Below are positions 1-64,000 of a stretch of DNA of 64,000 nucleotides, in pieces; the first letter of the stretch is position 1, and every line of letters begins with the position of its first letter. This stretch comes from Saccharothrix sp. HUAS TT1 (GTDB lineage: Bacteria > Actinomycetota > Actinomycetes > Mycobacteriales > Pseudonocardiaceae). The DNA lies in the NCBI RefSeq assembly GCF_040744945.1, contig NZ_CP160453.1, positions 2,418,001 through 2,482,000 of the forward strand, read 5' to 3'. Made by a program: the position numbers and the translations under genes. The notes under the pieces were generated by a model. That model was not told where the DNA came from and made no database searches. It saw only the letters and a list, made by a program, of their open reading frames with translations.

Positions 1-584
1 TCGACCGACCACCCGCGCCGCCGCTCGACGGCCAGCAGCCTGCGCAGCGCGGGCAGGTCGCGCGGCCCCCGCCCGGTCCGGTCCACGAACGGCCCCGGGA
101 ACAGCGCCCGGACCTGCGCCGCGGGCAGCCGGCCCAGCACCGCCCGCCCGGACGCGGTCAGGTGGGCGGGCAGCCGCACGCCGACGTCCGACACGATCGT
201 GGTCGGCTGCCGCGGCTGCTCCCGCACCAGGTACAGCGCCTCCGCGCCGTGCAGCACGCCGAGGTGCGCGGTCCGCTCGACCGAGTCGACCAACCGCCGC
301 AGCACGGGCCGCGCGAGCCGTTCCAGCGGGTCGTGCCGCAGGTAGGCGGACCCGAGCTCGAACGCGGCCACGCCCAACCCGTAGCGCCGCTCCTCGGGGA
401 AGTGGGTGGCGAACCCGGCCGCGGCCAGCTCCGCCAGCAGGTGGTAGGTCGTCGACCTGGGCAGGGACAGCTCCCGGGCCACCGCCGCCGCCGACAGCGG
501 GCCCGGTCTGCTCGCCAGCAGCCGCAGCACGGCCAGCCCGCGGCGCAACGCCGGCACGTCGCTGCTGCCTCCCACGGGACCCAT
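1..584 (-). CDS. IclR-family transcriptional regulator (3' end outside window)
   Basis: The frame starts at the ATG at 584-582 and runs off the left edge without a stop (about 194 codons seen). Residues 10-60 form a winged helix-turn-helix with the IclR pattern of a repeated-Ser/Ala turn followed by LPRSTTYHLL. After it comes the start of the IclR effector domain, including the stretch RYGLGVAAFELGSAYL and a TASGRAVLG element. IclR proteins are mostly dimeric repressors or activators of catabolic genes that bind a small aromatic or organic acid. The gene is divergent from the sigma factor gene at 621, with only 36 bp between them. The target and ligand cannot be told from the sequence. Confidence 0.9.
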   Translation of the reverse strand, partial: MGPVGGSSDVPALRRGLAVLRLLASRPGPLSAAAVARELSLPRSTTYHLLAELAAAGFATHFPEERRYGLGVAAFELGSAYLRHDPLERLARPVLRRLVDSVERTAHLGVLHGAEALYLVREQPRQPTTIVSDVGVRLPAHLTASGRAVLGRLPAAQVRALFPGPFVDRTGRGPRDLPALRRLLAVERRRGWSV

Positions 585-620
585 TCTCAACAAAACGCCG
601 GTCCGGCGCATTGGAGGGGC

Positions 621-1100
621 ATGACGACCAGCTTCGAGGACTTCGCCACCCGGCAGGTCACCCCGCTGCTGCGCTACGCCACGGTGCTGACCGGCGACCC
701 GCACCTCGCCCAGGACGTCGTCCAGGAGTGCCTGCTCAGGGCCCAGCAGCGCTGGGCGCGCATCGCCGCGGTCGACGTCCCCTCCGCGTACGTGAAGCGG
801 ATGGTCACCAACGAGTTCCTGAGCCGGCGCCGCCGCCGCAGGACCCACGTGCCGCTGCACGGGGTGGACCCGTCCACCCCGGACCCGTCCCACCACTACG
901 ACGAGCGCGAGGCGATGCTCCAGCGCATCGACAAGCTGCCGCGCAAGCAGAAGGCCGCCGTGGTCCTGCGCTACTACGAGGGCTGCGACGACGCCGAGAT
1001 CGCCGAGGTCCTGAACTGCTCGCAGGGCACGGTCCGCAGCCACATCTCCCGCGCGCTGTCCACGTTGCGCGCGGACGAACGCGTCAAGGAGGCACTGTGA
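621..1100 (+). CDS. SigE-family (ECF-like) RNA polymerase sigma factor
   Basis: 159 residues. Region sigma-2 covers roughly residues 12-80 (LLRYATVLTGDPHLAQDVVQ) and region sigma-4 roughly 100-150, with the helix-turn-helix DDAEIAEVLNCSQGTVRSH. The length and the arginine-rich linker (RRRRRR) fit the actinomycete SigE-like extracytoplasmic-function group. I chose the ATG at 621 because it follows the purine-rich TTGGAGGGGC; an upstream in-frame extension has shadow-like composition. Its TGA overlaps the next ATG by 1 base (ATGA-type junction), so the downstream membrane protein is probably translationally coupled and could be its anti-sigma partner. The stimulus is unknown. Confidence 0.92.
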   Translation: MTTSFEDFATRQVTPLLRYATVLTGDPHLAQDVVQECLLRAQQRWARIAAVDVPSAYVKRMVTNEFLSRRRRRRTHVPLHGVDPSTPDPSHHYDEREAMLQRIDKLPRKQKAAVVLRYYEGCDDAEIAEVLNCSQGTVRSHISRALSTLRADERVKEAL

Positions 1101-2167
1101 TGGACACCGAAGACCTGATCGAGGACGCCCTGCGGCTGCGTGCCGACCAGGCGCCGCCCGAGGGCGCCGTGCTGGCCGCGCTGCACCGGCCGCGCAAGAG
1201 CCGCAAGCCGGTGTTCCTGGCCGTCGCGGCGGCCACCGCGGCGGTGGCGGTCGCCGTCGTGGCCACCACGATCGGCAGGCCCTCCGCCGGGGCGCCGCCC
1301 GCGGGTCCGGGCAGCGTGCTGCCGACCACCTCGCCGGATGCGTCCCCGACCACCGCCGCGTCGTTCGACCCGTTCACCCTGGGCTACAGCCCGTCGTGGC
1401 TGCCCGACGGGCTGACCGAGCGGAACCGGTTCGTGGACGCGACCGGGGGCGTCCAGCGCGTCTGGAAGCACGACGGCGGGCAGGTGGTGGCGCCGTCGCT
1501 GGAGCTGGTGGTCCCCAAGGACGCCGAGGCGCAGGAGCTGCTGCACCGGCAGGTCCGCGACGCCGCGGCGGCCGACCAGGTCGTGATCAACGGCAGGACC
1601 GCCCTGGTCGCGGACCCGGCGACGCTGGTGACGCCCCTGCCGGGCGACACCCGGGAGCCGGGCGCGCCGGACGGCACGCCGCCGGACACGCGGGTCGTGC
1701 TCAACCCCGAGCCGGGCCGCTACCTCCAGTTCACCCTCTCGAACACGGCGGACGCCCGCGCCGAGGCGATCCGGATCGCCGAGTCGATGAGGCCGGACCC
1801 GACGTCGCTGCGCGGCCCGGTGTCCGTCGGCGGCGAGGTCGCCCACCAGGCCGGGGTGAACGGCCTGGGCTGGCACGTGTCCACGACCGGCGTGGTCGGC
1901 GGCGTCACCTACGGCGCGAACCTGAGCAGCTACGTCGACGAGCCGATCGGGAACCCCGGCGTCGCGCCGGTCGCCGTCACGGCCCGCGGCGCGTCCGCCG
2001 AGTACCTGGGGGAGCGGGGCGGCTACCTGCGCGTCGACCTCGGCCCGGACCTGCACCTGCTGGTCTTCGGCCCCGGGCCGGGCACGACGTCGGCGCAGGA
2101 CCTGGTCGCGGTGGCGGAGGCGGTCGTGCTCGACCCGGACCCCGGCCTGCCCTGGGCGACCCCCTGA
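1100..2167 (+). CDS. Single-pass membrane protein coupled to the sigma factor, putative anti-sigma or sensor
   Basis: 355 residues starting at the ATG that overlaps the sigma factor stop. The N-terminal ~35 residues are cytoplasmic and charged. One transmembrane helix follows (about residues 37-58, VFLAVAAATAAVAVAVVATT), then a Ser/Thr/Pro/Ala-rich linker and a ~270-residue extracytoplasmic domain without a motif I recognise. In SigE-family operons the second gene usually encodes this kind of membrane protein, and several work as anti-sigma factors. That role is inferred from position and topology here; no zinc-binding anti-sigma motif (HxxxCxxC) is visible in the N-terminus. Confidence 0.75.
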   Translation: MDTEDLIEDALRLRADQAPPEGAVLAALHRPRKSRKPVFLAVAAATAAVAVAVVATTIGRPSAGAPPAGPGSVLPTTSPDASPTTAASFDPFTLGYSPSWLPDGLTERNRFVDATGGVQRVWKHDGGQVVAPSLELVVPKDAEAQELLHRQVRDAAAADQVVINGRTALVADPATLVTPLPGDTREPGAPDGTPPDTRVVLNPEPGRYLQFTLSNTADARAEAIRIAESMRPDPTSLRGPVSVGGEVAHQAGVNGLGWHVSTTGVVGGVTYGANLSSYVDEPIGNPGVAPVAVTARGASAEYLGERGGYLRVDLGPDLHLLVFGPGPGTTSAQDLVAVAEAVVLDPDPGLPWATP

Positions 2168-2173
2168 CGCGAC

Positions 2174-2208
2174 GCGGTGGGCGCTCCCGAACGGGGAGCG
2201 CCCACCGC
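2174..2208. terminator. Bidirectional intrinsic terminator
   Basis: A perfect 15-bp inverted repeat (GCGGTGGGCGCTCCC, 2174-2188, pairing with 2194-2208) with a 5-base loop sits between two convergent genes. There is no long T tract, as is usual in high-GC actinomycetes. It would serve the gene ending at 2167 and the one ending at 2213 on the other strand. Confidence 0.8.
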
Positions 2209-2212
2209 CGCG

Positions 2213-3007
2213 CTAGCCGCCGAACTCGATCGTGCCGTCACGCCGGCCCCGGCGGACCATCCGGTTGAAGCTCACCGCCGCCACGGCGAACCACGCCGCC
2301 CCGACGCACACCTCCAGCGCGAGCTGCGCCAGCACCGCCGACACCGGCCCTTCCGCGACGAACACCCGGATCGCGCTCAGCCCGTGCGTCATCGGCAGCG
2401 CGGACGTGACCGCGCGCAGCCAGCCCGGCCAGAACGACGTCGGCACGTTCACCCCGCTGAACGTCATCAGCACCAGTTAGCTGACGTTCAGCGCCAGCCA
2501 CCGCGCCGACGGGAAGCCGAGCACGAACGACGCCACGCACGTCCCGTAGCAGTAGCACGACAGGCCGACCACGAAGATCATCAACGGCACGAGGGCCGCC
2601 GCCGGCCACGGCAGCCGCACGTCGAACAGCGGCGGCAGCACCAGGAACGCCGTGGTGGACGCGGCCACCCCCGAGCCGAGGTTCACCAGCCCGCGGCCCA
2701 GGTACACCGCGAGGTGGGTGGACGGCGCGGCGACCATCAGCGCCAGCGTGCCGGACTGCCGCTCGCCGACGGCCAGCAGGATGACCACGGTCGCGTCGAT
2801 GGCCATGATCGCGACCAGGTTGCCGATCAGCAGGTAGTCGACCTGCTCCTGCGACCCGAGCACCCGGCCGATCAGCGCGAAGAAGGCCGCCTGGACCAGC
2901 AGGCGGGACAGCCAGGTGAACGTCCACGTCTTCCACGTGTGGTACGCCGAGTACATGGTCCACGAGGCGATCAGGCCGTGCTTGAGCACCCGCAGCTGGT
3001 CACGCAT
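2213..3007 (-). pseudogene. ABC-2 type exporter permease interrupted by an in-frame TAA
   Basis: The reading frame from the ATG at 3007 encodes a polytopic ABC-2 permease, but it meets a TAA at 2479-2477 after 176 residues, right after the stretch ALNVS. Reading on in the same frame gives LVLMTFSGVNVP and 80-odd further residues that complete a normal ABC-2 protein of about 264 residues with its last membrane segments. No frame change is needed, so this is one nonsense substitution (a Tyr or other codon to TAA) or a base-call error. The gene overlaps the preceding permease by 8 bases. Without readthrough it would lose its last two or so membrane helices. Confidence 0.8.
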
Positions 3008-3785
3008 ACGTCACCGTCCCCAGCTCGCGCGCCCGGCGCAGCGTCAGCGCCAGCAGGACCCGGCCGCCGACCAGCGCGGCGACGGCGAGGCCGCCGATCA
3101 CCAGCAGCCGCCAGCCGGGGCCCGCGACCGGCGCGGGCGCCATGGCGTCCCGCATCAGGTCGGCCGACCAGGACAGGAAGACCGCGTGGGACAGCGGTCG
3201 CAGGAACTCCGGCAGGTGGTGCACCGGCACCAGCACGCCGGACAGCAGGTAGATCGGGTAGCTGAGGAAGTTCACGTAGACGTGGCCGTTGTTCGACAGC
3301 AGGAGGCCGGCGGCCAGCAGCAGGCTGGTCCCGGTCATCGCGAACACCGAGACGGCCATCGCCGCCCAGAACACCCACGGGTGGTGCACCTCCGGCGTGA
3401 CGCCGAACAGCAGCCTGCCCAGCAACCACGTCTCGCCGAGCGGGACGACGCCCAGCACCATCACCGCCGAGATCCGGCCCAGGTACACGGGTTGCAGCGA
3501 GCTGGGCGAGGCCATGCCGAGGTCGAGCGTGCGGTTCCACCGCTCGCCGACGACCACCTCCGAGGCCAGGCCGACGGAGAAGCCCCACAGCCCCATCAGC
3601 GCGGGCGCGAGGAACGCGGTGGCGATCAGGTCGGGGCGGGCCGCGTGCACCACGATCGACAGCACCATCACGACGGTGAACGGGATCGTGCACAGCGTCA
3701 GCAGGGCGTCGGGCTCCCTGCGGACCAGCCAGAACTGGGTGCGCACCCCGGTCAGGAACAGGCGCGCGGTCAGGAACGGGCGCAC
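3000..3785 (-). CDS. ABC-2 type exporter permease
   Basis: 261 residues with about six hydrophobic segments and the typical ABC-2 features EPDALLTLCTIPF near the N-terminus and a long central ERWNRTLDLGMASP cytoplasmic stretch. The GTG at 3785 is chosen because it lies 2 bases after the stop of the ATPase gene. The gene overlaps the next permease by 8 bases, so the three genes form one coupled operon reading leftward. It would form the membrane channel of a drug, lipid or antibiotic exporter with the ATPase at 3788-4726. The substrate is unknown. Confidence 0.88.
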   Translation of the reverse strand: MRPFLTARLFLTGVRTQFWLVRREPDALLTLCTIPFTVVMVLSIVVHAARPDLIATAFLAPALMGLWGFSVGLASEVVVGERWNRTLDLGMASPSSLQPVYLGRISAVMVLGVVPLGETWLLGRLLFGVTPEVHHPWVFWAAMAVSVFAMTGTSLLLAAGLLLSNNGHVYVNFLSYPIYLLSGVLVPVHHLPEFLRPLSHAVFLSWSADLMRDAMAPAPVAGPGWRLLVIGGLAVAALVGGRVLLALTLRRARELGTVTYA

Positions 3786-3787
3786 GG

Positions 3788-4726
3788 TCAGACCCCCATC
3801 CCGCGCCGGCCGATGAGGTCCAGGTAGACGTCCTCCAGGCGGGGCGGGACGGCGTGCACCGAGCGCACGCCGCTGTCCAGCAGGAAGTCCAGCACGGCCC
3901 GCGCCGCGCGGTCGTCGGCGGTCTTGACCCGGAGCCTGCCGTTGCGGGTCTCGGTGCCCAGGACGCCGGGGATGCCGGTGACGTCGAGCGAGGTCTCCGC
4001 CTCGACCCAGCGGTGCAGGCCGGACATCTCGGCCAGGCCGCGCGGCGTCTCGGTGGCGAGCACGCGCCCCTTGTCGATCAGCGTGACGCGGTCGCAGACC
4101 GCTTCGGCCTCGTCCATGTCGTGGGTGGTGATGAGGATCGTGCGGCCCTCGTCGCGCAGCTCGGCGATGAGGTCGCGGAAGTCGCGGGCGGCCACCGGGT
4201 CCATGCCGGTGGTGGGCTCGTCGAACAGGATCAGCTCCGGGTCGCCGATCAGGCCGCGGGCCAGGTGCACGCGCTGCTTCATGCCCCGGGAGAACGTCTC
4301 CACGAGGTCGTCGGCCTTGTCGGCCAGGCCGAGCCGGGCCAGCAGCTCGTCGGCGCGGGCCTTGGCCACCGCGTCCGGGATCTTGTGCAGCGCGGCCCAG
4401 TAGCGCAGGGTCTGCCGCGCCGTCAGCTTGCCGTACAGGCCGCGCTCGCCGCCGAACACGATGCCGATGCGCCGCCGGACCTCGGCCGCGCCGGTCACCA
4501 CGTCGTGGCCGAGCACTTCGGCGACGCCCGAGGTCGGCAGCAGGATGGTGGACAGGATCTTGCACAGCGTGGTCTTGCCCGCGCCGTTCGGGCCGAGCAG
4601 GCCGTGCACCTCGTTGGTCGGCACGTCCAGCGTCAGCCCGGCGAGCGCGGTCACCTCCTCGCCCTTGGGCCGCCACCCCTTGCCCTTGCGGAACGTCCTG
4701 GTCAGGTCGTGGACGCGAACGCTCAT
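3788..4726 (-). CDS. ABC exporter ATP-binding protein (DrrA-like)
   Basis: 312 residues. The Walker A is GPNGAGKTT (about residue 40), the ABC signature [12 protein letters not shown] is a drug-exporter (DrrA/NatA) type variant, the Walker B is [12 protein letters not shown], and the switch His is in [11 protein letters not shown] DrrA-like C-terminal domain follows from about residue 230. The ATG at 4726 is preceded by a strong GGGGGA Shine-Dalgarno. It energises the two permeases encoded immediately downstream. The gene is divergent from hutH with 143 bp between starts. Exported substrate cannot be inferred. Confidence 0.93.
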
Positions 4727-4869
4727 GGTCCCCCCTGGTGGTTTCGGCGAAGCTACCGACGGTGAGGACGCGCGGCGAGCGATTTCGGCGGGGCGAACCG
4801 TCCCGGATACCAGACACGATCGGTGGGCGCCGGGTCGTGCGCGCCGCGCCGCCGGGTTGAGATGGGTGC

Positions 4870-6375
4870 ATGCAGCCACCCGTGCAGCTGGGTCCGAAGC
4901 CCCTGACCCGCGAGGACGTCCACGCCGTCGCCCGCGCCGACGCGCGCGTGGAGATCACGGAAGCGGCCCGCGAGGCGGTCACCACCGCGCGGGCCCACAT
5001 CGAGCGCCTGGCCACCGCCGAGCAGCCCACCTACGGCGTCTCGACCGGGTTCGGCGCGCTCGCCGTCCGGCACATCCCGCCGGACCGCCGCGCCGCCCTC
5101 CAGCAATCGCTGGTCCGCTCGCACGCGGCCGGCTCGGGGCCCGAGGTGGAGCGCGAGGTCGTCCGGGCCCTCGTCCTGCTCCGGCTCAAGACCCTGGCCA
5201 GTGGCCACACCGGCGTCCGGCTGGAGACCGCCGAGGCGATGGCCGCGATGCTCAACGCGGGCATCACGCCGGTGGTGCACGAGTTCGGCTCGCTCGGCTG
5301 CTCCGGCGACCTCGCGCCGCTGTCCGCCGCCGCCCTGGCGCTGACCGGCGAGGGCGAGGTCCGCGACGCGGACGGCGAACTGCTGCCGGCCGCCGTCGCG
5401 CTCGCCAAGGCGGGCATCGAGCCCGTGCGGCTGGCCGAGAAGGAGGGCCTGGCGCTGATCAACGGCACCGACGGCATGCTGGGGATGCTGGTGCTGGCCG
5501 TCCGGGACCTGAACCACCTGCTCGACGTCGCCGACCTGACCGCCGCGATGAGCGTGGAAGCCCTCCTGGGCACGGACCGCGTGTTCGCCGCGGACCTCCA
5601 GGCGCTGCGCCCGCACCCCGGCCAGGGGCGGTCCGCGCGGCGGATGGCGGAGATCCTGCGCGGCTCCGAGATCATGGACAGCCACCGCGGCCCGGACTGC
5701 ACCCGGGTCCAGGACGCCTACTCGCTGCGCTGCTCGCCGCAGGTGCACGGCGCGGCGCGGGACACCGTCGCCTACGCGGAGGCCGTCGCGGACCGCGAGC
5801 TGGCGTCGTCCATCGACAACCCGGTGGTGCTGGCCGACGGCCGGGTCGAGTCCAACGGCAACTTCCACGGCGCGCCGATCGCCTACGTGCTGGACTTCCT
5901 CGCCATCCCGACGGCCGACGTGGCGAGCATCGCCGAGCGCCGCACGGACCGGATGCTCGACGTGAACCGCTCGCACGGCCTGCCGCCGTTCCTGGCGCAC
6001 GACCCCGGTGTCGACTCCGGCCACATGATCGCCCAGTACACGCAGGCGGCGATCGTCAGCGAGCTGAAGCGGCTGGCCGTGCCCGCCTCGGTCGACTCGA
6101 TCCCGAGCAGCGCGATGCAGGAGGACCACGTCTCCATGGGCTGGTCGGCCGCGCGCAAGCTGCGCCAGTCCGTCGACGGCCTGCGCCGGGTGCTGGCGAT
6201 CGAGCTGCTGACCGCCGCCCGGGCCCTGGACCTGCGCAAGCCGCTCAAGCCGGCCCCCGCGACCGCGGCGGCCGTCGCGAAGCTGCGCGAGCACGTCGAG
6301 GGCCCCGGCCCGGACCGCCACCTCGCGCCCGAGATCGCCGCCGCCGAAGACCTGATCCGGAAGGGAGCACTCTGA
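4870..6375 (+). CDS. hutH: Histidine ammonia-lyase
   Basis: Converts L-histidine to trans-urocanate and ammonia, the first step of histidine degradation in the cytoplasm. 501 residues, normal length. The 4-methylidene-imidazolone prosthetic group forms from residues 144-146 in [13 protein letters not shown]; the triad is Cys-Ser-Gly instead of the textbook Ala-Ser-Gly, a variant I know from Streptomyces Hut[11 protein letters not shown] near residue 50 supplies the catalytic tyrosine, and the family stretch SSIDNPVV follows later. First gene of the hut operon: its TGA overlaps the ATG of hutU by one base. No obvious operator was found in the 143-bp upstream gap. Confidence 0.97.
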
Positions 6376-8024
6376 TGGTGCGCGCCGCCCGAGGCACCGA
6401 CCTCACCGCCCGCAGCTGGCCGACCGAGGCCGCCCTGCGGATGTTCCACAACAACCTCGACCCCGACGTGGCCGAGCGCCCCGACGACCTGGTCGTCTAC
6501 GGCGGCACCGGCAAGGCCGCCCGGGACTGGCCGAGCTTCCACGCCATCAGCCGGGAGCTGGCCGCGCTGGCCGACGACGAGACGCTGCTCGTGCAGTCCG
6601 GCCGCCCGGTCGGCGTCATGCGCACGCACGAGTGGGCGCCGCGGGTGCTCATCGCGAACTCCAACCTCGTGCCGGACTGGGCGAACTGGCCCGAGTTCCG
6701 CCGGCTGGAGGCCGAGGGCCTGACCATGTACGGCCAGATGACGGCCGGGTCGTGGATCTACATCGGCACCCAGGGCATCCTCCAGGGCACGTTCGAGACG
6801 TTCGCCGCCGTGGCCAACAAGCGCTTCAACGGCACCCTGCGCGGCACGTTGACCGTCACGGCGGGCCTGGGCGGCATGGGCGGCGCGCAACCGCTCGCGG
6901 TCACCATGAACGAGGGCGTCGCGCTCTGCGTCGAGGTCGACCCGCAGCGCGCCCGCCGCCGCGTCGAGACCCGCTACCTGGACGAGATCGCCGACGACAT
7001 CGACGACGCGATCGCCCGCGTGCTGGCCGCGAAGGCCGAGGGCCGGGCGCTGTCGGTCGGCCTGATCGGCAACGCCGCCGAGGTGCTGCCCGAGCTGCTG
7101 CGCCGCGACGTGCCGGTGGACGTCGTCACCGACCAGACCTCCGCGCACGACCCGCTGGCGTACTGCCCGAAGGGCGTCCCGGTCGAGGACTGGGCGGACT
7201 ACGCCGCCGCCAAGCCGGACGAGTTCACCGACCGCGCCCGCGAGTCGATGGCCGACCACGTCGAGGCGATGGTCGGCTTCCAGGACCGGGGCGCCGAGGT
7301 CTTCGACTACGGCAACTCGATCCGGGGCGAGGCCCAGCTGGGCGGTTACGAGCGGGCGTTCGACTTCCCCGGCTTCGTCCCCGCCTACATCCGGCCGCTG
7401 TTCTGCGAGGGCAAGGGCCCGTTCCGCTGGGCCGCGCTGTCCGGCGACCCGGCCGACATCGCCAAGACCGACCGGGCGATCCTGGAGCTGTTCCCGGAGA
7501 ACGAGCAGCTGGCGCGGTGGATCAGGATGGCCGGCGAGCGCGTCGAGTTCCAGGGCCTGCCCGCCCGCATCTGCTGGCTCGGCTACGGCGAGCGCCACCT
7601 GGCCGGGTTGAAGTTCAACGAGATGGTCGCCTCGGGCGAGCTGTCCGCGCCGATCGTCATCGGCCGCGACCACCTGGACTGCGGCTCGGTCGCCTCGCCG
7701 TACCGGGAGACCGAGGCGATGGCCGACGGCTCGGACGCCATCGCCGACTGGCCGCTGCTGAACGCCCTGGTCAACACCGCGTCCGGCGCGACCTGGGTGT
7801 CGCTGCACCACGGCGGCGGCGTCGGCATCGGCCGGTCGATCCACGCGGGCCAGGTGACGGTCGCCGACGGCACGCCGCTGGCCGCGCGGAAGATCGAGCG
7901 GGTGCTGACCAACGACCCGGCCATGGGCGTCATCCGGCACGTGGACGCCGGCTACCAGCGGGCGGTCGACGTCGCCGCCGAGAAGCAGGTGCCGATCCCG
8001 ATGAGGGCGGGCTCCGATGACTGA
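6375..8024 (+). CDS. hutU: Urocanate hydratase
   Basis: Adds water to urocanate to give 4-imidazolone-5-propionate, using tightly bound NAD+. 549 residues, the family norm. Recognisable are [13 protein letters not shown] near the N-terminus, the NAD-binding [16 protein letters not shown], and the conserved cysteine (Cys436) in [11 protein letters not shown]. The ATG overlaps the hutH stop by one base, and the end overlaps the next gene by 8 bases, so translation is coupled through the cluster. Confidence 0.97.
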
Positions 8025-9195
8025 CCTCGCCGACATCGCCGACGTCGGGCGCGACCGCAGGCGCGGCGGCTACTCGCGGCACGGCTTCGACCACGTCGAG
8101 CGCGAGCTGCGCGCGTGGTTCGTGGAGGAGGCCGAGCGGCGGGGGCTCGACGTGCGGCCCGACCGCAACGGCAACATCTGGGCGTGGTGGGGCGAGCCGG
8201 GACCGGGCGCCGTGGTCACCGGCAGCCACCTGGACTCGGTGCCGGGCGGCGGCGCGTTCGACGGACCGCTGGGCGTGGTGTCGGCGTTGCGGGCGGTGGA
8301 CCTGCTGCGGGCGCGCGGGTTCACGCCGACCAAGCCGCTGGCGGTCGTCGTGTTCGTGGAGGAGGAGGGCGGGCGCTTCGGCGTGGCGTGCCTCGGGTCG
8401 CGGCTGATGACCGGCGCGATCTCGGCGGAGGCGGCGTGCGCGCTGGTCGACGCGGACGGCGTGACGTTCGGCGAGGCCGCCCTCGCGACCGGGTTCGACC
8501 CGTTGCGGATGGGGCGGGACGACCGGGCTCTGGCGTCCATCGGCGCGTTCGTGGAGCTGCACGTCGAGCAGGGGCGCGGGCTGGCGGTGCCGGTGGGGCT
8601 GGCCGGCTCGATCCTGGCGCACGGCCGGTGGCGGTTCACGTTCACCGGCGAGGGCAACCACGCCGGCGCGACCCTGATCGAGGACCGGCGCGACCCGATG
8701 GTCCCGGCGGCCTCCCTCGTCCTGGCGGCCCGGCGCGCGGCCACCTCGGGCGCGCGTGCGACGGTGGGCCGGATCGTGCCGAACCCCGGCGGCACCAACG
8801 TGATCGCGTCGTCGGTGGACGTGTGGTTGGACGCGCGGGCCGACGACGAGCCGCGCACCCGCGAGGTGGTCGCGGAGATCACGTCGGCGGCGCGCGAGGC
8901 GGCGTCCGCCGAGGGGTGCGAGGTGCGGGTGACCGAGGAGAGCTGGGGCGGGACGGTGACCTTCGACGCGGGGCTGGCGGCCCGCGTCCGGGAGGCCCTC
9001 GGCGAGGACACCCCCGCGCTGCCGACCGGCGCCGGTCACGACGCCGGCATCCTGGCCGCGCACGTGCCGACCGCGATGCTGTTCGTGCGCAACCCGACCG
9101 GGATCAGCCACGCGCCGGAGGAGTTCGCCGAGGCGGACGACTGCGAGGCGGGCGTGGTGGCGCTGGCGTCGACCTTGGAGCACCTGGCGCGATGA
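8017..9195 (+). CDS. M20-family allantoate/N-carbamoyl amidohydrolase, probable N-formylglutamate deformylase of the hut pathway
   Basis: 392 residues of the zinc-dependent M20 amidohydrolase group. Metal ligands are visible in [26 protein letters not shown] and FVELHVEQG, with a dimerisation domain in the middle and the late histidine in [10 protein letters not shown]. Relatives hydrolyse allantoate, N-carbamoyl or N-formyl amino acids. Between hutU and hutF, with no separate hutG in view, the most economical role is cleavage of N-formylglutamate (the HutF product) to glutamate and formate. That substrate is inferred from context only. It overlaps hutU by 8 bases and hutF by 4. Confidence 0.88.
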
Positions 9196-10460
9196 AGAGC
9201 TTCTGGTGCGAGCGGGCGTGGTTGCCGGACGGGATCGCGTCCCGGGTGCTGGTGCGGGTGGACCGCGGGACCATCTCCGACGTGTCCACAGTGGACACGA
9301 TCCCGCTGGGTGTCGAGCGGTTGCGCGGCTTGGTGTTCCCGGGGTTCGCCAACGCGCACTCGCACGCGTTCCACCGGGCGCTGCGCGGTCGCACGCACGA
9401 CGGCGGCGGCACGTTCTGGACGTGGCGCGACCGGATGTACGCGGTGGCGGAGCGGTTGACGCCCGAGTCGTACCTGGAGCTGGCCACGGCGGTGTACGCG
9501 GAGATGGCCGTGGCCGGGGTGACGGCGGTGGGCGAGTTCCACTACCTGCACGGCGGCGGGAACGAGATGGCCGAGGCGCTTCGGCAGGCGGCGCTCGACG
9601 CCGGCATCCGCCTCACCCTGTTGGACGCCTGCTACCTGGCGGGCGGGATCGGCCGGCCCGTGCGCGGCGTGCAGGAGCGGTTCTCCGACGGGACCGGTGA
9701 CCGGTGGCTCGACCGGGTCGCCGAGCTGCGCAGCGACGACAACACCCGGATCGGCGCGGCGATCCACTCGGTCCGCGCGGTGCCGCGTGAGACGTTGTCC
9801 CTGGTAGCGGGCGCGTTCCCGGATCGGCCGCTGCACGTGCACCTGTCGGAGCAGCCGGCGGAGAACGAGGCGTGCCTGGCGGCGTACGGCCTGACGCCGA
9901 CCGAGCTGCTGGCCGAGGCCGGTGCGCTGACGGCGCGGACGACGGCCGTGCACGGGACGCACCTGTCCGCGAAGGACATCGGCCTGCTCGGGGCGGCGCG
10001 GACGGGCGTGTGCTTCTGCCCGACGACGGAGGCCGACCTGGCGGACGGGATCGGTCCGGCGCGCGAGCTGGCCTCGGCCGGGTCGCCGTTGTCGCTGGGC
10101 AGCGACCAGCACGCGGTGATCGACCCGCTGGGCGAGGCGCGGGCGTTGGAGCACAACGAGCGGTTGCGGACGGGGGAGCGGGGCCGGTTCGCGCCGGCGG
10201 AACTGGTCGAGGCGCTGACGAACCACGCCTCGATCGGGTGGCCGGAGGCGGGCCGGATCGAGGTCGGCGCGCCCGCCGACCTGGTGGCCGTGCGGGTGGA
10301 CTCGGTCCGGACCGCCGGGACCGCTCCCGAGCAGCTGGTCCTGACCGCGACGGCGTCGGACGTGGCCGTGGTCGTGGTCGGCGGGAAGGTCGTGGCACGT
10401 GACGGCGTGCACGAGCGGTTGGGCGACGTGTCGCGGCTGCTGGTCGACGTACTTACCTGA
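9192..10460 (+). CDS. hutF: Formimidoylglutamate deiminase
   Basis: 422 residues of the amidohydrolase superfamily. It hydrolyses N-formimidoyl-L-glutamate to N-formylglutamate and ammonia. Metal-site residues are in FANAHSHAFHRAL, a histidine in VHLSEQPAEN, and the aspartate in GSDQHAVIDP. The ATG at 9192 lies inside the stop of the M20 gene (ATGA overlap). A 51-bp gap follows before an unrelated-looking regulator pair. The presence of HutF means this organism uses the five-step route through formylglutamate, as Streptomyces and pseudomonads do. Confidence 0.95.
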   Translation: MKSFWCERAWLPDGIASRVLVRVDRGTISDVSTVDTIPLGVERLRGLVFPGFANAHSHAFHRALRGRTHDGGGTFWTWRDRMYAVAERLTPESYLELATAVYAEMAVAGVTAVGEFHYLHGGGNEMAEALRQAALDAGIRLTLLDACYLAGGIGRPVRGVQERFSDGTGDRWLDRVAELRSDDNTRIGAAIHSVRAVPRETLSLVAGAFPDRPLHVHLSEQPAENEACLAAYGLTPTELLAEAGALTARTTAVHGTHLSAKDIGLLGAARTGVCFCPTTEADLADGIGPARELASAGSPLSLGSDQHAVIDPLGEARALEHNERLRTGERGRFAPAELVEALTNHASIGWPEAGRIEVGAPADLVAVRVDSVRTAGTAPEQLVLTATASDVAVVVVGGKVVARDGVHERLGDVSRLLVDVLT

Positions 10461-10511
10461 TCGGGTGACGGGATTCCCGGTTTTGTCGGTCCCGCTCAGG
10501 ATCATGGCCCC

Positions 10512-11342
10512 ATGTCACCGCCACGTCCGACCTTTCGCCGCCGGAAGTTGGCCCGCCGCTTGCGCCGGATGCGCGAGGCGGCGGGCATGACCATCGAGGA
10601 CGCCGCCGTCGCGCTCGACAAGCACCGCAACAGCCTCTACCGCCTGGAGGCGGGCGAGACCAGGGTGGACGTCCACCTCGCCCGCTCGATGATGGACGTC
10701 TACGACCACTACGACCCGACGCTCATCGACGACGTCCGCGACACCCTGAAGCCCCGGTGGTGGATGAAGTTCGGCATTCGCGCCATGGGTTACGTCGACC
10801 TGGAAACCGAGGCCGAGGAGGTTCGCGAACTCGCGCTCATCTACATACCCGGTCTGCTGCAAACCCAGGCGTACATGAGGGCGATCTTCGAATCAGGCAC
10901 CTTGAAGCGGGCCGAGCAGGGCACCGAGACCGAGGTCCGACTGATCCGACAACGCCGCCTCACCGACGACGCTGAGCCGCTGCACCTGGTCGCCCTGGTT
11001 GACGAGTCCGCGCTCCGGCAGACGATCGGGGGCCCGGAGGTCATGCGCGAACAACTCGAACACCTGGTCATGGTGGCGGAGCTGAGCACCGTCACCCTGC
11101 GGGTCCTGCCGAGGAGCATCGGCGCGCACGGCGGACAGGGCGGCGCCTTCACCCTGCTGGACTTCCCCGATCCCGAGGACCGGACCATGCTGTACGTGGG
11201 GTACGGCATCGGGTCCATCCACATCGAGGAACCCGGTGAGGTGTGGCGGGCTAGGATTCTGTTCGACCACCTGCTTGACCGAGCGCTCGGTCCGGAGGAC
11301 TCGGTTTCCCTGATCGAGCAGATCATCGCCGAGGACGAATGA
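10512..11342 (+). CDS. Helix-turn-helix protein with DUF5753 domain (WhiJ-like)
   Basis: 276 residues. An XRE-type helix-turn-helix occupies about residues 10-65 ([18 protein letters not shown], then [13 protein letters not shown]). The DUF5753 domain follows (about 90-270) with [13 protein letters not shown] and the DEPSLRQ-like element [12 protein letters not shown]. In actinomycetes such proteins are usually paired with a small DUF397 protein, as here, and several (WhiJ, the abaA cluster) affect development and antibiotic production. The pair sits inside the hut operon, between hutF and hutI. Whether it controls hut genes is not shown by the sequence. Confidence 0.9.
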
Positions 11343-11539
11343 GGAGTCATCCCTTGTCTACCGGGAAATCCACCGACGCGGTGTGGCGCAAGAGCAGTCG
11401 CAGCGGCGCCGGTGGTCAGGACAACTGCGTCGAAGTCGCCTTCCCCGGCCCCTCGGTGGCGGTCCGGGACTCGAAGAACCGCGATGCGGGCCGGTTGGCG
11501 TTCCCGGCGTCCGCCTGGCAGCGGTTCGTGCGCCCGTGA
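11339..11539 (+). CDS. DUF397 small protein, partner of the helix-turn-helix regulator
   Basis: 66 residues with the family signature: [19 protein letters not shown], then VAVRDSKNR and the ending [10 protein letters not shown]. The ATG overlaps the stop of the regulator gene by 4 bases (ATGA); a TTG at 11354 is a possible later start. Its own TGA overlaps the GTG of hutI, so it is translationally linked to both sides. DUF397 proteins (BldB belongs to a related group) are thought to act with or antagonise their helix-turn-helix partner; the mechanism here is unknown. Confidence 0.9.
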
Positions 11540-12684
11540 CCAGCACCCTGGTCACCGGCATCGGCGAGCTGACCACCAACGACCCCGAGCTGGGCCGCCT
11601 CGCCGGCGCCGCGCTCGTCCTCGCCGGCGACCGGGTGGAGTGGGTCGGCCCCGCCGCCTCCGCCCCCGCCGCCGACGTGCGGGTCGACGTGGGAGGCAGG
11701 GCAGTGCTGCCCGGCTGGGTGGACAGCCACACGCACCTGCTGTTCGCGGGCGACCGCACGGCCGAGTTCGAAGCCCGGATGGCCGGTCTGCCGTACACGG
11801 CGGGCGGCATCGCGGTGACCGTGGACGCCACCCGCGCGGCGTCCGACCGGGAGCTGGCCGACAACCTGAGGCGGCACGTCGCCGAGGCCGTCGCGCAGGG
11901 CACCACCACGGTCGAGACCAAGACCGGTTACGGCCTGACCGTCGCGGACGAGGTGCGATCGGCACGGATCGCGGCCGACGAGGTCGATGAAGTCACCTTC
12001 CTGGGCGCCCACCTGGTGCCGCCGGGCGCCGACGCGGACGAGTACGTGGCCCTGGTGGTCGGCGGGATGCTGGACGCCGTCGCGCCGCACGTGCGCTGGG
12101 CGGACGTGTTCTGCGAGCAGGGCGCGTTCGACGCCGACCAGTCGCGCGCCGTCCTCGAAGCCGCGCGGGCCAGGGGCCTGGGGCTGCGCGTGCACGGCAA
12201 CCAGCTCGGCGAGGGTCCGGGCGTCCGGCTGGCGGTGGAGCTGGGCGCGGCCAGCGTCGACCACTGCACGTACCTCTCCGCCGCCGACGTCGACGCGCTG
12301 GCGAACTCGTCCACCGTCGCCACCCTGCTCCCGGCGTGCGACCTGTCCACCCGCCAGTCGCTCCCGCCCGCCCGGCGGCTCCTCGACGCCGGCGCGACGG
12401 TCGCCCTGGCCAGCAACTGCAACCCGGGCAGCTCCTACACGACCTCGATGGCGTACTGCGTCACGACGGCGGTCCTCCAGCTGCGCATGACCGTCGAGGA
12501 AGCCGTCACCGCCGCCACCCTCAACGGCGCGAAGGCCCTGCGCCGCACGGACGTCGGCCACCTCGCGCCGGGCGCGCGCGCCGACGTCCACGTCCTCGAC
12601 GCGCCCTCGACCACGCACCTCGCGTACCGGCCGGGCGTCCCGCTCACCCACGCCGTGTGGCGGGCGGGCAGGCGCGCCCGGTGA
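11536..12684 (+). CDS. hutI: Imidazolonepropionase
   Basis: Opens the ring of 4-imidazolone-5-propionate to formimidoylglutamate, the step between HutU and HutF. 382 residues from the GTG at 11536, which overlaps the DUF397 stop; longer upstream frames are not protein-like. Metal ligands and active-site parts are visible: [49 protein letters not shown] and [11 protein letters not shown]. It completes the hut gene set, but its separation from hutF by a regulator pair is odd, since hutI usually follows directly. Confidence 0.95.
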
Positions 12685-12699
12685 CCTGACGGGGTCAGG
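12685..12699 (+). terminator. Small hairpin at the hutI gene end
   Basis: CCTGAC and GTCAGG form a 6-bp stem with a 3-base loop right after the hutI stop and overlapping the stop of the convergent gene. It is short, so the terminator role is weak. Confidence 0.35.
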
Positions 12700-13654
12700 G
12701 GGAGTCGAGCGGGATGCGGGCGCGGGCTTCGCCCAGACCCGCCCGCGGCCAGGCGACGAGCAGGTCCAGGACGTCGTCGTGCGGGCGCGGCAGGAGGAAG
12801 TCCTGGCTGCCGGAGTGCCCGTGGGCCCCTCCCGAGGCCGAACCGGAGTGCGAGCGGACCCAGAACGCCTTGCCGTCCGCGACCACCGCGATGGCCGGGG
12901 CGCTGTCCGTCCCCCGGGACGTGTCGGCCCGGATCGCCTGCGCGGCGTCGCCCCGGGCGCTGCTCGCCAGGCCGACCGACAGCGTGGTCCGGTCCACGAC
13001 GGTCAAGCGGGTCAGCACGATCGCGGCGTGGTCGCTGCGGTGCAGGACCTGCGGGGCCGCCGCGCTCGTGCCCGTCTCGACGTCGACCTCCGGGCACGAG
13101 GCCGCGACGTGGTGCTCGAACCGCTCGGCCGTGGCGACCGCGCTGACGGGCGCGTCCCAGACCGACCTGGTGGCCCGGTCGGCGGTGGCGCGGTCGGGCA
13201 GCGGCAGGGTGACCGTGGTCTCCGGGAAGCCGATCTCCGGCCACGCGAGCACCAGCGTGATCTCGTCGAACGCGGGCGGCAGTCGGAAGGCGAAGTCGTG
13301 CACCGGGCCGGAGCGCCCCTCGAAGTGGTCCCCGCTGCCGCTCGACCAGGAGGTCGGGAAGTGCCAGTGCGCGCGGCCCTCGTCGTCCAGCGTGCCGACG
13401 CGGAGGTCGACGCCCTCGTCGAACGCGGGCAGCAGCCGGCGGGGCGCGGGCGCGACGGGTTCGGCGACGCGGGTGTCGTGCTGCCGCCGGGTCGCGTCGC
13501 GCCGGTCCAGCGGCTGACGGGTGACCAGGTCGAGGTCCAGACCGGTCGACCGGGAGATCGCCTGCTTGACGCCGATCGTCAGCTCCGGCCGCTGCACCAG
13601 CGAGCCGCCGCGGTGCGCCACGGCGCCTAACACTTCCGAGTGATCCCCCTGCAT
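12695..13654 (-). CDS. Hypothetical protein
   Basis: 319 residues, soluble, with no signal peptide or membrane segment and no motif I recognise. The middle and C-terminal parts are rich in beta-prone stretches, and two similar segments occur: ITLVLAWPEIGFPETTVTLPL (about residues 130-152) and LDLLVAWPRAGLGEARARIPL (about 295-315). This suggests two copies of a related beta domain, one in each half. A Gly/Ser/His-rich turn lies between them near residue 272. It reads convergently to hutI. The start is the first ATG of the frame and lacks a clear Shine-Dalgarno. Function unknown. Confidence 0.75.
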   Translation of the reverse strand: MQGDHSEVLGAVAHRGGSLVQRPELTIGVKQAISRSTGLDLDLVTRQPLDRRDATRRQHDTRVAEPVAPAPRRLLPAFDEGVDLRVGTLDDEGRAHWHFPTSWSSGSGDHFEGRSGPVHDFAFRLPPAFDEITLVLAWPEIGFPETTVTLPLPDRATADRATRSVWDAPVSAVATAERFEHHVAASCPEVDVETGTSAAAPQVLHRSDHAAIVLTRLTVVDRTTLSVGLASSARGDAAQAIRADTSRGTDSAPAIAVVADGKAFWVRSHSGSASGGAHGHSGSQDFLLPRPHDDVLDLLVAWPRAGLGEARARIPLDSP

Positions 13655-13694
13655 CGCACCAGCATGGCCCGAACGCGCCCGTGCCGGAAGTGCT

Positions 13695-14585
13695 TCACCG
13701 GCCCGCGGTCGCCGCGTCCCGCGAGATCACCGCGTCCAGCGCCCGGAGGGCCGCCGCCGCGCTGTCGGGGTGGGCCGCCAGCAGCGGGAGGCGGACGTCC
13801 GGGGTCGGGATGCGGCCCTGGGCGTGCAGCACGGCCTTGATCACGGTCGGGTTCGGCTCGGCGAACAGCGCGGTGGACAGGGCCGCGAGCCGCCCGCCCA
13901 GGGCGCGGGCGCGGACCACGTCGCCGGTGGTCCAGGCGTCGATCAGCCGGACGAACTCGGCGGTGGCCAGGTGCGCCGAGGCGAGGATGCCGCCGTGCGC
14001 GCCGAGCGCGAGCAGCGGCGAGATGAACGTGTCGTCGCCGCCCAGGACGGCCAGGTCGGTCGGGTCGGCGAGCAGTTCGACGGTGTCGGCGTTGATCCCG
14101 CCCGCCGCGTACTTCAGCCCCACCACGCCGGGCACGTCCGCCAGTCGGCGCAGGGTGGCGGCGGACAGGTACTGGCCGGTCCGGTACGGGATGTCGTAGA
14201 CGATCAGCGGCACCGGGCTGTCGGCGGCCAGCCGGGTGAGGTGCGCCAGCGCGCCCGCCTCGCCCGGTCGCACGAACGAGGGCGTCGTGGTCAGCGCGGC
14301 CACCACTTCCGGGTGAACGGTCAGCTCTTGGAGGGCCTGCGCGGTGTTCGCGCCGACGACCAGCGGCGCGTGGCGCTCGCGGCAGACCCGGGCGACCACC
14401 TCGACCACCGATCGCTGCTCGGTCGTGCCGAGCGCCGAGGGCTCGCCCGTCGTGCCCAGCGCGACCAGGCCGCGCGCGCCGGCGTCCAAGGACTCGGTGG
14501 CGAGGGCTTCCAGCGCGTCGAGGGCCACCTCGCCGGACCGGTCGAACGGCGTGATCAGCGGGACGAACAAGCCGGTGAACGTCAT
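13695..14585 (-). CDS. DapA-family (dihydrodipicolinate synthase-like) aldolase
   Basis: 296 residues from the ATG at 14585 (MTFTGLFVPLITPFD is the usual family N-terminus). The Schiff-base lysine is in GLKYAAGG, the catalytic tyrosine in IVYDIPYRTG and the GTTGE motif in ALGTTGEPSALG. The family holds DapA proper, N-acetylneuraminate lyase and sugar-acid aldolases. A catabolic or DapA-like role cannot be decided: the gene is not in a lysine operon and is divergent from a LysR regulator 71 bp away, which suggests an inducible catabolic gene. Confidence 0.88.
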   Translation of the reverse strand: MTFTGLFVPLITPFDRSGEVALDALEALATESLDAGARGLVALGTTGEPSALGTTEQRSVVEVVARVCRERHAPLVVGANTAQALQELTVHPEVVAALTTTPSFVRPGEAGALAHLTRLAADSPVPLIVYDIPYRTGQYLSAATLRRLADVPGVVGLKYAAGGINADTVELLADPTDLAVLGGDDTFISPLLALGAHGGILASAHLATAEFVRLIDAWTTGDVVRARALGGRLAALSTALFAEPNPTVIKAVLHAQGRIPTPDVRLPLLAAHPDSAAAALRALDAVISRDAATAGR

Positions 14586-14619
14586 GAGCCGCAGCCTGCC
14601 CGGCGCGACCGTGAAGCAC

Positions 14620-14656
14620 CAGTTCGCTTTCCTCAACAGAACCGTAAGCTGAACTG
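14620..14656. promoter_or_regulatory. Candidate LysR operator and leaderless promoter between the dapA-like and lysR genes
   Basis: An inverted repeat with arms AGTTCGCTT and AAGCTGAACT spans the gap just before the LysR start. TAAGCT (14645-14650) lies 6 bases before the ATG at 14657, which is the spacing expected of a -10 box for a leaderless transcript. The overlap of repeat and promoter suits negative autoregulation. Inferred from sequence only. Confidence 0.5.
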
Positions 14657-15565
14657 ATGCTCGACGTCCGCCGCCTGCGCCTGCTGCGCGACCTCGCCCA
14701 CCTCGGCACGATCGCCGCCGTCGCGCAGGCGCACGCCTACACGCCGTCGGCCGTGTCGCAGCAGCTCGCGGCGTTGCAGCGGGAGGCGGGCGTCCCGCTG
14801 CTGCAGCACACCGGCCGCAGCGTCAGCCTCACCCCGGCCGGCACGGCGCTCGTCCGGCACGCCGAGACGATCCTCGCCGCCCTGGAAGCCGCCACCGCCA
14901 CGCTGGCCGCCGCGCGCACCGGCCTGTCCGGCGCCGTGCGCATCGGCGCGTTCCCCAGCGCCGTGCCGACCCTGCTGCCCGCCGCGCTGGTGGCGCTGGG
15001 CCGCGACCACCCGGCGCTCGACCTCATGGTCACCGAACTCGACCCGGTCGACATGCCGGACGCCCTGCGCGACGGCCGGCTCGACGTGGCGCTGTGGCAC
15101 GACTACGACATCGCGCCGGTCGAGCCCGACCCCGGCGTGGACTCGGTGCCGCTGCTGGCCGAGACCGTGTTCCTCGCCGTGCCGGCGTCGGCGGGGTTCG
15201 GCGAGGACGACCCGATCGGGCAAGCCCGCGAGTCGGCGTGGATCGTGGGCAGCCCCGGCACGCTCTGCCACACGGTGGCGATCCGGGTGTGCCAGGCGAC
15301 CGGCTTCACCGCCGGGGTGCGCCACCACGCCGACGACTTCACCGCCGTGCTCGCCCTGGTCGCCGCCGGTCAGGGCGTCGCCCTGGTGCCGGAACTCGGC
15401 GCGATCCGCCCACCGACCGGCGTCCGGCTGATCCCGCTGGACGTCCACCGCCGCACCCGCATCGCCTACCGCCGGGGTGCGGGCGACCACCCCGCCATCG
15501 CCGCCTGCGTCACCGCGCTGGAGACCTCGACCGCCGCGTACCTCGCTCTGGGGAGAGAGGCGTAA
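14657..15565 (+). CDS. LysR-family transcriptional regulator
   Basis: 302 residues. The N-terminal winged helix-turn-helix (residues 1-62) reads RRLRLLRDLAHLGTIAAVAQ and TPSAVSQQLAALQREAG, followed by the linker helix and a periplasmic-binding-like effector domain from about residue 88. Divergent from the DapA-like aldolase gene, its likely target by the usual LysR layout. The effector cannot be predicted. Confidence 0.93.
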   Translation: MLDVRRLRLLRDLAHLGTIAAVAQAHAYTPSAVSQQLAALQREAGVPLLQHTGRSVSLTPAGTALVRHAETILAALEAATATLAAARTGLSGAVRIGAFPSAVPTLLPAALVALGRDHPALDLMVTELDPVDMPDALRDGRLDVALWHDYDIAPVEPDPGVDSVPLLAETVFLAVPASAGFGEDDPIGQARESAWIVGSPGTLCHTVAIRVCQATGFTAGVRHHADDFTAVLALVAAGQGVALVPELGAIRPPTGVRLIPLDVHRRTRIAYRRGAGDHPAIAACVTALETSTAAYLALGREA

Positions 15566-15721
15566 GGCGAGGTCAACGCCGTCGCGCGGATGCCCGCCTC
15601 GCCGGGCCAGGAGACTTCGGCGTGATCACCGCGACCGTCCGGACCCGCGTCGAACGCCCGGGTGCCCGAGGGAGGTCGCGAGCGGTGGTCGCCCCGGGCG
15701 AGTTGGGGCAGGCTTGACCGC

Positions 15722-16714
15722 ATGGAGTACACCCAGCTCGGCCGTTCCGGCTTGTCCGTGTCCCGCCTGTGCCTCGGCACGATGAACTTCGGGCCGGAGA
15801 CCTCCGAGGCCGACAGCCACACGATCATGGACCGGGCCCACGAGCACGGCATCAACTTCTTCGACACCGCCGACGTCTACGGGTGGCAGCGGGGCGAGGG
15901 GATCACCGAGAACATCATCGGCCGGTGGTTCGCGCAGGGCGGCGGCCGGCGGGAGAAGACCGTGCTGGCCACCAAGCTGTACGGCGACATGGGTGACTGG
16001 CCGAACGAGCGGAAGCTGTCCGCGCTGCACATCCGGCGCGCGGCGGACGAGTCGCTGCGGCGGATGCGGACCGACCACATCGACCTGCTCCAGATGCACC
16101 ACGTCGACCGCGACACGCCGTGGGACGAGATCTGGGAGGCGTTCTCGGTGCTGCGGCAGCAGGGGAAGGTGATCTACTTCGGGTCGTCCAACTTCGCCGG
16201 GTGGCACATCGCGCAGGCGCAGGAGGCGGCACGTGAGCGGCGCTTCCTCGGGCTGGTCAGCGAGCAGTCCATCTACAACCTGGTGAACCGGTTCGTGGAG
16301 CTGGAGGTGCTGCCCGCGGCGCGGCACTACGGCCTCGGCGTCATCCCGTGGTCACCGCTGGGCGGCGGGTTGCTCGGCGGCGTGCTGCGCAAGCAGCGCG
16401 AGGGCGGCGGGTCGCGCGGCACGACCGGGCGCGGCCTGGAGGCGCTGGAGAAGCACCGGGACGCGATCGAGGCTTACGAGAGGCTGGCCGCGGACCTGGG
16501 CGAGGACCCGGCGCACGTCGGCCTGGCGTGGCTCCTGCACCAGGAGGGCGTGACGGCGCCGATCATCGGGCCGCGGACGCTGGACCAGCTGGACGGCTCG
16601 CTGCGGTCGACGGAGATCGAGCTGGACGCCGACGTGCTGGCGAAGCTGGACGACCTCTTCCCCGCCCCCGGCCCGAACGGCAGCAAGCCCGCGCCCGAGG
16701 CGTACGCCTGGTAG
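15722..16714 (+). CDS. Aldo/keto reductase
   Basis: 330 residues of the (beta/alpha)8 aldo/keto reductase fold. The catalytic set is visible: Asp and Tyr in FFDTADVYG, Lys in ATKLYGD and His in LLQMHHVD. The NADPH-binding end is in IIGPRTLDQLDGSL. The N-terminus MEYTQLGRSGLSVSRLCLGT is the typical beta hairpin of the YhdN/YajO-like group. A single gene; no substrate can be assigned. Confidence 0.93.
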   Translation: MEYTQLGRSGLSVSRLCLGTMNFGPETSEADSHTIMDRAHEHGINFFDTADVYGWQRGEGITENIIGRWFAQGGGRREKTVLATKLYGDMGDWPNERKLSALHIRRAADESLRRMRTDHIDLLQMHHVDRDTPWDEIWEAFSVLRQQGKVIYFGSSNFAGWHIAQAQEAARERRFLGLVSEQSIYNLVNRFVELEVLPAARHYGLGVIPWSPLGGGLLGGVLRKQREGGGSRGTTGRGLEALEKHRDAIEAYERLAADLGEDPAHVGLAWLLHQEGVTAPIIGPRTLDQLDGSLRSTEIELDADVLAKLDDLFPAPGPNGSKPAPEAYAW

Positions 16715-16856
16715 CAGGGGACGGTGACCACCGCCCCGGACGGCAGCACCGCAGAGGTCTGCGCACTCCTCCCCGAGAGCGGTGAGGCGGAGGTCGTGCA
16801 CGGCGCGCTGCCGGCCGGGGCGGAGGTGCTGGAGCGTGGTTCCCGGCGCGACCGGT

Positions 16857-17036
16857 TCAGTCGTCCAGGTCCTCGTCGTCCCGCGCGAGGTAGGTCGCCA
16901 GGCGCTCGACGGCCGTCTCGAAGTCCGGGTTCGCGTCCACGAACGCCCGCAGCTTGTCGGCCAGCCACGCGAACGTGACCTCCTCCTCGCCGCGCCGGGA
17001 CTCCAGCTCCTCGATCCCGCGGTCGGTGAAGTACAC
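16857..17036 (-). CDS. DUF6104-like small acidic protein
   Basis: 59 residues from the GTG at 17036, preceded by a perfect GGAGGAAAG Shine-Dalgarno. The sequence starts VYFTDRGIEELESRRGEEEV and ends with an acidic tail. It matches from memory a small conserved actinobacterial family found downstream of the 2-oxoglutarate dehydrogenase E1 gene. No function is known. A strong hairpin separates it from kgd, so expression would need readthrough or its own promoter. Confidence 0.78.
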   Translation of the reverse strand: MYFTDRGIEELESRRGEEEVTFAWLADKLRAFVDANPDFETAVERLATYLARDDEDLDD

Positions 17037-17057
17037 GGTCTTTCCTCCGGTAACGGG

Positions 17058-17099
17058 CCGAGCCGCCGAAACCCAGGGGTCTGGGTCTCGGCGGCTCGG
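17058..17099 (-). terminator. Terminator hairpin between kgd and the DUF6104-like gene
   Basis: A 12-bp perfect stem (CCGAGCCGCCGA with TCGGCGGCTCGG), extended inside by a CCCAG/CTGGG pairing, begins 14 bases after the kgd stop and ends about 10 bases before the Shine-Dalgarno of the small gene. It may be a full terminator or an attenuator. Confidence 0.7.
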
Positions 17100-17113
17100 C
17101 GGTCGAACGGTCC

Positions 17114-20100
17114 CTACTCGAACGCCTTCGCGATCAGCTCGCGCTGCTCGACCTCGTGCACCTTCGACGACCCCGCGGACGGGGCGGCCATCGGGCGGCG
17201 CGAGACGCGCTTCACGGCGAACCGCTCGGGCAGCAGCTCGGGCAGCGCCAGGCCGAAGAACGGCCACGCGCCCTGGTTCGCCGGCTCCTCCTGGACCCAG
17301 CGGACCTCGGTGGCGTTCGGGTAGCGGTCCAGGGCCGCGGTCAGCTTGCGCGCGGGCACCGGGTACAGCTGCTCGACGCGGACCACCGCGACGTCCTTGT
17401 CGCCCCGCTTCTCCTGCTCGGCCAGCAGCTCGTAGTAGATCTTGCCGCTGCACAGCAGGACCTTGCGCACCGCGCTCGGGTCGACGCCGGTCGGGTCGTC
17501 GATCACCGACTGGAACTTCTCCTCCACGAACGCCTCGACCGGGCTGACCGCGGTCTTCAGGCGCAGCATCGACTTGGGGGTGAACACCACCAGCGGGCGG
17601 TTCACGCCGTCCAGCGCGTGCCGGCGCAGCAGGTGGAAGTAGTTCGCCGGCGTGGACGGCACCGCGATCGTCATCGAGCCCTCCGCGCACAGCTGGAGGA
17701 ACCGCTCGATGCGGCCGGACGTGTGGTCCGGGCCCTGGCCCTCGTGGCCGTGCGGCAGCAGCAGCACGACGTCGGAGACCTGGCCCCACTTCGCCTCACC
17801 GGACGAGATGAACTCGTCGATGATCGGCTGCGCGCCGTTGACGAAGTCGCCGAACTGCGCCTCCCACAGCACCAGCGCGTCCGGGTTGGCCACCGAGTAG
17901 CCGTACTCGAAGCCGAGCGCCGCGAACTCCGACAGCACCGAGTCGTACACCATGAACTTGCCCTGGGTCTCGGCCAGGTTCTGCAGCGGGGTGTACTCCT
18001 CGGACCGCTTGCGGTCCACCAGCGTGGCGTGCCGCTGCACGAACGTGCCGCGCCGCGAGTCCTGGCCGGCCAGCCGAACCGTGCGGCCCTCGATCACCAG
18101 CGAGCCGAACGCCAGCAGCTCGGCGAACGCCCAGTCGATGCCGCCCTCGCGGGCCATCTTGGCGCGCCGCTCCAGCACCGGCTTGACCCGCGGGTGCGGG
18201 GTGAAGCCGTCGGGCAGGTTCACGTGCGCGTCGGCGATCCGCTCGATGATCGACCGCTCGACGCCGGTGGGCAGCTTGGTCGGGACCTGCTGCTCCTGCT
18301 CGATCGACGGCGAGGTCTTGATCGGGTGCTTCTCCAGCTCCCGGACCTCGTTGAACACGTGCTCCAGCTGCGAGGAGAAGTCCTGGAGCGCCTTCTCGGC
18401 CTCCTCCACGGAGATGTCGCCGCGGCCGATCAGGGACTCGGTGTAGGTCTTGCGCACCGAGCGCTTCGTGTCGATCACGTCGTACATGGCCGGCTGCGTC
18501 ATCGAGGGGTCGTCGCCCTCGTTGTGGCCGCGGCGGCGGTAGCACACCATGTCGATGACGACGTCCTTGTTGAACGTCTGCCGGTAGTCCACAGCCAGCT
18601 TCGCGACCCAGTAGCACGCCTCGGGGTCGTCGCCGTTCACGTGGAACACCGGCGAGCCGATCATCTTCGCCACGTCGGTCGAGTACTTCGACGAGCGCGA
18701 GTGCTCGGGCGCGGTGGTGAAGCCGACCTGGTTGTTGACCACGACGTGCACCGTGCCGCCGGTGCGGTAGCCGCGCACCAGCGCCAGGTTCAGCGTCTCG
18801 GCGACCACGCCCTGGCCCGCGAACGCGGCGTCGCCGTGCAGCGCGACCGGCAGCACGGTGAAGCCCTCGCCGCCCTTGTCGAGCATGTCCTGCTTGGCCC
18901 GGACGATGCCCTCCAGCACCGGGTCCACGGCCTCCAGGTGCGACGGGTTCGCGGTCAGCGACACCTTGGTCTCGCCGTCGCCGAACATGCGGAAGTACTT
19001 GCCCTCCGCGCCCAGGTGGTACTTCACGTCGCCGGAGCCGTGCGCCTGGCCCGGGTCGAGGTTGCCCTCGAACTCGCGGAAGATCTGCGAGATCGGCTTG
19101 CCGACGATGTTGGCCAGCACGTTCAGCCGGCCGCGGTGCGGCATGCCGATGACGACCTCGTCGATCTCGTGCTCGGCGGCCTTGTCCAGCACCGCGTCCA
19201 GCAGCGGGATGACGGTCTCGCCGCCCTCCAGCGAGAACCGCTTCTGGCCGACGTACTTGGTCTGCAGGAAGGTCTCGAACGCCTCGGCGGCGTTGAGCTT
19301 CGACAGGATGTACTTCTGCACGGTGGCCGGGGGCTTCTCGTGCGGGACCTCGACGCGCTCCTGGATCCAGAGGCGTTCCTCCGGGTCGAGGATGTGCATG
19401 TACTCGACGCCGACGGTGCGGCAGTACGAGTTGCGCAGCACGCCCAGGATGTCGCGCAGCTTCATCCGCTCCTGGCCCGCGAACCCGCCGACCGGGAACT
19501 CCCGGTCCAGGTCCCACAGGGTCAGGCCGTGCGACAGGACGTCCAGGTCGCCGTGGCTGCGCTGGCGGTAGTTCAGCGGGTCCGTGTCGGCCATCAGGTG
19601 GCCGCGGGTGCGGTAGGCGTCGATCAGCTCGATGACGCGGGCGGTCTTGTCGACCGCGCCCTCGGGGATGTCGGCGACCCAGCGGATCGGCTCGTACGGC
19701 AGCCGCAGCGACGTGAAGACGTCGTCGTAGAAGCCGTCCTCGCCGAGCAGCAGCTGGTGGATGCGCTTGAGGAACTCGCCCGACTCCGCGCCCTGGATGA
19801 TGCGGTGGTCGTAGGTGGAGGTCAGCGTGATGATCTTGCTGACGCCCATGTCGGTCAGGGCCTGCTCGCTGGTGCCCTGGAAGTGCGCCGGGTACTCCAT
19901 CGCGCCGACGCCGATGATCGCGCCCTGACCCGCGGTGAGGCGCGGCACCGAGTGGTTGGTGCCGATCGTGCCGGGGTTGGTCAGCGAGATGGTGGTGCCG
20001 GAGAAGTCCTCGGTGGTCAGCGAGCCCGACCGCGCCTTGCGGATCAGGTCCTCGTAGGCCTGCCAGAACTGCGTGAACGTCATGTTCTCGCAGCCCTTGA

Positions 20101-20887
20101 CCGAGGCCACGACCAGCGTGCGGGAGCCGTCCTTGCCGGGCAGGTCGATCGCCAGGCCGAAGTTCACGTGCTCCGGGGTCACCACGAACGGCTTGCCGTC
20201 GACCTCGGCGAAGTGCCGGTTCAGGTTCGGGTACGCCTTGAGCGCCCGCACCACGGCGTACCCGATCAGGTGGGTGAAGGAGACCTTCCCACCGCGGGTG
20301 CGCTTGAGGTGGTTGTTGATCACGATGCGGTTGTCGGCCAGCAGCTTGGCCGGCACGGCGCGCACGCTCGTCGCGGTCGGAACGGTGAGCGAGAGCTCCA
20401 TGTTCTTCGCGATGGCGGCGGCGGCCCCGCGCAGCTGCTTCTGCTCCTGGCCCTGGGCCGGCTGCACCGGCGCGGCCTTGGCGGCCTGGGCGGGTGCGGG
20501 CTTGCTCGCGGGCTTGTCGGCCGGCTTGTCGGCGGGCTTGCTCGCGGGCTTCTGGGCGGGTGCGGGCTTCTGCGCGGCCTGCTCCTGCGCGGGCGGCTGT
20601 GCCTGCGCCGGCTTCTGCGCGGCGGCCGGCTGCGTGGCCTGCGTCTGCGCGGCGGCGGGCGCGGACTGGGCCGGAGCGGGCTTGGTGGCGGTCGTGGTGC
20701 CGTTCTCCGCGGCCGTCGAGGTGGTCGACGCGGCGCCGTTGCCCGACCGCTGCGTCGACTTGTAGTCGGCGAAGAAGTCGTGCCAGGCCGGGTCTACCGA
20801 CGACGGGTCGGCGAGGAACTGCTCGTACATCTCCTCGACCAGCCACTCATTGGGGCCGAACTGAGAAGCAGGACTGCTGCTGGACAC
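17114..20887 (-). CDS. kgd: Multifunctional 2-oxoglutarate metabolism enzyme (E2-like and E1 domains fused)
   Basis: 1257 residues, as in mycobacterial Kgd and corynebacterial OdhA. The order is an N-terminal E1-type helix ([20 protein letters not shown]), a ~100-residue Ala/Pro/Gln/Lys-rich linker with repeated [11 protein letters not shown] units, a succinyltransferase (E2) domain at about 155-385 with the catalytic [14 protein letters not shown], then the thiamine diphosphate E1 domain from about 400, with [13 protein letters not shown] and [11 protein letters not shown]. It has no lipoyl domain, so it must use the lipoyl domain of a separate E2. It feeds the citric acid cycle by decarboxylating 2-oxoglutarate. 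No regulator (OdhI/GarA) is in view. Confidence 0.97.
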
Positions 20888-21171
20888 GGCTGGCGCTCGC
20901 CTCTATCCATCTCGCTCTTGGCAATGACTCACTCATGGTCAGGCTAGTCCCCCGTCTGGTGCACTTCACACACAGGAGGGGGCGGGCAACGAGTGTTCCC
21001 TCACAGGATCGATCCGGTGGTGGGTCGGCGTTAGGGGTGCTTGAGCATCACTTGAGGTTAAGCCCGTCACACCGTCGGCGGTGCTTCGAGTCGGAGTACT
21101 TGTGCGCACTGCGGCCGACCGGTGGGCGTGAGGCGTTCAGCGGGCTGAAGATCATGGTCTGAGCTGCTTGT
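20888..21171. other. Intergenic region upstream of kgd, no gene seen
   Basis: About 280 bases between the kgd start and the ArsR promoter hold no convincing coding frame. Two copies of CTTGAG five bases apart (near 21040-21057) could be a binding site for a kgd regulator, but they form a direct repeat with no clear promoter around it. Confidence 0.4.
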
Positions 21172-21233
21172 TCAACCTTGTGGTTGACATGTTTCGGGTG
21201 CGTTCGTATCGTTGTGTTCAACCGGACGGTTGA
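21172..21233 (+). promoter_or_regulatory. ArsR promoter flanked by two TCAACC-N4-GGTTGA operators
   Basis: Operator 1 (21172-21187) and operator 2 (21218-21233) each consist of perfect 6-bp arms TCAACC and GGTTGA around 4 bases. Between and overlapping them is a promoter with -35 TTGACA (21184-21189), a 17-bp spacer and -10 TATCGT (21207-21212). Operator 1 covers the -35 box and operator 2 the region just after the -10 box. Dimeric ArsR repressors bind such sites, so autorepression of the arsR-SRPBCC operon is very likely. Confidence 0.85.
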
Positions 21234-21247
21234 GTAAGGAGATGGCG

Positions 21248-21607
21248 GTGGACGATCAGTTGTCGCGGGTCTTCTCGGCCCTGGCCGACCCGATCCGGCG
21301 CGACATGGTGGCGCGGTTGGCGGTGGGCGACGCGACGGTGAACGAGCTGGCCGGGCCGTACTCCGTGACCGTGCAGGCCGTGTCGAAGCACCTCAAGGTC
21401 CTTGAGGACGCCGGGCTCGTCAGCCGCAGCAAGCAGGCGCAGCGGCGGCCCGTCCACCTGGAGGCGGAGGTGTTCGACCTGATGACGAAGTGGATCGAGC
21501 GCTACCGGCGGGAAGCGGAGCAGCGCTACCAGCGGCTGGACACCGTGCTCGCCGAGCTGGCGACCGAGGGGTCCGACCCGGACCGAGTTGGAGGAGAAGC
21601 ATCATGA
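21248..21607 (+). CDS. ArsR-family transcriptional repressor
   Basis: About 119 residues. The winged helix-turn-helix covers residues 5-85 (SRVFSALADPIRRDMVARL, VTVQAVSKHLKVLEDAGLV). There are no CxC metal-binding cysteines, so it belongs to the non-metal ArsR group that travels with SRPBCC genes. The GTG at 21248 has AAGGAG 6 bases upstream; an ATG at 21242 abuts that Shine-Dalgarno and is less likely. Its ATGA junction with the next gene shows coupling. It probably represses its own operon through the two palindromes upstream. Confidence 0.92.
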   Translation: MDDQLSRVFSALADPIRRDMVARLAVGDATVNELAGPYSVTVQAVSKHLKVLEDAGLVSRSKQAQRRPVHLEAEVFDLMTKWIERYRREAEQRYQRLDTVLAELATEGSDPDRVGGEAS

Positions 21608-22092
21608 GCACGACGACCGCGCACCCCGAGACCAGCATCAGCGCCGACCCGGAGGCGCCGACCATCCACATCACGCGCGAGTTCGACGCGCCGGTGGACG
21701 CGGTGTTCCGAGCGCACGTCGACCCGGAGCTGGTGGTGCGGTGGCTGGGGCCGCGCTCGGTGACCATGCGGGTGGACCGGTGGGACGCGACGACCGGCGG
21801 GGCGTACCGGTACGCGCACACCCGGGGTGAGGAGGAGTACCGGTTCTACGGCTCGTTCCACGAGGTGCGGCCCGGTGAGCGGATCGTGCAGACGTTCACG
21901 TTCGAGGGATTTCCGGACGGGGTGTCGCTGGAGACGGTGACGTTCGAGGACCTGGGCGGTGGGCGGAGCCGGTTGCACGCGGTCAGCGTGTTCGAGACGA
22001 CGGAGGTGCGGGACATGGCCATGGCCAGCGGCATGGAGACCGGCGTGGTCGAGGGCTACGAACAGCTGGACGACCTCCTCACCACCCCCTGA
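21604..22092 (+). CDS. SRPBCC (AHSA1-like) ligand-binding protein
   Basis: 162 residues with the activator-of-Hsp90-like SRPBCC fold: ITREFDAPVDAVFRAHVDPELV RW start, RWDATTGGAYRY, and a C-terminal GYEQLDDLL helix. Such proteins bind a hydrophobic ligand in a central groove and are often encoded right after an ArsR regulator, as here (4-base overlap). Which ligand or reaction is involved is unknown. A 22-bp repeat array begins 6 bases after its stop. Confidence 0.88.
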   Translation: MSTTTAHPETSISADPEAPTIHITREFDAPVDAVFRAHVDPELVVRWLGPRSVTMRVDRWDATTGGAYRYAHTRGEEEYRFYGSFHEVRPGERIVQTFTFEGFPDGVSLETVTFEDLGGGRSRLHAVSVFETTEVRDMAMASGMETGVVEGYEQLDDLLTTP

Positions 22093-22098
22093 CCGCCC

Positions 22099-22228
22099 GC
22101 GAGTCGAACACTCCCGTCCCGCGTGTCCTACGTTCCGACCGCGCGTGTCCTACGTTCGGGACGCGAGAGTCCTACGTTCAGGGTGCGAGAGTCCTACGTT
22201 CCCGTACCGCGAGTTCAACGTTCAGGGC
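22099..22228 (+). repeat. Six-unit imperfect tandem array, 22-bp period, directly after a stop codon
   Basis: Units start at 22099, 22121, 22143, 22163, 22185 and 22209, that is every 20-24 bases. Consensus GCGAGAGTCCTACGTTC plus about 5 variable bases; units 2 and 3 lack two bases (GCGTGTCCTACGTTC) and units 1 and 6 are more divergent. The array begins 6 bases after the TGA at 22090-22092 and reads in the direction of that gene. The same family occurs at 57633-57777. Confidence 0.85.
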
Positions 22229-22241
22229 GGTGGTTGGGTCC

Positions 22242-22375
22242 GGTTCGATTTGACATGGGGCCCTTACGGGCACCCTATGCAGGCCAAAGCCGGCAGGCCC
22301 GGCGGGGAAGAGCGTCCCGCCAGGCCTGCCGGCTTCGTCCAGCCTATGGCACCCGAACCCATGTCAAATCGAACC
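22242..22375. repeat. 134-bp palindromic element with perfect 18-bp terminal inverted repeats
   Basis: Outer arms are GGTTCGATTTGACATGGG (22242-22259) and its exact complement (22358-22375). Inside lies a second perfect pair, AAGCCGGCAGGCC (22287-22299) with 22323-22335, which encloses GGCGGG/CCCGCC (22301-22306 with 22316-22321) around a 9-base loop. The segments between are also related but degenerate. The whole would fold into one long hairpin on either strand. No coding capacity. It could be a MITE-like or REP-like mobile element or a bidirectional terminator; no target duplication is seen. Confidence 0.8.
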
Positions 22376-22410
22376 TCTGCGGGTTGGCGGCGGGTCCGAT
22401 GTGGTGGGGA

Positions 22411-22462
22411 TGTGGTTAGTGGGTGGGAGTTGTTGGTGGTGGGGTTGTGGTTAGTGGGTGGG
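22411..22462. repeat. Short direct repeat at the end of the double ABC exporter gene
   Basis: TGTGGTTAGTGGGTGGG occurs at 22411-22427 and again at 22446-22462. The second copy contains the TAA stop and last codons of the exporter gene, so the first copy is a duplicate of the gene end placed 18 bases downstream, perhaps by slippage. Confidence 0.6.
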
Positions 22463-25400
22463 GGTTAGTTCGGTTGGTTCGTGGTTGGCGCCGTGGGACC
22501 AGAGGGTGGCGTAGGGGCCGTTGGCCTGGAGCAGGTCGTCGTGGGTGCCCTGTTCGACGATTCGGCCTTCGGCGAGGACGACGATCCGGTCGGCGCGGGC
22601 GGCGGTGGCTAGGCGGTGGGCGACGACGAAGGTGGTTCGGGAGCCGGACAGGTGGTCGTTGGCGGCGAGGACGGTGGCTTCGGTGGACGGGTCCAGGGCG
22701 GCAGTGGCTTCGTCCAGCAGGAGGATCGTCGGTTGGACCAGTTCGGCGCGGGCCAGGGCGACCAGTTGGCGTTGGCCGGCGGAGAGGGCTTGGCCGCGTT
22801 CGCCCACTTGTTGGTGGAAGGCGTTGGGCAGGGAGGCGATGACGGGGAGGGCGCCCACCGCGCGGACCGCTGCCTCGATGTCGGCACGGGTGGCGTCGGG
22901 GTTGCCGTAGGCGACGTTCTCGGCGATGTCGCCGCCGAAGAGGTGGGCCTCCTGGGGGACGATGCCCAGGCGTTGGCGCAGGGCGGGCAGGTCGTAGTCG
23001 CGCAGGTCCACGCCGTCGACCAGGACCTGGCCCTCGGTGGCGTCGTAGAACCTGGCGACGAGCTTGACCAGGGTGGACTTGCCGGCGCCGGTGGCGCCGA
23101 CCAGGGCGACGGTTTCGCCCGGCCGCACGTGCAGGGAGATGTCCCGCACAGCGGGGGTGGTGGTGTCCTGGTAGGCGAACGTGACGTTGCGCAGCTCGAC
23201 CTCGCCGCGCAGCGCGGTGACGGGGACCGGGTGCTCGGCGGGCGGCACGGTGGTCGGGGTGCGGAGCAGGTCGCCGATCCGGCTCAGGCCGACCCTGGCC
23301 TGCTGGTAGCCGTCGAAGACGCCGGACAGCTGGTACAGCGGCGAGAAGAACAGGCCCAGGTACAGCACGAACGCCAGCAGGACGCCGGGGGACAGGGTGC
23401 CGTCGGCCACCCGGTAGGCGCCGACCACGAGGATCGCGGCCTGGGCGACGCCGGACAGGAGCGAGAGGAACGGGAAGTAGGTGGCGATGTAGCGCTGGGC
23501 CCGGATGCGGGACTTGCGGTAGGCGTCGCTGCGCTCGGCGAAGGCCTCGGCGGAGCGGGCTTCCCGGGTGTACGCCTGGGAGACGCGCAGGCCCGAGACG
23601 TTCTCCTGGAGGTCGGCGTTGACGGCGCTGACGCGTTCGCGGGCCTCGGCGTAGGCGGCGGAGGAGAGGCGTTGGAAGATGGCCGTGGCGATCAGCAGGA
23701 TCGGCAGCACGGCGAGCGCGACCAGGGCCAGGCCGGGGTCGGTGAGGACCAGGGCGACGGCGATGCCGAACACGGTCAGCACGCTGATGACGAAGGTGGT
23801 CAGGCCCGTCTGCAGGAAGCTGGACAGGGCGTCGACGTCGGTGGTCATCCGGGTCATGATCCGGCCGGCCATCTCGCGCTCGTAGTAGTCCAGCCCCAGT
23901 CTTTGCAGGTGGGCGTAGCTGCGCACGCGCAACAGGTAGAGCAGGCGCTCGCCGACCCGGGACGTGACCACGGCGCCGATCGCGGCGGCTGCCCAACCCG
24001 CGACGACCAGGGCGAAGCTGATGGCCACGGCCGTCCAGAGCCAGCCCGCCCGGCCGCCGACGACGCCCTGGTCGACGCCCAGGCGGACCAGGTTGGGCGA
24101 GGCGACGGCCAGGGCCGTGTCGACCAGCAGCACGCCGGCGACGGCGAGCATCGCCCAGCGGACCGGGCGGAGCAGGGTGCGCAGGCGGAAGCCGGGGTCG
24201 GGGGCGCGGGGATCCTCGCCCGCCAGGGTCGGCTCGTCCTCGGCCGGCGGGAGGGCGTGCACGCGGGCCATCAGGTCCGGGGTCGGCGGGGTGCCGCCGA
24301 GCAGCGCGGACGTGCCGCCGCCACCTCGGGAGAGCTTGCCGGTGGGGGTCCTGTTCGCGGCCCGCACGGCCAGTTCGTCGTCGTCGGAGTCGGGCCACAG
24401 GGCCGGGGTGGTGCCGTCGGGGCCCGGTTCCAGGTGGGCGTCGGCCCTCGGGTCGACCTGCTCGATCGCCTCGCCGGGCCCGGCGAGCAGGTCGCGGTAG
24501 AGGCGGCAGCGGCGGTGCAGTTCGGCGTGGGTGCCGATGTCGACCACGCGGCCCGCGTCCAGGACGGCGATGCGGTCGGCCAGGGACAGCGACGACCGCC
24601 GGTGCGCGATCAGGACGGTGGTGCGCTCGGCGGTGACGGCGGCCAGCGTGCGGTGGATGGCGGCCTCGGTGGCGTTGTCCACGGCTGACGTGGCGTCGTC
24701 CAGGACGAGGACGCGGGGGTCGGAGAGGAGCGCCCTGGCCAGCGCCACCCGTTGGCGCTGGCCGCCGGAGAGGGTGAGGCCGCGTTCGCCGACGACGGTG
24801 TCGTAGCCCTTCGGCAGGGCCTCGATGAACTCGTGCGCCTCGGCCGCCCGCGCCGCCGCGCGCACCTGCTCGTCGGACGCGTCCGGCAGGCCGTAGGCGA
24901 TGTTGGCCCGCACGGTGTCGGAGAACAGGAAAGCCTCCTCGAACACCGTGCCCACGGTCCGCCGCAGCGACGACAGCCGCAGCTCCCGCACGTCGACCCC
25001 GCCGACCGACACCGAGCCCTCGTGCACGTCGTAGAACCGGGGCAGCAGCAGCGACACCGTCGACTTGCCCGAACCCGCCGTGCCGACGACCGCCAGCGTC
25101 TCGCCCGGCTCGACCCGCAGCGACACCCCGGACAGCACCGGCTCGCTGCGCGCGTACCCGAACACCACGTCCCGCAGCTCGACCGCCACCGGACCGGCCG
25201 GGACGTCGCGGTCGCCGTCCACCACGTCCGGCTGGGAGTCGACCAGCTCGTACACCCGCTCGACGCCCGCGCGGGCCAGCTGGGCGGTCACCATCAGGCT
25301 CGCCAGCAGCCTGGACGGGCCGACCAGGGTCGCCACGTAGGTCGCGAACGCCAGGAACGTGCCCAGCGTGACCTCGCCGCGCATCGCCATCCACCCGCCG

Positions 25401-26185
25401 AGGGCGAGCACCGCGACCTGCCCCAGGTAGGGCAGCGCGTTCAACGTGGCCGACGGGCGCGCGGTCAGCCGGGCCGCGCGCATCCGCTCGGCGAACAGCA
25501 GCCTGGCCCGCGACTCCAGCCGGGCGACCTCGCGCGCCTCCTGCCCGAAGCCCTTCACCACCCGCACGCCGGTGACGGTCTCCTCGACGTGCTGCGCCAC
25601 GTCCGCCGCGCGCTGCTGCGCCGACCAGGTGGCCGGGAACAGCGTCAGCCTGCTGCGCGCCGCGACCACCCCGACGGCGGGCACGATCACCAGCGCGATC
25701 ACGGTCAGCAGCGGTGACAGCCAGAACATCGCCACCAGGGCCGCCAGCGCGAACACCACCGTGCCGAAGGCCAGCGGCGTCATCGACAGCAGGCTGTTGA
25801 CCAGTTGCAGGTCGGTGATCGAGCGGGACACGACCTGGCCGGTGCGCAGCGCGTCCTGCTTGGGCCCGTCCAGCCGCTGCACGGCGCCGAACACGGCTTG
25901 GCGCAGGTCGTGCTGCACGTCGACGGCCAGCCGGCCGCCCAGGTAGCGGCGCACGAACGCGGTGCCGAAGGTCAGCAGCTCCAGGGCGACCAGGACGACG
26001 GCCAGCCACGCGAGCCGGTCCGTGCGGCCGGCCACGGCGTCGTCCACCGCGACCTTGATCAGCAGGGGCCCGACGGCCTGCAGGCCGACGCCGACGACGG
26101 CGGCCAGCACCGACCACACCACCAGGGAGCGGTGCTGCCAGCACGCGGAGGCGAGCCTGCGGATCCAGCCGTCGGAACGAGTCAC
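22451..26185 (-). CDS. Double ABC exporter: two membrane-ATPase halves in one polypeptide
   Basis: 1244 residues: membrane domain 1 (about 15-310), ATPase 1 (about 335-575), a charged linker (about 580-690), membrane domain 2 (about 695-985), ATPase 2 (about 1000-1240). ATPase 1 has Walker A GTAGSGKST, signature LSGGQRQR and Walker B VLVLDDATSAVD, with Asp where the catalytic Glu should be. ATPase 2 has GATGAGKST, a variant signature LSAGQRQL and an intact ILLLDEATAALD. The two ATP sites are therefore unequal, as in heterodimeric exporters such as TM287/288. It starts at a GTG. Probable lipid or drug exporter of the cytoplasmic membrane. Confidence 0.93.
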   Translation of the reverse strand: MTRSDGWIRRLASACWQHRSLVVWSVLAAVVGVGLQAVGPLLIKVAVDDAVAGRTDRLAWLAVVLVALELLTFGTAFVRRYLGGRLAVDVQHDLRQAVFGAVQRLDGPKQDALRTGQVVSRSITDLQLVNSLLSMTPLAFGTVVFALAALVAMFWLSPLLTVIALVIVPAVGVVAARSRLTLFPATWSAQQRAADVAQHVEETVTGVRVVKGFGQEAREVARLESRARLLFAERMRAARLTARPSATLNALPYLGQVAVLALGGWMAMRGEVTLGTFLAFATYVATLVGPSRLLASLMVTAQLARAGVERVYELVDSQPDVVDGDRDVPAGPVAVELRDVVFGYARSEPVLSGVSLRVEPGETLAVVGTAGSGKSTVSLLLPRFYDVHEGSVSVGGVDVRELRLSSLRRTVGTVFEEAFLFSDTVRANIAYGLPDASDEQVRAAARAAEAHEFIEALPKGYDTVVGERGLTLSGGQRQRVALARALLSDPRVLVLDDATSAVDNATEAAIHRTLAAVTAERTTVLIAHRRSSLSLADRIAVLDAGRVVDIGTHAELHRRCRLYRDLLAGPGEAIEQVDPRADAHLEPGPDGTTPALWPDSDDDELAVRAANRTPTGKLSRGGGGTSALLGGTPPTPDLMARVHALPPAEDEPTLAGEDPRAPDPGFRLRTLLRPVRWAMLAVAGVLLVDTALAVASPNLVRLGVDQGVVGGRAGWLWTAVAISFALVVAGWAAAAIGAVVTSRVGERLLYLLRVRSYAHLQRLGLDYYEREMAGRIMTRMTTDVDALSSFLQTGLTTFVISVLTVFGIAVALVLTDPGLALVALAVLPILLIATAIFQRLSSAAYAEARERVSAVNADLQENVSGLRVSQAYTREARSAEAFAERSDAYRKSRIRAQRYIATYFPFLSLLSGVAQAAILVVGAYRVADGTLSPGVLLAFVLYLGLFFSPLYQLSGVFDGYQQARVGLSRIGDLLRTPTTVPPAEHPVPVTALRGEVELRNVTFAYQDTTTPAVRDISLHVRPGETVALVGATGAGKSTLVKLVARFYDATEGQVLVDGVDLRDYDLPALRQRLGIVPQEAHLFGGDIAENVAYGNPDATRADIEAAVRAVGALPVIASLPNAFHQQVGERGQALSAGQRQLVALARAELVQPTILLLDEATAALDPSTEATVLAANDHLSGSRTTFVVAHRLATAARADRIVVLAEGRIVEQGTHDDLLQANGPYATLWSHGANHEPTELTPTH

Positions 26186-26232
26186 GGGTCCAACATAGGT
26201 CGCGGCGCCGACAGTTTCGCGAACCCCGGTGC

Positions 26233-26268
26233 GACGAAGGCCGCCCCGGACTTCGGGACGGCCTCGTC
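26233..26268 (-). terminator. Terminator hairpin after the ABC-2 permease gene
   Basis: GACGAAGGCCG...CCCG pairs with CGGG...CGGCCTCGTC with one bulged A. It lies 20 bases beyond the stop of the permease at 26289 and upstream of the double exporter gene, so it would end the permease operon. Confidence 0.65.
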
Positions 26269-26288
26269 AGCAGTGCTGGATCACTGGA

Positions 26289-27161
26289 TCAGGTGATGTC
26301 CTTGCGCTGGGTCGCGGCCCAGCCGCCGAGGAAGAACAGGGCCGTCCAGACCAGGAACACCAGGCCGCTCAACCACCAGTCGAACGCGCCGAGCGCGCCC
26401 GCGATGGTCCGCATCACCTCGACCAGGTCGTCCGGCACGACGCCCGCGTTCGACAGGAACAGCGACGACGCCACCGAGCCGGTCAGGCCGTTCACCGCGC
26501 CGTTGGGCAGGAAGCCGATGATCTCCGGCAGGCCCTGCGAGGCCAGCACCAGCTGGATGCCGTTCTCCACCAGCAGCATGTAGAGCAGCAGCACGACGGT
26601 GGTGCCGACGACGCTGGTCATCAGCGCTCCGACGCCGACGCCGAACATCGTCATCAGGATCGACGACAGGATGCCGACACCGGCCAGCGCCAGCCACCCG
26701 GTGGCGTCCGGCAGCGCGCCGGAGTCCGAGGTGATCACGGTGCCGATGCTCACCGCGGCCACGATCGCGAGGCCGTAGATCGCGCCCCAGGCGATGTAGA
26801 CGACCATCTTCGCGGTCATCGCGGCGACCCTGTTCGGCGCGGTGAGGAACGTGGTGGTGATCGTCTTGCGGTTGATCTCGTTCGCGACCGCCAGGCCGCC
26901 GAAGATCATCGGGAAGATCGTGGCCACGTTGATGCTGCGCGCCATGCCGAACAGCGCCACCTGCCACTGCGACGGGTCGACGCCGAGCAGTTCGGTCAGC
27001 TCCTCGGCCTCCGAGCTGTTGATCAGGTCCATCAGGCCCTTGCCGATGGCGCCGGTGCCGAGCGCCCAGCCCAGGGCGATCAGCACGGTCGGGATCATCA
27101 GGCCCCACCACAGGCCCGTGGTGGTCGTCTTGCGGAACTCCGACTTGATCAGGTTGCCCAT
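26289..27161 (-). CDS. ABC-2 type permease
   Basis: 290 residues with six predicted membrane segments and the ABC-2 start MGNLIKSEFRKTTTTGLWWG. The ATG overlaps the stop of the ATPase gene by one base. A large external loop (about residues 45-95, SSEAEELTELLGVDP) follows the first helix. With the ATPase it would form a two-gene exporter of unknown substrate. Confidence 0.9.
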   Translation of the reverse strand: MGNLIKSEFRKTTTTGLWWGLMIPTVLIALGWALGTGAIGKGLMDLINSSEAEELTELLGVDPSQWQVALFGMARSINVATIFPMIFGGLAVANEINRKTITTTFLTAPNRVAAMTAKMVVYIAWGAIYGLAIVAAVSIGTVITSDSGALPDATGWLALAGVGILSSILMTMFGVGVGALMTSVVGTTVVLLLYMLLVENGIQLVLASQGLPEIIGFLPNGAVNGLTGSVASSLFLSNAGVVPDDLVEVMRTIAGALGAFDWWLSGLVFLVWTALFFLGGWAATQRKDIT

Positions 27162-28294
27162 CACGCACCGCCCCCGAGGCCGCCCTGACCGTGCTGACCG
27201 TACGGGTTGTCCTGCGGCGGCGGCTGGTGTCCCGGCGGTGGTGGTTGGTAGCCCTGAGGGGGCTGTTGGTACTGCTGTTGGTAGCCCTGCTGGTACTGCT
27301 GCTGCTGATAGCCCTGCGGGGGCTGCTGGTACTGCTGCTGGTAACCGGGCGGTGGTTGCTGGTACTGCTGCTGGCCCAGGCCCGGCGCCGCGTACTGGCC
27401 GTTGGTGAGCTGGAAGAACAGCCGCTCCAGGTCGGCCTTCTCCTCCTGGATGCCGTAGATCGACACGCCCGCCTTCAGCGCGGTGTCCGCGACCTGCTTG
27501 GCCTCGACGCCGGTGACCGCGATGCGGCCGTCCGGCAGCTGCTCGACCGCGGCGATCCCGTCCTCGCGCAGCGCCGTGACCAGCGCGCCGACGTCGGACG
27601 GCTGCACGAGCACCCGGCCCTGCTGCTGGGCGCGCAGGTGGTCCAGCGGCCCGTAGTACATGGTCTGCCCGCGGCTGATGATGACCACCTGGTCCACCGT
27701 CTGCTCGACCTCGGCCAGCAGGTGGCTGGAGATCAGCACGGTCCGCCCGCTGCGCGCGTAGGACTGCAGGAACGTCCGCAGCCACGCGATGCCCTCCGGG
27801 TCCAGCCCGTTGGCCGGCTCGTCGAGCACCAGGATCTGCGGGTCGCCGATCAGCGCGGTGGCCAGGGCCAGCCGCTGCTTCATGCCCAGCGAGAAGCCGC
27901 CCGCCCGGCGGTCGCCCGCCGCGCCGAGGCCGACGAGCTGGAGCACCTGCTCCGCGCGCGAGTCGGGCATGCCGATCGCGGCGGCGTAGACCCGCAGGTG
28001 GTTGCGGGCCGTGCGCTTGGGGTGGAAGCCCTGCGCCTCCAGCACCGCGCCGACGACCCGGGCCGGGTTGCCGAGCTGGTCGAACGGCCTGCCGTTGATC
28101 AGCCCGATGCCCGCGGTCGGGGTCACCAGGCCGAGCAGCATGCGCAGCGTCGTGGTCTTGCCCGCCCCGTTGGGGCCGAGGAAGCCGGTCACCGAACCGG
28201 GTTCCACCGTGAAGCTCAGATTCTGCACCGCTGCGACCGGACCGAACTGCTTGGTCAAGTTCTGCACCACGATGCGGCCAGTGCCGTCGTGCAC
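27161..28294 (-). CDS. ABC exporter ATP-binding protein with a Gln/Pro/Tyr-rich repetitive tail
   Basis: 377 residues from the GTG at 28294, which has GGGAGG upstream. ATPase domain: Walker [10 protein letters not shown], variant signature FSLGMKQRLALA, Walker B ILVLDEPANGLD and the His of ISSHLLAEVE. After a DrrA/CcmA-like C-terminal domain (to about 300) comes a ~75-residue tail made of imperfect repeats of the type QQYQQPPQGY, ending in HGQGGLGGG. Such tails are typical of actinobacterial membrane-associated proteins but rare on ABC ATPases. Coupled to the permease gene by a one-base overlap. Confidence 0.92.
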   Translation of the reverse strand: MHDGTGRIVVQNLTKQFGPVAAVQNLSFTVEPGSVTGFLGPNGAGKTTTLRMLLGLVTPTAGIGLINGRPFDQLGNPARVVGAVLEAQGFHPKRTARNHLRVYAAAIGMPDSRAEQVLQLVGLGAAGDRRAGGFSLGMKQRLALATALIGDPQILVLDEPANGLDPEGIAWLRTFLQSYARSGRTVLISSHLLAEVEQTVDQVVIISRGQTMYYGPLDHLRAQQQGRVLVQPSDVGALVTALREDGIAAVEQLPDGRIAVTGVEAKQVADTALKAGVSIYGIQEEKADLERLFFQLTNGQYAAPGLGQQQYQQPPPGYQQQYQQPPQGYQQQQYQQGYQQQYQQPPQGYQPPPPGHQPPPQDNPYGQHGQGGLGGGA

Positions 28295-28342
28295 GCGTCC
28301 CTCCCGAGTACTCCTACCGGGCGTCATCCTGCCCTAGGAGGT

Positions 28343-28717
28343 TCACTCGGGTAGTGCGTGTCGCGGTTTCGACGCCACTCTCGGTATCTCGGTGGTCGTC
28401 TCGGTGTCGGCCGCGCGGCGCAGCGGTCGCAGCGGGCGGCGGCGCTCGCGGTGCGGCACGCCCTCGCCGATGAGGTGCTGGTGGGCCATCGTCCACACCT
28501 GGCACGGCCACTTCTTGTGCCGCAGGATGCCCGGGCAGGCGCCGCAGCGGCCGTCCGGGTCCGGTTGGTGCAGGGTCAGCAGCAGCCGCCAACCGTCGGC
28601 CAGGCGGTGGATCTCGGACCGCGCGAGCGGCACGAGGGCGTCCGCCTCACCGCGCTCCGCGGCCTCGTCCAGCAGCGCCAGCCGGCGCAGCACGGCGGCC
28701 CGCAGTGCCTCGTCCAC
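28343..28717 (-). CDS. Hypothetical protein with a short cysteine cluster
   Basis: 124 residues. An alpha-helical N-terminal half ([20 protein letters not shown]) is followed by [21 protein letters not shown], a C-x2-C-x9-C pattern that could bind a metal, and by a basic Arg-rich tail. No recognised domain. It ends near the start of the ABC operon and follows the small gene at 28724 by 6 bases, so the two are probably co-transcribed. Confidence 0.7.
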
Positions 28718-28723
28718 GCCGGC

Positions 28724-28906
28724 TCACATCCTGTCGGCGACTTGGTCGAGCAGGCGGTGCAGCCGACGGGTCTGCGTGACGGACATCACAGCGGACTCGC
28801 CGGGCGGTGCGACCAGGAGAACTCGGTCGTCCTCGACGAGCACGGTCATCGACCGGTCTCGTCCGAACGGGTCGTGGCAGTCGATCCAACCCTCGGGTTC
28901 AGCCAT
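28724..28906 (-). CDS. Hypothetical small protein
   Basis: 60 residues from the ATG at 28906 (an ATG at 28945 would add 13 residues of less natural composition). It has a beta-hairpin-like MTVLVEDDRVLLVAPPGE and a C-terminal helix TRRLHRLLDQVADR. No family recognised. Probably in one operon with the cysteine-containing gene downstream. Confidence 0.6.
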   Translation of the reverse strand: MAEPEGWIDCHDPFGRDRSMTVLVEDDRVLLVAPPGESAVMSVTQTRRLHRLLDQVADRM

Positions 28907-28947
28907 CTGCGCTCCGATCGGGGAGTGGCGCGGCGAGCGCGCCACGC

Positions 28948-28987
28948 GGGCGGACGACCCCGCTGCGTAGCTGCGGGGTTCCCGCCC
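28948..28987. other. Inverted repeat upstream of the small hypothetical gene
   Basis: GGGCGG and ACCCCGC pair with GCGGGGT and CCGCCC around a 9-base loop. It lies between the small gene and the candidate RNA, and could be a terminator of a transcript coming from either side or a regulatory hairpin in the 5' leader of the small gene. Confidence 0.5.
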
Positions 28988-29135
28988 TGTGCATCGGCCG
29001 TGAGGGCGTCGTGACTTACCCGTTACGCCCCGAATTCACTCGTTTGCTTGAGGTCGCGCACGGTCCGTTGGCCACCGGGGGGCGAAATGCGCCCCGGTTC
29101 GGTGGGCCCGCTGGGCACGGACCCCCGATCCCGGC

Positions 29136-29240
29136 TAGGATTGGTGACGCGGCCCGCTCCCAGTGACCCCCAGGCTGGTTGAGCGGGCCGTCTCAACGCC
29201 GAAGGGCCCCGCTCACACCTGGTGAGCGGGGCCCTTCGCG
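29136..29240 (+). ncRNA. Candidate small RNA with two hairpins, in a gene-free gap
   Basis: A -10-like TAGGAT (29136-29141) is followed by hairpin 1, a perfect 10-bp stem (29150-29159 with 29181-29190) whose 21-base loop is rich in C runs (CCCAGTGACCCCCAGG), and by hairpin 2, the strong terminator at 29201-29237. No protein frame reads this way. The layout of a C-rich loop hairpin plus terminator recalls the actinobacterial 6C RNA, but I cannot confirm membership and the C runs are only five long. No good -35 box was seen. Confidence 0.45.
29201..29237. terminator. Strong bidirectional terminator
   Basis: A perfect 16-bp stem (GAAGGGCCCCGCTCAC with its complement at 29222-29237) and a 5-base loop. 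It lies 14 bases past the stop of the alanine dehydrogenase gene on the other strand, and would also end the candidate small RNA. Confidence 0.85.
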
Positions 29241-29250
29241 GTTCCGGCGC

Positions 29251-30357
29251 TCAGAGCTCCAGGGGCGTGTGGGCCAGCCCGTGCGCCTGCGCGACCGGCA
29301 GGTTGGTCAGCAGGCCGTCGTGCGCGTTCAGGCCGAGCGCCAGCGCCGGGTCCGACCGCAGCGCCGCCTCCCAGCCCCGGTCGGCCAGCGCCACGGCGTG
29401 CGGCAGCGTCACGTTGGTCAGCGCGTAGGTCGACGTGCGCGGCACCGCGCCGGGCATGTTGGCGACGCAGTAGAAGACCGCGTCGTGCACCTGGTACGTC
29501 GGGTCGGCGTGCGTGGTCGGCCGCGAGTCGGCGAAGCAGCCCCCCTGGTCGATCGCGATGTCCACCAGCACCGCGCCGGGCTTCATGTCGGCCACCAGCT
29601 CGTTGCTCACCAGCTTCGGCGCCTTCGCGCCGGGCACCAGCACCGCGCCGATGACCAGGTCGGCCTCGCGGACGGCCTGCTCGACCGAGTAGCGGTTGGA
29701 CGTCACCGTGCGCAGGCGGCCCTGGTAGAGGGCGTCGATGTGGCGCAGCCGGTCCACGTTGGTGTCCAGGATCTGCACGTCCGCGCCCATGCCGACGGCG
29801 ATCGCCGCCGCGTTCAGGCCCGCCACGCCGCCGCCGATGACGACCACCCGCGCCGGGTGCACGCCGGGCACGCCGCCGGGCAGCACGCCGCGCCCGCCGG
29901 AGGGCTTCATCAGCGCGAACGCGCCCACCTGCGGCGCCAGCCGGCCCGCGACCTCGGACATCGGGGCCAGCAGCGGCAGCGCGCCGTTCGACGTCTGCAC
30001 GGTCTCGTAGGCGATGGCGGTGGTCCCGGAGTCCAGCAGCGCCCGCGTCAGCGGCTGGTCGGCCGCCAGGTGCAGGTAGGTGAACAGGACCTGCCCCTTG
30101 CGCAGCCGCGGGTACTCCTCGGCGATCGGCTCCTTGACCTTGAGCACCAGGTCGCCCTCGGCCCACACGTCGTCCGCGGTGGCCAGGACCTTCGCGCCGG
30201 CGGCCAGGTACTCCTCGTCGGTGATCGCCGAACCGAGGCCCGCGCCGGTCTCGACGACCACGTCGTGACCGCGCTGCGCCAGCTCGTGGGCGCCCGCCGG
30301 TGTCAGCGCGACGCGGTACTCGTGGTTCTTGATCTCGCGGGGGACGGCGATCCGCAC
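29251..30357 (-). CDS. ald: Alanine dehydrogenase
   Basis: Catalyses reversible NAD+-dependent deamination of L-alanine to pyruvate. 368 residues, normal length. [20 protein letters not shown] is the signature N-terminus, the substrate-binding Lys is in LVLKVKEP and the His in FTYLHLA. The NAD site is [18 protein letters not shown], and the conserved late element is [15 protein letters not shown]. The start is a GTG. It is divergent from the glycine riboswitch and gcvH, in a cluster of small amino acid metabolism genes. Confidence 0.96.
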
Positions 30358-30550
30358 GGTGGGCTCCTTCGGCCGGTGTTACACCCAAGGTCCGGTAACG
30401 CGATTTCGGTGTCATCGTGCGGCGGGCACCAACGGGCCGGGGTCGGGTTGTGCCGATCGCACAAGCCGGTGGTCGCGTTGACACCCGTTGGTGTGGCACC
30501 TAGCGTGCGTCCAACCAACTGAACATCGGCCGCGGCGCGACGACAGCGCC

Positions 30551-30740
30551 GGAACCCGCGCGGGAGAGACCTCGGTGAACGTGCCGGGGCGCCGAAGGAG
30601 CAAGCACCCCCGCACACTCTCAGGCAGCGAGAACCGCTCGGGTGAGGCGACTCTGGAAAGCGCGCTCGACGCGCACCCACGGTGCAAGCCGCGACGCCGC
30701 GGTGAAGCTCTCAGGTCCCAGGACAGAGCAGGGGATCCGG
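30551..30740 (+). ncRNA. Tandem glycine riboswitch
   Basis: Both aptamers show the conserved core. Aptamer 1 has GGGAGAGACC, then GCCGAAGGAGCAAGC and CTCTCAGGCA. Aptamer 2, from about 30638, has GGGTGAGGCGACTCTGGA, then GGTGAAGCTCTCAGG and the closing AGGACAGAGC. The element ends about 25 bases before the gcvH GTG. In the known class glycine binding turns on glycine cleavage genes. Confidence 0.93.
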
Positions 30741-30763
30741 ACCTTGCCTTGAGGAGAGCTGTC

Positions 30764-31144
30764 GTGACATTTCCGGACAACCTGCTGTACACGCCCGAGC
30801 ACGAGTGGGTGGACTGGGCGCCGGGTACCCAGGACCCCGTGGCGGTCGGCATCACCTCCTACGCGGCCGGGTCGCTCGGCGACATCGTGTTCGTCGAGCT
30901 GCCCCAGGTCGGCGCCGTCGTCAAGTCCGGCGACGTGTGCGGCGAGCTGGAGTCGACCAAGTCGGTCAGCGACCTGTACGCGCCGGTCAGCGGCGAGGTG
31001 GTGGCGGTCAACGACGAGGCCGTGAACGACCCGTCATTGATCAACAACGACCCGTACGGCCGGGGTTGGCTGTTCAAGGTGGCGGTGACCGACGCCACCG
31101 GGCTGCTGACCGCGGCGAAGTACGCGGAACTGACCGGGGACTGA
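30764..31144 (+). CDS. gcvH: Glycine cleavage system H protein
   Basis: 126 residues, the lipoyl-carrying shuttle of the glycine cleavage complex. The lipoylated lysine is Lys66 in [10 protein letters not shown], flanked by the usual GDVCGE and [10 protein letters not shown]. The GTG at 30764 follows GAGGAGAG and lies just downstream of the tandem glycine riboswitch. The next gene starts after 4 bases. gcvT and gcvP are not in this window, so they must be elsewhere. Confidence 0.96.
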
Positions 31145-31148
31145 CGCC

Positions 31149-32513
31149 GTGGCCATCAGCGTGTTCGACCTGTTCTCGGTGGGCATCGGGCCGTCCAGCT
31201 CGCACACCGTCGGCCCGATGCGGGCGGCGGTGATGTTCGTCGACCGGCTGCGGCCGGTGCTGGGGACCGTCGACCGGGTGCACGTGGAGCTGTTCGGGTC
31301 GTTGGGCGCGACCGGGCACGGGCACGGGAGTCCGAAGGCGGTGCTGCTCGGGCTGGAGGGCCACCGGCCGGAGGAGGTCGACCCGGCCGAGGCCGACCGG
31401 CGGGTGGCCGAGATCCGGGCCACCGGGCGGCTGCGGCTCGGCGGTGAGCGGGAGATCGCGTTCACCGAGGACCCCGACCTGGTGATGCACCGGCGCAAGT
31501 CGTTGCCGCTGCACCCCAACGGCATGAGCTTCACCGCCCACTCGGGTGACACCGAGGTCGACTCGGCGGTGTACTACTCGGTCGGCGGCGGGTTCGTGGT
31601 GGACGAGACGGCCACCGGGGCCGACCGGATCAAAGCCGACGAGACCCCGCTCGCCCACCCGTTCCGCACCGGGGACGAGCTGCTGGCGCGGTGCCGGGAG
31701 ACCGGGCTGTCGATCAGCGAGGTGATGCTGGCCAACGAGCTGTCGTGGCGGGACGAGGCGTCGGTGCGCTCCGGCCTGCTGCACATCTGGGCGGTCATGC
31801 AGGAGTGCGTCGAGCGCGGCTGCACGATCGACGGCGTGCTGCCGGGCGGGCTGAAGGTCCGGCGGCGGGCGGCGGAGATGCGGCAGCGGATGACCGCCGA
31901 GCACTACGCCACCGACCCGCTGCGGGTGATGGACTGGGTGACGTTGTTCGCGCTGGCGGTGAACGAGGAGAACGCGGCCGGCGGCCGGGTGGTGACCGCG
32001 CCGACCAACGGCGCGGCCGGCATCGTGCCCGCGGTGCTGCACTACTACACGCGGTTCGTGCCCGGCGCGTCCGACGACGGGGTGGTGCGGTTCCTGCTGA
32101 CGGCGGGCGCGGTCGGCGTGCTGTTCAAGGAGAACGCGTCCATCTCCGGCGCCGAGGTCGGGTGCCAGGGCGAGGTCGGCTCGGCGTGCTCGATGGCGGC
32201 CGGCGGGCTGGCCGAAGTGCTCGGCGGCACGCCGGAGCAGGTCGAGAACGCGGCCGAGATCGCCATGGAGCACAACCTCGGGCTGACGTGCGACCCGATC
32301 GGCGGACTGGTGCAGATCCCGTGCATCGAGCGCAACGCGCTGGCGTCGATCAAGGCGATCACGGCGGCGCGGATGGCGTTGCGCGGCGACGGCTCGCACT
32401 TCGTGTCGCTGGACAAGGTCATCAAGACCATGCGCGAGACCGGCAAGGACATGAAGGTCAAGTACAAGGAGACGGCACGCGGCGGCCTGGCCGTGAACGT
32501 CATCGAGTGCTGA
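31149..32513 (+). CDS. sdaA: L-serine ammonia-lyase (serine deaminase)
   Basis: Converts L-serine to pyruvate and ammonia with a [4Fe-4S] cluster. 454 residues, a single-chain type with the N-terminal beta domain ([20 protein letters not shown]) and the C-terminal catalytic domain. Cluster cysteines are visible in [16 protein letters not shown] and GLTCDPIGG. It starts at a GTG 4 bases after gcvH, so it shares the glycine riboswitch. Together they link glycine excess to pyruvate: glycine to serine to pyruvate. Confidence 0.95.
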
Positions 32514-32517
32514 GCGT

Positions 32518-32545
32518 GGCCGGGGGTCGGTGACGGCCCCCGGCC
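32518..32545. terminator. Bidirectional terminator between sdaA and the peroxidase gene
   Basis: A perfect 9-bp GC stem, GGCCGGGGG with CCCCCGGCC, and a 10-base loop, between two convergent stop codons. Confidence 0.7.
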
Positions 32546-32551
32546 CGCGGG

Positions 32552-33037
32552 TCACGGCAGGACGGACTCGATCGCCTTGACGACCGCCTCGTCCTCCGGC
32601 TGGGTGGTCGGCCGGAAGCGGGCGACGACGTCGCCGGTGGGGGAGAGCAGGAACTTCTCGAAGTTCCACTGCACGTCGCCCGCCGCGCCGTCGTTGTCGG
32701 CGAACGCGGTCAGCTCCGCGTACACCGGGTGCCGGGACGGGCCGTTGACCTCGATCTTCTCGAACAGCGGGAACGTGACGCCGTAGGTGGTCGAGCAGAA
32801 CTCGGCGATCTCCTCCGCCGTGCCCGGCTCCTGGCCGGCGAACTGGTTGCACGGGAACCCGACCACCGAGAACCCCTGCTCGGCGTACCGCTCCTGCAAC
32901 CGCTCCAAGCCCTGGTACTGCGGCGTCAGCCCGCACTTGGAAGCGACGTTCACCACCAGCAACGCCTTGCCCGCCAACGCGCCCAGGCTCGACGGCTCGC
33001 CGTCCAGGGTGTGCAGCGGGATGTCGTGGATGCTCAT
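32552..33037 (-). CDS. Glutathione peroxidase-like thiol peroxidase
   Basis: 161 residues of the GPx family with a cysteine (Cys35, in VASKCGLTPQY) in place of selenocysteine. The partner residues are in GFPCNQFAGQEPG (Gln) and VQWNFEKFL (Trp, Asn). As actinomycetes lack glutathione, it most likely uses thioredoxin or mycothiol to reduce peroxides. The ATG at 33037 overlaps the regulator gene stop by 4 bases, so it belongs to the membrane protein-regulator operon reading leftward. Confidence 0.92.
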   Translation of the reverse strand: MSIHDIPLHTLDGEPSSLGALAGKALLVVNVASKCGLTPQYQGLERLQERYAEQGFSVVGFPCNQFAGQEPGTAEEIAEFCSTTYGVTFPLFEKIEVNGPSRHPVYAELTAFADNDGAAGDVQWNFEKFLLSPTGDVVARFRPTTQPEDEAVVKAIESVLP

Positions 33038-33348
33038 GCCCGCGAGGCTACGTGCCGCTCGACCAGCGCCCGCAGCGCCACCATCTCGGCGGCCAGGGCG
33101 GCCCGGCCCGCCGCCGTCACGCCGACCCACGTCCGGGGCCGCCTGCCGTCGTAGCCCTTCTCCACGGCCACCAGCCCGGCCCGCTCCAGCACCGCGATGT
33201 GCCGCGACAGGTTGCCCGCCGTCAGCTCCAGGGTGGACCGCAGGTAGCCGAACTCGACCCGCTTCGCCTCCGCCGCGACGGTCAGGATGCCCAGCCGGTG
33301 CTTCTGGTGCACCACGTCGTCCAGCGACGCGGTCGGGTGCTCAGCCAC
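33034..33348 (-). CDS. Winged-helix transcriptional regulator (HTH_34 / ArsR-like)
   Basis: 104 residues. HQKHRLGILTVAAEAKRVEFGYLR is the first helix pair, and TAGNLSRHIAVLERAGLV the recognition helix, followed by the wing VEKGYDGRRPRTWVGVT. This group of short regulators normally sits in operons with a membrane protein and binds a TTTGC-type palindrome in its own promoter. Such a palindrome lies at 34095-34111. It overlaps both neighbours, the membrane protein gene by 8 bases and the peroxidase gene by 4. Confidence 0.88.
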   Translation of the reverse strand: MAEHPTASLDDVVHQKHRLGILTVAAEAKRVEFGYLRSTLELTAGNLSRHIAVLERAGLVAVEKGYDGRRPRTWVGVTAAGRAALAAEMVALRALVERHVASRA

Positions 33349-34087
33349 GCCGCAGGCCCACCAGGCCGCCGACGACGAGGGCCAGGCCGGGCAGCACGAC
33401 CACGGCGGCCGTCGACCACGTGGTCGGGTGCGCGACGGTCAGCGGCGTGATCGTGGCGGACGCGCAGAGCACGACCAGGTAGGCCGCGGTGGTCGTGGTG
33501 AACCGGGTGCTGCGCTCCAACGCCGCCAGCACCACCAGGCCGAGGCCGATCGCGATGAACTGCCCGATCGCCGGCTGGTCCTGCTGCAGCACGGCCGTGC
33601 CGAGCACCGCCGCGGCCGCCGTCGGCAGGCGGGGCGCCTTCCAGTGCCACAGCACGGTGGCCGCGGCGAGCACGATCAGCCCGACGCCCGTGCCCGACTG
33701 GAAGCGGAACGGCAGGTGGGCCAGCGCCAAACCGACCACGGGCCCGCTCAGGCCGATCGCCAACGCCCCGAGGTAACCCCTGGTGGACGTCTCGATGCCG
33801 ACCCGCGCGCCGCGCCTGCGGTACCACCACACGGTCGCCAGGCCACCGGTCACCAGCACCACCAGCCAGTACAGGCCGAGCAGCACCGGGTGCCGCACGT
33901 CGGGCAGCGCGCCGAGCACCGTCAGCGGCGACCACGCGCCCGGCTCGGGCGACCCGGCGGCGGGCTCGTGCAGCGGCACCGCCAGGAACGACGCGATCCC
34001 GAAGAACAGCAGCGGGAACGGGTAGGCGTGCCGGTCCTCCCGCGCCCGCCGGCGCAGCGCCTCCAGGTCGCGCAGCAGGTCTGCCAC
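33341..34087 (-). CDS. Polytopic membrane protein of unknown function
   Basis: 248 residues from the GTG at 34087. An N-terminal amphipathic stretch (VADLLRDLEALRRRAREDRH) precedes about seven hydrophobic helices. A possible earlier ATG at 34126 would overlap the operator palindrome and is less likely. No catalytic motif is visible. It is first in an operon with the short regulator and the peroxidase gene. In similar operons of other actinomycetes this membrane protein is uncharacterised. Confidence 0.75.
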   Translation of the reverse strand: MADLLRDLEALRRRAREDRHAYPFPLLFFGIASFLAVPLHEPAAGSPEPGAWSPLTVLGALPDVRHPVLLGLYWLVVLVTGGLATVWWYRRRGARVGIETSTRGYLGALAIGLSGPVVGLALAHLPFRFQSGTGVGLIVLAAATVLWHWKAPRLPTAAAAVLGTAVLQQDQPAIGQFIAIGLGLVVLAALERSTRFTTTTAAYLVVLCASATITPLTVAHPTTWSTAAVVVLPGLALVVGGLVGLRRG

Positions 34088-34094
34088 CCAATCA

Positions 34095-34122
34095 GGTTTG
34101 CACCGCAAACCGGATGGGTCAA
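34095..34122 (-). promoter_or_regulatory. Operator palindrome and -35 box of the regulator operon
   Basis: GGTTTGC-N3-GCAAACC is a perfect palindrome (34095-34111), 7 bases before the GTG of the membrane protein gene. TTGACC (34122-34117 on this strand) would be the -35 box, so the palindrome lies in the spacer/-10 zone. This fits autorepression by the winged-helix regulator two genes downstream. Confidence 0.7.
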
Positions 34123-36032
34123 GCACGCGGCCGGAAGATGGTCACCACCACCCGCAGCCCGAGCAGCACGCTGATCACCAGCAGGTTGTAGCCGAAGAGC
34201 TGGAACAGCGAGACGTTCGGACCGACCTCCGGCCCGCCGTCCGCGCCGAGCAGCATCACCGCCATCACGCCCGCCGTCGCGCCCAGCACGGTCAGCATCA
34301 CCTGGTGCAGCAGCGAGACGACGAACTGCCGGTCCCGGTCGTCGGCGAACAGCCGCACGCCCACGCCCAGCCGCCCCTGCTCCAGGGCGGCGGAGATCCG
34401 ATCGGCCCGCCGGGGCAGCCGGCGCAGCATCGGCAGCATCGCGTGCAGCTCCTCGGTCACCGTCCGCCGCAGCGACTCCGGCGTCAGGCGGGCGTTGAAC
34501 TCCCGGTCCGCGAACGTCCGCGACTCGACCACGAGGTTGAACCCGGGCGACAGCGCGGCCAGCGTCCCCTCCACCGTGGCCAGCGCCCGGAACACCGCCG
34601 CGATCTCCGGCGGGATGCTCAGCCCGTGCCGGTAGACCAGCGTGAACAGGTCGCCGAACATCTGCGCGTCCGGTCGCATCCCGGTGCTCAGGTGCCGCGC
34701 CATGAACTGCCCGAGCGCGCGCTCCAAGTGCTGCTCGTCGATCTCGTCCGGCCTGGTCACGAGTTCCAGCAGCGCGTCGCGCAGCCCGGCCGGGTCGCCG
34801 TGGTCGACCGACAGCAGCAGCTTGCCGAGCGCCGCCCGCAGCTGCGCGTCGATCCGGCCGACCGACCCGAAGTCGAGCAGGCCGAGCCGACCGTCGTGCA
34901 GCAGCATGATGTTGCCGGGGTGCGGGTCGGCGTGGAAGACGCCGTTGACCAGCACCTGGCGCAGCAGCGCGGCCAGCAGCGTCCGGGCCAGCGCGTCCCG
35001 GTCGACCGAGTCCAGCGACGCCGACCGCACCGGCACGCCGTCCAGCCGCTCCATCACCAGCACGCGGGCCGTGCAGAGCTCTTCGTGCGCGGTCGGCAGC
35101 ACCACGTCGGTACCGGCGGACGCCGCGCGCACGGCGGCCAGGTTGCGCGCCTCGACCCGGAAGTCCAGCTCCTCGCGCAACGCCGCGGAGAACCCGGCCG
35201 CCAGGTCGCGCACCCCGATCGCCTTGCCCCACCTGGTCCGGTCGTGCAACGTCGAGGCGAGCCGGTCCACGATGTCCAGGTCGGCCTCGGCGACCCGCCG
35301 CACGCCCGGCCGCTGCACCTTCACCACGACGTCCTCGCCGGTCTTCAACCGCGCCCGGTGCACCTGCGCCACCGACGCGGCGGCGATCGGCCGCTGGTCG
35401 AACTCGGCGAACACGTCCTCCGGCGCCCGGCCCAGCTCGGCCACCAGCACCTCGCGCACCGCGGGCCACGGCGCGGCGGGCACCTTGTCCTGCAGCAGCG
35501 CCAGCTCGTCCACCACGTCCGCGGGCAGCAGGTCCGACCGCGTGGACAGCACCTGGCCGAGCTTGACGAAGGTGACCCCGCCCTCCTCCAGCGCCAGCCG
35601 CAGCGACCGGGCCAGCCGGGTGTCGGTGCGCTCCCGGCCGCGCAGGTACGGGCCGAGGCCGTGCCGGACCGCGATCGCGGTGATCCGCGAGTAGCGGCGG
35701 GTGCGGGAGACCCGGCCGCGCAGCGCCCGCCACCACTCGGTCGGCGGCGGGACCGACCCGGTCGGCACCACGATCTCGGCGAACGTCAGCACCGCGATCA
35801 CCAGCAGCAGCGAGATGCCGAACTGCACGGTCCCCAGCGACGGCGCCTGCTGCGCGTCCGGCATGCCGCTGAGCGCGGCCCTGGTCATCGACAGGCCCAG
35901 CAGGCACGCGAGCGTGGTGCGGATCAGGCCGACCCGCAGGCCGAGGATGCGGCGCGCGGCCAGCGCCATGCCGAGCACCAGCGCCAGGAACGTCGCCGGC
36001 ACGCCGACCGTGTACAGCAGGAAATCACCCAT
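34119..36032 (-). CDS. UbiB/ABC1-family atypical kinase
   Basis: 637 residues. Two or three membrane segments lie in the first 90 residues, the kinase-like core covers about 130-460, and two more membrane helices are at the C-terminus (about 585-632). Family marks: KLGQVLSTR (the KxGQ motif), the Ala-rich loop AAASVAQVHRA in place of a Gly-rich one, VVKVQRPG, VFHADPHPGN and LLDFGSVG. UbiB proteins support isoprenoid quinone or other lipid metabolism and act as ATPases. The ATG at 36032 follows GGGGGAGG. It ends 32 bases before the next gene on the same strand. Confidence 0.93.
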   Translation of the reverse strand: MGDFLLYTVGVPATFLALVLGMALAARRILGLRVGLIRTTLACLLGLSMTRAALSGMPDAQQAPSLGTVQFGISLLLVIAVLTFAEIVVPTGSVPPPTEWWRALRGRVSRTRRYSRITAIAVRHGLGPYLRGRERTDTRLARSLRLALEEGGVTFVKLGQVLSTRSDLLPADVVDELALLQDKVPAAPWPAVREVLVAELGRAPEDVFAEFDQRPIAAASVAQVHRARLKTGEDVVVKVQRPGVRRVAEADLDIVDRLASTLHDRTRWGKAIGVRDLAAGFSAALREELDFRVEARNLAAVRAASAGTDVVLPTAHEELCTARVLVMERLDGVPVRSASLDSVDRDALARTLLAALLRQVLVNGVFHADPHPGNIMLLHDGRLGLLDFGSVGRIDAQLRAALGKLLLSVDHGDPAGLRDALLELVTRPDEIDEQHLERALGQFMARHLSTGMRPDAQMFGDLFTLVYRHGLSIPPEIAAVFRALATVEGTLAALSPGFNLVVESRTFADREFNARLTPESLRRTVTEELHAMLPMLRRLPRRADRISAALEQGRLGVGVRLFADDRDRQFVVSLLHQVMLTVLGATAGVMAVMLLGADGGPEVGPNVSLFQLFGYNLLVISVLLGLRVVVTIFRPRA

Positions 36033-36258
36033 ACGTCCTCCCCCGAGCGTTCCGGGCGGAGGATAGAGCGATCTGCTTGAGACGGTGCGTGGCGTGCCCA
36101 GACCTCCGACCACTCGGATGGCTCAGGCGAGGTGTTCAACGGGTAATGGTCTGCGCGGAGCTGTACAGGTTCCTCATTTCACGCATGTGAAGAGTGTTGA
36201 CGAATCGGGCGTGCAGTCCCTACGGTCGGCGAAGAGGTCCGAGGACCTCCGCAGGAAC

Positions 36259-36311
36259 ACCCGTGGAGGGGCCCCGACTTCGGCGGCGGTGTCGCGGGCC
36301 CCTCCACGGGT
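36259..36311. terminator. Long-stem terminator after the SSI-like gene
   Basis: A perfect 16-bp stem (36259-36274 with 36296-36311) and a 21-base loop, 19 bases past the stop of the inhibitor gene. The 226 bases between it and the UbiB gene start contain no gene; they hold the UbiB promoter region. Confidence 0.8.
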
Positions 36312-36329
36312 GCGCCCGCTCGTCCGGGC

Positions 36330-36683
36330 TCACAGCTCGAAGATCGGACCCGTCTCGGCGCGCATCACGCACGGGTTGGGGAACTCCGCCTCGAACACGC
36401 GGGTCTCGCCCCGCCACTTGCCGGACGCCTTCACCCGCACCGGGTCGTACTCCATGGTGCACATCGCCTGGCCGGACGACAGGCCGCCGATCTGGCCGTC
36501 CACATCGGACAGCGCCAGGCACGCCTCGTCCGCCCTGGGGTGCAGGCCGCCCGCCGGCTCGCAGGTGAGGTTGGCCAGCTGGAACGTCTCGCCGTGCCGC
36601 ACGGTGAGCAGGAAGCCCGACTCCGGTGCGGAGAAGACGGGGATGAACGCGGTCATGGCCGCGAGCAAGGGGAGTGGTGCCAT
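36330..36683 (-). CDS. Secreted subtilisin inhibitor-like (SSI family) protein
   Basis: 117 residues with a signal peptide of about 18. The mature part follows the SSI pattern: FLLTVRHGE, LTCEPAGGLHP, ACLALSDVDG, then the reactive loop CTMEYDPVRV, WRGETRVFEAEF, PNPC and the closing PIFEL. Four cysteines would make the two conserved disulfides. By alignment with Streptomyces SSI (CPMVYDP), P1 is Met and P1' Glu instead of Val, so a chymotrypsin/subtilisin-type target is likely. Such inhibitors guard against the producer's own or foreign proteases outside the cell. Confidence 0.85.
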   Translation of the reverse strand: MAPLPLLAAMTAFIPVFSAPESGFLLTVRHGETFQLANLTCEPAGGLHPRADEACLALSDVDGQIGGLSSGQAMCTMEYDPVRVKASGKWRGETRVFEAEFPNPCVMRAETGPIFEL

Positions 36684-36822
36684 GCTCCCCAGCCTGACCG
36701 GCCGGCACGGCGGTCTCCAGGGGGCTCACCGGATCGTGTGGTTTCCTGGACGGTGCCACGCGCCGGTGTGAGGTGAGTCACGTCGAGGTGGCCGACCCGG
36801 GTCGTCGGGCCAGGGTGGGTGG

Positions 36823-38103
36823 ATGGCTTCCGAGGTGCGCAGGGTGGCGCTCGCCAGTTCGGCCGGGAACGCCGTGGAGCTGTACGACTTCCTGCTCTAC
36901 GGCACCGCGTCGGCGCTGGTGTTCGACAAGCTGTTCTTCCCGTCCTTCGACCCGCGGATCGGCACGCTGCTGGCGTTCGCCACGTTCGGCGCGGGCTTCC
37001 TGGCCCGGCCGCTCGGCGGGGTGGTGATCGGCCACTTCGGCGACCGCGTCGGCCGGCGGTCGATGCTGGTGCTGACGCTGACCGCGACCGGCCTGTGCAC
37101 GGCGGCGATCGGGCTGCTGCCGACGTACGAGTCGGTGGGGCTGGCCGCGCCGCTGGGCCTGGTGCTGCTGCGATTGGTGCAGGGGTTCTTCCTGGGCGGC
37201 GAGCAGGGCGGCGCGACGTTGATGGCGGTCGAGCACGCGCCCGCCGGGCGCACCGGGTGGTACGGCAGCTGGACGTTCCTCGGCTCGCCGGTGGGGCTGC
37301 TGCTGGCCAACGGCGCGATGGCGGCGTCGACCGCGGTGTCCGGCGACGCGTTCCTGAGCTGGGGCTGGCGGGTGCCGTTCCTGCTCAGCCTGGTGCTCGT
37401 GGGCGTGGGGCTGTACGTGCGGCTGTCGGTGGAGGAGAGCCCGGTGTTCCGCCGGGCCCGGGAGACCTCGGGCGCGGTGCGGCTGCCGGTGGTCGTCGTG
37501 CTGCGGCGGTCGTGGCGGCAGGTGCTGCTGGGCGCCGGGGTGAACGTCGGGTTCAACATGTTCATCTTCGTGGTGGCGACGTTCGCGCTGTCGTACTGGA
37601 CGAAGCAGCTCGGGATGCCGCGCGGCACGCTGCTGACCGCCGCCCTGGTCGGGGCGTTCGCGCAGGCGGTGGCGATCCTGGTGTTCGCGCGGCTGTCCGA
37701 CCGGGTCGGGCGGCTGCCGGTGATGCTCGGCGGCGCGGCGTTCCTCGGCGTGTTCGCGTTCCCGCTGTTCTGGTTGCTGGAGGCGCGGTCGGCGGGGTTG
37801 GCCGTGGTGGCGATGGTGGTGGCGTTCGCCGGGTCGGCGGCGGTGTTCGGCCCGATGCCCGCCTACTACGCGGAGCTGTTCGGCGCGCGGGTGCGGTACA
37901 GCGGCGTGTCGTTGAGCTACCAGCTCGGCGCGGTGCTGGGCGGTGGCCTGTCGCCGGTGGTGGCCACGTGGCTGTTGGGCGTGACCCCCACCCGCGACTC
38001 CTGGCCCATCTCCCTCTACCTGATCGTCGGCGCCCTGATCAGCGCCCTCTCCCTGCTCGCCATCGGCGAAACCCTCCGCCGCGCGCCCGCTACCGCGACG
38101 TGA
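36823..38103 (+). CDS. MFS transporter, metabolite:H+ symporter (MHS) type
   Basis: 426 residues, 12 membrane helices. Marks of the MHS group (ProP, ShiA, citrate transporters): SSAGNAVELYDFLLYGT at the start, GHFGDRVGRRSMLVLTL in the first cytoplasmic loop, RLVQGFFLGGEQGGA, and LSDRVGRLPVMLGGA in the central repeat. Substrates of this group are organic acids, proline/betaine or shikimate. Which applies here is unknown. The 3' end overlaps the convergent monooxygenase gene by 14 bases. Confidence 0.92.
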   Translation: MASEVRRVALASSAGNAVELYDFLLYGTASALVFDKLFFPSFDPRIGTLLAFATFGAGFLARPLGGVVIGHFGDRVGRRSMLVLTLTATGLCTAAIGLLPTYESVGLAAPLGLVLLRLVQGFFLGGEQGGATLMAVEHAPAGRTGWYGSWTFLGSPVGLLLANGAMAASTAVSGDAFLSWGWRVPFLLSLVLVGVGLYVRLSVEESPVFRRARETSGAVRLPVVVVLRRSWRQVLLGAGVNVGFNMFIFVVATFALSYWTKQLGMPRGTLLTAALVGAFAQAVAILVFARLSDRVGRLPVMLGGAAFLGVFAFPLFWLLEARSAGLAVVAMVVAFAGSAAVFGPMPAYYAELFGARVRYSGVSLSYQLGAVLGGGLSPVVATWLLGVTPTRDSWPISLYLIVGALISALSLLAIGETLRRAPATAT

Positions 38104-39625
38104 CGGCGGCCAGCGCGTCGGTGAGCGCGCGGGCGGCGTCGGCCGGGGGAGCGGTGGCGCGCCACGCGATCACGCCGTCGGGGCGGACCAGGGCCGCGCC
38201 CCGGCGGCCGATCCCGTAGCGCTCCGCCAGCTCGCCGGTGGGGTCGGCCAGGGCCGGGACCTCCAGGCCGGGGACGTCGGCGGCCCACGCCGGGTCGAGG
38301 GTGACCAGGGTCCAGCCGGTGAAGAGGTCCAAAGTGGACTTCAGGGCGCCGTCGTGCTCCACCACCACGTGCGGCGCGCGGAAACCGGGTCGGCCGCTCG
38401 GCTCGGCCGGGTCCTCCATCGGGGCCGGGTCGTCGTCCTCGACCAGCACGGCGCCGGAGCGGCAGCGGTAGCCGAGGGTCAGGCGGAACGGGTCCACCTC
38501 GGCCGGCACGTCCGGGCCGGCCGGCTGCGGCGCGAACCGCTGCACGTAGTTGGCGTACGAGCCGTCCACCACGAGCTGCGCGTACGGCCGCCGTTCGGCC
38601 TCGTAGCTGTCCAGCAGGCCCTCGCCCGCCTCGCCGCGCAGCACCGCCGCCAGCTTCCACGCGATGTCGAACCCGTCGCCGATCGCCGTGTTGCCGCCCA
38701 GCCCGCCGGTCGGCGGCGTCACCTTGGCCGCGTCACCGACCAGGAACACCCTCCCGGCCCGGAACCGGTCGCTCAGCCACGCCGCCACCTCCCACGCCGT
38801 CACCTCCAGCACCTCCGGCTCCAGGTCCGGCACGTCCGTCGCGACCCGCAGCAGCTCGACGCACCGCCGCACCGGGTAGTCGGCCGCCGACTCGCGCGCC
38901 GGGTCGTACTCGACCGTGAACACGTTGCGCCGCGGCGTGCTCGTCGCCACGAGCGCGCCGGTGAACGCCGGGTTGCGCAGGTAGTACAGCGTGACCTTGT
39001 CGGCCGCGACGTGCGACGCGAGGTCCGCGTCGAACACCACCCCGACGTGGTGCGACAGCCCGCCGCGCCCGTGCCGCCCGATGCCCGCCATCCCGCGCAC
39101 GGCGCTGTGCGCGCCGTCCGCCCCGATCACGTAGTCCGCCCGCGCGGTCCGCTCGCCGTCGGCCGTCCGGAGCCGCGCCGTCACGCCCTCGTCGTCCTGC
39201 TCCAGCGCCACCAGCTCGGTCCCGAACCGGACGTCCGCGCCCAGCTCGCGCGCTCGCCGCAGCAGCACCGGCTCGACCTCGTCCTGGCTCGCCAACCCGG
39301 AGCGCTCGGGGCTGAGCGGGGTGTCCCAGCCCTCGTCCTCGTGCACGATGGTGGTGAACACCTCCCCGCGCAGGCTGGCCGCGACCTTGATCACCAGGCC
39401 GCCGTCGAGCCCGGCGCCCGCCGCCGGCACCTCGTCCGCCACCCCGCCCCGGCGCAGCAGCTCCATCGTCCGGTGCGTCTGCCCGGTCGCCTTCGGGTGC
39501 GGTGACGTGCCCCGGTGCTTCGAGACGCACAGCACCTCGACGCCCCGCTGGGCGAGGAACATCGCGGCGGACAGCCCGCCGAGCCCCGCGCCCACCACCA
39601 GAACCCGCACGTTCTCATCTGCCAT
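38090..39625 (-). CDS. FAD-dependent aromatic hydroxylase (PHBH-type monooxygenase)
   Basis: 511 residues. FAD sites: VLVVGAGLGGLSAAMFLA near the N-terminus, DYVIGADGAHSAVR (about 150) and FLVGDAAKVTPPTGGLGGN (about 290). A C-terminal thioredoxin-like domain (from about 400) is as in phenol and polyketide hydroxylases. The family inserts an OH into aromatic rings using NAD(P)H and O2. It lies 42 bp downstream of a Gfo/Idh gene on the same strand. That gap is A/T-rich and repeat-rich and may hold its own promoter and operator. Substrate unknown; catabolic or antibiotic tailoring or inactivation are possible. Confidence 0.92.
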   Translation of the reverse strand: MADENVRVLVVGAGLGGLSAAMFLAQRGVEVLCVSKHRGTSPHPKATGQTHRTMELLRRGGVADEVPAAGAGLDGGLVIKVAASLRGEVFTTIVHEDEGWDTPLSPERSGLASQDEVEPVLLRRARELGADVRFGTELVALEQDDEGVTARLRTADGERTARADYVIGADGAHSAVRGMAGIGRHGRGGLSHHVGVVFDADLASHVAADKVTLYYLRNPAFTGALVATSTPRRNVFTVEYDPARESAADYPVRRCVELLRVATDVPDLEPEVLEVTAWEVAAWLSDRFRAGRVFLVGDAAKVTPPTGGLGGNTAIGDGFDIAWKLAAVLRGEAGEGLLDSYEAERRPYAQLVVDGSYANYVQRFAPQPAGPDVPAEVDPFRLTLGYRCRSGAVLVEDDDPAPMEDPAEPSGRPGFRAPHVVVEHDGALKSTLDLFTGWTLVTLDPAWAADVPGLEVPALADPTGELAERYGIGRRGAALVRPDGVIAWRATAPPADAARALTDALAAVTSR

Positions 39626-39667
39626 AAGAAGAATCTTAGGCAGTAAGAGATTTGGCAGGCAAGAGTC
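39626..39667 (-). promoter_or_regulatory. AT-rich promoter/operator candidate before the monooxygenase gene
   Basis: The gap is far richer in A and T than its surroundings. It contains TAAGA-N4-TCTTA, then AAGA-N-TCTT, and two copies of a GGCAG-N-AAGAG-like unit (GGCAGTAAGAG and GGCAGGCAAGAG). Such clustered short palindromes suggest a MarR- or TetR-type operator, but no such regulator gene adjoins. Confidence 0.45.
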
Positions 39668-40684
39668 TTAGTCGAGTCGGACGGTCTCCCCGGTGCGCGC
39701 CGACTCGAACGCCGCCTCCACGACCTCCAGCCCGGTCACCGCGTCCGCCACCGGGACGGGCGCCTGACCGGCGGCGACGGCCGCGTAGAAGTCCTGGTAG
39801 GCGCCCGGCTCGGTGCGCACGGGCCGGTCGCCGAGCGAGCCCCACCGCTCCTCCGGCTCCTCGCCCCAACCCGGACCGCCGGGCGTCGCGCCCGCCTTCA
39901 ACGCGTCCTCCTGCGGGTCCATCCCGTGCTTGACGTACGCCGACCGGTCGCCCAGCACCCGGAACCGCGGGCCGAGCGACGCCGCCAACGCCGACGCCCA
40001 CAGGTGCGACACCGCGCCGTCCGGGTGGGTCAGCGCGAGGAACGCGTCGTCGTGCGCCAGCGCGCCCGGCCGCAGCGTTCGCACCTCCGCGTACACGCTC
40101 GCCGGCCGGCCGAGCAGCGCCACCGCCTGGTCGACCAGGTGCGTGCCCAGGTCGAAGACGATGCTGCCCAGGTCGGCCGGGTCGCCGGACTCCTTCCAGC
40201 TGCCCTTCACCTCCGGCCGCCACCGCTCGAACCGCGACTCGAACCGGTGCACCCGCCCCAGCGCGCCCTCGCCGACCAGCCGCGCCACCGTGCGGAAGTC
40301 GCCGTCCCAGCGCCGGTTGTGGAACGGCGCGAGCAGCAGCCCCCGCGCCGCGGCCAGGTCGGCCAGCTCCCGCGCCTCGGCGGCGGACGGCGCGAACGGC
40401 TTGTCCACCACGGCGTTCAGCCCGTGCTCCAGCGCGGCGCGGGCGTGCGCGGCGTGGAACCGGTTCGGCGTGGTCACCACGACCAGGTCGAACTCGTCCG
40501 CCCGCGGCCACACCTCGTCCACCGACGCGATCAGCTCGGCGCCGGGGTAGCGGGCCGCCACCTCCGCCCGCCGCTCGGGGTTGCCGGTGACGACGGCGGT
40601 CAGCTCCAGACCCGGCGTGGTGGCCAGGAACGGCGCGTGGAAGGCGGCTCCGCCGAGCCCGTAGCCGATGAGTGCGGTGCGCAT
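39668..40684 (-). CDS. Gfo/Idh/MocA-family oxidoreductase
   Basis: 338 residues. The N-terminal Rossmann fold has LIGYGLGGAAFHAPFL; the family motif follows as LNAVVDKPFAPSAAEARELAD, with the catalytic Lys in DKPF, and a C-terminal dimer domain has DLGTHLVDQAVALLG. It would oxidise or reduce a sugar, inositol or related polyol with NAD(P). The ATG at 40684 is chosen as MRTALIGYG is the normal start. Upstream of the monooxygenase gene and possibly co-transcribed. Confidence 0.92.
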   Translation of the reverse strand: MRTALIGYGLGGAAFHAPFLATTPGLELTAVVTGNPERRAEVAARYPGAELIASVDEVWPRADEFDLVVVTTPNRFHAAHARAALEHGLNAVVDKPFAPSAAEARELADLAAARGLLLAPFHNRRWDGDFRTVARLVGEGALGRVHRFESRFERWRPEVKGSWKESGDPADLGSIVFDLGTHLVDQAVALLGRPASVYAEVRTLRPGALAHDDAFLALTHPDGAVSHLWASALAASLGPRFRVLGDRSAYVKHGMDPQEDALKAGATPGGPGWGEEPEERWGSLGDRPVRTEPGAYQDFYAAVAAGQAPVPVADAVTGLEVVEAAFESARTGETVRLD

Positions 40685-40757
40685 GGGGGCCAACCCTAAG
40701 CGTCCCAGGGCGTGGACGCCCTGTCGCGGGCGTCCGCCCGGCGCTAGCTTCAGCACC

Positions 40758-40829
40758 ATGATCCCGCTCGTGACCCGTCGGCACGTGGACTACGTGCGCG
40801 TCACCAGCACGGCCTGTCGACTCGGCTGA
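40758..40829 (+). CDS. Sulfur-metabolism leader peptide
   Basis: A 23-residue frame starting MIPLVTRRHVDYVRVTSTAC and ending CRLG before TGA. It matches the short actinobacterial leader peptides of pattern LTRRxHVDLxRVxSAxC that I know upstream of cysteine and methionine genes, where ribosome stalling at the cysteine senses cysteine supply. It lies 114 bp before metY. The peptide is too short for normal gene finding and is probably not a functional product. Confidence 0.8.
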   Translation: MIPLVTRRHVDYVRVTSTACRLG

Positions 40830-40866
40830 TCCGCCCCGCACCACCGCGCGCCCGGTGTCCTCGGCG

Positions 40867-40930
40867 TGCCCGAAAACCCCTCTGCCTGCCTGAAACCCCG
40901 GCCTGCCCGAAAACCCCCGCCTGCCCTGAC
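40867..40930 (+). repeat. Short tandem repeats in the metY leader
   Basis: Three copies of a unit like TGCCCGAAAACCCC and a partial fourth, at 40867, 40887, 40904 and 40922, with a period of 17-20. They fall between the leader peptide and the metY start, and read in frame with metY as an alternative N-terminal extension from a GTG at 40866. They may be part of an attenuator, but I could not build a convincing terminator/antiterminator pair. Confidence 0.55.
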
Positions 40931-40943
40931 AGGAGCCTTCAGC

Positions 40944-42233
40944 ATGTCCTGGTCCTTCGACACCCTCCAGGTCCACTCCGGCGCCGCGCCCGACCCGACG
41001 ACCGGCGCGCGGGCCACGCCGATCTACCAGACCACGTCGTTCGTGTTCCGCGACTCCGCGCACGGCGAGGCGCTGTTCAGCCTGGCCGAGCCGGGCAACA
41101 TCTACACCCGCATCAACAACCCGACCCAGGACGTGCTGGAGCAGCGGGTCGCCGCGCTGGAGGGCGGGGTGGCGGCGGTCGCGTTCGCCTCGGGCCAGGC
41201 CGCCGTGACCGCGACCGTGCTCAACCTCGCCCGCGCGGGCGACCACCTGGTGTCCAGCGCGTCCCTCTACGGCGGCACCCACAACCTGTTCCGCCACACC
41301 CTGGCCAAGCTCGGCATCGAGGTGTCCTTCGTGGACGACCCCGACGACCTGGACGCGTGGCGGGCCGCGGTGCGGCCGGGCACCAAGCTGTTCTTCGCCG
41401 AGTCGCTGGCCAACCCGCGCAGCAACGTGCTGGACGTCGCGGCGGTCGCCGAGGTGGCGCACGCGGCCGGCGTGCCGCTGGTGGTGGACAACACCGTGCC
41501 GACGCCGTACCTGCTGCGGCCGATCGAGCACGGCGCGGACGTCGTGGTCCACTCGGCCACGAAGTACCTGGGCGGGCACGGCACCGCCGTCGCGGGCGTG
41601 GTCGTGGACGGCGGCACGTTCGAGTACTCCGACGCCGCGAAGTTCCCCGACTTCACCGAGCCCGACCCCAGCTACCACGGCCTGCGCTACTGGCCCGCGC
41701 TCGGGCCCGGCGCGTTCGCGGCCAAGCTGCGGGTGCAGGGCCTGCGCGACACCGGCGCGGCGATCGCGCCGCTGAACAGCTTCCTGGTGCTGCAGGGCAT
41801 CGAGACGCTGTCGCTGCGGATCGAGAAGCACTCGGCGAACGCGCTGGAGCTGGCGCGGTGGCTGGAGGGGCGCGACGAGGTGGCGCGGGTGCACTACGCG
41901 GGCCTGCCCTCCAGCCCGTGGCACGACCTGGCGCGGAAGTACCTGCCGGCGGGCGCGGGCGGCGTGGTGTCGTTCGAGCTGCGCGGCGGCGTCGACGCGG
42001 GCCGCGCGTTCGTCGACGGCGTCGAGCTGTTCAGCCGGCTGGTCAACATCGGTGACGTGCGCAGCCTCATCGCGCACCCGGCCGGCACCACGCACCGCCA
42101 GCTCACCCCCGAGGAGCAGGTCGTCTCGGGCGTCACGCCGGGCCTGGTCCGGCTGTCGGTGGGCATCGAGGGCGTGGCGGACCTCAAGGCCGACCTGGAG
42201 GCCGGCTTCCGCGCCGCCAAGTCGGCGTTGTGA
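40944..42233 (+). CDS. metY: O-acetylhomoserine aminocarboxypropyltransferase (sulfhydrylase)
   Basis: Makes homocysteine directly from O-acetylhomoserine and sulfide, with pyridoxal phosphate. 429 residues. The PLP lysine is Lys207 in VHSATKYLGGHG; also seen are the N-terminal FDTLQVHSGAAPDPTTGAR, YTRINNPTQDVLE and ASGQAA. The ATG at 40944 follows AGGAG. It overlaps metX by 4 bases, giving the typical metY-metX pair. Expression is probably tied to sulfur amino acid supply through the leader peptide. Confidence 0.95.
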   Translation: MSWSFDTLQVHSGAAPDPTTGARATPIYQTTSFVFRDSAHGEALFSLAEPGNIYTRINNPTQDVLEQRVAALEGGVAAVAFASGQAAVTATVLNLARAGDHLVSSASLYGGTHNLFRHTLAKLGIEVSFVDDPDDLDAWRAAVRPGTKLFFAESLANPRSNVLDVAAVAEVAHAAGVPLVVDNTVPTPYLLRPIEHGADVVVHSATKYLGGHGTAVAGVVVDGGTFEYSDAAKFPDFTEPDPSYHGLRYWPALGPGAFAAKLRVQGLRDTGAAIAPLNSFLVLQGIETLSLRIEKHSANALELARWLEGRDEVARVHYAGLPSSPWHDLARKYLPAGAGGVVSFELRGGVDAGRAFVDGVELFSRLVNIGDVRSLIAHPAGTTHRQLTPEEQVVSGVTPGLVRLSVGIEGVADLKADLEAGFRAAKSAL

Positions 42234-43270
42234 GCCCCGGGGGCGCCGGCGGATGGCGGGAAGGTGACCCGAACGGGCGACGGCAGTGGGTGCGCGGCGC
42301 GCTGCCGGGGCTGCCCGACCTGGCGATCGCCTACGAGACCTGGGGCGAGCCGAACGCGGACCGGTCGAACGCGGTGCTGGTGCTGCACGCGCTGACCGGC
42401 GACAGCCACGTGGCGGGCCCGGCCGAGCCGGGCCACCCCACGCCGGGCTGGTGGGACGGGTTGGTCGGCCCGGGACGCGCGCTGGACCCGCGGCGCTGGT
42501 TCGTGGTCGCGCCCAACGTCCTGGGCGGCTGCCAGGGCACCACCGGGCCGACCTCGACCGCGCCGGACGGCCGGCCGTGGGGCACGCGGTTCCCGCGCGT
42601 CACGGTGCGCGACCAGGTGGCCGCCGAGGTGCTGCTGGCCGACGCGCTGGGCGTCGACGCGTGGGCCGCCGTGCTCGGCGGGTCCATGGGCGGCATGCGG
42701 GCGCTGGAGTGGGCGGTGTCCGAACCGGACCGGGTGCGGGCGCTGCTGGTGCTGGCCGCGCCGGCCGCGTCGACGGCCGAGCACATCGCGCTGGCGTCCG
42801 CGCAGCTGCACGCCATCCGGCTGGACCCGGTCGGCGGCCTCGGCGTGGCCCGCCGGATCGCGCTCGTCGGCTACCGCGCCGAGCCGGAGCTGGCCACCCG
42901 GTTCGGGCGCGCGGTCCGCCCGGACGGCCGGTTCGAGGTGGAGTCCTACCTGGACCACCACGCGACCAAGCTGGTCCGCCGGTTCGACCCGGTCAGCTAC
43001 GCCACCCTGACCGAGGCGATGAACAGCCACGACGTGGGGCGCGGCCGGGGTGGCGCGCGGGCCGCGCTGCGCCGCGTCACGGCCCGCGCGGTGGTGGCCG
43101 GCATCGACTCCGACCGGCTGTACCCGCTGTGGCAGCAGGCCGAGGTCGCCGACGCCGTTCCCGGCGCCGGCGACCTGCGCGTGGTGACCTCGCCGCACGG
43201 CCACGACGCGTTCCTCATCGAGGTCGAGCAGGTGTCGGAACTGGTCTCCGAACTGCTCGGGGAGGGCTAG
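42230..43270 (+). CDS. metX: Homoserine O-acetyltransferase
   Basis: 346 residues of the alpha/beta-hydrolase fold. It activates homoserine with acetyl-CoA for methionine synthesis. The nucleophile is Ser152 in GGSMGGMRALEW; the acid is in AGIDSDRLYP and the His in SPHGHDAFLIE. VLHALTGDSHV and the oxyanion region are family marks. The GTG start overlaps the metY stop. Its stop overlaps that of the convergent chitinase gene by 4 bases. Confidence 0.95.
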   Translation: MSPGGAGGWREGDPNGRRQWVRGALPGLPDLAIAYETWGEPNADRSNAVLVLHALTGDSHVAGPAEPGHPTPGWWDGLVGPGRALDPRRWFVVAPNVLGGCQGTTGPTSTAPDGRPWGTRFPRVTVRDQVAAEVLLADALGVDAWAAVLGGSMGGMRALEWAVSEPDRVRALLVLAAPAASTAEHIALASAQLHAIRLDPVGGLGVARRIALVGYRAEPELATRFGRAVRPDGRFEVESYLDHHATKLVRRFDPVSYATLTEAMNSHDVGRGRGGARAALRRVTARAVVAGIDSDRLYPLWQQAEVADAVPGAGDLRVVTSPHGHDAFLIEVEQVSELVSELLGEG

Positions 43271-44826
43271 AAGCCGGCCGTGATGCGGGTGAACTCCCAG
43301 TCCGGCTGGGCGATGCCGCTGCAGTTCGACGACACCTGGCCATCGCACCCGCCGCGGTCGCGGTTGACCGCCCAGAACGAGAACCGGCCCAGGCCGTTCG
43401 CCTTGGACCAGTCGCGCAGCTGGGTCCACGTCTGGGTGGTGGTCACCTCGCGCTGGTCGGACAGGCCGTTCATGCCCGAGATGCCGACGTGCCGGAACGC
43501 CTCCGCGTCCGACCAGCCGAACGTGGCCTTCAGCTTGTTCTTCAGCCCGGTGGCGGCGTTGATCGTGTCGGCGCCGATGTTCGAGCTGCCGAAGTCGAAC
43601 GGCATGAGCGTGAACACGTCGACGCCCGCGCCGATCGCCGCGGACCGCTCGATCAGCCGGTTGCCCCAGGAGTTGGGGCCGGTGGTCGTGGTGCCGAAAG
43701 TGACGATCGTCTGGATGCCGGGGTTGGTCGCCTTGACGATCTTCAACGCCTCCAGGATGCGGTCCTGCACGGTCGCGTTCTCGAACTCGTCGGTGTTCTC
43801 GATGTCGATGTCGATGGCCTTGAGCCCGTAGGCGTCGATGACCTTCTGGTAGGCCCCCGCAAGCGCTTGCGGCGTCGAGCAGTTGGGCCCGAGCTTGTTG
43901 CCGCTCCACCCGCCGAACGACGGCACCACGTCACCGCCGGCCGCCCGGATCTGCTGGATGGCCTGCGCGTCGACGCTCCCGGTCAGCGGCCGGTTGCCGT
44001 CCCACGCCGGGTTGCACCCGCCGGAGGCCAGCACGAACGCCATGGTGAACCACTTGACGCCGGTGGTGCTCATGATCGTCGCCGGGGCCGGCGGGTTGCC
44101 CCAGCCCATGAACAGGTACGGCGCGCCGCGCCCGCCGACCGGGTTCGTGCCCGGCTGGGTGGTGGCCGAGACCTGGTTGGACGGGCCCGAGGTGTTCGCG
44201 GCCGCGTCGCGCGCCCGGACCGTGAACGTGTACGCCGTGGAGGCGCTGAGGCCGCCGACGGTCGCGGTGGTGCCGCTGACCGTGGTCGCCACGGTGGCGC
44301 CCCGGTACACGTCGTAGGCGGTCACGCCGACGTTGTCGGTCGACGCGGTCCAGGACAGCGACACCGAGTTGCTGGTGGCGCCGGTGACGCGGAGCGAACC
44401 CGGTGCGCTCGGCGCGACCGCGTCACCACCGCCGCCACCGGTGCAGGGGGCCCCGTTGACGGTGCAGTTGAGCGGCGCGCCGGGACCGGCGCCGACGAAG
44501 CCGAAGCTCGCCGACGCGCCGACGCCGACGGAGCCGTTGTACTCGCGGTTGGTCGCCACGTAATGATCACCCGTCCGGGTGACCAAGGCGTCCCAGTACG
44601 ACCCGAGCGAGGTGCCCGCGGGCAGGTCGAACTCGATCCGCCAGGACGTGATGGCGGCGGGCCCGCCGTTGGCGACGGTGAACCTGGCCTCGAAGCCGCT
44701 GCCCCAGTCCTGGGTCTTGGCGAAGGTGGCGGTGACGCCCGGCGCCGCTTGCGCGGCCGGGCCCACCACCAGGGAACCGAGGGCCAGTGCGCCTGCTGCG
44801 AGCAGCGCGCTCGTGCGTCTTGACAT
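43267..44826 (-). CDS. Secreted GH18 chitinase with cellulose/chitin-binding and fibronectin III domains
   Basis: 519 residues: signal peptide (about 1-28, ending AQA), a CBM2-type binding domain (29-130, with the conserved Trp residues and a C..C pair), a Gly-rich linker, one fibronectin III domain (about 138-222) and a GH18 catalytic domain (about 233-519). The GH18 motif reads KAIDIDIE: the acid Glu343 and Asp339/Asp341 are present, but the first Asp of DxxDxDxE is Lys336. It would cleave chitin outside the cell. A perfect DasR box lies upstream, so chitin oligomers or GlcNAc probably control it. Confidence 0.93.
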   Translation of the reverse strand: MSRRTSALLAAGALALGSLVVGPAAQAAPGVTATFAKTQDWGSGFEARFTVANGGPAAITSWRIEFDLPAGTSLGSYWDALVTRTGDHYVATNREYNGSVGVGASASFGFVGAGPGAPLNCTVNGAPCTGGGGGDAVAPSAPGSLRVTGATSNSVSLSWTASTDNVGVTAYDVYRGATVATTVSGTTATVGGLSASTAYTFTVRARDAAANTSGPSNQVSATTQPGTNPVGGRGAPYLFMGWGNPPAPATIMSTTGVKWFTMAFVLASGGCNPAWDGNRPLTGSVDAQAIQQIRAAGGDVVPSFGGWSGNKLGPNCSTPQALAGAYQKVIDAYGLKAIDIDIENTDEFENATVQDRILEALKIVKATNPGIQTIVTFGTTTTGPNSWGNRLIERSAAIGAGVDVFTLMPFDFGSSNIGADTINAATGLKNKLKATFGWSDAEAFRHVGISGMNGLSDQREVTTTQTWTQLRDWSKANGLGRFSFWAVNRDRGGCDGQVSSNCSGIAQPDWEFTRITAGF

Positions 44827-44880
44827 GAGGGATCTCCTCTTCGGCGGGATCGGCAGGGGTGAATCGCGCCCACCTGGGAG

Positions 44881-44896
44881 AGTGGTCTAGACCAGT
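44881..44896 (-). promoter_or_regulatory. DasR-responsive element (dre) upstream of the chitinase gene
   Basis: On the chitinase strand the sequence reads ACTGGTCTAGACCACT, which equals the dre consensus as I know it from Streptomyces, where DasR (a GntR repressor) releases it in the presence of glucosamine-6-phosphate. It is 55 bases before the start codon. The dasR gene is not in the window. Confidence 0.88.
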
Positions 44897-44960
44897 TCGA
44901 AAGGCAAGGCTCCTGACCGGTTCGCCCGGCGGAAGTGGCGGGCGAAAGGGGCGGAGCGGA

Positions 44961-45461
44961 CTACTCGTCCAGCGCGGTGGCGATCCACGGCGTCACCGGC
45001 AGGTCGCGCGACTCGCACTCGCCCGCCAGCTTCACCGTCCACCGCAGCGCCTGGAGCACGACCGTGGCCAGCTCCTGCGGCTGCCCGTTGGCCAGGGCGA
45101 TCTCGATCTGCTCGGCGGCGGCCTCCTGGTCGCCGTGCACCTCGGCCAGCAGCGTGCGGATCGCGGTGCGGACCGGCGGGTCGGCGTCGTCGATCGGCAC
45201 CTCCTGCCCGTCCTCGTCGAAGACCTGCATCTTCACCGGCGTCGCGCCGCCGGACCCGAGCGCGGCGACCATCTCGCTGCACTCGGAGAACAGCAGGAGG
45301 ACCAGCTCGCGGATCTCCTCGTTGCCCTCGGGCGAGCCGCTGAGGTACCCGGTGACCAGGTCGACCGCGACAGCGTCCTCCCCGACCTTGGCTGCGGTCA
45401 GGGCCTCGCCGGCCACGGCCTGGAGCCGCGACCAGCGATCCGGATCTTGCTGCGGGTGCAT
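44961..45461 (-). CDS. Conserved actinobacterial hypothetical protein
   Basis: 166 residues, acidic and mostly alpha-helical, soluble. Stretches such as VGEDAVAVDLVTGYLSG, IRELVLLLFSECSEMVAAL and ATVVLQALRWTVKLA suggest a helical bundle. No domain recognised. Single gene, divergent from the histidine kinase gene 182 bp away. Confidence 0.75.
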   Translation of the reverse strand: MHPQQDPDRWSRLQAVAGEALTAAKVGEDAVAVDLVTGYLSGSPEGNEEIRELVLLLFSECSEMVAALGSGGATPVKMQVFDEDGQEVPIDDADPPVRTAIRTLLAEVHGDQEAAAEQIEIALANGQPQELATVVLQALRWTVKLAGECESRDLPVTPWIATALDE

Positions 45462-45631
45462 TCAGCCATCTTCCAACACGGAGTAGGGGCGCACAGCTCT
45501 GCATATTGCCTACCTGGTGGTGTTCGCCCGCCGCAACGGCTTGTCCGGGGTGTCGTGCGTCCGGTATGGGCGGGTCGTGCTACCCCGGTATGACAGCCCC
45601 TGGTCTCCTGTGGCGGGCCGGTCCCGGCGCA

Positions 45632-45643
45632 TAGCATCGGGCC
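45632..45643 (+). promoter_or_regulatory. -10 box for a leaderless two-component transcript
   Basis: TAGCAT (45632-45637) stands 6 bases before the GTG of the histidine kinase gene, with no Shine-Dalgarno. This is the usual spacing for leaderless actinobacterial genes and supports that start. Confidence 0.5.
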
Positions 45644-46759
45644 GTGGTCCGCACCCTCCTCCAGGTCGTGCTGCTCCGCGACCGCTCGCGGATCTTCGAC
45701 GGCTCCCGGTTCCACCACGCGCTGAGCGCGTTGGTGCTGCTCCACGGCCTGGTCATCGGGATCGGGGTGAGCTCGGGGTACGTCGCGGACGAGGAGCCGG
45801 ACGGCTGGTGGCCGCTGCTGTTCGCCCTCGTGGCCGGCAGCACCGCCCTCACCCTGCGCTCCGCGCTCCTGGCGTGGCGGCTGGCCACGGTCGGCCTGGT
45901 GGTCATGCGGCTGCTGGTGACGTCCGAGCCCGCGGTCCTGGGCAGCTGGCAGTGGTGGTGGTACCCGGCGGTGCTGCTGGCGGTCGCCACCGTGCACCGC
46001 GGCCGGGTCGTGCTGCTCGTGGCGTTGATCACGTCCGGCGTGGTGTTCGCGCTGGGAACACCCGGTGACGCCCTGCCGACGACCGGCTTCCTGCTCCTGC
46101 TGCTCCTGCTCGGGTACGCGGTGGGCGCGCGCGGCCGGGCCGAGCAGCGGTTCCACTCCGAGCGGGACGAGAAGGCGGCGCTGGTCGAACGCGCCCGGAT
46201 CGCCCGCGAGATGCACGACGTGGTCGCGCACCACATGTCGCTGGTGGTCGTGCGGTGCGAGACCGCGCCCTACCGGATCGCGGACCTGCCCGGGGCCGCC
46301 GAGCGGGAGTTCGCCGAGCTGGGCGCGGCGGCGCGGGCCGCGATCACCGACATGCAGCAGCTGCTCGGCGTGCTGCGGGCCGAGGACCAGCACGCCGACC
46401 GGGCCCCGCAGCCGGGGCTGGCCGACATCACCTCGCTGCACGCGGACGCGTCCGTCACCGACGCCGAGGTGCCCGAGGCGGTCGGGCTGACCGCGTACCG
46501 GATCGTGCAGGAGGCGTTGACCAACGCCGGTCGGCACGCGCCCGGCGCGACCACGTCGGTCACCGCGGAGCTGGTGCGCGACGAGCTGCGGGTGGTCGTG
46601 CGCAACACGGCGGGCGGGCCGTCGCGGGGCGGGGGCGGCGGGCACGGGCTGCGCGGCATGGGGGAACGGGTGGCGGTGCACGGCGGTTCGCTGACCGCCG
46701 GGCCCACCGAGGACGGGGGTTTCGAGGTGCGTGCGGTGATCCCGGTGGGTCGGCGGTGA
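45644..46759 (+). CDS. Membrane sensor histidine kinase (NarL/DesK type)
   Basis: 371 residues. Five or six membrane segments lie in residues 20-165. The dimerisation/phosphoacceptor helix carries His191 in ARIAREMHDVVAHHMSLVVV, and the ATPase domain has EALTNAGRHAPG (N box) and GGGHGLRGMGERVA (G box). It would phosphorylate the LuxR-type regulator encoded next, with a 4-base overlap. The signal is unknown; neighbours downstream are a hydrolase and an acyltransferase, which could be targets. Confidence 0.93.
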   Translation: MVRTLLQVVLLRDRSRIFDGSRFHHALSALVLLHGLVIGIGVSSGYVADEEPDGWWPLLFALVAGSTALTLRSALLAWRLATVGLVVMRLLVTSEPAVLGSWQWWWYPAVLLAVATVHRGRVVLLVALITSGVVFALGTPGDALPTTGFLLLLLLLGYAVGARGRAEQRFHSERDEKAALVERARIAREMHDVVAHHMSLVVVRCETAPYRIADLPGAAEREFAELGAAARAAITDMQQLLGVLRAEDQHADRAPQPGLADITSLHADASVTDAEVPEAVGLTAYRIVQEALTNAGRHAPGATTSVTAELVRDELRVVVRNTAGGPSRGGGGGHGLRGMGERVAVHGGSLTAGPTEDGGFEVRAVIPVGRR

Positions 46760-47403
46760 TCCGGGTGCTGGTCGTGGACGACCAGGAGATGGTGCGCGAG
46801 GGCTTCTCCGCGCTGCTGGCCGCCCAGGACGACATCACCGTGGTCGGGTCGGCCGGTGACGGCGCCGCCGGCGTCGCCGAGGTGCGCCGGCTGCGGCCGG
46901 ACGTGGTCCTCATGGACGTGCGGATGCCGGGGGTGGACGGGCTGACCGCCACCCGGCTGCTCGCCGACGACCCGGTCAAGGTGCTCGTGCTCACCACGTT
47001 CGACCTGGACGACTACGTGTACGAGGCGTTGCGGGCCGGCGCGAGCGGGTTCCTGCTCAAGCACGCGCCGGCCAGCGAGCTGCTGGCCGCGGTGCGGGTG
47101 GTGGCGCGCGGTGACGCGCTGCTCGCGCCCTCGGTGACCAAGCGGCTGATCGAGGACTTCGTGAAGGCGCAGCCGGTCCGGGCCGTCAAGCCGGCCGCGC
47201 TGGGCGCGCTGACCGACCGGGAGACCGAGGTGCTGCTGCTCATCGCGCGGGGTCTGTCCAACGGCCAGATCGCCGCGCACCTGGTGCTGGCCGAGCAGAC
47301 GGTGAAGACGCACGTGAGCCGGGTGCTGATGAAGCTGGGGCTGCGGGACCGGGCGCAGGCGGTCATCGCGGCCTACGAGTCCGGCCTGGTGGTACCGGGG
47401 TAG
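46756..47403 (+). CDS. LuxR/NarL-type response regulator
   Basis: 215 residues. Receiver domain with the phospho-Asp at 54 (VVLMDVRMPGVDG), Thr in VLTTFDLDDY and Lys in FLLKHAPA. DNA-binding LuxR helix-turn-helix at about 150-210 (LTDRETEVLLLIARGLSNGQ, then EQTVKTHVSRVLMKLGLRDR). Cognate to the kinase just upstream. Starts at a GTG inside the kinase stop. Confidence 0.95.
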   Translation: MIRVLVVDDQEMVREGFSALLAAQDDITVVGSAGDGAAGVAEVRRLRPDVVLMDVRMPGVDGLTATRLLADDPVKVLVLTTFDLDDYVYEALRAGASGFLLKHAPASELLAAVRVVARGDALLAPSVTKRLIEDFVKAQPVRAVKPAALGALTDRETEVLLLIARGLSNGQIAAHLVLAEQTVKTHVSRVLMKLGLRDRAQAVIAAYESGLVVPG

Positions 47404-47466
47404 GGGGCGGGAACCGGCGCCGCGGGGTGACGACCGGGCGGCCGTGGTCTTCCTAGCTTCGTCGCC

Positions 47467-48144
47467 ATGCCGAAGAAGATCGCGTTGCTGGCCGCGCTGC
47501 TGGTCGTGGCGACACCGGGCGGCGGCGACCCGCCCCCGTTCCGGCCCAGGGTCGAGGTCACCGGCGACCTGGCGCGCGCCGCGCACGTCGCCGTCGTCGT
47601 GCCGGGGTCCGATGTGGACGACCGGCGGTTCGCCGCGACGGTCGGCCGGATGGCGCGCGACCTGCACGCGTCCGCCGGTCGGGACGACCTGGCCGTGGTC
47701 GCCTGGCTCGGCTACCGGACGCCGTCCGGGCTCGGGGTGGACGCGGCGGGCGGGCGGCTGGCGCGGGCCGGCGCGGTCGCGCTGGCCGAGTACGTGCGGA
47801 CGCTGCCGGGGCACGTGCACCTGATCTGCCACAGCTACGGCTCGGTGGTGTGCGCGCTGGCCGCGCCGCCCGTCGACGACGTGGTGCTCCTCGGGTCGCC
47901 CGGCGTGCGGGTGGACTCGGTCGGGTCGGCCGCGCGGGTGTGGGCGGCGCGCGGCGGCCGGGACTGGACCCGGTGGGTGCCCGCGGTGCGGCTCGGCGAC
48001 CTCGGGCACGGGCCGGACCCGGTCGACCCGGCGTTCGGCGCGCGCGTGTTCGACGCCGGTGACGTCGAGCACGACGGGTACTTCCGGGCGGGCACGCCGT
48101 CGCTGCGCGCCCTGACCCGGATCGCGGTGGGGGAGGCGCCGTGA
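47467..48144 (+). CDS. Alpha/beta hydrolase (DUF1023-like)
   Basis: 225 residues. A short hydrophobic N-terminus (KKIALLAALLVVATPGG) may be a signal or anchor. VVVPGSDVDDRRF, the nucleophile elbow HLICHSYGSVV, VVLLGSPGV and the late His in DVEHDGYFRAGTPSL fit the DUF1023 group of secreted esterase-like proteins. It overlaps the acyltransferase gene by 4 bases. Substrate unknown. Confidence 0.85.
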   Translation: MPKKIALLAALLVVATPGGGDPPPFRPRVEVTGDLARAAHVAVVVPGSDVDDRRFAATVGRMARDLHASAGRDDLAVVAWLGYRTPSGLGVDAAGGRLARAGAVALAEYVRTLPGHVHLICHSYGSVVCALAAPPVDDVVLLGSPGVRVDSVGSAARVWAARGGRDWTRWVPAVRLGDLGHGPDPVDPAFGARVFDAGDVEHDGYFRAGTPSLRALTRIAVGEAP

Positions 48145-49097
48145 GCCGGGACCCGGTAATCGACGCGACCAGGGCCATCGCCGTCGTCGGCGTGGTGCTG
48201 GGGCACTGGCTGGTGACGGCCGTCGTGCTGACCGGCGACGGCCTGGTGGTCGACAGCCCGCTGCGGTGGCTGCCCGAGCTGGCCCCGGCGACCTGGGTGC
48301 TCCAGACGCTGGGGCTGTTCTTCTTCACCGGCGGGTTCGCCGCGGCGCGGTCGGGCACGCCGTGGTGGCGCCGGGCGCGCGGGCTCGTGCTGCCGGTGGC
48401 GGTGCTGCTCGGCGCGTGGGGCGCGGTCCTGTTCGGACTGTCGCTGCGCGGGCTGCCGCAGCAGACGGTGTGGACCGTCGGTCACCTCGTCGTCACGCCG
48501 CTGTGGTTCCTGGCCGTCCACGTGGTGCTCCTGGCGCTCACGCCGCTGCTCTCGCGGCTGGGCTGGTGGGGCGTGGCGATCCCGGTCGCGCTGGTGGCGG
48601 TGGACGTCGGCTGGGTGAACGTGATCGCGGTGTGGTGGGCGCCGTGGCAGGTGGGCGTGCTGGTCGCCCGGCGCGGGCACGCCCGGATCGGCGGGCACCG
48701 CTCCTGGGGTGCGGCGCTGCTCGTGGCGGGCGGGGTGGCGTTCGTGCTGCTGCTGCGCGCCGGTCACCCGGCCAGCGCGGTCGGGGTGCCCGGTGCGGCC
48801 GAGTCGAACCTGTCGCCGCCGTCGGCCGCCGCGCTGGCGCTGGCGTTGGCGCAGGTCGGGCTGGTGCTGCTGGTGCGGCCGTCGTTCCGGGCGCGGGCGC
48901 TGAACGCGCTGGCGCTGCCGATCTTCCTGACGCACCAGAGCGCGCTGCTGGTGGTGACGCTGGCCGGGTCGGCGTTCGGCGCGCTGCGCGGCCTGCACAC
49001 ACCGCCGTCGGACGCGCTATGGGTGCTGGAGCGCGGGACGTGGCTGCCGGTGTTCGCCGGCGTGTGCCTGCTGCTGCTTCGGTATCGCCGCCAGCAG
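48141..49097 (+). CDS. Membrane acyltransferase (acyltransferase-3 type), stop codon lost
   Basis: The conserved part is about 319 residues with ~10 membrane helices, from MSRDPVIDATRAIAVVGVVLG to the last helix LPVFAGVCLLLLRYRRQQ. No stop follows: the frame stays open to 50159 through the antisense of the convergent gene, a 350-residue Gln/Arg-rich tail that is a shadow. My end at 49097 marks the last protein-like residue, not a stop. The protein resembles the acyltransferase part of the convergent gene (NPLWFLAV-type and SNLSPPS-type motifs in both). It probably acylates a cell-envelope component. Translationally coupled to the hydrolase gene. Confidence 0.75.
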
Positions 49098-51179
49098 GGC
49101 GACGGCGATCGTCGCGCCGTGCAGCACGACCACCGCGCCGGTCGGCTCCAGCACCAGCAGCGGCGGCACGCAGGCCAGCGCGGTCAGCAGCCAGGGCCGG
49201 CGGCCGTGGCAGGCGCCGGCGTGCGCGGTGTGCAGCAGGTACCAGCCGAGCAGCAGGTGGATGAGGTTCTGCAGCGGGTCGACCTTCAGCACGACCAGCG
49301 TGCCCGCGGTGCCCGCGAAGCCGGTCACCACGAACCCGAGGACGCCCAGCACGCCGTAGCCCGCGCCGAGCGTGACGGCGAGCCGGGTGCGGTGCGTCTC
49401 GCGGGTGTGGCAGGGGCCGACCGCGGCGCTGCGCTCGAAGCGGTGGAACACCAGCAGGACCGGCAGGAGCAGCAGCACCAGCACGGCGGGCCAGCGGGGG
49501 CGGGTGATCACCCAGTCGATCGCGGGCGCGTCCAGCAGGCCGAGCAGGCCGATCACGACGGCGAGCCCGGTCAGGTAGCCGAGGTAGACCGTCATGGGCG
49601 CGGAGCGGGCGAAGTCGACCACCCGCCACGTCCGGCCGCCCTCCAGCCAGGCCGCGATCCTCGGCTTGACCAGCAGCACCAGGCAGATCTGGGCCAGGCC
49701 GAGCACCAGCAGGCACACGGTGGGCGGGCTGAGGTTCGAGCCGCCCTCGCCGGGCAGCGGCAGCATGGTGCGCGGGTAGCCGCCGAACGTGATCAGCGCG
49801 AGCAGCGCGGGCACGGCCGCCAGGGCCAGGACGCCGAGGACCCGGCGCGGGACGCGGTGCAGGCTGCCGTCGGCGTAGTGGAAGCCGAGCTGCTGCAGCA
49901 GCAGCGCGCCGAGCACCAGGTTGACGTGGCCGCCGGTGCGCCAGGCGAGGCCGATGCGGGCGAGGTCGACCACGATCATGGCGGCGACCAGCGCCACCGG
50001 CGTGACCAGCCGGGCGTTGCGGTGCAGCCAGGCCATCACCGGGGTGGCCGCGACCGCGACCAGGTACAGGCCGAGGAACCACAGCGGGTTCGCGATCAGC
50101 CTGCCGAACACCTCGACCCTGGACTTGTCCACGTCGAGCAGTTCGAGGGGCAGCGGTAGCACGAGCCAGGCCAGCACGAACGCCAGCACCGGCCGCAGCA
50201 GCCAGGAGATGCGGCCCGCCAGGTACCGGCCGTAGCCGCCCTGGTCGGCCTGGACGGCGTGCCAGCTGGTGAGGTTCGCGTGGCCGCCCGCGAAGTAGAA
50301 CACCGGGACGACCTGCAGCACCCAGGTGAGCAGCCACAGCCAGTTCGGGCTCACGCCCGCCCAGTGCAGGACCGTGAGCGCGGACTGGCCGATCACCACC
50401 AGGCCGAGCGCGGCCAGCCGCAGGAACGTGGCGTAGCGGTCGTCCGGCGCCGGCGGCCGTGGCGCGTCGACCGGCCCGGCGTCCTCCCGGTCGCGGCGGC
50501 CCGCCGGCCGGGGCAGGCGGGCGAGCAGCAGGAACACCACCACGGCGCTGCCGAAGCCCCAGGCCAGCACCGGCTCGTGGCCGGGCGGCCCCCAGCGCTG
50601 CCGCCAGGAGTTGAACTCCAGGCCGGCCGCGTAGAGCTGCGCGGTGGCGTGGCAGCGGACGAGGTGGCCGCGGGGGTTGAGGTCGCACTGGGCGTGCATG
50701 TCGCGGGCCAGGCGGTCGTCCAGGGACCTGCGGGCGTCCGGCGCCAGCGGGCGGCCCTTGTGCTCGGCGTAGCGGAGCAGGTCGTAGCCGAGGTCGTGGG
50801 CCCGGCAGCCGACCCCGAAGTCCCATTCGGTGTCGCCCGCGGGCCCCGAGCAGCCGCCGCCCGGGTCGATGGCCCGCGTGGTGCCGTCCGGGGCGGTGAC
50901 CACCGCGGGGCGGCGGTTGACCACCGCGGCGAAGTCGTCCGGGAAGGCGGCGAGCGGGTTGGCGTCGGACGGGTCGGCCATCGCCTGGACGGCCCTGGCG
51001 GCGGTGGCGACGTCGCCGGTCGGCGGGGTGGGGTCGGTCGCGCCCGTCGGGCGGGACGCGATCACGCCGCAGACCAAGACGGCCAGGGCGACCAGCAGGA
51101 ACCTGAACCAGGCGGGCAGGCGGGCGAACAACCGGAGCCCCGGCCACCCCCCGGTGGTCTTCACCGCCACGTCGCTCAT
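49017..51179 (-). CDS. Phospholipase A2 - acyltransferase - DUF4383 fusion, membrane protein
   Basis: 720 residues from the ATG at 51179. After a membrane anchor (about 22-42) an external prokaryotic phospholipase A2 domain (about 95-195) shows GGGCSGPAGDTEWDFGVGCR and the His-Asp pair in CRAHDLGYDLLRYAEH. A ~10-helix acyltransferase-3-like domain follows (about 200-570), then four helices of a DUF4383-like domain (about 595-705). The acyltransferase part resembles the convergent neighbour. The last ~20 residues (PKQQQAHAGEHRQPRP) read into the neighbour's end, so the original stop may be lost too. Phospholipid remodelling at the membrane is a reasonable guess. Confidence 0.8.
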   Translation of the reverse strand: MSDVAVKTTGGWPGLRLFARLPAWFRFLLVALAVLVCGVIASRPTGATDPTPPTGDVATAARAVQAMADPSDANPLAAFPDDFAAVVNRRPAVVTAPDGTTRAIDPGGGCSGPAGDTEWDFGVGCRAHDLGYDLLRYAEHKGRPLAPDARRSLDDRLARDMHAQCDLNPRGHLVRCHATAQLYAAGLEFNSWRQRWGPPGHEPVLAWGFGSAVVVFLLLARLPRPAGRRDREDAGPVDAPRPPAPDDRYATFLRLAALGLVVIGQSALTVLHWAGVSPNWLWLLTWVLQVVPVFYFAGGHANLTSWHAVQADQGGYGRYLAGRISWLLRPVLAFVLAWLVLPLPLELLDVDKSRVEVFGRLIANPLWFLGLYLVAVAATPVMAWLHRNARLVTPVALVAAMIVVDLARIGLAWRTGGHVNLVLGALLLQQLGFHYADGSLHRVPRRVLGVLALAAVPALLALITFGGYPRTMLPLPGEGGSNLSPPTVCLLVLGLAQICLVLLVKPRIAAWLEGGRTWRVVDFARSAPMTVYLGYLTGLAVVIGLLGLLDAPAIDWVITRPRWPAVLVLLLLPVLLVFHRFERSAAVGPCHTRETHRTRLAVTLGAGYGVLGVLGFVVTGFAGTAGTLVVLKVDPLQNLIHLLLGWYLLHTAHAGACHGRRPWLLTALACVPPLLVLEPTGAVVVLHGATIAVALLAAIPKQQQAHAGEHRQPRPALQHP

Positions 51180-51263
51180 TGGCAACCCAGCGTACGGACG
51201 ACCCACCCCGGCCGCCAGCAAGGCCGCGCGGACGGGGGACGGCCCGCGATGTCGGAGCGGCGG

Positions 51264-51848
51264 TTAGGGCAGCGCGCCCGAAAGCGAGGCCAGCGCCATC
51301 TGCGACAGCAGCCCGGCCATCTGCTCCCGGTCCAGGTGGGCGCTGTGCGGCGTCGAGTTGATCAGGCCGAACACGGCGTGCGCGGCGGCGCGGGCGGTCG
51401 GCTCGTCCACCTCGGGCGAGGTCTTGCGGATCGTCTCCACCCACACCTCGACGTACCGCCGCTGCAGCGCCCGCACCCGCCGCCGGTCCGGGTCGGTCAG
51501 GTTCGCCAGGTTGCGGATCTGCACGGTGATCAGCGCCGGGTCGTCCAGCGCGAAGTCGACGTGCCACCCGATCAGCTCGCGCAGCGCGTGCCCCGGGTCG
51601 CCGGACGCCGCCACCCGGTTCTGCCCGCCCTCCAGCAGCCGCTCGCTGATCGACGTCAGCATCTCGCCGAGCATCGCGTCCTTGCTGCGGAAGTGCCGGT
51701 ACAGCGCGGGCCCGGAGATGCCCACCGCGGCGCCGATGTCGTCGATCCCGACGCCGTGGAAGCCGTGCCGGGCGAACAGCTCGGCGGCGGCGGCCAGGAT
51801 CTGGTCCCGGCGGGTCTGCTTCGCTGGCTCGGCTGGCACGCCGCCCAT
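51264..51848 (-). CDS. TetR-family transcriptional regulator, probable repressor of the accD-accA-fadE operon
   Basis: 194 residues. Helix-turn-helix at about 10-55 (QILAAAAELFARHGFHGVGI, then AVGISGPALYRHFRSKDAML). The ligand domain follows the AcrR/KstR2-like length. The ATG at 51848 is chosen; upstream frame is promoter sequence. A GGTAAACGGGCGTTAACC palindrome lies 23 bases upstream, and two sites of the same type flank the accD promoter 1 kb away, which points to autoregulation and control of that operon. Acyl-CoA ligands are typical of this family. Confidence 0.92.
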   Translation of the reverse strand: MGGVPAEPAKQTRRDQILAAAAELFARHGFHGVGIDDIGAAVGISGPALYRHFRSKDAMLGEMLTSISERLLEGGQNRVAASGDPGHALRELIGWHVDFALDDPALITVQIRNLANLTDPDRRRVRALQRRYVEVWVETIRKTSPEVDEPTARAAAHAVFGLINSTPHSAHLDREQMAGLLSQMALASLSGALP

Positions 51849-51870
51849 CTTAAACGCCCAGCCCAGTGCT

Positions 51871-51888
51871 GGTAAACGGGCGTTAACC
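51871..51888 (-). promoter_or_regulatory. TetR operator in front of its own gene
   Basis: An 18-bp near-palindrome, GGTAAACGGGCGTTAACC, with half-sites GGT(T/A)AAC. It resembles the two palindromes before accD. Further single half-sites, GTTAAC (51931) and GGTAAC (51972), lie between here and the lipase gene. Confidence 0.75.
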
Positions 51889-52029
51889 AGGCTGTCGCCG
51901 TGGATCGCCCACCGGGCTGTGGATCTCGTAGTTAACTCTTGACCCACTCTTCTTGCGGGGGCCTACCTGCTGGTAACTCTTGTTGTGCTCCGCATCACAC
52001 CCTGCGTTGTTTCCCTCCGGGAGGCTCCG

Positions 52030-52818
52030 ATGCGCCTTGTCCGCACCCTGTCCAGCGCGGCGCTGGCACTACTGGCTTCGCTGGCACTGGTCGTGCCCGC
52101 CGAAGCCGCCGCCGCCAACTACGTCGCGCTCGGCGACTCGTACTCCTCCGGGACCGGCACCGGCTCGTACTACAGCGACTCCGGCAGCTGCAAGCGCAGC
52201 CAGTACAGCTACCCGGCCCTCTGGGCGGCGTCGCACGCGCCCGCGTCGTTCAAGTTCGTCGCCTGCTCGGGCGCCAAGACCGGCGACGTGCTCGCCAACC
52301 AGGTCAGCGCCCTCACCGCGACCACCTCGCTGGTCAGCATCTCGATCGGTGGGAACGACGCCGGCTTCACCGACGTGATCACCACCTGCACCTTCGGCTC
52401 GGACTCGACCTGCGTGAACCGGGTCAACCAGGCCAAGGCCTACGCGACCGGCACCCTGCCCGGCCTGCTGGACAACGTCTACGCCCAGATCCGCAACCGG
52501 GCGCCGTCCGCCGCGGTCGTCGTGCTCGGCTACCCGCGCCTGTACAAGGTGCCGGGCAGCTGCTCGGTCGGCCTGAGCGACACCAAGCGCGCCGCCATCA
52601 ACTCCGCCGCCGACACCCTGCACCAGGTCATCTCGGCCCGCGCGGGCGCGCGGTCGTTCACCTACCGCGACGTGCGCACGGCGTTCACCGGGCACGAGAT
52701 CTGCTCGTCGGACTGGTGGCTGAACAGCCTGTCCTGGCCGGTCGAGGAGTCCTACCACCCCAACCGCAACGGCCAGCGCCTCGGCTACCTGCCGCAGCTC
52801 ACCGCCGTCACCGGCTGA
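52030..52818 (+). CDS. Secreted SGNH/GDSL lipase-esterase
   Basis: 262 residues with a Sec signal peptide (about 1-26, ending AEA). SGNH blocks: YVALGDSYSSG (nucleophile Ser37), SIGGNDAGF, and the Asp/His end YHPNRNGQ. Six cysteines can make three disulfides, as in the Streptomyces scabies esterase and S. coelicolor lipase group. It lies between the TetR gene and the accD operon and shares the intergenic half-sites, so it might be part of the same regulon. A 10-bp terminator hairpin follows. Confidence 0.92.
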   Translation: MRLVRTLSSAALALLASLALVVPAEAAAANYVALGDSYSSGTGTGSYYSDSGSCKRSQYSYPALWAASHAPASFKFVACSGAKTGDVLANQVSALTATTSLVSISIGGNDAGFTDVITTCTFGSDSTCVNRVNQAKAYATGTLPGLLDNVYAQIRNRAPSAAVVVLGYPRLYKVPGSCSVGLSDTKRAAINSAADTLHQVISARAGARSFTYRDVRTAFTGHEICSSDWWLNSLSWPVEESYHPNRNGQRLGYLPQLTAVTG

Positions 52819-52833
52819 CCGGCGGACCACCAC

Positions 52834-52865
52834 CGGGAGGGGGTCGCGACCGCGGCCCCCTCCCG
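52834..52865 (+). terminator. Terminator after the lipase gene
   Basis: Perfect 10-bp stem CGGGAGGGGG with CCCCCTCCCG and a 12-base loop, 15 bases past the stop. Confidence 0.75.
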
Positions 52866-52878
52866 CTTGTGAACTGGC

Positions 52879-52921
52879 GTTAACAAGCGCTAACATCTCC
52901 TCAGGTTAACGACGGCTAACC
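52879..52921 (+). promoter_or_regulatory. Two TetR-type palindromes before accD
   Basis: GTTAACAAGCGCTAAC (52879-52894) and GGTTAACGACGGCTAACC (52904-52921) share the arms GTTAAC and GCTAAC around 4 bases. Their centres are 26 bp apart. The second ends 12 bases before the start codon. They match the site before the TetR gene and are the likely operators of the acyl-CoA carboxylase operon. Confidence 0.8.
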
Positions 52922-52933
52922 GCGAGGAGCCCG

Positions 52934-54538
52934 ATGGACGCCCCGGTGCTGCGCAGCACGGCCGACAAGTCGGCCGAAGCCTTCCGGCGCTACCACGAGG
53001 AGCACGCGCGACTCGTGCGCGACCTGCGCGCCAAGCTCGGCCGAGCCGCCCTCGGCGGCCCGGACAAGGCCCGCACCCGGCACGTCGAGCGCGGCAAGCT
53101 GCTGCCGCGCGACCGGGTCGACGCCCTGCTCGACCCCGGCTCGCCGTTCCTGGAGCTCTCACCGCTGGCCGCGACCGGCATGTACGGCGACGAGGCGCCC
53201 GCCGCGGGCATCATCACCGGCGTCGGCCGCGTGTCCGGCCGCGAGGTCGTGGTCGTCGCCAACGACGCCACCGTCAAGGGCGGCACGTACTACCCCATGA
53301 CGGTGAAGAAGCACCTGCGCGCCCAGGAGGTCGCGCTGCACAACAACCTGCCGTGCGTCTACCTGGTGGACTCCGGCGGCGCGTTCCTGCCCCGGCAGGA
53401 CGAGGTGTTCCCGGACCGCGACCACTTCGGCCGGATCTTCTACAACCAGGCCACCATGTCCGGCCGCGGCATCCCGCAGGTCGCCGCCGTGCTCGGCTCG
53501 TGCACGGCGGGCGGCGCGTACGTGCCCGCGATGTCCGACGAAGCGGTGATCGTGCGCGGTCAGGGCACGATCTTCCTCGGCGGCCCGCCGCTGGTGAAGG
53601 CCGCCACCGGTGAGGTCGTGACGGCCGAGGAGCTGGGCGGCGGCGAGCTGCACTCGCGCACGTCCGGCGTCACCGACCACCTGGCGGAGGACGACGCGCA
53701 CGCGCTGCGGATCGTGCGCTCGATCGTCAGCACGCTGGGTCCGCGCGAGCCGCGCCCGTGGCAGGTCGAGCCGACCGTCGAACCGGTCGTGGACCCGGCC
53801 GAGCTGTACGGCGTGGTGCCGACCGACAGCCGCACGCCCTACGACGTGCGCGAGGTGATCGCCCGGGTCGTGGACGGCAGCCGGTTCCAGGAGTTCAAGA
53901 AGGAGTACGGCACGACGCTGGTCACCGGGTTCGCCCGGATCCACGGCCACCCGGTCGGCGTGGTGGCCAACAACGGCGTGCTGTTCGGCGAGTCGGCGCT
54001 GAAGGGCGCGCACTTCATCCAGCTGTGCGACCAGCGCCGCGTGCCGCTGGTGTTCCTGCAGAACATCAGCGGGTTCATGGTCGGCCGCGAGTACGAGGCG
54101 GCGGGCATCGCCAAGCACGGCGCGAAGATGGTGACGGCGGTGGCGTGCGCGCGGGTGCCGAAGTTCACCGTGGTCATCGGCGGTTCGTTCGGCGCGGGCA
54201 ACTACTCGATGTGCGGGCGGGCCTACTCGCCCCGCTTCCTGTGGATGTGGCCGAACGCCCGGATCTCGGTGATGGGCGGCGAGCAGGCCGCCTCGGTGCT
54301 GGCGACGGTGCGCCGCGACCAGCTCGGCGACGCGTGGTCGGCCGAGGACGAAGAGGAGTTCAAGGCGCCGATCCGGCAGCAGTACGAGGACCAGGGCAAC
54401 CCGTACTACTCCACGGCCCGGCTGTGGGACGACGGTGTGATCGACCCCCTCGACACCCGGATGGTGCTGGGCCTGGCGTTGTCCACGGCGGCCAACGCCC
54501 CGATCCAGCCGGTTTCCTACGGCGTCTTCCGGATGTGA
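52934..54538 (+). CDS. accD1: Acyl-CoA carboxylase carboxyltransferase subunit (methylcrotonyl-CoA carboxylase beta type)
   Basis: 534 residues. The two crotonase-like halves are visible: [19 protein letters not shown] and [20 protein letters not shown], then [20 protein letters not shown] and [13 protein letters not shown]. These GG-containing oxyanion loops and the [19 protein letters not shown] stretch are typical of methylcrotonyl-CoA carboxylase beta. It transfers CO2 from biotin to 3-methylcrotonyl-CoA in leucine degradation. First gene of a coupled operon; the stop overlaps the biotin carboxylase ATG by one base. Confidence 0.93.
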
Positions 54539-56460
54539 TGGGGATGTTCGACAGCGTTCTGGTGGCCAACCGCGGCGAGATCGCGGTGCGGGTGATCCGC
54601 GCGTTGAGGCGGCTGGGCATCCGGTCGGTGGCGGTGCACAGCGACGCGGACGCCGACGCGCTGCACGTGCGGCAGGCCGACGTGGCGGTGCGGATCGGGC
54701 CCGCGGCGGCGCGGGACAGCTACCTGTCGATCGAGCGGATCGTCGAGGCCGCCCAGTCGACGGGCGCGCGGGCCGTGCACCCCGGGTACGGGTTCCTGGC
54801 CGAGAACGCCGAGTTCGCGCGGGCGTGCGAGAAGGCCGGTCTGGTGTTCATCGGACCGCCCGCCGACGCGATCGAGGCGATGGGCGACAAGATCCGCGCC
54901 AAGCTGACCGTCGCGGCGGCCGGCGTGCCCGTGGTGCCGGGGCGGACCGAGGTCGGGATGACCGACGACGACCTGGTCGCGGCGGCGGGTGAGATCGGGT
55001 TCCCGGTGCTGCTCAAGCCGTCCGCGGGCGGTGGCGGCAAGGGCATGCGGCTGGTGACGTCGCCCGACGGGCTGCGGGACGCCGTCGAGTCGGCCCGGCG
55101 CGAGGCGCGCGGGTCGTTCGGCGACGACGCGCTGCTCATCGAGCGGTTCATCGACAATCCCCGGCACATCGAGATCCAGGTGCTGGCCGACGCGCACGGC
55201 GGGGTGGTGCACCTCGGCGAGCGCGAGTGCAGCCTCCAGCGGCGGCACCAGAAGATCATCGAGGAGGCGCCGTCACCGCTGCTCACCCCCGAGGTGCGCG
55301 AGGCGATGGGGCAGGCGGCGGTGGAGGCGGCCCGGTCCGTCGGGTACGTCGGCGCGGGCACCGTCGAGTTCATCGTGGACGGCGCGTCCGGCGACTACTT
55401 CTTCATGGAGATGAACACCCGGCTGCAGGTCGAGCACCCGGTGACCGAGCTGGTCACCGGGGTCGACCTGGTCGAGCAGCAGCTGCGGGTGGCGGCGGGC
55501 GAGCCCCTGGGGTTCACGTCGGTGCGGCTCACCGGGCACGCCGTCGAGGCGCGCGTCTACGCCGAGGACCCGGCGCGCGGGTTCCTGCCGACCGGCGGTC
55601 GGGTGCTGCTGCTGCACGAGCCGGACGACGTGCGGGTCGACTCCGCGCTGCGGGTCGGGCTGACCGTGGGCAGCGACTACGACCCGATGCTGGCCAAGGT
55701 GATCGCGCACGGCGCGACGCGGGACGAGGCGCTGCGGCGGCTGCACGCGGCGCTGGGCCGGTTCGTGCTCCTGGGCGTGACGACGAACGTGCCGTTCCTG
55801 CGGGCGCTGCTGACCGACCCGGACGTGCGGTCCGGCGACCTCGACACCGGCCTGGTGGAGCGCAAGCTCGACTCGCTGGTGGCCGTCGACCGGCCGGACG
55901 AGGTGCTGGCCGCCGCCGCGCTGGAGCGGCAGCGCTCGGCGGCGGGCGGTGACGACCCGTGGGCGCGGTCCGACGGCTGGCGGGTCGGCGAGCACGCGTG
56001 GACCCGGTGGCTGATCGAGGGCGTCGAGGTCCGGGTGCGCGGCGACGAGGTGGCGATCGCGGACGGCGAGCCGGCGCGACGCCGGTTCTCGGTCGACGGC
56101 TCGGGGTTGTCCGTGGACGGGCGGCTGTACGCGATGTGCCGCGACGGCGACGTGCTGTGGCTCGGGCGGGACGGCTGCGCGTGGGCGCTCACCGAGACCC
56201 GGCCGTCCGAGGTCGCCGCGTCGGCCGCCGCCGGTGGTGGCCCGGTCACCAGCCCCATGCCCGGCACGGTGCTCGTCGTGCGCGGCGCGCGGGGCGACGA
56301 GGTGGTCGCCGGGCAGGCGCTGTTCGTGGTCGAAGCGATGAAGATGGAGCACACCGTCACGGCGCCCGTGGCCGGCGTGCTCACCGAAGTGCACGTCCGG
56401 GCGGGCCAACAGGTCGCGCTGGACGAACCCCTAGCCGTCGTCGTGCCCCACCAGGAGTGA
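54538..56460 (+). CDS. accA1: Acyl-CoA carboxylase biotin carboxylase/biotin carrier subunit
   Basis: 640 residues. Biotin carboxylase domain (1-445) with [20 protein letters not shown], the ATP loop [14 protein letters not shown], the [10 protein letters not shown] stretch and [17 protein letters not shown] short linking domain follows, then the carrier domain (about 570-640) with the biotinyl Lys602 in [10 protein letters not shown]. It carboxylates biotin with bicarbonate and ATP for the beta subunit encoded upstream. An ATG two codons later is an alternative start. Confidence 0.95.
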
Positions 56461-56463
56461 GCG

Positions 56464-57627
56464 ATGTTGGACTTCCGTCTGGACGAGGAATACGAGGCGC
56501 TGCGCAAGACCGTCGAGGAGTTCGCGCGCGAGGAGGTCGCGCCGGTCATCGGCGAGTTCTACGAGCGCGAGGAGTTCCCGTACGGGATCGTCGCCAAGAT
56601 GGGGCGGATGGGCCTGTTCGGGCTGCCGTTCCCGGAGGAGCACGGCGGCATGGGCGGCGACTACTTCGCGCTGTGCCTGGCGCTGGAGGAGCTGGCGCGG
56701 GTCGACTCGTCGGTGGCGATCACGCTGGAGGCGGGCGTCTCGCTCGGCTCGATGCCGCTGTTCCGGTTCGGGTCCGACGAGCAGCGGGCCACCTGGCTGC
56801 CCCGGCTGTGCGCGGGTGAGGCGCTGGGCGCGTTCGGGCTCACCGAGCCGGGCGGCGGTTCGGACGCGGGCGCGCTGCGGACCACGGCCAAGGTCGACGG
56901 CGACTCGTGGGTGCTCAACGGCACCAAGGCGTTCATCACCAACTCCGGCACGGACATCACCGGGCTGGTGACGGTGGCGGCGGTGACCGGGCGGCGGGAG
57001 AACGGCAAGCCGGAGATCTCGGCGATCATCGTGCCGTCGGGCACGCCGGGGTTCACGGTGTCGCGCAAGTACTCCAAGGTGGGCTGGAACGCGTCGGACA
57101 CGCGCGAGCTGTCGTTCCAGGACTGCCGCGTGCCGCTGGAGAACCTGGTCGGCGAGCGCGGGCGCGGTTACGCGCAGTTCCTGCAGACGTTGGACGAGGG
57201 CCGGGTGGCGATCGCGGCCATCGGCGTCGGGCTGGCGCAGGGGTGCGTGGACGAGTGCCTGCGGTACGTCCGGGAGCGGGAGGCGTTCGGGCACCGGATC
57301 GGGGAGTACCAGGCGATCCAGTTCAAGATCGCCGAGATGGAGGCGCGCACGCACACCTCGCGGCTGGCGTACTACCAGGCGGCGGCGAAGATGCTGCGCG
57401 GCGAGCCGTTCAAGCGCGAGGCGGCGATCGCCAAGCTCGTCTCGTCCGAAGCCGCGATGGACAACGCCCGCGAGGCCACCCAGATCTTCGGCGGCTACGG
57501 CTTCATGAACGAGTACCCCGTCGGCCGCTTCTACCGCGACGCCAAGATCCTGGAGATCGGCGAGGGCACCAGCGAGGTCCAGAAGATGCTGATCGCCCGC
57601 GACCTGGGCCTCCCCCACCCCTCCTGA
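56464..57627 (+). CDS. Acyl-CoA dehydrogenase, probably isovaleryl- or short-branched-chain type
   Basis: 387 residues. Family marks: LGAFGLTEPGGGSDAGALRT, WVLNGTKAFITNSG, the helix FGHRIGEYQAIQFKIAEM, and the C-terminal FGGYGFMNEYPVGRFYRDAK with the FAD-binding IGEGTSEVQ. It starts 3 bases after accA1. With the carboxylase pair this is the gene set of leucine/isovalerate breakdown (FadE19-AccA1-AccD1 in mycobacteria). An inverted 22-bp repeat array begins 5 bases after its stop. Confidence 0.93.
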   Translation: MLDFRLDEEYEALRKTVEEFAREEVAPVIGEFYEREEFPYGIVAKMGRMGLFGLPFPEEHGGMGGDYFALCLALEELARVDSSVAITLEAGVSLGSMPLFRFGSDEQRATWLPRLCAGEALGAFGLTEPGGGSDAGALRTTAKVDGDSWVLNGTKAFITNSGTDITGLVTVAAVTGRRENGKPEISAIIVPSGTPGFTVSRKYSKVGWNASDTRELSFQDCRVPLENLVGERGRGYAQFLQTLDEGRVAIAAIGVGLAQGCVDECLRYVREREAFGHRIGEYQAIQFKIAEMEARTHTSRLAYYQAAAKMLRGEPFKREAAIAKLVSSEAAMDNAREATQIFGGYGFMNEYPVGRFYRDAKILEIGEGTSEVQKMLIARDLGLPHPS

Positions 57628-57632
57628 CCCCC

Positions 57633-57777
57633 CGCGAGAGTCCAACGTCCACGCCGCGAGAGTCCAACGTTCAGAGCACCTGAGTTCACCATTCGGCCGA
57701 CCGACCGGTATGCCTGAGCGTTGAACTCAGGACACGCGAACGTTGGACTCTCGGCCGCTGGGCGTTGGACTCTCGCG
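57633..57777. repeat. Mirrored 22-bp repeat array between convergent genes
   Basis: Three units read rightward (57633, 57655, a degenerate one near 57680; consensus GCGAGAGTCCAACGTTC), and three read leftward (about 57719-57733, 57735-57753, 57759-57776). Each half starts a few bases after the stop codon of its gene and reads in that gene's direction. Same family as 22099-22228. The mirrored halves could pair in RNA transcribed through the region. Confidence 0.85.
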
Positions 57778-57779
57778 GG

Positions 57780-58535
57780 TCAGGGGGTGCCGTGGCGGCC
57801 TTCGCCGGAGCGGTAGCGGCGGAGGCCCGGGTCGACCTCGGTCAGGGAGGTCAGGCCGTGGGCCAGTTCGTTGGCCAGGGCGTCCGGTTCGGGCAGGGCC
57901 TCCTGTTCGAGGAGGGACAGGCGGTCCTCGCGCAGGCACAGCTGCGGGAACGAGGCGAGCCGCAGGGCCAGGGCCTCGGCGGCGGAACGGGCGGTGCCCG
58001 CCGGCACGACGCGGTTCACCAGGCCGATCGCCAACGCCTCCGCCGCGTCGACCGGACGGCCCGTCAGCACGAGGTCCATCGCCCGCGACGCGCCGATCAA
58101 CCGGGGCAGCCGGACCGTGCCGCCGTCGATCAGCGGCACGCCCCACCGCCGCGAGAACACGCCGAAGACGGCGTCGGCGTCGGCCACCCGCAGGTCGCAC
58201 CACAGGGCCAGCTCCAACCCGCCCGCCACCGCGTGCCCCGACACGGCCGCGACCACCGGCTTGGACAGCCGCAGCCGGGTCGGCCCCATCGGCCCGGACG
58301 GCGACCGCGCGTCGTTGCCGCGCTCGGTCCCGATCGCCTTCAGGTCCGCCCCCGAGCAGAACGTCCCGCCCTCGCCGCACAGCACGGCCACCGCCGCCGT
58401 CGGGTCCTCGTCGAACTCCCGGAACACCTCGGTCAACGTGTGCGCGGTCGGCCCGTCCACCGCGTTCCGCACGCCTGGCCGGTTCAACGACACGGTGACC
58501 ACCGGCCCGGACCGGCTCACCAGCACGGAGGTCAC
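57780..58535 (-). CDS. Enoyl-CoA hydratase/isomerase family protein
   Basis: 251 residues of the crotonase fold. Oxyanion loop residues are in GGTFCSGADLKAIG and SGHAVAGGLELALWCDLRVA. In the second, the usual catalytic Glu position after the glycine loop carries other residues (FSRRWGVPLIDGGTVRL), with Asp in place of the second Glu as in several unassigned crotonases, so the exact reaction is open. It overlaps the upstream AidB-like gene by 4 bases. Confidence 0.9.
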   Translation of the reverse strand: MTSVLVSRSGPVVTVSLNRPGVRNAVDGPTAHTLTEVFREFDEDPTAAVAVLCGEGGTFCSGADLKAIGTERGNDARSPSGPMGPTRLRLSKPVVAAVSGHAVAGGLELALWCDLRVADADAVFGVFSRRWGVPLIDGGTVRLPRLIGASRAMDLVLTGRPVDAAEALAIGLVNRVVPAGTARSAAEALALRLASFPQLCLREDRLSLLEQEALPEPDALANELAHGLTSLTEVDPGLRRYRSGEGRHGTP

Positions 58536-60124
58536 GGCTTCGGCAACCCCCGCTCCACGATCGCGCCGAAGTCCACCCCGCGCGGCAGGGTGCCGAACGC
58601 CACGCCCCAGTCACCGGACAGCCGGGACGCGCAGAACGCGTCCGCCACCGCCGGGTGCCCGAACCGCACCAGCAGCGAGCCCTGCAGCGCCAGCGCCATC
58701 CGCTCCACCAGCCGGCGCGCCCGCACCTCCAGGTCGGCCACGTCGGTCAGCTCGTCCCTGATCCCGTCGACCGCCGCGTCCAGCCGCCGGTCGGCCCCGC
58801 GCGCCGCGTCCAGCTCGCCGAAGAACTCCTCCACCGCCTCACCCGAACGTGTCAGGGCGCGCAACGCGTCCAGCGCGGCGACGTTGCCCGAACCCTCCCA
58901 GATGGACATCAGCGGCGACTCGCGGAACAGTCTCGGCATCCCCGAGTCCTCGATGTAACCGTTGCCGCCCAAGCACTCCAACGCCTCGGCGGCGTGCGCC
59001 GGTCCGCGCTTGCACACCCAGTACTTGGTCACCGCGAGCCCCAGCCGGCTGCGGTTGCCCGCCAGCCACAGCGCCGCCGTGGTCGCCGCCTCCGACTCCA
59101 CCGCCAGGTCGGCCAGCACGTTGCGCATCGCGGGCTGGTCGACCAGGTAGGAGCCGAACGCCTTGCGGTGCGCCGCGTGGTGCGTGGCCTGCGTCAGCCC
59201 CAGCCGCATGCCGGACGCCGAGCCGAGCACGCAGTCCAGCCGGGTCGTGTTGACCATCTCGATGATGGTCCGCACGCCCCGACCCTCCTCGCCGACCAGC
59301 CAGCCGACCGCGCCGTCGTACTCCAGCTCGGCGGAGGCGTTGGACTTGTTGCCCAGCTTGTCCTTGAGCCGCTGGAGGAACATCGCGTTGCGCGTCCCGT
59401 CGGGCAGCACGCGCGGCAGCACGAAGCACGACAGGCCGCCCGGCGCCTGCGCCAGGGTCAGGAACAAGTCGGACATCGGCGCGGACGTGAACCACTTGTG
59501 CCCGGTCAGCACGTAGTGGTCACCCTGCGGCACGGCCCGCGTGGTGTTCGACCGGACGTCCGAGCCGCCCTGCTTCTCGGTCATCGACATGCCCGCGATG
59601 AGCCCGCGCTTGGTCTGCGGCGCGCGCAGCCCGAAGTCGTACTCGGTCGAGGCCAGCAGCGGTTCGAACCGCTCGGCCAGCGCGGGCGCCCGGCGCAGCG
59701 CGGGCACGGCCGCGTACGTCATCGAGATCGGGCAGCCGTGACCCGCCTCGGCCTGGCTCCACACCAGGAACTTGGCCGCGCGGGCGACGTGCGCGCCGGG
59801 CCGGTCGTCCCGCCACGGCGCGGCGTGCAGGCCGTTCGACACGGCGGTGGCCATCAGCTCGTGCCAGGCCGGGTGGAACTCGACCTCGTCCACCCGGCGC
59901 CCGTACCGGTCGTGGGTGTGCAGGACGGGCGGGTGCGCGTTGGCCTGCCGGCCGAGCTGCTGGACGTGCGGTGTGCCCGCGAGCACGCCGAGCGCGCGCA
60001 GCTCGGGTTCGGCCCACTCGGCGCCGCCGCGGCGCAGGCCGTCGAGCAACGCCGGGTCGGCGGAGACGTCGTGCCCTTCCAGCGGCGGGACCTGGTTGGT
60101 CACCTCGTGAGTGGCGTGGGTCAT
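58532..60124 (-). CDS. AidB-like acyl-CoA dehydrogenase
   Basis: 530 residues, close to AidB (about 540). Marks: VPPLEGHDVSADPALLDGL start, GMSMTEKQGGSDVRSNTTRA, HKWFTSAPMSDLFLTLA, and ECLGGNGYIEDSGMPRLFRE. E. coli AidB is an alkylation-response flavoprotein that binds DNA; its acyl-CoA activity is weak. Whether this one acts on DNA damage or acyl-CoA is unclear. First gene of an operon with the crotonase. No ada or alkB gene is near. Confidence 0.9.
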   Translation of the reverse strand: MTHATHEVTNQVPPLEGHDVSADPALLDGLRRGGAEWAEPELRALGVLAGTPHVQQLGRQANAHPPVLHTHDRYGRRVDEVEFHPAWHELMATAVSNGLHAAPWRDDRPGAHVARAAKFLVWSQAEAGHGCPISMTYAAVPALRRAPALAERFEPLLASTEYDFGLRAPQTKRGLIAGMSMTEKQGGSDVRSNTTRAVPQGDHYVLTGHKWFTSAPMSDLFLTLAQAPGGLSCFVLPRVLPDGTRNAMFLQRLKDKLGNKSNASAELEYDGAVGWLVGEEGRGVRTIIEMVNTTRLDCVLGSASGMRLGLTQATHHAAHRKAFGSYLVDQPAMRNVLADLAVESEAATTAALWLAGNRSRLGLAVTKYWVCKRGPAHAAEALECLGGNGYIEDSGMPRLFRESPLMSIWEGSGNVAALDALRALTRSGEAVEEFFGELDAARGADRRLDAAVDGIRDELTDVADLEVRARRLVERMALALQGSLLVRFGHPAVADAFCASRLSGDWGVAFGTLPRGVDFGAIVERGLPKP

Positions 60125-60139
60125 AACCTGGCAGCGTAC

Positions 60140-60151
60140 TACCCGTCGGTA
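60140..60151. promoter_or_regulatory. Candidate operator between the AidB-like and bfaA-like genes
   Basis: TACC-N4-GGTA at 60140-60151 lies 16 bases before the AidB-like start, in the divergent promoter region. Only 4-bp arms, so support is weak. Confidence 0.35.
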
Positions 60152-60213
60152 ACTTGGACAGCCGTGAAAATTTGGGGGTGCTGATCAAGCTCCGGCGGCC
60201 TAACGTCGATCCG

Positions 60214-61587
60214 GTGAGGGATCACCCAGGGGCGAGCCGGGCACCGGAGCACAGTCAGGCGGTGGCCGCGCTGCGCGGCCAGTACGCGGCGATCCCGCCG
60301 GGCGCACCCGTGCGCCTGGCCAAGTCGACCTCCAACCTCTTCCGCTTCCGGGCCGACCAGGCCGGCGGGCTCGACGTCGCCCGGTTCAACCGGGTCCTCT
60401 CGGTCGACCCGGACGCGCGAACGGCGCAGGTCCAGGGCATGACGACCTACGAGGACCTGGTCGACGCCACCCTGCCGCACGGCCTGATGCCACTGGTCGT
60501 CCCACAGCTGAAGACGATCACCCTCGGCGGCGCGGTGGCGGGTCTGGGCATCGAGTCCAGCTCGTTCCGCAACGGCCTGCCGCACGAGTCCGTGCGCGAG
60601 CTGGAGATCATGACCGGTGACGGCGAGGTCGTCGTCGCGGGTCCGGGGGACGATCTCTTCCGCGGGTTCCCGAACTCCTACGGCACGCTCGGCTACACCC
60701 TGCGGCTGGAGATCGAACTGGAGCCCGTGCGGCCGTTCGTGCGACTGCGGCACGTGCCGTTCAGCGACGCGGCGGAGTGCGCCCGGGTGATCGCCGAGGT
60801 CTGCGCCGACGGCTCGTACGGGGGCGAACCGGTCGACTTCGTGGACGGCACGGTGTTCTCCGGCCGCGAGCAGTACCTGACCCTGGCGAACTGGGCCGAC
60901 CGCGCGCCGTGGACGTCGGACTACACCGGCAACCAGGTCTACTACCGGTCCATCCAGGAGCGCAGCGCCGACTACCTCACCGTCCGCGACTACCTGTGGC
61001 GGTGGGACACCGACTGGTTCTGGTGCTCGCGCGCGTTCGGCGTGCAGAACCCGGTGGTGCGGCGGCTGGTGCCGAAGCGGTACCTGCGGTCGGACGTCTA
61101 CCGCAAGGTCGTGGCCTGGGACCGGCGGCACAAGCTGTCGGACCGGCTGAGCAAGGCGGTGCAGGAGCCGGTGATCCAGGACGTGGAGATCCCGGTCGAC
61201 CGGCTGGCCGAGTTCCTGGAGTTCTTCCACCGGGAGATCGGGATCAGCCCGGTGTGGCTGTGCCCGGTGCGGCTGCGCGCCCGGCAGGACGGGAGCCGGG
61301 CGAGCTGGCCGCTGTACCCCATGGACCCGGACGTGCTGTACGTCAACGTCGGCTTCTGGTCGACGGTGCCGCTGCGGCCCGACGAGGAGCTGGGCAGCCG
61401 GAACCGGCTGATCGAGGACAAGGTCACCGAGCTGGGCGGGCACAAGTCCCTGTACTCCGACTCCTACTACGACGAGGAGGAGTTCTGGGAGAACTACAAC
61501 GGCCCGACGTACCAGGACCTGAAGAAGCGGTACGACCCGGCGGGCCGGCTGCCCGATTTGTACGCCAAGTGTGTTCTCCGTAGGTGA
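60214..61587 (+). CDS. bfaA: FAD-binding oxidoreductase, probable 10-methylene fatty acyl reductase
   Basis: 457 residues from the GTG at 60214. TAACGT (60201-60206) stands 7 bases before it, as for a leaderless mRNA; an earlier TTG or GTG is possible. PCMH-type FAD domain: RLAKSTSNLFRFR, TLGGAVAGLGIESSSFRNG, GTLGYTLRLEIELEPVRP. C-terminal half as in DHCR24-like enzymes. Next to a cyclopropane synthase-like methyltransferase this matches the BfaA/BfaB pair of mycobacteria, in which BfaA reduces 10-methylene- to 10-methyl-branched acyl chains (tuberculostearate type). Overlap or near contact with the next gene shows one operon. Confidence 0.82.
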   Translation: MRDHPGASRAPEHSQAVAALRGQYAAIPPGAPVRLAKSTSNLFRFRADQAGGLDVARFNRVLSVDPDARTAQVQGMTTYEDLVDATLPHGLMPLVVPQLKTITLGGAVAGLGIESSSFRNGLPHESVRELEIMTGDGEVVVAGPGDDLFRGFPNSYGTLGYTLRLEIELEPVRPFVRLRHVPFSDAAECARVIAEVCADGSYGGEPVDFVDGTVFSGREQYLTLANWADRAPWTSDYTGNQVYYRSIQERSADYLTVRDYLWRWDTDWFWCSRAFGVQNPVVRRLVPKRYLRSDVYRKVVAWDRRHKLSDRLSKAVQEPVIQDVEIPVDRLAEFLEFFHREIGISPVWLCPVRLRARQDGSRASWPLYPMDPDVLYVNVGFWSTVPLRPDEELGSRNRLIEDKVTELGGHKSLYSDSYYDEEEFWENYNGPTYQDLKKRYDPAGRLPDLYAKCVLRR

Positions 61588-61601
61588 AGGGAGCCGCGGC
61601 C

Positions 61602-62837
61602 ATGCGGTTGGCGGAGGTGTTCCAGCGGGCGGTCGGAGGCGGCGCGTCCGTGCGGTTCAGCGCGTACGACGGCAGCCAGGCGGGGCCGGCCGACGCGGGC
61701 GTGAGCATCGAGGTGCGCACGCCGGAGGCGTTGTCGTACCTGGCGTCCGCGCCGGGTGAACTGGGGTTGGCGCGGGCGTACGTGACCGGGCACCTGGAGA
61801 TCATCGGCGACGTGTACGGGGCGTTGGCGCACCTGTCGGACATCTCGCTCCGGGAGCTGCCCTGGGGCGAGCGGGTGGAGCTGCTGGCCACCCTCGGGCG
61901 CACCCGGCTCGGCACGCGGGTCGAGGTGCCGCCGCAGGAGCGCCGGTTGCGCGGCCTGCGGCACTCCAAGGCGCGTGACCGGGAGGCGATCGCGCACCAC
62001 TACGACGTCTCGAACACGTTCTACGAGTGGATCCTCGGGCCGTCCATGGCGTACACGTGCGCCGTGTACCCGACGGAGGCGGCCACGCTGGAGGAGGCGC
62101 AGTTCGCCAAGCACGACCTGGTGGCGCGCAAGCTCGGCCTCAAGCCGGGGATGCGGCTGCTGGACGTCGGCTGCGGCTGGGGCGGGATGGTCATGCACGC
62201 CGCGCGGGAGTACGGCGTGCGGGCGCTCGGCGTGACGCTGTCGCGCAACCAGGCCGAGTGGGCGCAGAAGGCCATCCTGGAGGCCGGGCTGTCCGACCTG
62301 GCCGAGGTGCGCTACCTCGACTACCGGGACGTGCGGGAGAACGGGTTCGACGCGATCAGCTCGATCGGCCTGACCGAGCACATCGGCAAGGCCAAGCTGC
62401 CCGCGTACTTCCGGTCGCTGCACGCGAAGCTCAAGCCCGGCGGGCGGATGCTCAACCACTGCATCACCCGGCCGGACAACCGGCAGCCCGCCCGGACCGG
62501 CGGGTTCATCAACCGGTACGTGTTCCCGGACGGCGAGCTGGTCGGGCCGGGGCACCTGGTGTCGCTGATGCACGACACCGGGTTCGAGGTGCGGCACGAG
62601 GAGAACCTGCGCGAGCACTACGCCATGACGCTGGCGGCGTGGTGCGAGAACCTGGAGAAGCACTGGGACGACGCGGTCAGCGAGGTCGGGCTGGGCAAGG
62701 CCAGGGTGTGGCGGCTGTACCTGGCCGCGTCGCGGCTCGGGTTCGAGCGCAACAACATCCAGCTGCACCAGGTGCTCGGCGTGAAGCTGGACGGCGTCAC
62801 GTCCCACATGCCGCTGCGACCGGACTGGCTGGGCTGA
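61602..62837 (+). CDS. bfaB: SAM-dependent methyltransferase of the cyclopropane fatty acid synthase family, probable 10-methylene synthase
   Basis: 411 residues. The ATG at 61602 has GAAGGGAG about 8 bases upstream; a GTG at 61584 would overlap the previous stop. SAM site LLDVGCGWGGMVMHA, the acyl/bicarbonate region YDVSNTFYEWILGPSMAYTC, and SSIGLTEHIG are family marks. In the paired system it methylates the double bond of oleoyl phospholipids. Cyclopropanation is the alternative, but the FAD partner argues for the 10-methyl route. I see no third gene of the set here. Confidence 0.85.
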   Translation: MRLAEVFQRAVGGGASVRFSAYDGSQAGPADAGVSIEVRTPEALSYLASAPGELGLARAYVTGHLEIIGDVYGALAHLSDISLRELPWGERVELLATLGRTRLGTRVEVPPQERRLRGLRHSKARDREAIAHHYDVSNTFYEWILGPSMAYTCAVYPTEAATLEEAQFAKHDLVARKLGLKPGMRLLDVGCGWGGMVMHAAREYGVRALGVTLSRNQAEWAQKAILEAGLSDLAEVRYLDYRDVRENGFDAISSIGLTEHIGKAKLPAYFRSLHAKLKPGGRMLNHCITRPDNRQPARTGGFINRYVFPDGELVGPGHLVSLMHDTGFEVRHEENLREHYAMTLAAWCENLEKHWDDAVSEVGLGKARVWRLYLAASRLGFERNNIQLHQVLGVKLDGVTSHMPLRPDWLG

Positions 62838-62888
62838 CCCGTCCCGGTCGGCGTCGCGCGGGCACCCCGTCCGCACGACGCCGGCCGG

Positions 62889-63371
62889 TCACCCCACCCG
62901 GAACCGCAGCCGGGTCGACGGGACCGGCTCGGTGCGGTCGACCTCGGTGACCGGTCCGGTCGCGACGTCGGCGACGACCGACCGCCAGAACGCCGCCGCG
63001 GGCGGGTTCGCGTGGTCGAAGGACAGCGTCCACTCGCCGGGGCGCCGGGCGAGCAGCAGGCGTGCGGCCCGCCGCGCCACCCCGCGCCGCCGGTGGCCGC
63101 GGGCCACGAAGAACTCGGCGACGTTCCACGAGTCGTCCCCGTCCACGTGGGCGCGGGCCAGGGCGAACCCGGCGAGCGCGCCGTTCGCCTCGATGAAGTG
63201 CGCTTCGCGCCCCGGCTCGGTGAAGTAGTGGTCGAGGTAGGCGTAGGTGAAGGTGCCGTGCCGGGTCAGCGGCAGGTCGCGGATCTCCGAGAAGTCGTGC
63301 TGGTAGAGCTGGATCAGGTTGGCCAGCACCGCTTTGTCGGTTTCCGCGACTGCCACGAGTTCGACGTCCAC
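62889..63371 (-). CDS. GNAT-family N-acetyltransferase
   Basis: 160 residues from the GTG at 63371. GNAT fold marks: LIQLYQHDFSEI, the beta4 stretch SWNVAEFFVARGHRRRGVAR, with the acetyl-CoA pyrophosphate loop RGHRRRGVA, and NPPAAAFWRSVV. Acceptor unknown. It shares a direction with the protease gene, whose stop is 17 bases upstream of its start. Confidence 0.88.
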   Translation of the reverse strand: MDVELVAVAETDKAVLANLIQLYQHDFSEIRDLPLTRHGTFTYAYLDHYFTEPGREAHFIEANGALAGFALARAHVDGDDSWNVAEFFVARGHRRRGVARRAARLLLARRPGEWTLSFDHANPPAAAFWRSVVADVATGPVTEVDRTEPVPSTRLRFRVG

Positions 63372-63387
63372 GCCCCGATCCAAGCAC

Positions 63388-64000
63388 TCAGGACAACCCG
63401 CCGACGATCTGCTGGACCTGGTTCGACGGGATGGCGAAACCGATGCCGACGCTGCCCGCCGCACCGCTGTCGGACGCGGGGGAGTAGATCGCCGAGTTGA
63501 TGCCGATGACCTCGCCCGCCGCGTTGACCAACGGCCCGCCCGAGTTGCCCGGGTTGATCGACGCGTCGGTCTGGATCGCCTGGTAGCTGACCGACGAGGA
63601 GCCGCGGCGACCGGTCGACGTGCCCGGCACGGTCACCGTCCGGTCGAGCGCGCTGACGATCCCCGAGGTCACGGTGCCCTGCAGGCCCTCGGGCGAGCCG
63701 ATCGCCACCACCTCGTCACCGATCCTCACCTGGTCGGAGTCGCCGAACCGCGCCGGCGTCAGCCCGCTCACCCCGGCCGCCCGCACGACCGCCAGGTCGC
63801 TGCCGGGGTCCGTGCCGACCACCTCGGCGTCGACGGTCCGCCCGTCGCCGAGCGTCACGCTCACCTGCTGGGCGCCGGCCACCACGTGGTTGTTGGTCAG
63901 GATCCGGCCGTCCGAGGTCAGCACCACGCCCGAACCGAGGCCCTGGCCCTGCGCCGACACGACGTTCACCTGCACCACGCTGGGCAGCACCTCCGCCGCC
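63388..64000 (-). CDS. HtrA-like trypsin protease without a PDZ domain (N-terminus outside window)
   Basis: About 203 residues seen; the frame is open at the right edge, so the start is missing. The catalytic triad is His in LTNNHVV, Asp in PGSDLAVVR and Ser in INPGNSGGPLVN. After the protease domain it ends with FAIPSNQVQQIVGGLS, so no PDZ domain follows, unlike DegP/PepD. Many actinobacterial HtrA relatives have an N-terminal membrane anchor, which would lie outside the window. Probably an extracytoplasmic quality-control protease. Confidence 0.92.
   Translation of the reverse strand, partial: AAEVLPSVVQVNVVSAQGQGLGSGVVLTSDGRILTNNHVVAGAQQVSVTLGDGRTVDAEVVGTDPGSDLAVVRAAGVSGLTPARFGDSDQVRIGDEVVAIGSPEGLQGTVTSGIVSALDRTVTVPGTSTGRRGSSSVSYQAIQTDASINPGNSGGPLVNAAGEVIGINSAIYSPASDSGAAGSVGIGFAIPSNQVQQIVGGLS

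What the first reader, a model, noticed from the sequence alone, without database searches (positions are those of the whole stretch)
22093..22228. Gene-end-associated 22-bp repeat family, array 1
Six imperfect units (consensus GCGAGAGTCCTACGTTC) follow one stop codon after only 6 bases and read with the gene. Period 20-24 bp, about two helical turns. The same family recurs 35 kb away, again right behind stop codons. I know of no named element with these features. A role in termination, mRNA 3'-end protection or protein/RNA binding is possible.
Basis: partly seen in the sequence, partly recalled or inferred. Interest (0 to 1): 0.75.

Follow-up and report, generated by a model that had tools for sequence, protein, structure and literature searches.

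The report
Phased 22-bp arrays at gene ends
Many bacteria of one soil family carry short blocks of 22-bp repeats right behind the ends of genes; the spacing follows the turns of the DNA helix, which suggests that an unidentified protein coats these spots and probably helps to stop transcription there.

Summary
The array is real: six units, exactly 22 bp apart, starting 6 bp behind the TGA at window 22090-22092. The host, close to Saccharothrix, has 124 one-mismatch unit matches, control 0. A generic two-unit form (GWGT-N4-CGTTC, 22-bp step) occurs in 70 of 297 genomes of the host's family, host included, patchily, up to 484 hits per genome; a class-wide sample gave only single hits in 8 other genomes. 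Of 204 arrays examined none lies inside a gene; of 202 with two called neighbours none lies between divergent genes, 116 lie between convergent genes and 166 lie within 30 bp of a stop codon. In Saccharothrix C-type units are closed by one T-type cap. The gap between opposing arms varies in steps of about 10.8 bp, one helical turn. Array 1 has no excess RNA structure. Orientation follows the gene in only two thirds. Most likely an unknown DNA-binding protein assembles here as a gene-end roadblock; the protein and termination are inferred, not shown. Five literature searches found no such family.

The parts
21604..22092 (+). upstream gene (AHSA1/SRPBCC-type protein, 162 aa), TGA at 22090-22092
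   Evidence: Pfam PF08327, E 4.6e-21; ORF and stop
22099..22223 (+). direct array 1: six units with 13-bp cores at 22101, 22123, 22145, 22167, 22189 and 22211, exact 22-bp steps; cores 1-5 are C-type (GWGTC), core 6 is the T-type cap (GAGTTCAACGTTC)
   Evidence: cap rule
22242..22375 (.). separate dispersed element of MITE type, 134 bp, ends GGTTCGATTTGACATGGG / CCCATGTCAAATCGAACC with an inner GC-rich inverted repeat; begins 18 bp behind array 1
22451..26122 (-). convergent neighbour, ABC transporter gene
   Evidence: Pfam ABC_membrane, ABC_tran
56464..57627 (+). gene before array 2 (acyl-CoA dehydrogenase), TGA at 57625-57627
57634..57694 (+). array 2, + arm: cores at 57638, 57660 and 57682 (the last is the T-type cap)
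57695..57715 (.). 21-bp central gap between the arms (20 and 21 are the commonest gap lengths)
57780..58535 (-). convergent gene behind array 2 (enoyl-CoA hydratase family), stop 3 bp from the array

Best explanation
Each 22-bp unit (GWGT-N4-CGTTC plus a 9-bp filler) is a binding site for a DNA-binding protein not yet identified. Protomers assemble head to tail on one face of the helix (22 bp is about two turns); in Saccharothrix-type genomes a run of C-type units is closed by one T-type cap unit. Where two arms oppose each other they meet across a gap kept in helical register, so the two halves probably contact each other. The nucleoprotein block sits directly behind stop codons, mostly between convergent genes, and acts as a roadblock where transcription of one or both genes ends, so that it can stand in for an ordinary hairpin terminator. 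Shown: positions, spacing, cap rule, helical quantisation, conservation of sites, absence from coding and divergent regions in the samples. Inferred: the protein, its oligomerisation, and the termination effect.
For: Lattice: 360 of 363 consecutive strict-unit distances up to 24 bp in the 120 named Saccharothrix loci are 22. Cap rule: host, 33 chains: C at core position 5 in first units 100% and middle units 98%, T in last units 97%; named loci, 187 chains: 100%, 100%, 96%. Gaps between opposing arms outside the class 19-22: n=33, best period about 10.8 bp, R=0.68, 0 of 5000 random sets reach it, R at 22 only 0.34. One entry per genome and gap length: n=27, R=0.61, 1 of 5000 (9 of 3000 if any period 6-25 is allowed); further without gaps that hold a unit-like word: n=19, R=0.73, 1 of 5000 (0 of 3000). 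OUT pairs: gap 6 in 32 of 39. Context: 0 of 204 arrays inside genes; of 202, 116 convergent, 86 co-directional, 0 divergent; 141 within 12 bp and 166 within 30 bp of a stop. Sites kept between G000 and G002: array at both orthologous ends 14, at one 9, at neither 160 (Fisher p 1e-13). Cores 0.91 identical between orthologous arms, spacers 0.70, fourfold sites 0.79; 10 arms. At the window's own site relatives carry a compact hairpin: G002 -25.6, G016 -23.0, G006 and G024 -37.1 kcal/mol, but not G008 (-6.0) or G021 (-9.6). Convergent gene ends in the host: compact hairpin at 7 of 24 with array, 76 of 122 without, p 0.003.
Against: No binding protein was found and no expression data were available. 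Some array sites also have an ordinary hairpin, seen by eye (G006/G024 site 1; G000 2845955 and 2831508). Over all orthologous ends where G000 has an array and the relative was scored as having none, a compact hairpin was present in 12 of 31 (at least 7 of the 31 visibly carry an array that the motif missed) against 188 of 440 for ends without arrays, so replacement of terminators is not above the general rate. About one third of direct arrays are antisense. The cap rule fails in G018, G291, G054 and G206 and holds in only half of the chains of G021; in G302 33 of 65 unit distances of 21-22 are 21, not 22. Cores of non-orthologous arrays are already 0.86 identical, so their conservation may partly be homogenisation. 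Many sites are orthologous between species, the two ends of one convergent gap are counted separately, and 6 of the 8 gap-10 pairs come from one genome (G291), so the statistics are not of independent events.
Confidence: 0.45

Rival explanations
1. A neutral or selfish repeat family that can only survive behind stop codons. It spreads as composites with MITE-like elements, grows and shrinks by 22-bp steps, and does nothing for the cell.
For: Patchy across the family. In G000 array plus MITE recurs as one block at 79-91% identity. In G302 arrays sit in a larger dispersed element far from stops, 9 of 11 more than 150 bp away. Copy number changes from 4 to 6 units between two genomes mostly 97-98% identical. 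Cores of non-orthologous arrays are 0.86 alike, as homogenisation would give.
Against: Sites are kept over long times (14 shared against 9 one-sided ends); cores change less than spacers and fourfold sites (10 arms); the cap rule and helical quantisation are not expected of a neutral repeat; no clean insertion or target duplication was seen by eye at the ends with an array in one species only; Y1 and Mu-type transposase families do not go with the arrays.
Confidence: 0.25
2. A chromosome-structuring site: a protein that binds the arrays anchors or insulates DNA, or takes up the positive supercoiling that collects between convergent genes, without ending transcription itself.
For: Excess of convergent sites (15 of 25 against 52 of 391 gaps of 60 bp or more in G000); helical phasing; the 50 listed host sites become rarer with distance from dnaA: 22, 12 and 12 per 2 Mb and 4 in the last 2.5 Mb (one search listed 100 of 112 matches).
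Against: The tight adjacency to stop codons and the exchange with hairpins at some orthologous ends are not needed by this model; an ori-rich distribution may only follow the conserved core genome.
Confidence: 0.2
3. An RNA element of the 3' end: hairpins or RNA-binding sites that end or protect the transcript.
For: Inverted array 2 would form a very long hairpin (z -11.8); the cap unit is often self-complementary, for example CCTGAGTTCAACGCTCAGG (by eye); sense bias about 2 to 1.
Against: Direct array 1 has no excess structure (z +0.93; other direct arrays were not folded); spacers of opposing IN arms are not alike above background (0.57 within, 0.59 between sites); about one third of direct arrays are antisense; RNA pairing does not need gaps quantised at a helical turn.
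Confidence: 0.1

Closest known systems
REP/BIME elements with RAYT transposases (recalled)
   Same: Dispersed, extragenic, behind genes and between convergent genes, often in inverted pairs
   Different: Units here are direct 22-bp repeats; array 1 shows no excess fold; Y1 transposase absent from the host and in 4 of 15 array-rich and 1 of 10 other genomes of the genus
Iteron arrays of plasmid origins, e.g. 22-bp iterons of R6K (recalled)
   Same: Direct repeats about two turns apart, bound side by side by one protein
   Different: Dispersed at many gene ends of the chromosome, not at one origin beside a rep gene; paired in opposed arms, capped in Saccharothrix
BldC operators of Streptomyces (PMC5859096, passages seen)
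   Same: An actinobacterial protein that binds variable numbers of direct repeats head to tail and cooperatively
   Different: BldC repeats are AT-rich (AATTXXXX(C)), about one turn apart, described there in promoters; here other cores, two turns, gene ends
Protein roadblock terminators such as TTF-I at Sal boxes (recalled)
   Same: Repeated protein-binding sites behind a gene that could stop polymerase
   Different: Those serve rRNA genes of eukaryotes; here at many gene ends in bacteria, protein unknown, effect unmeasured
Intrinsic hairpin terminators
   Same: Same place; found at the orthologous gene end in several relatives
   Different: Array 1 shows no excess fold

Membership tests
REP/BIME (RAYT-borne) | palindromic unit folding into a hairpin | tested here: not met
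   direct array 1 z +0.93 (one direct array folded); only the cap unit is partly self-complementary, by eye
REP/BIME (RAYT-borne) | RAYT (Y1 transposase) in genomes that carry the repeat | tested here: not met
   PF01797 in 5 of 25 genus genomes: 4 of the 15 array-rich ones and 1 of the other 10 (G023); none in G000
REP/BIME (RAYT-borne) | extragenic, at 3' ends | tested here: met
Tn7/Mu-type transposon ends | matching transposase in genomes that carry the arrays | tested here: not met
   PF09299 in 5 of 25 genus genomes: 2 of the 15 array-rich ones and 3 of the other 10; none in G000
MITE | discrete insertion with terminal inverted repeats and target duplication | tested here: inconclusive
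   of five one-sided comparisons three are array against none (two at one S. deserti gene end) and show no clean insertion; two are copy-number differences; some arrays ride in composites
Iteron array | direct repeats a whole number of helical turns apart | tested here: met
   22 bp in nearly all samples, 21 or 22 in G302; gap period about 10.8 bp
Iteron array | at a replication origin, bound by a Rep protein | tested here: not met
   at least 50 dispersed chromosomal sites; the binding protein is not testable here
Intrinsic terminator | GC-rich hairpin followed by U run | tested here: not met
   compact hairpin at 7 of 24 convergent and 0 of 8 co-directional array-bearing gene ends of the host; U run not scored
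BldC operator | AATTXXXX(C) repeats about one turn apart | tested here: not met
   22-mer GaGTCCTACGTTCaggaCgCgn in the named loci against PMC5859096 passages
Known structured RNA families (Rfam) | match at gathering score | tested here: not met
   only a glycine riboswitch elsewhere in the window

The most novel reading that the evidence does not exclude
A genome-wide class of bacterial gene-end elements in Pseudonocardiaceae in which a lineage-specific DNA-binding protein polymerises on a helically phased, often capped array and ends transcription: a protein-array counterpart of the hairpin terminator, with recognition cores (N4) that have changed together with the protein from lineage to lineage.
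Probability: 0.35. Interest if true: 0.9.

Novelty: categorically new. Interest (0 to 1): 0.75.

Why it matters
Gene ends in bacteria are thought to be set by hairpins or by Rho (general knowledge). A dispersed array with a strict lattice, a cap and helical phasing, kept at the same gene ends over species boundaries while its sequence turns over, points to an unknown protein that works at many gene ends of a genome. That would be a new way to end or insulate transcription, and the grammar makes it directly testable. If it proves selfish, it is still an unusually ordered repeat family whose place is set by stop codons.

Tried and rejected
Intra-unit RNA hairpin (GTCC...GGAC seen in some spacers): dropped, because spacers vary freely and array 1 folds no better than its shuffles. 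Hairpin pairing as the reason why arms resemble each other: unit flavour (N4) agrees within IN sites (0.83 against 0.61 between sites; OUT 0.52 against 0.44), but spacers do not (IN 0.57 against 0.59; OUT 0.55 against 0.53). RAYT/REP and Tn7/Mu-type ends: transposase families do not go with the arrays. BldC: spacing and motif differ. A regulator with isolated promoter units in the host: 3 of 35 isolated high-scoring units in 860 kb are intergenic and none is convincing. First array detection with a loose PWM gave 383 clusters, many of them single weak hits inside genes; I then used stricter seeds (40 clusters, 25 with two or more units; reversed-sequence control 0). Rows dropped before counts: operon-internal pairs with gaps under 25 bp in both genomes or in either, arrays within 400 bp of a locus end and blocks under 3 units, identical array sequences counted once, repeated genome/gap combinations and, in a second set, gaps with a unit-like word chosen by eye. 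In one search one end scored as one-sided (2304645) visibly has an array in both genomes, and three have no gap between the genes in G000. One of the four G024 arrays had no counterpart among the three G006 arrays.

Full report
Observation. The six units at 22099-22223 are as described, but the spacing is exactly 22 bp, not 20-24. Their 13-bp cores are GAGTCGAACACTC, GTGTCCTACGTTC (twice), GAGTCCTACGTTC (twice) and GAGTTCAACGTTC. The second place, 57634-57776, is a pair of opposed three-unit arms with a 21-bp gap that fills the space between two convergent genes from stop to stop. In the window the 15-mer motif with up to 3 mismatches occurs 9 times against 1.17 expected.

Host and distribution. 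The host genome has 124 one-mismatch matches to GCGAGNGTCCTACGTTC, control 0. In a set of 99 genomes that includes the host, 14 match that string: the host, 12 of the other 24 genomes of its genus, and one genome of another genus with a single hit. Other species use other cores: a motif-free scan for self-similarity found lag 22 to be the commonest in samples of G000, G018 and G021, but not in samples of G016, G003 or G008. With the generic two-unit pattern GWGT-N4-CGTTC-N9-GWGT-N4-CGTTC and one mismatch, 70 of 297 family genomes match, host included, with up to 484 hits in one genome; the control reads 0 except 1 in two genomes. Many of the 70 have only a few hits; high counts are patchy within genera. 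In a class-wide sample of 394 genomes, which holds only two further genomes of the family (both 0), 9 match: the host, and 8 others with a single hit each; the control reads 1 in two genomes.

Place. In a contiguous 860 kb of the host there are 25 arrays: none inside a gene although 90% of the sequence is called coding, 15 between convergent genes, 10 co-directional, 0 divergent; among all gaps of 60 bp or more, 52 of 391 are convergent and 124 of 391 divergent. Genes were called by a script of my own, not by a standard program. Over all samples there are 204 arrays of three or more units (host 25, G002 18, four further genus genomes 21, named loci 114, G291/G054/G206 15, G302 11): 0 inside genes. 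Two had no called neighbour on one side. Of the other 202, 116 are convergent, 86 co-directional and 0 divergent; the nearest stop lies within 12 bp in 141 and within 30 bp in 166. G302 is the exception: 9 of its 11 lie over 150 bp from a stop, inside a larger dispersed element. In 21 of 112 named-locus arrays the last unit overlaps the stop codon by two bases (distance -2); in the two host cases of this kind the cap unit supplies them.

Grammar. Consecutive strict units are 22 bp apart in 360 of 363 cases up to 24 bp in the named loci; G302 has 32 distances of 22 and 33 of 21. In the host (33 chains) and the named loci (187 chains) units before the last carry C at core position 5 and the last unit carries T (97% and 96%); the same holds in G002 (24 chains), and in G302 (12 chains) except for 17% of first units. 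It does not hold in G054, G206 or G291, where one letter serves throughout or nearly so, nor in G018; in G021 half of the last units carry T. Opposed arms come as IN (caps facing each other) or OUT (caps outside). After removal of identical copies there are 93 IN and 39 OUT pairs. IN gaps are 20-22 in 60; the other 33 fall at -1/0, 10/11, 30-32, 42/43, 52-56, 74/76 and 108, with some off phase (3, 27, 48, 49). Their best period is 10.8 bp (R 0.68; 0 of 5000 random sets); a period of 22 fits much worse (0.34). Counting each genome and gap length once leaves 27 (R 0.61, 1 of 5000; 9 of 3000 if any period from 6 to 25 may win), and dropping gaps in which I saw a unit-like word leaves 19 (R 0.73, 1 of 5000; 0 of 3000). 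OUT gaps are 6 in 32 of 39; the others (-9, 4, 11, 11, 26, 27, 34) are too few to judge. Such phasing is expected of proteins on DNA, not of RNA.

Evolution. Between G000 and G002 (272 reciprocal-best orthologs, 88.5% amino-acid identity) arrays stand at both orthologous gene ends in 14 cases, at one in 9, at neither in 160 (the two ends of one convergent gap count twice). IN or OUT orientation is the same at 2304645 and 2490504 in both genomes. Cores are 0.91 identical between orthologous arms (0.86 between shuffled partners), spacers 0.70 (0.58), fourfold sites 0.79; only 10 arms. G006 and G024, mostly 97-98% identical, share three sites, with 4 against 6 units at one of them, and both arms differ together in N4 at another; a fourth G024 array has no counterpart found in G006. 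In the host, the 50 listed sites thin out from dnaA (1.49 Mb) towards the opposite side: 22, 12 and 12 per 2 Mb, then 4 in 2.5 Mb. The 12 matches left out of the listing lie beyond 7.62 Mb, that is within 2.4 Mb of dnaA, so they cannot fill the depleted part.

Function. At some gene ends an array stands where a relative has an ordinary hairpin: L097 (Saccharothrix sp. S26) against L145 (S. deserti), 2391633 (G002 -19.3 and G003 -18.5, but G016 -9.0 and G021 -10.4 kcal/mol), and the window's own array 1, where the hairpin is present in G002, G016, G006 and G024 but not in G008 or G021; the reverse case is 2514148, with a hairpin in the host and an array in G002 (by eye). In the host, compact hairpins occur at 7 of 24 convergent gene ends with an array against 76 of 122 others, p 0.003, and at 0 of 8 against 68 of 252 co-directional ones, p 0.12. 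Against a simple replacement, array-bearing genes have a hairpin in orthologs scored array-free no more often than other genes (12 of 31, of which at least 7 are missed arrays, against 188 of 440), and some arrays coexist with a hairpin. Array 1 has no RNA structure beyond its shuffles (z +0.93); array 2 folds strongly (z -11.8) as any inverted repeat would, but spacers of opposed arms do not match above background. I therefore favour a DNA-bound protein block that hinders or ends transcription. The protein is unknown.

Known families. REP/RAYT, Tn7/Mu ends, intrinsic terminators, BldC operators and Rfam families fail at least one tested defining feature. Iteron arrays share the phased direct repeats, but not the place. 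Literature searches gave no description (search listings only; PMC3469384: searched for words, no 'repeat', 'tandem' or 'palindrom' in its text; PMC5859096: passages). The library lacks most subscription papers, so absence from print is not proven. If the selfish reading is right, the novelty falls to a new family among extragenic repeats.

Noticed in passing
window 22242-22375: MITE-like inverted-repeat element directly behind array 1. Related copies occur in several genomes, among them one (G021) without the host's 22-bp core; in 860 kb of the host 3 of 6 copies stand beside a 22-bp array, in all three on the same side.
   Followed up: partly
window 30551-30646: Glycine riboswitch aptamer (RF00504, 56.1 bits).
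   Followed up: no
L341-L360 (G302): In this genome of another genus the array lies inside a longer dispersed element, and about half of the unit distances are 21 instead of 22.
   Followed up: partly
L364 (G291): A very long run of units, about twenty by eye, far above the usual 3-6, with some irregular spacing.
   Followed up: no
G000 C1, about 4.14-7.49 Mb: Only 4 of the 50 listed array sites lie in this terminus-side part of the host chromosome; dnaA lies at 1.49 Mb.
   Followed up: partly
G006/G024 orthologous site 3: The 4-bp core differs in both opposed arms together between two close genomes (CCGA against CCAA).
   Followed up: partly
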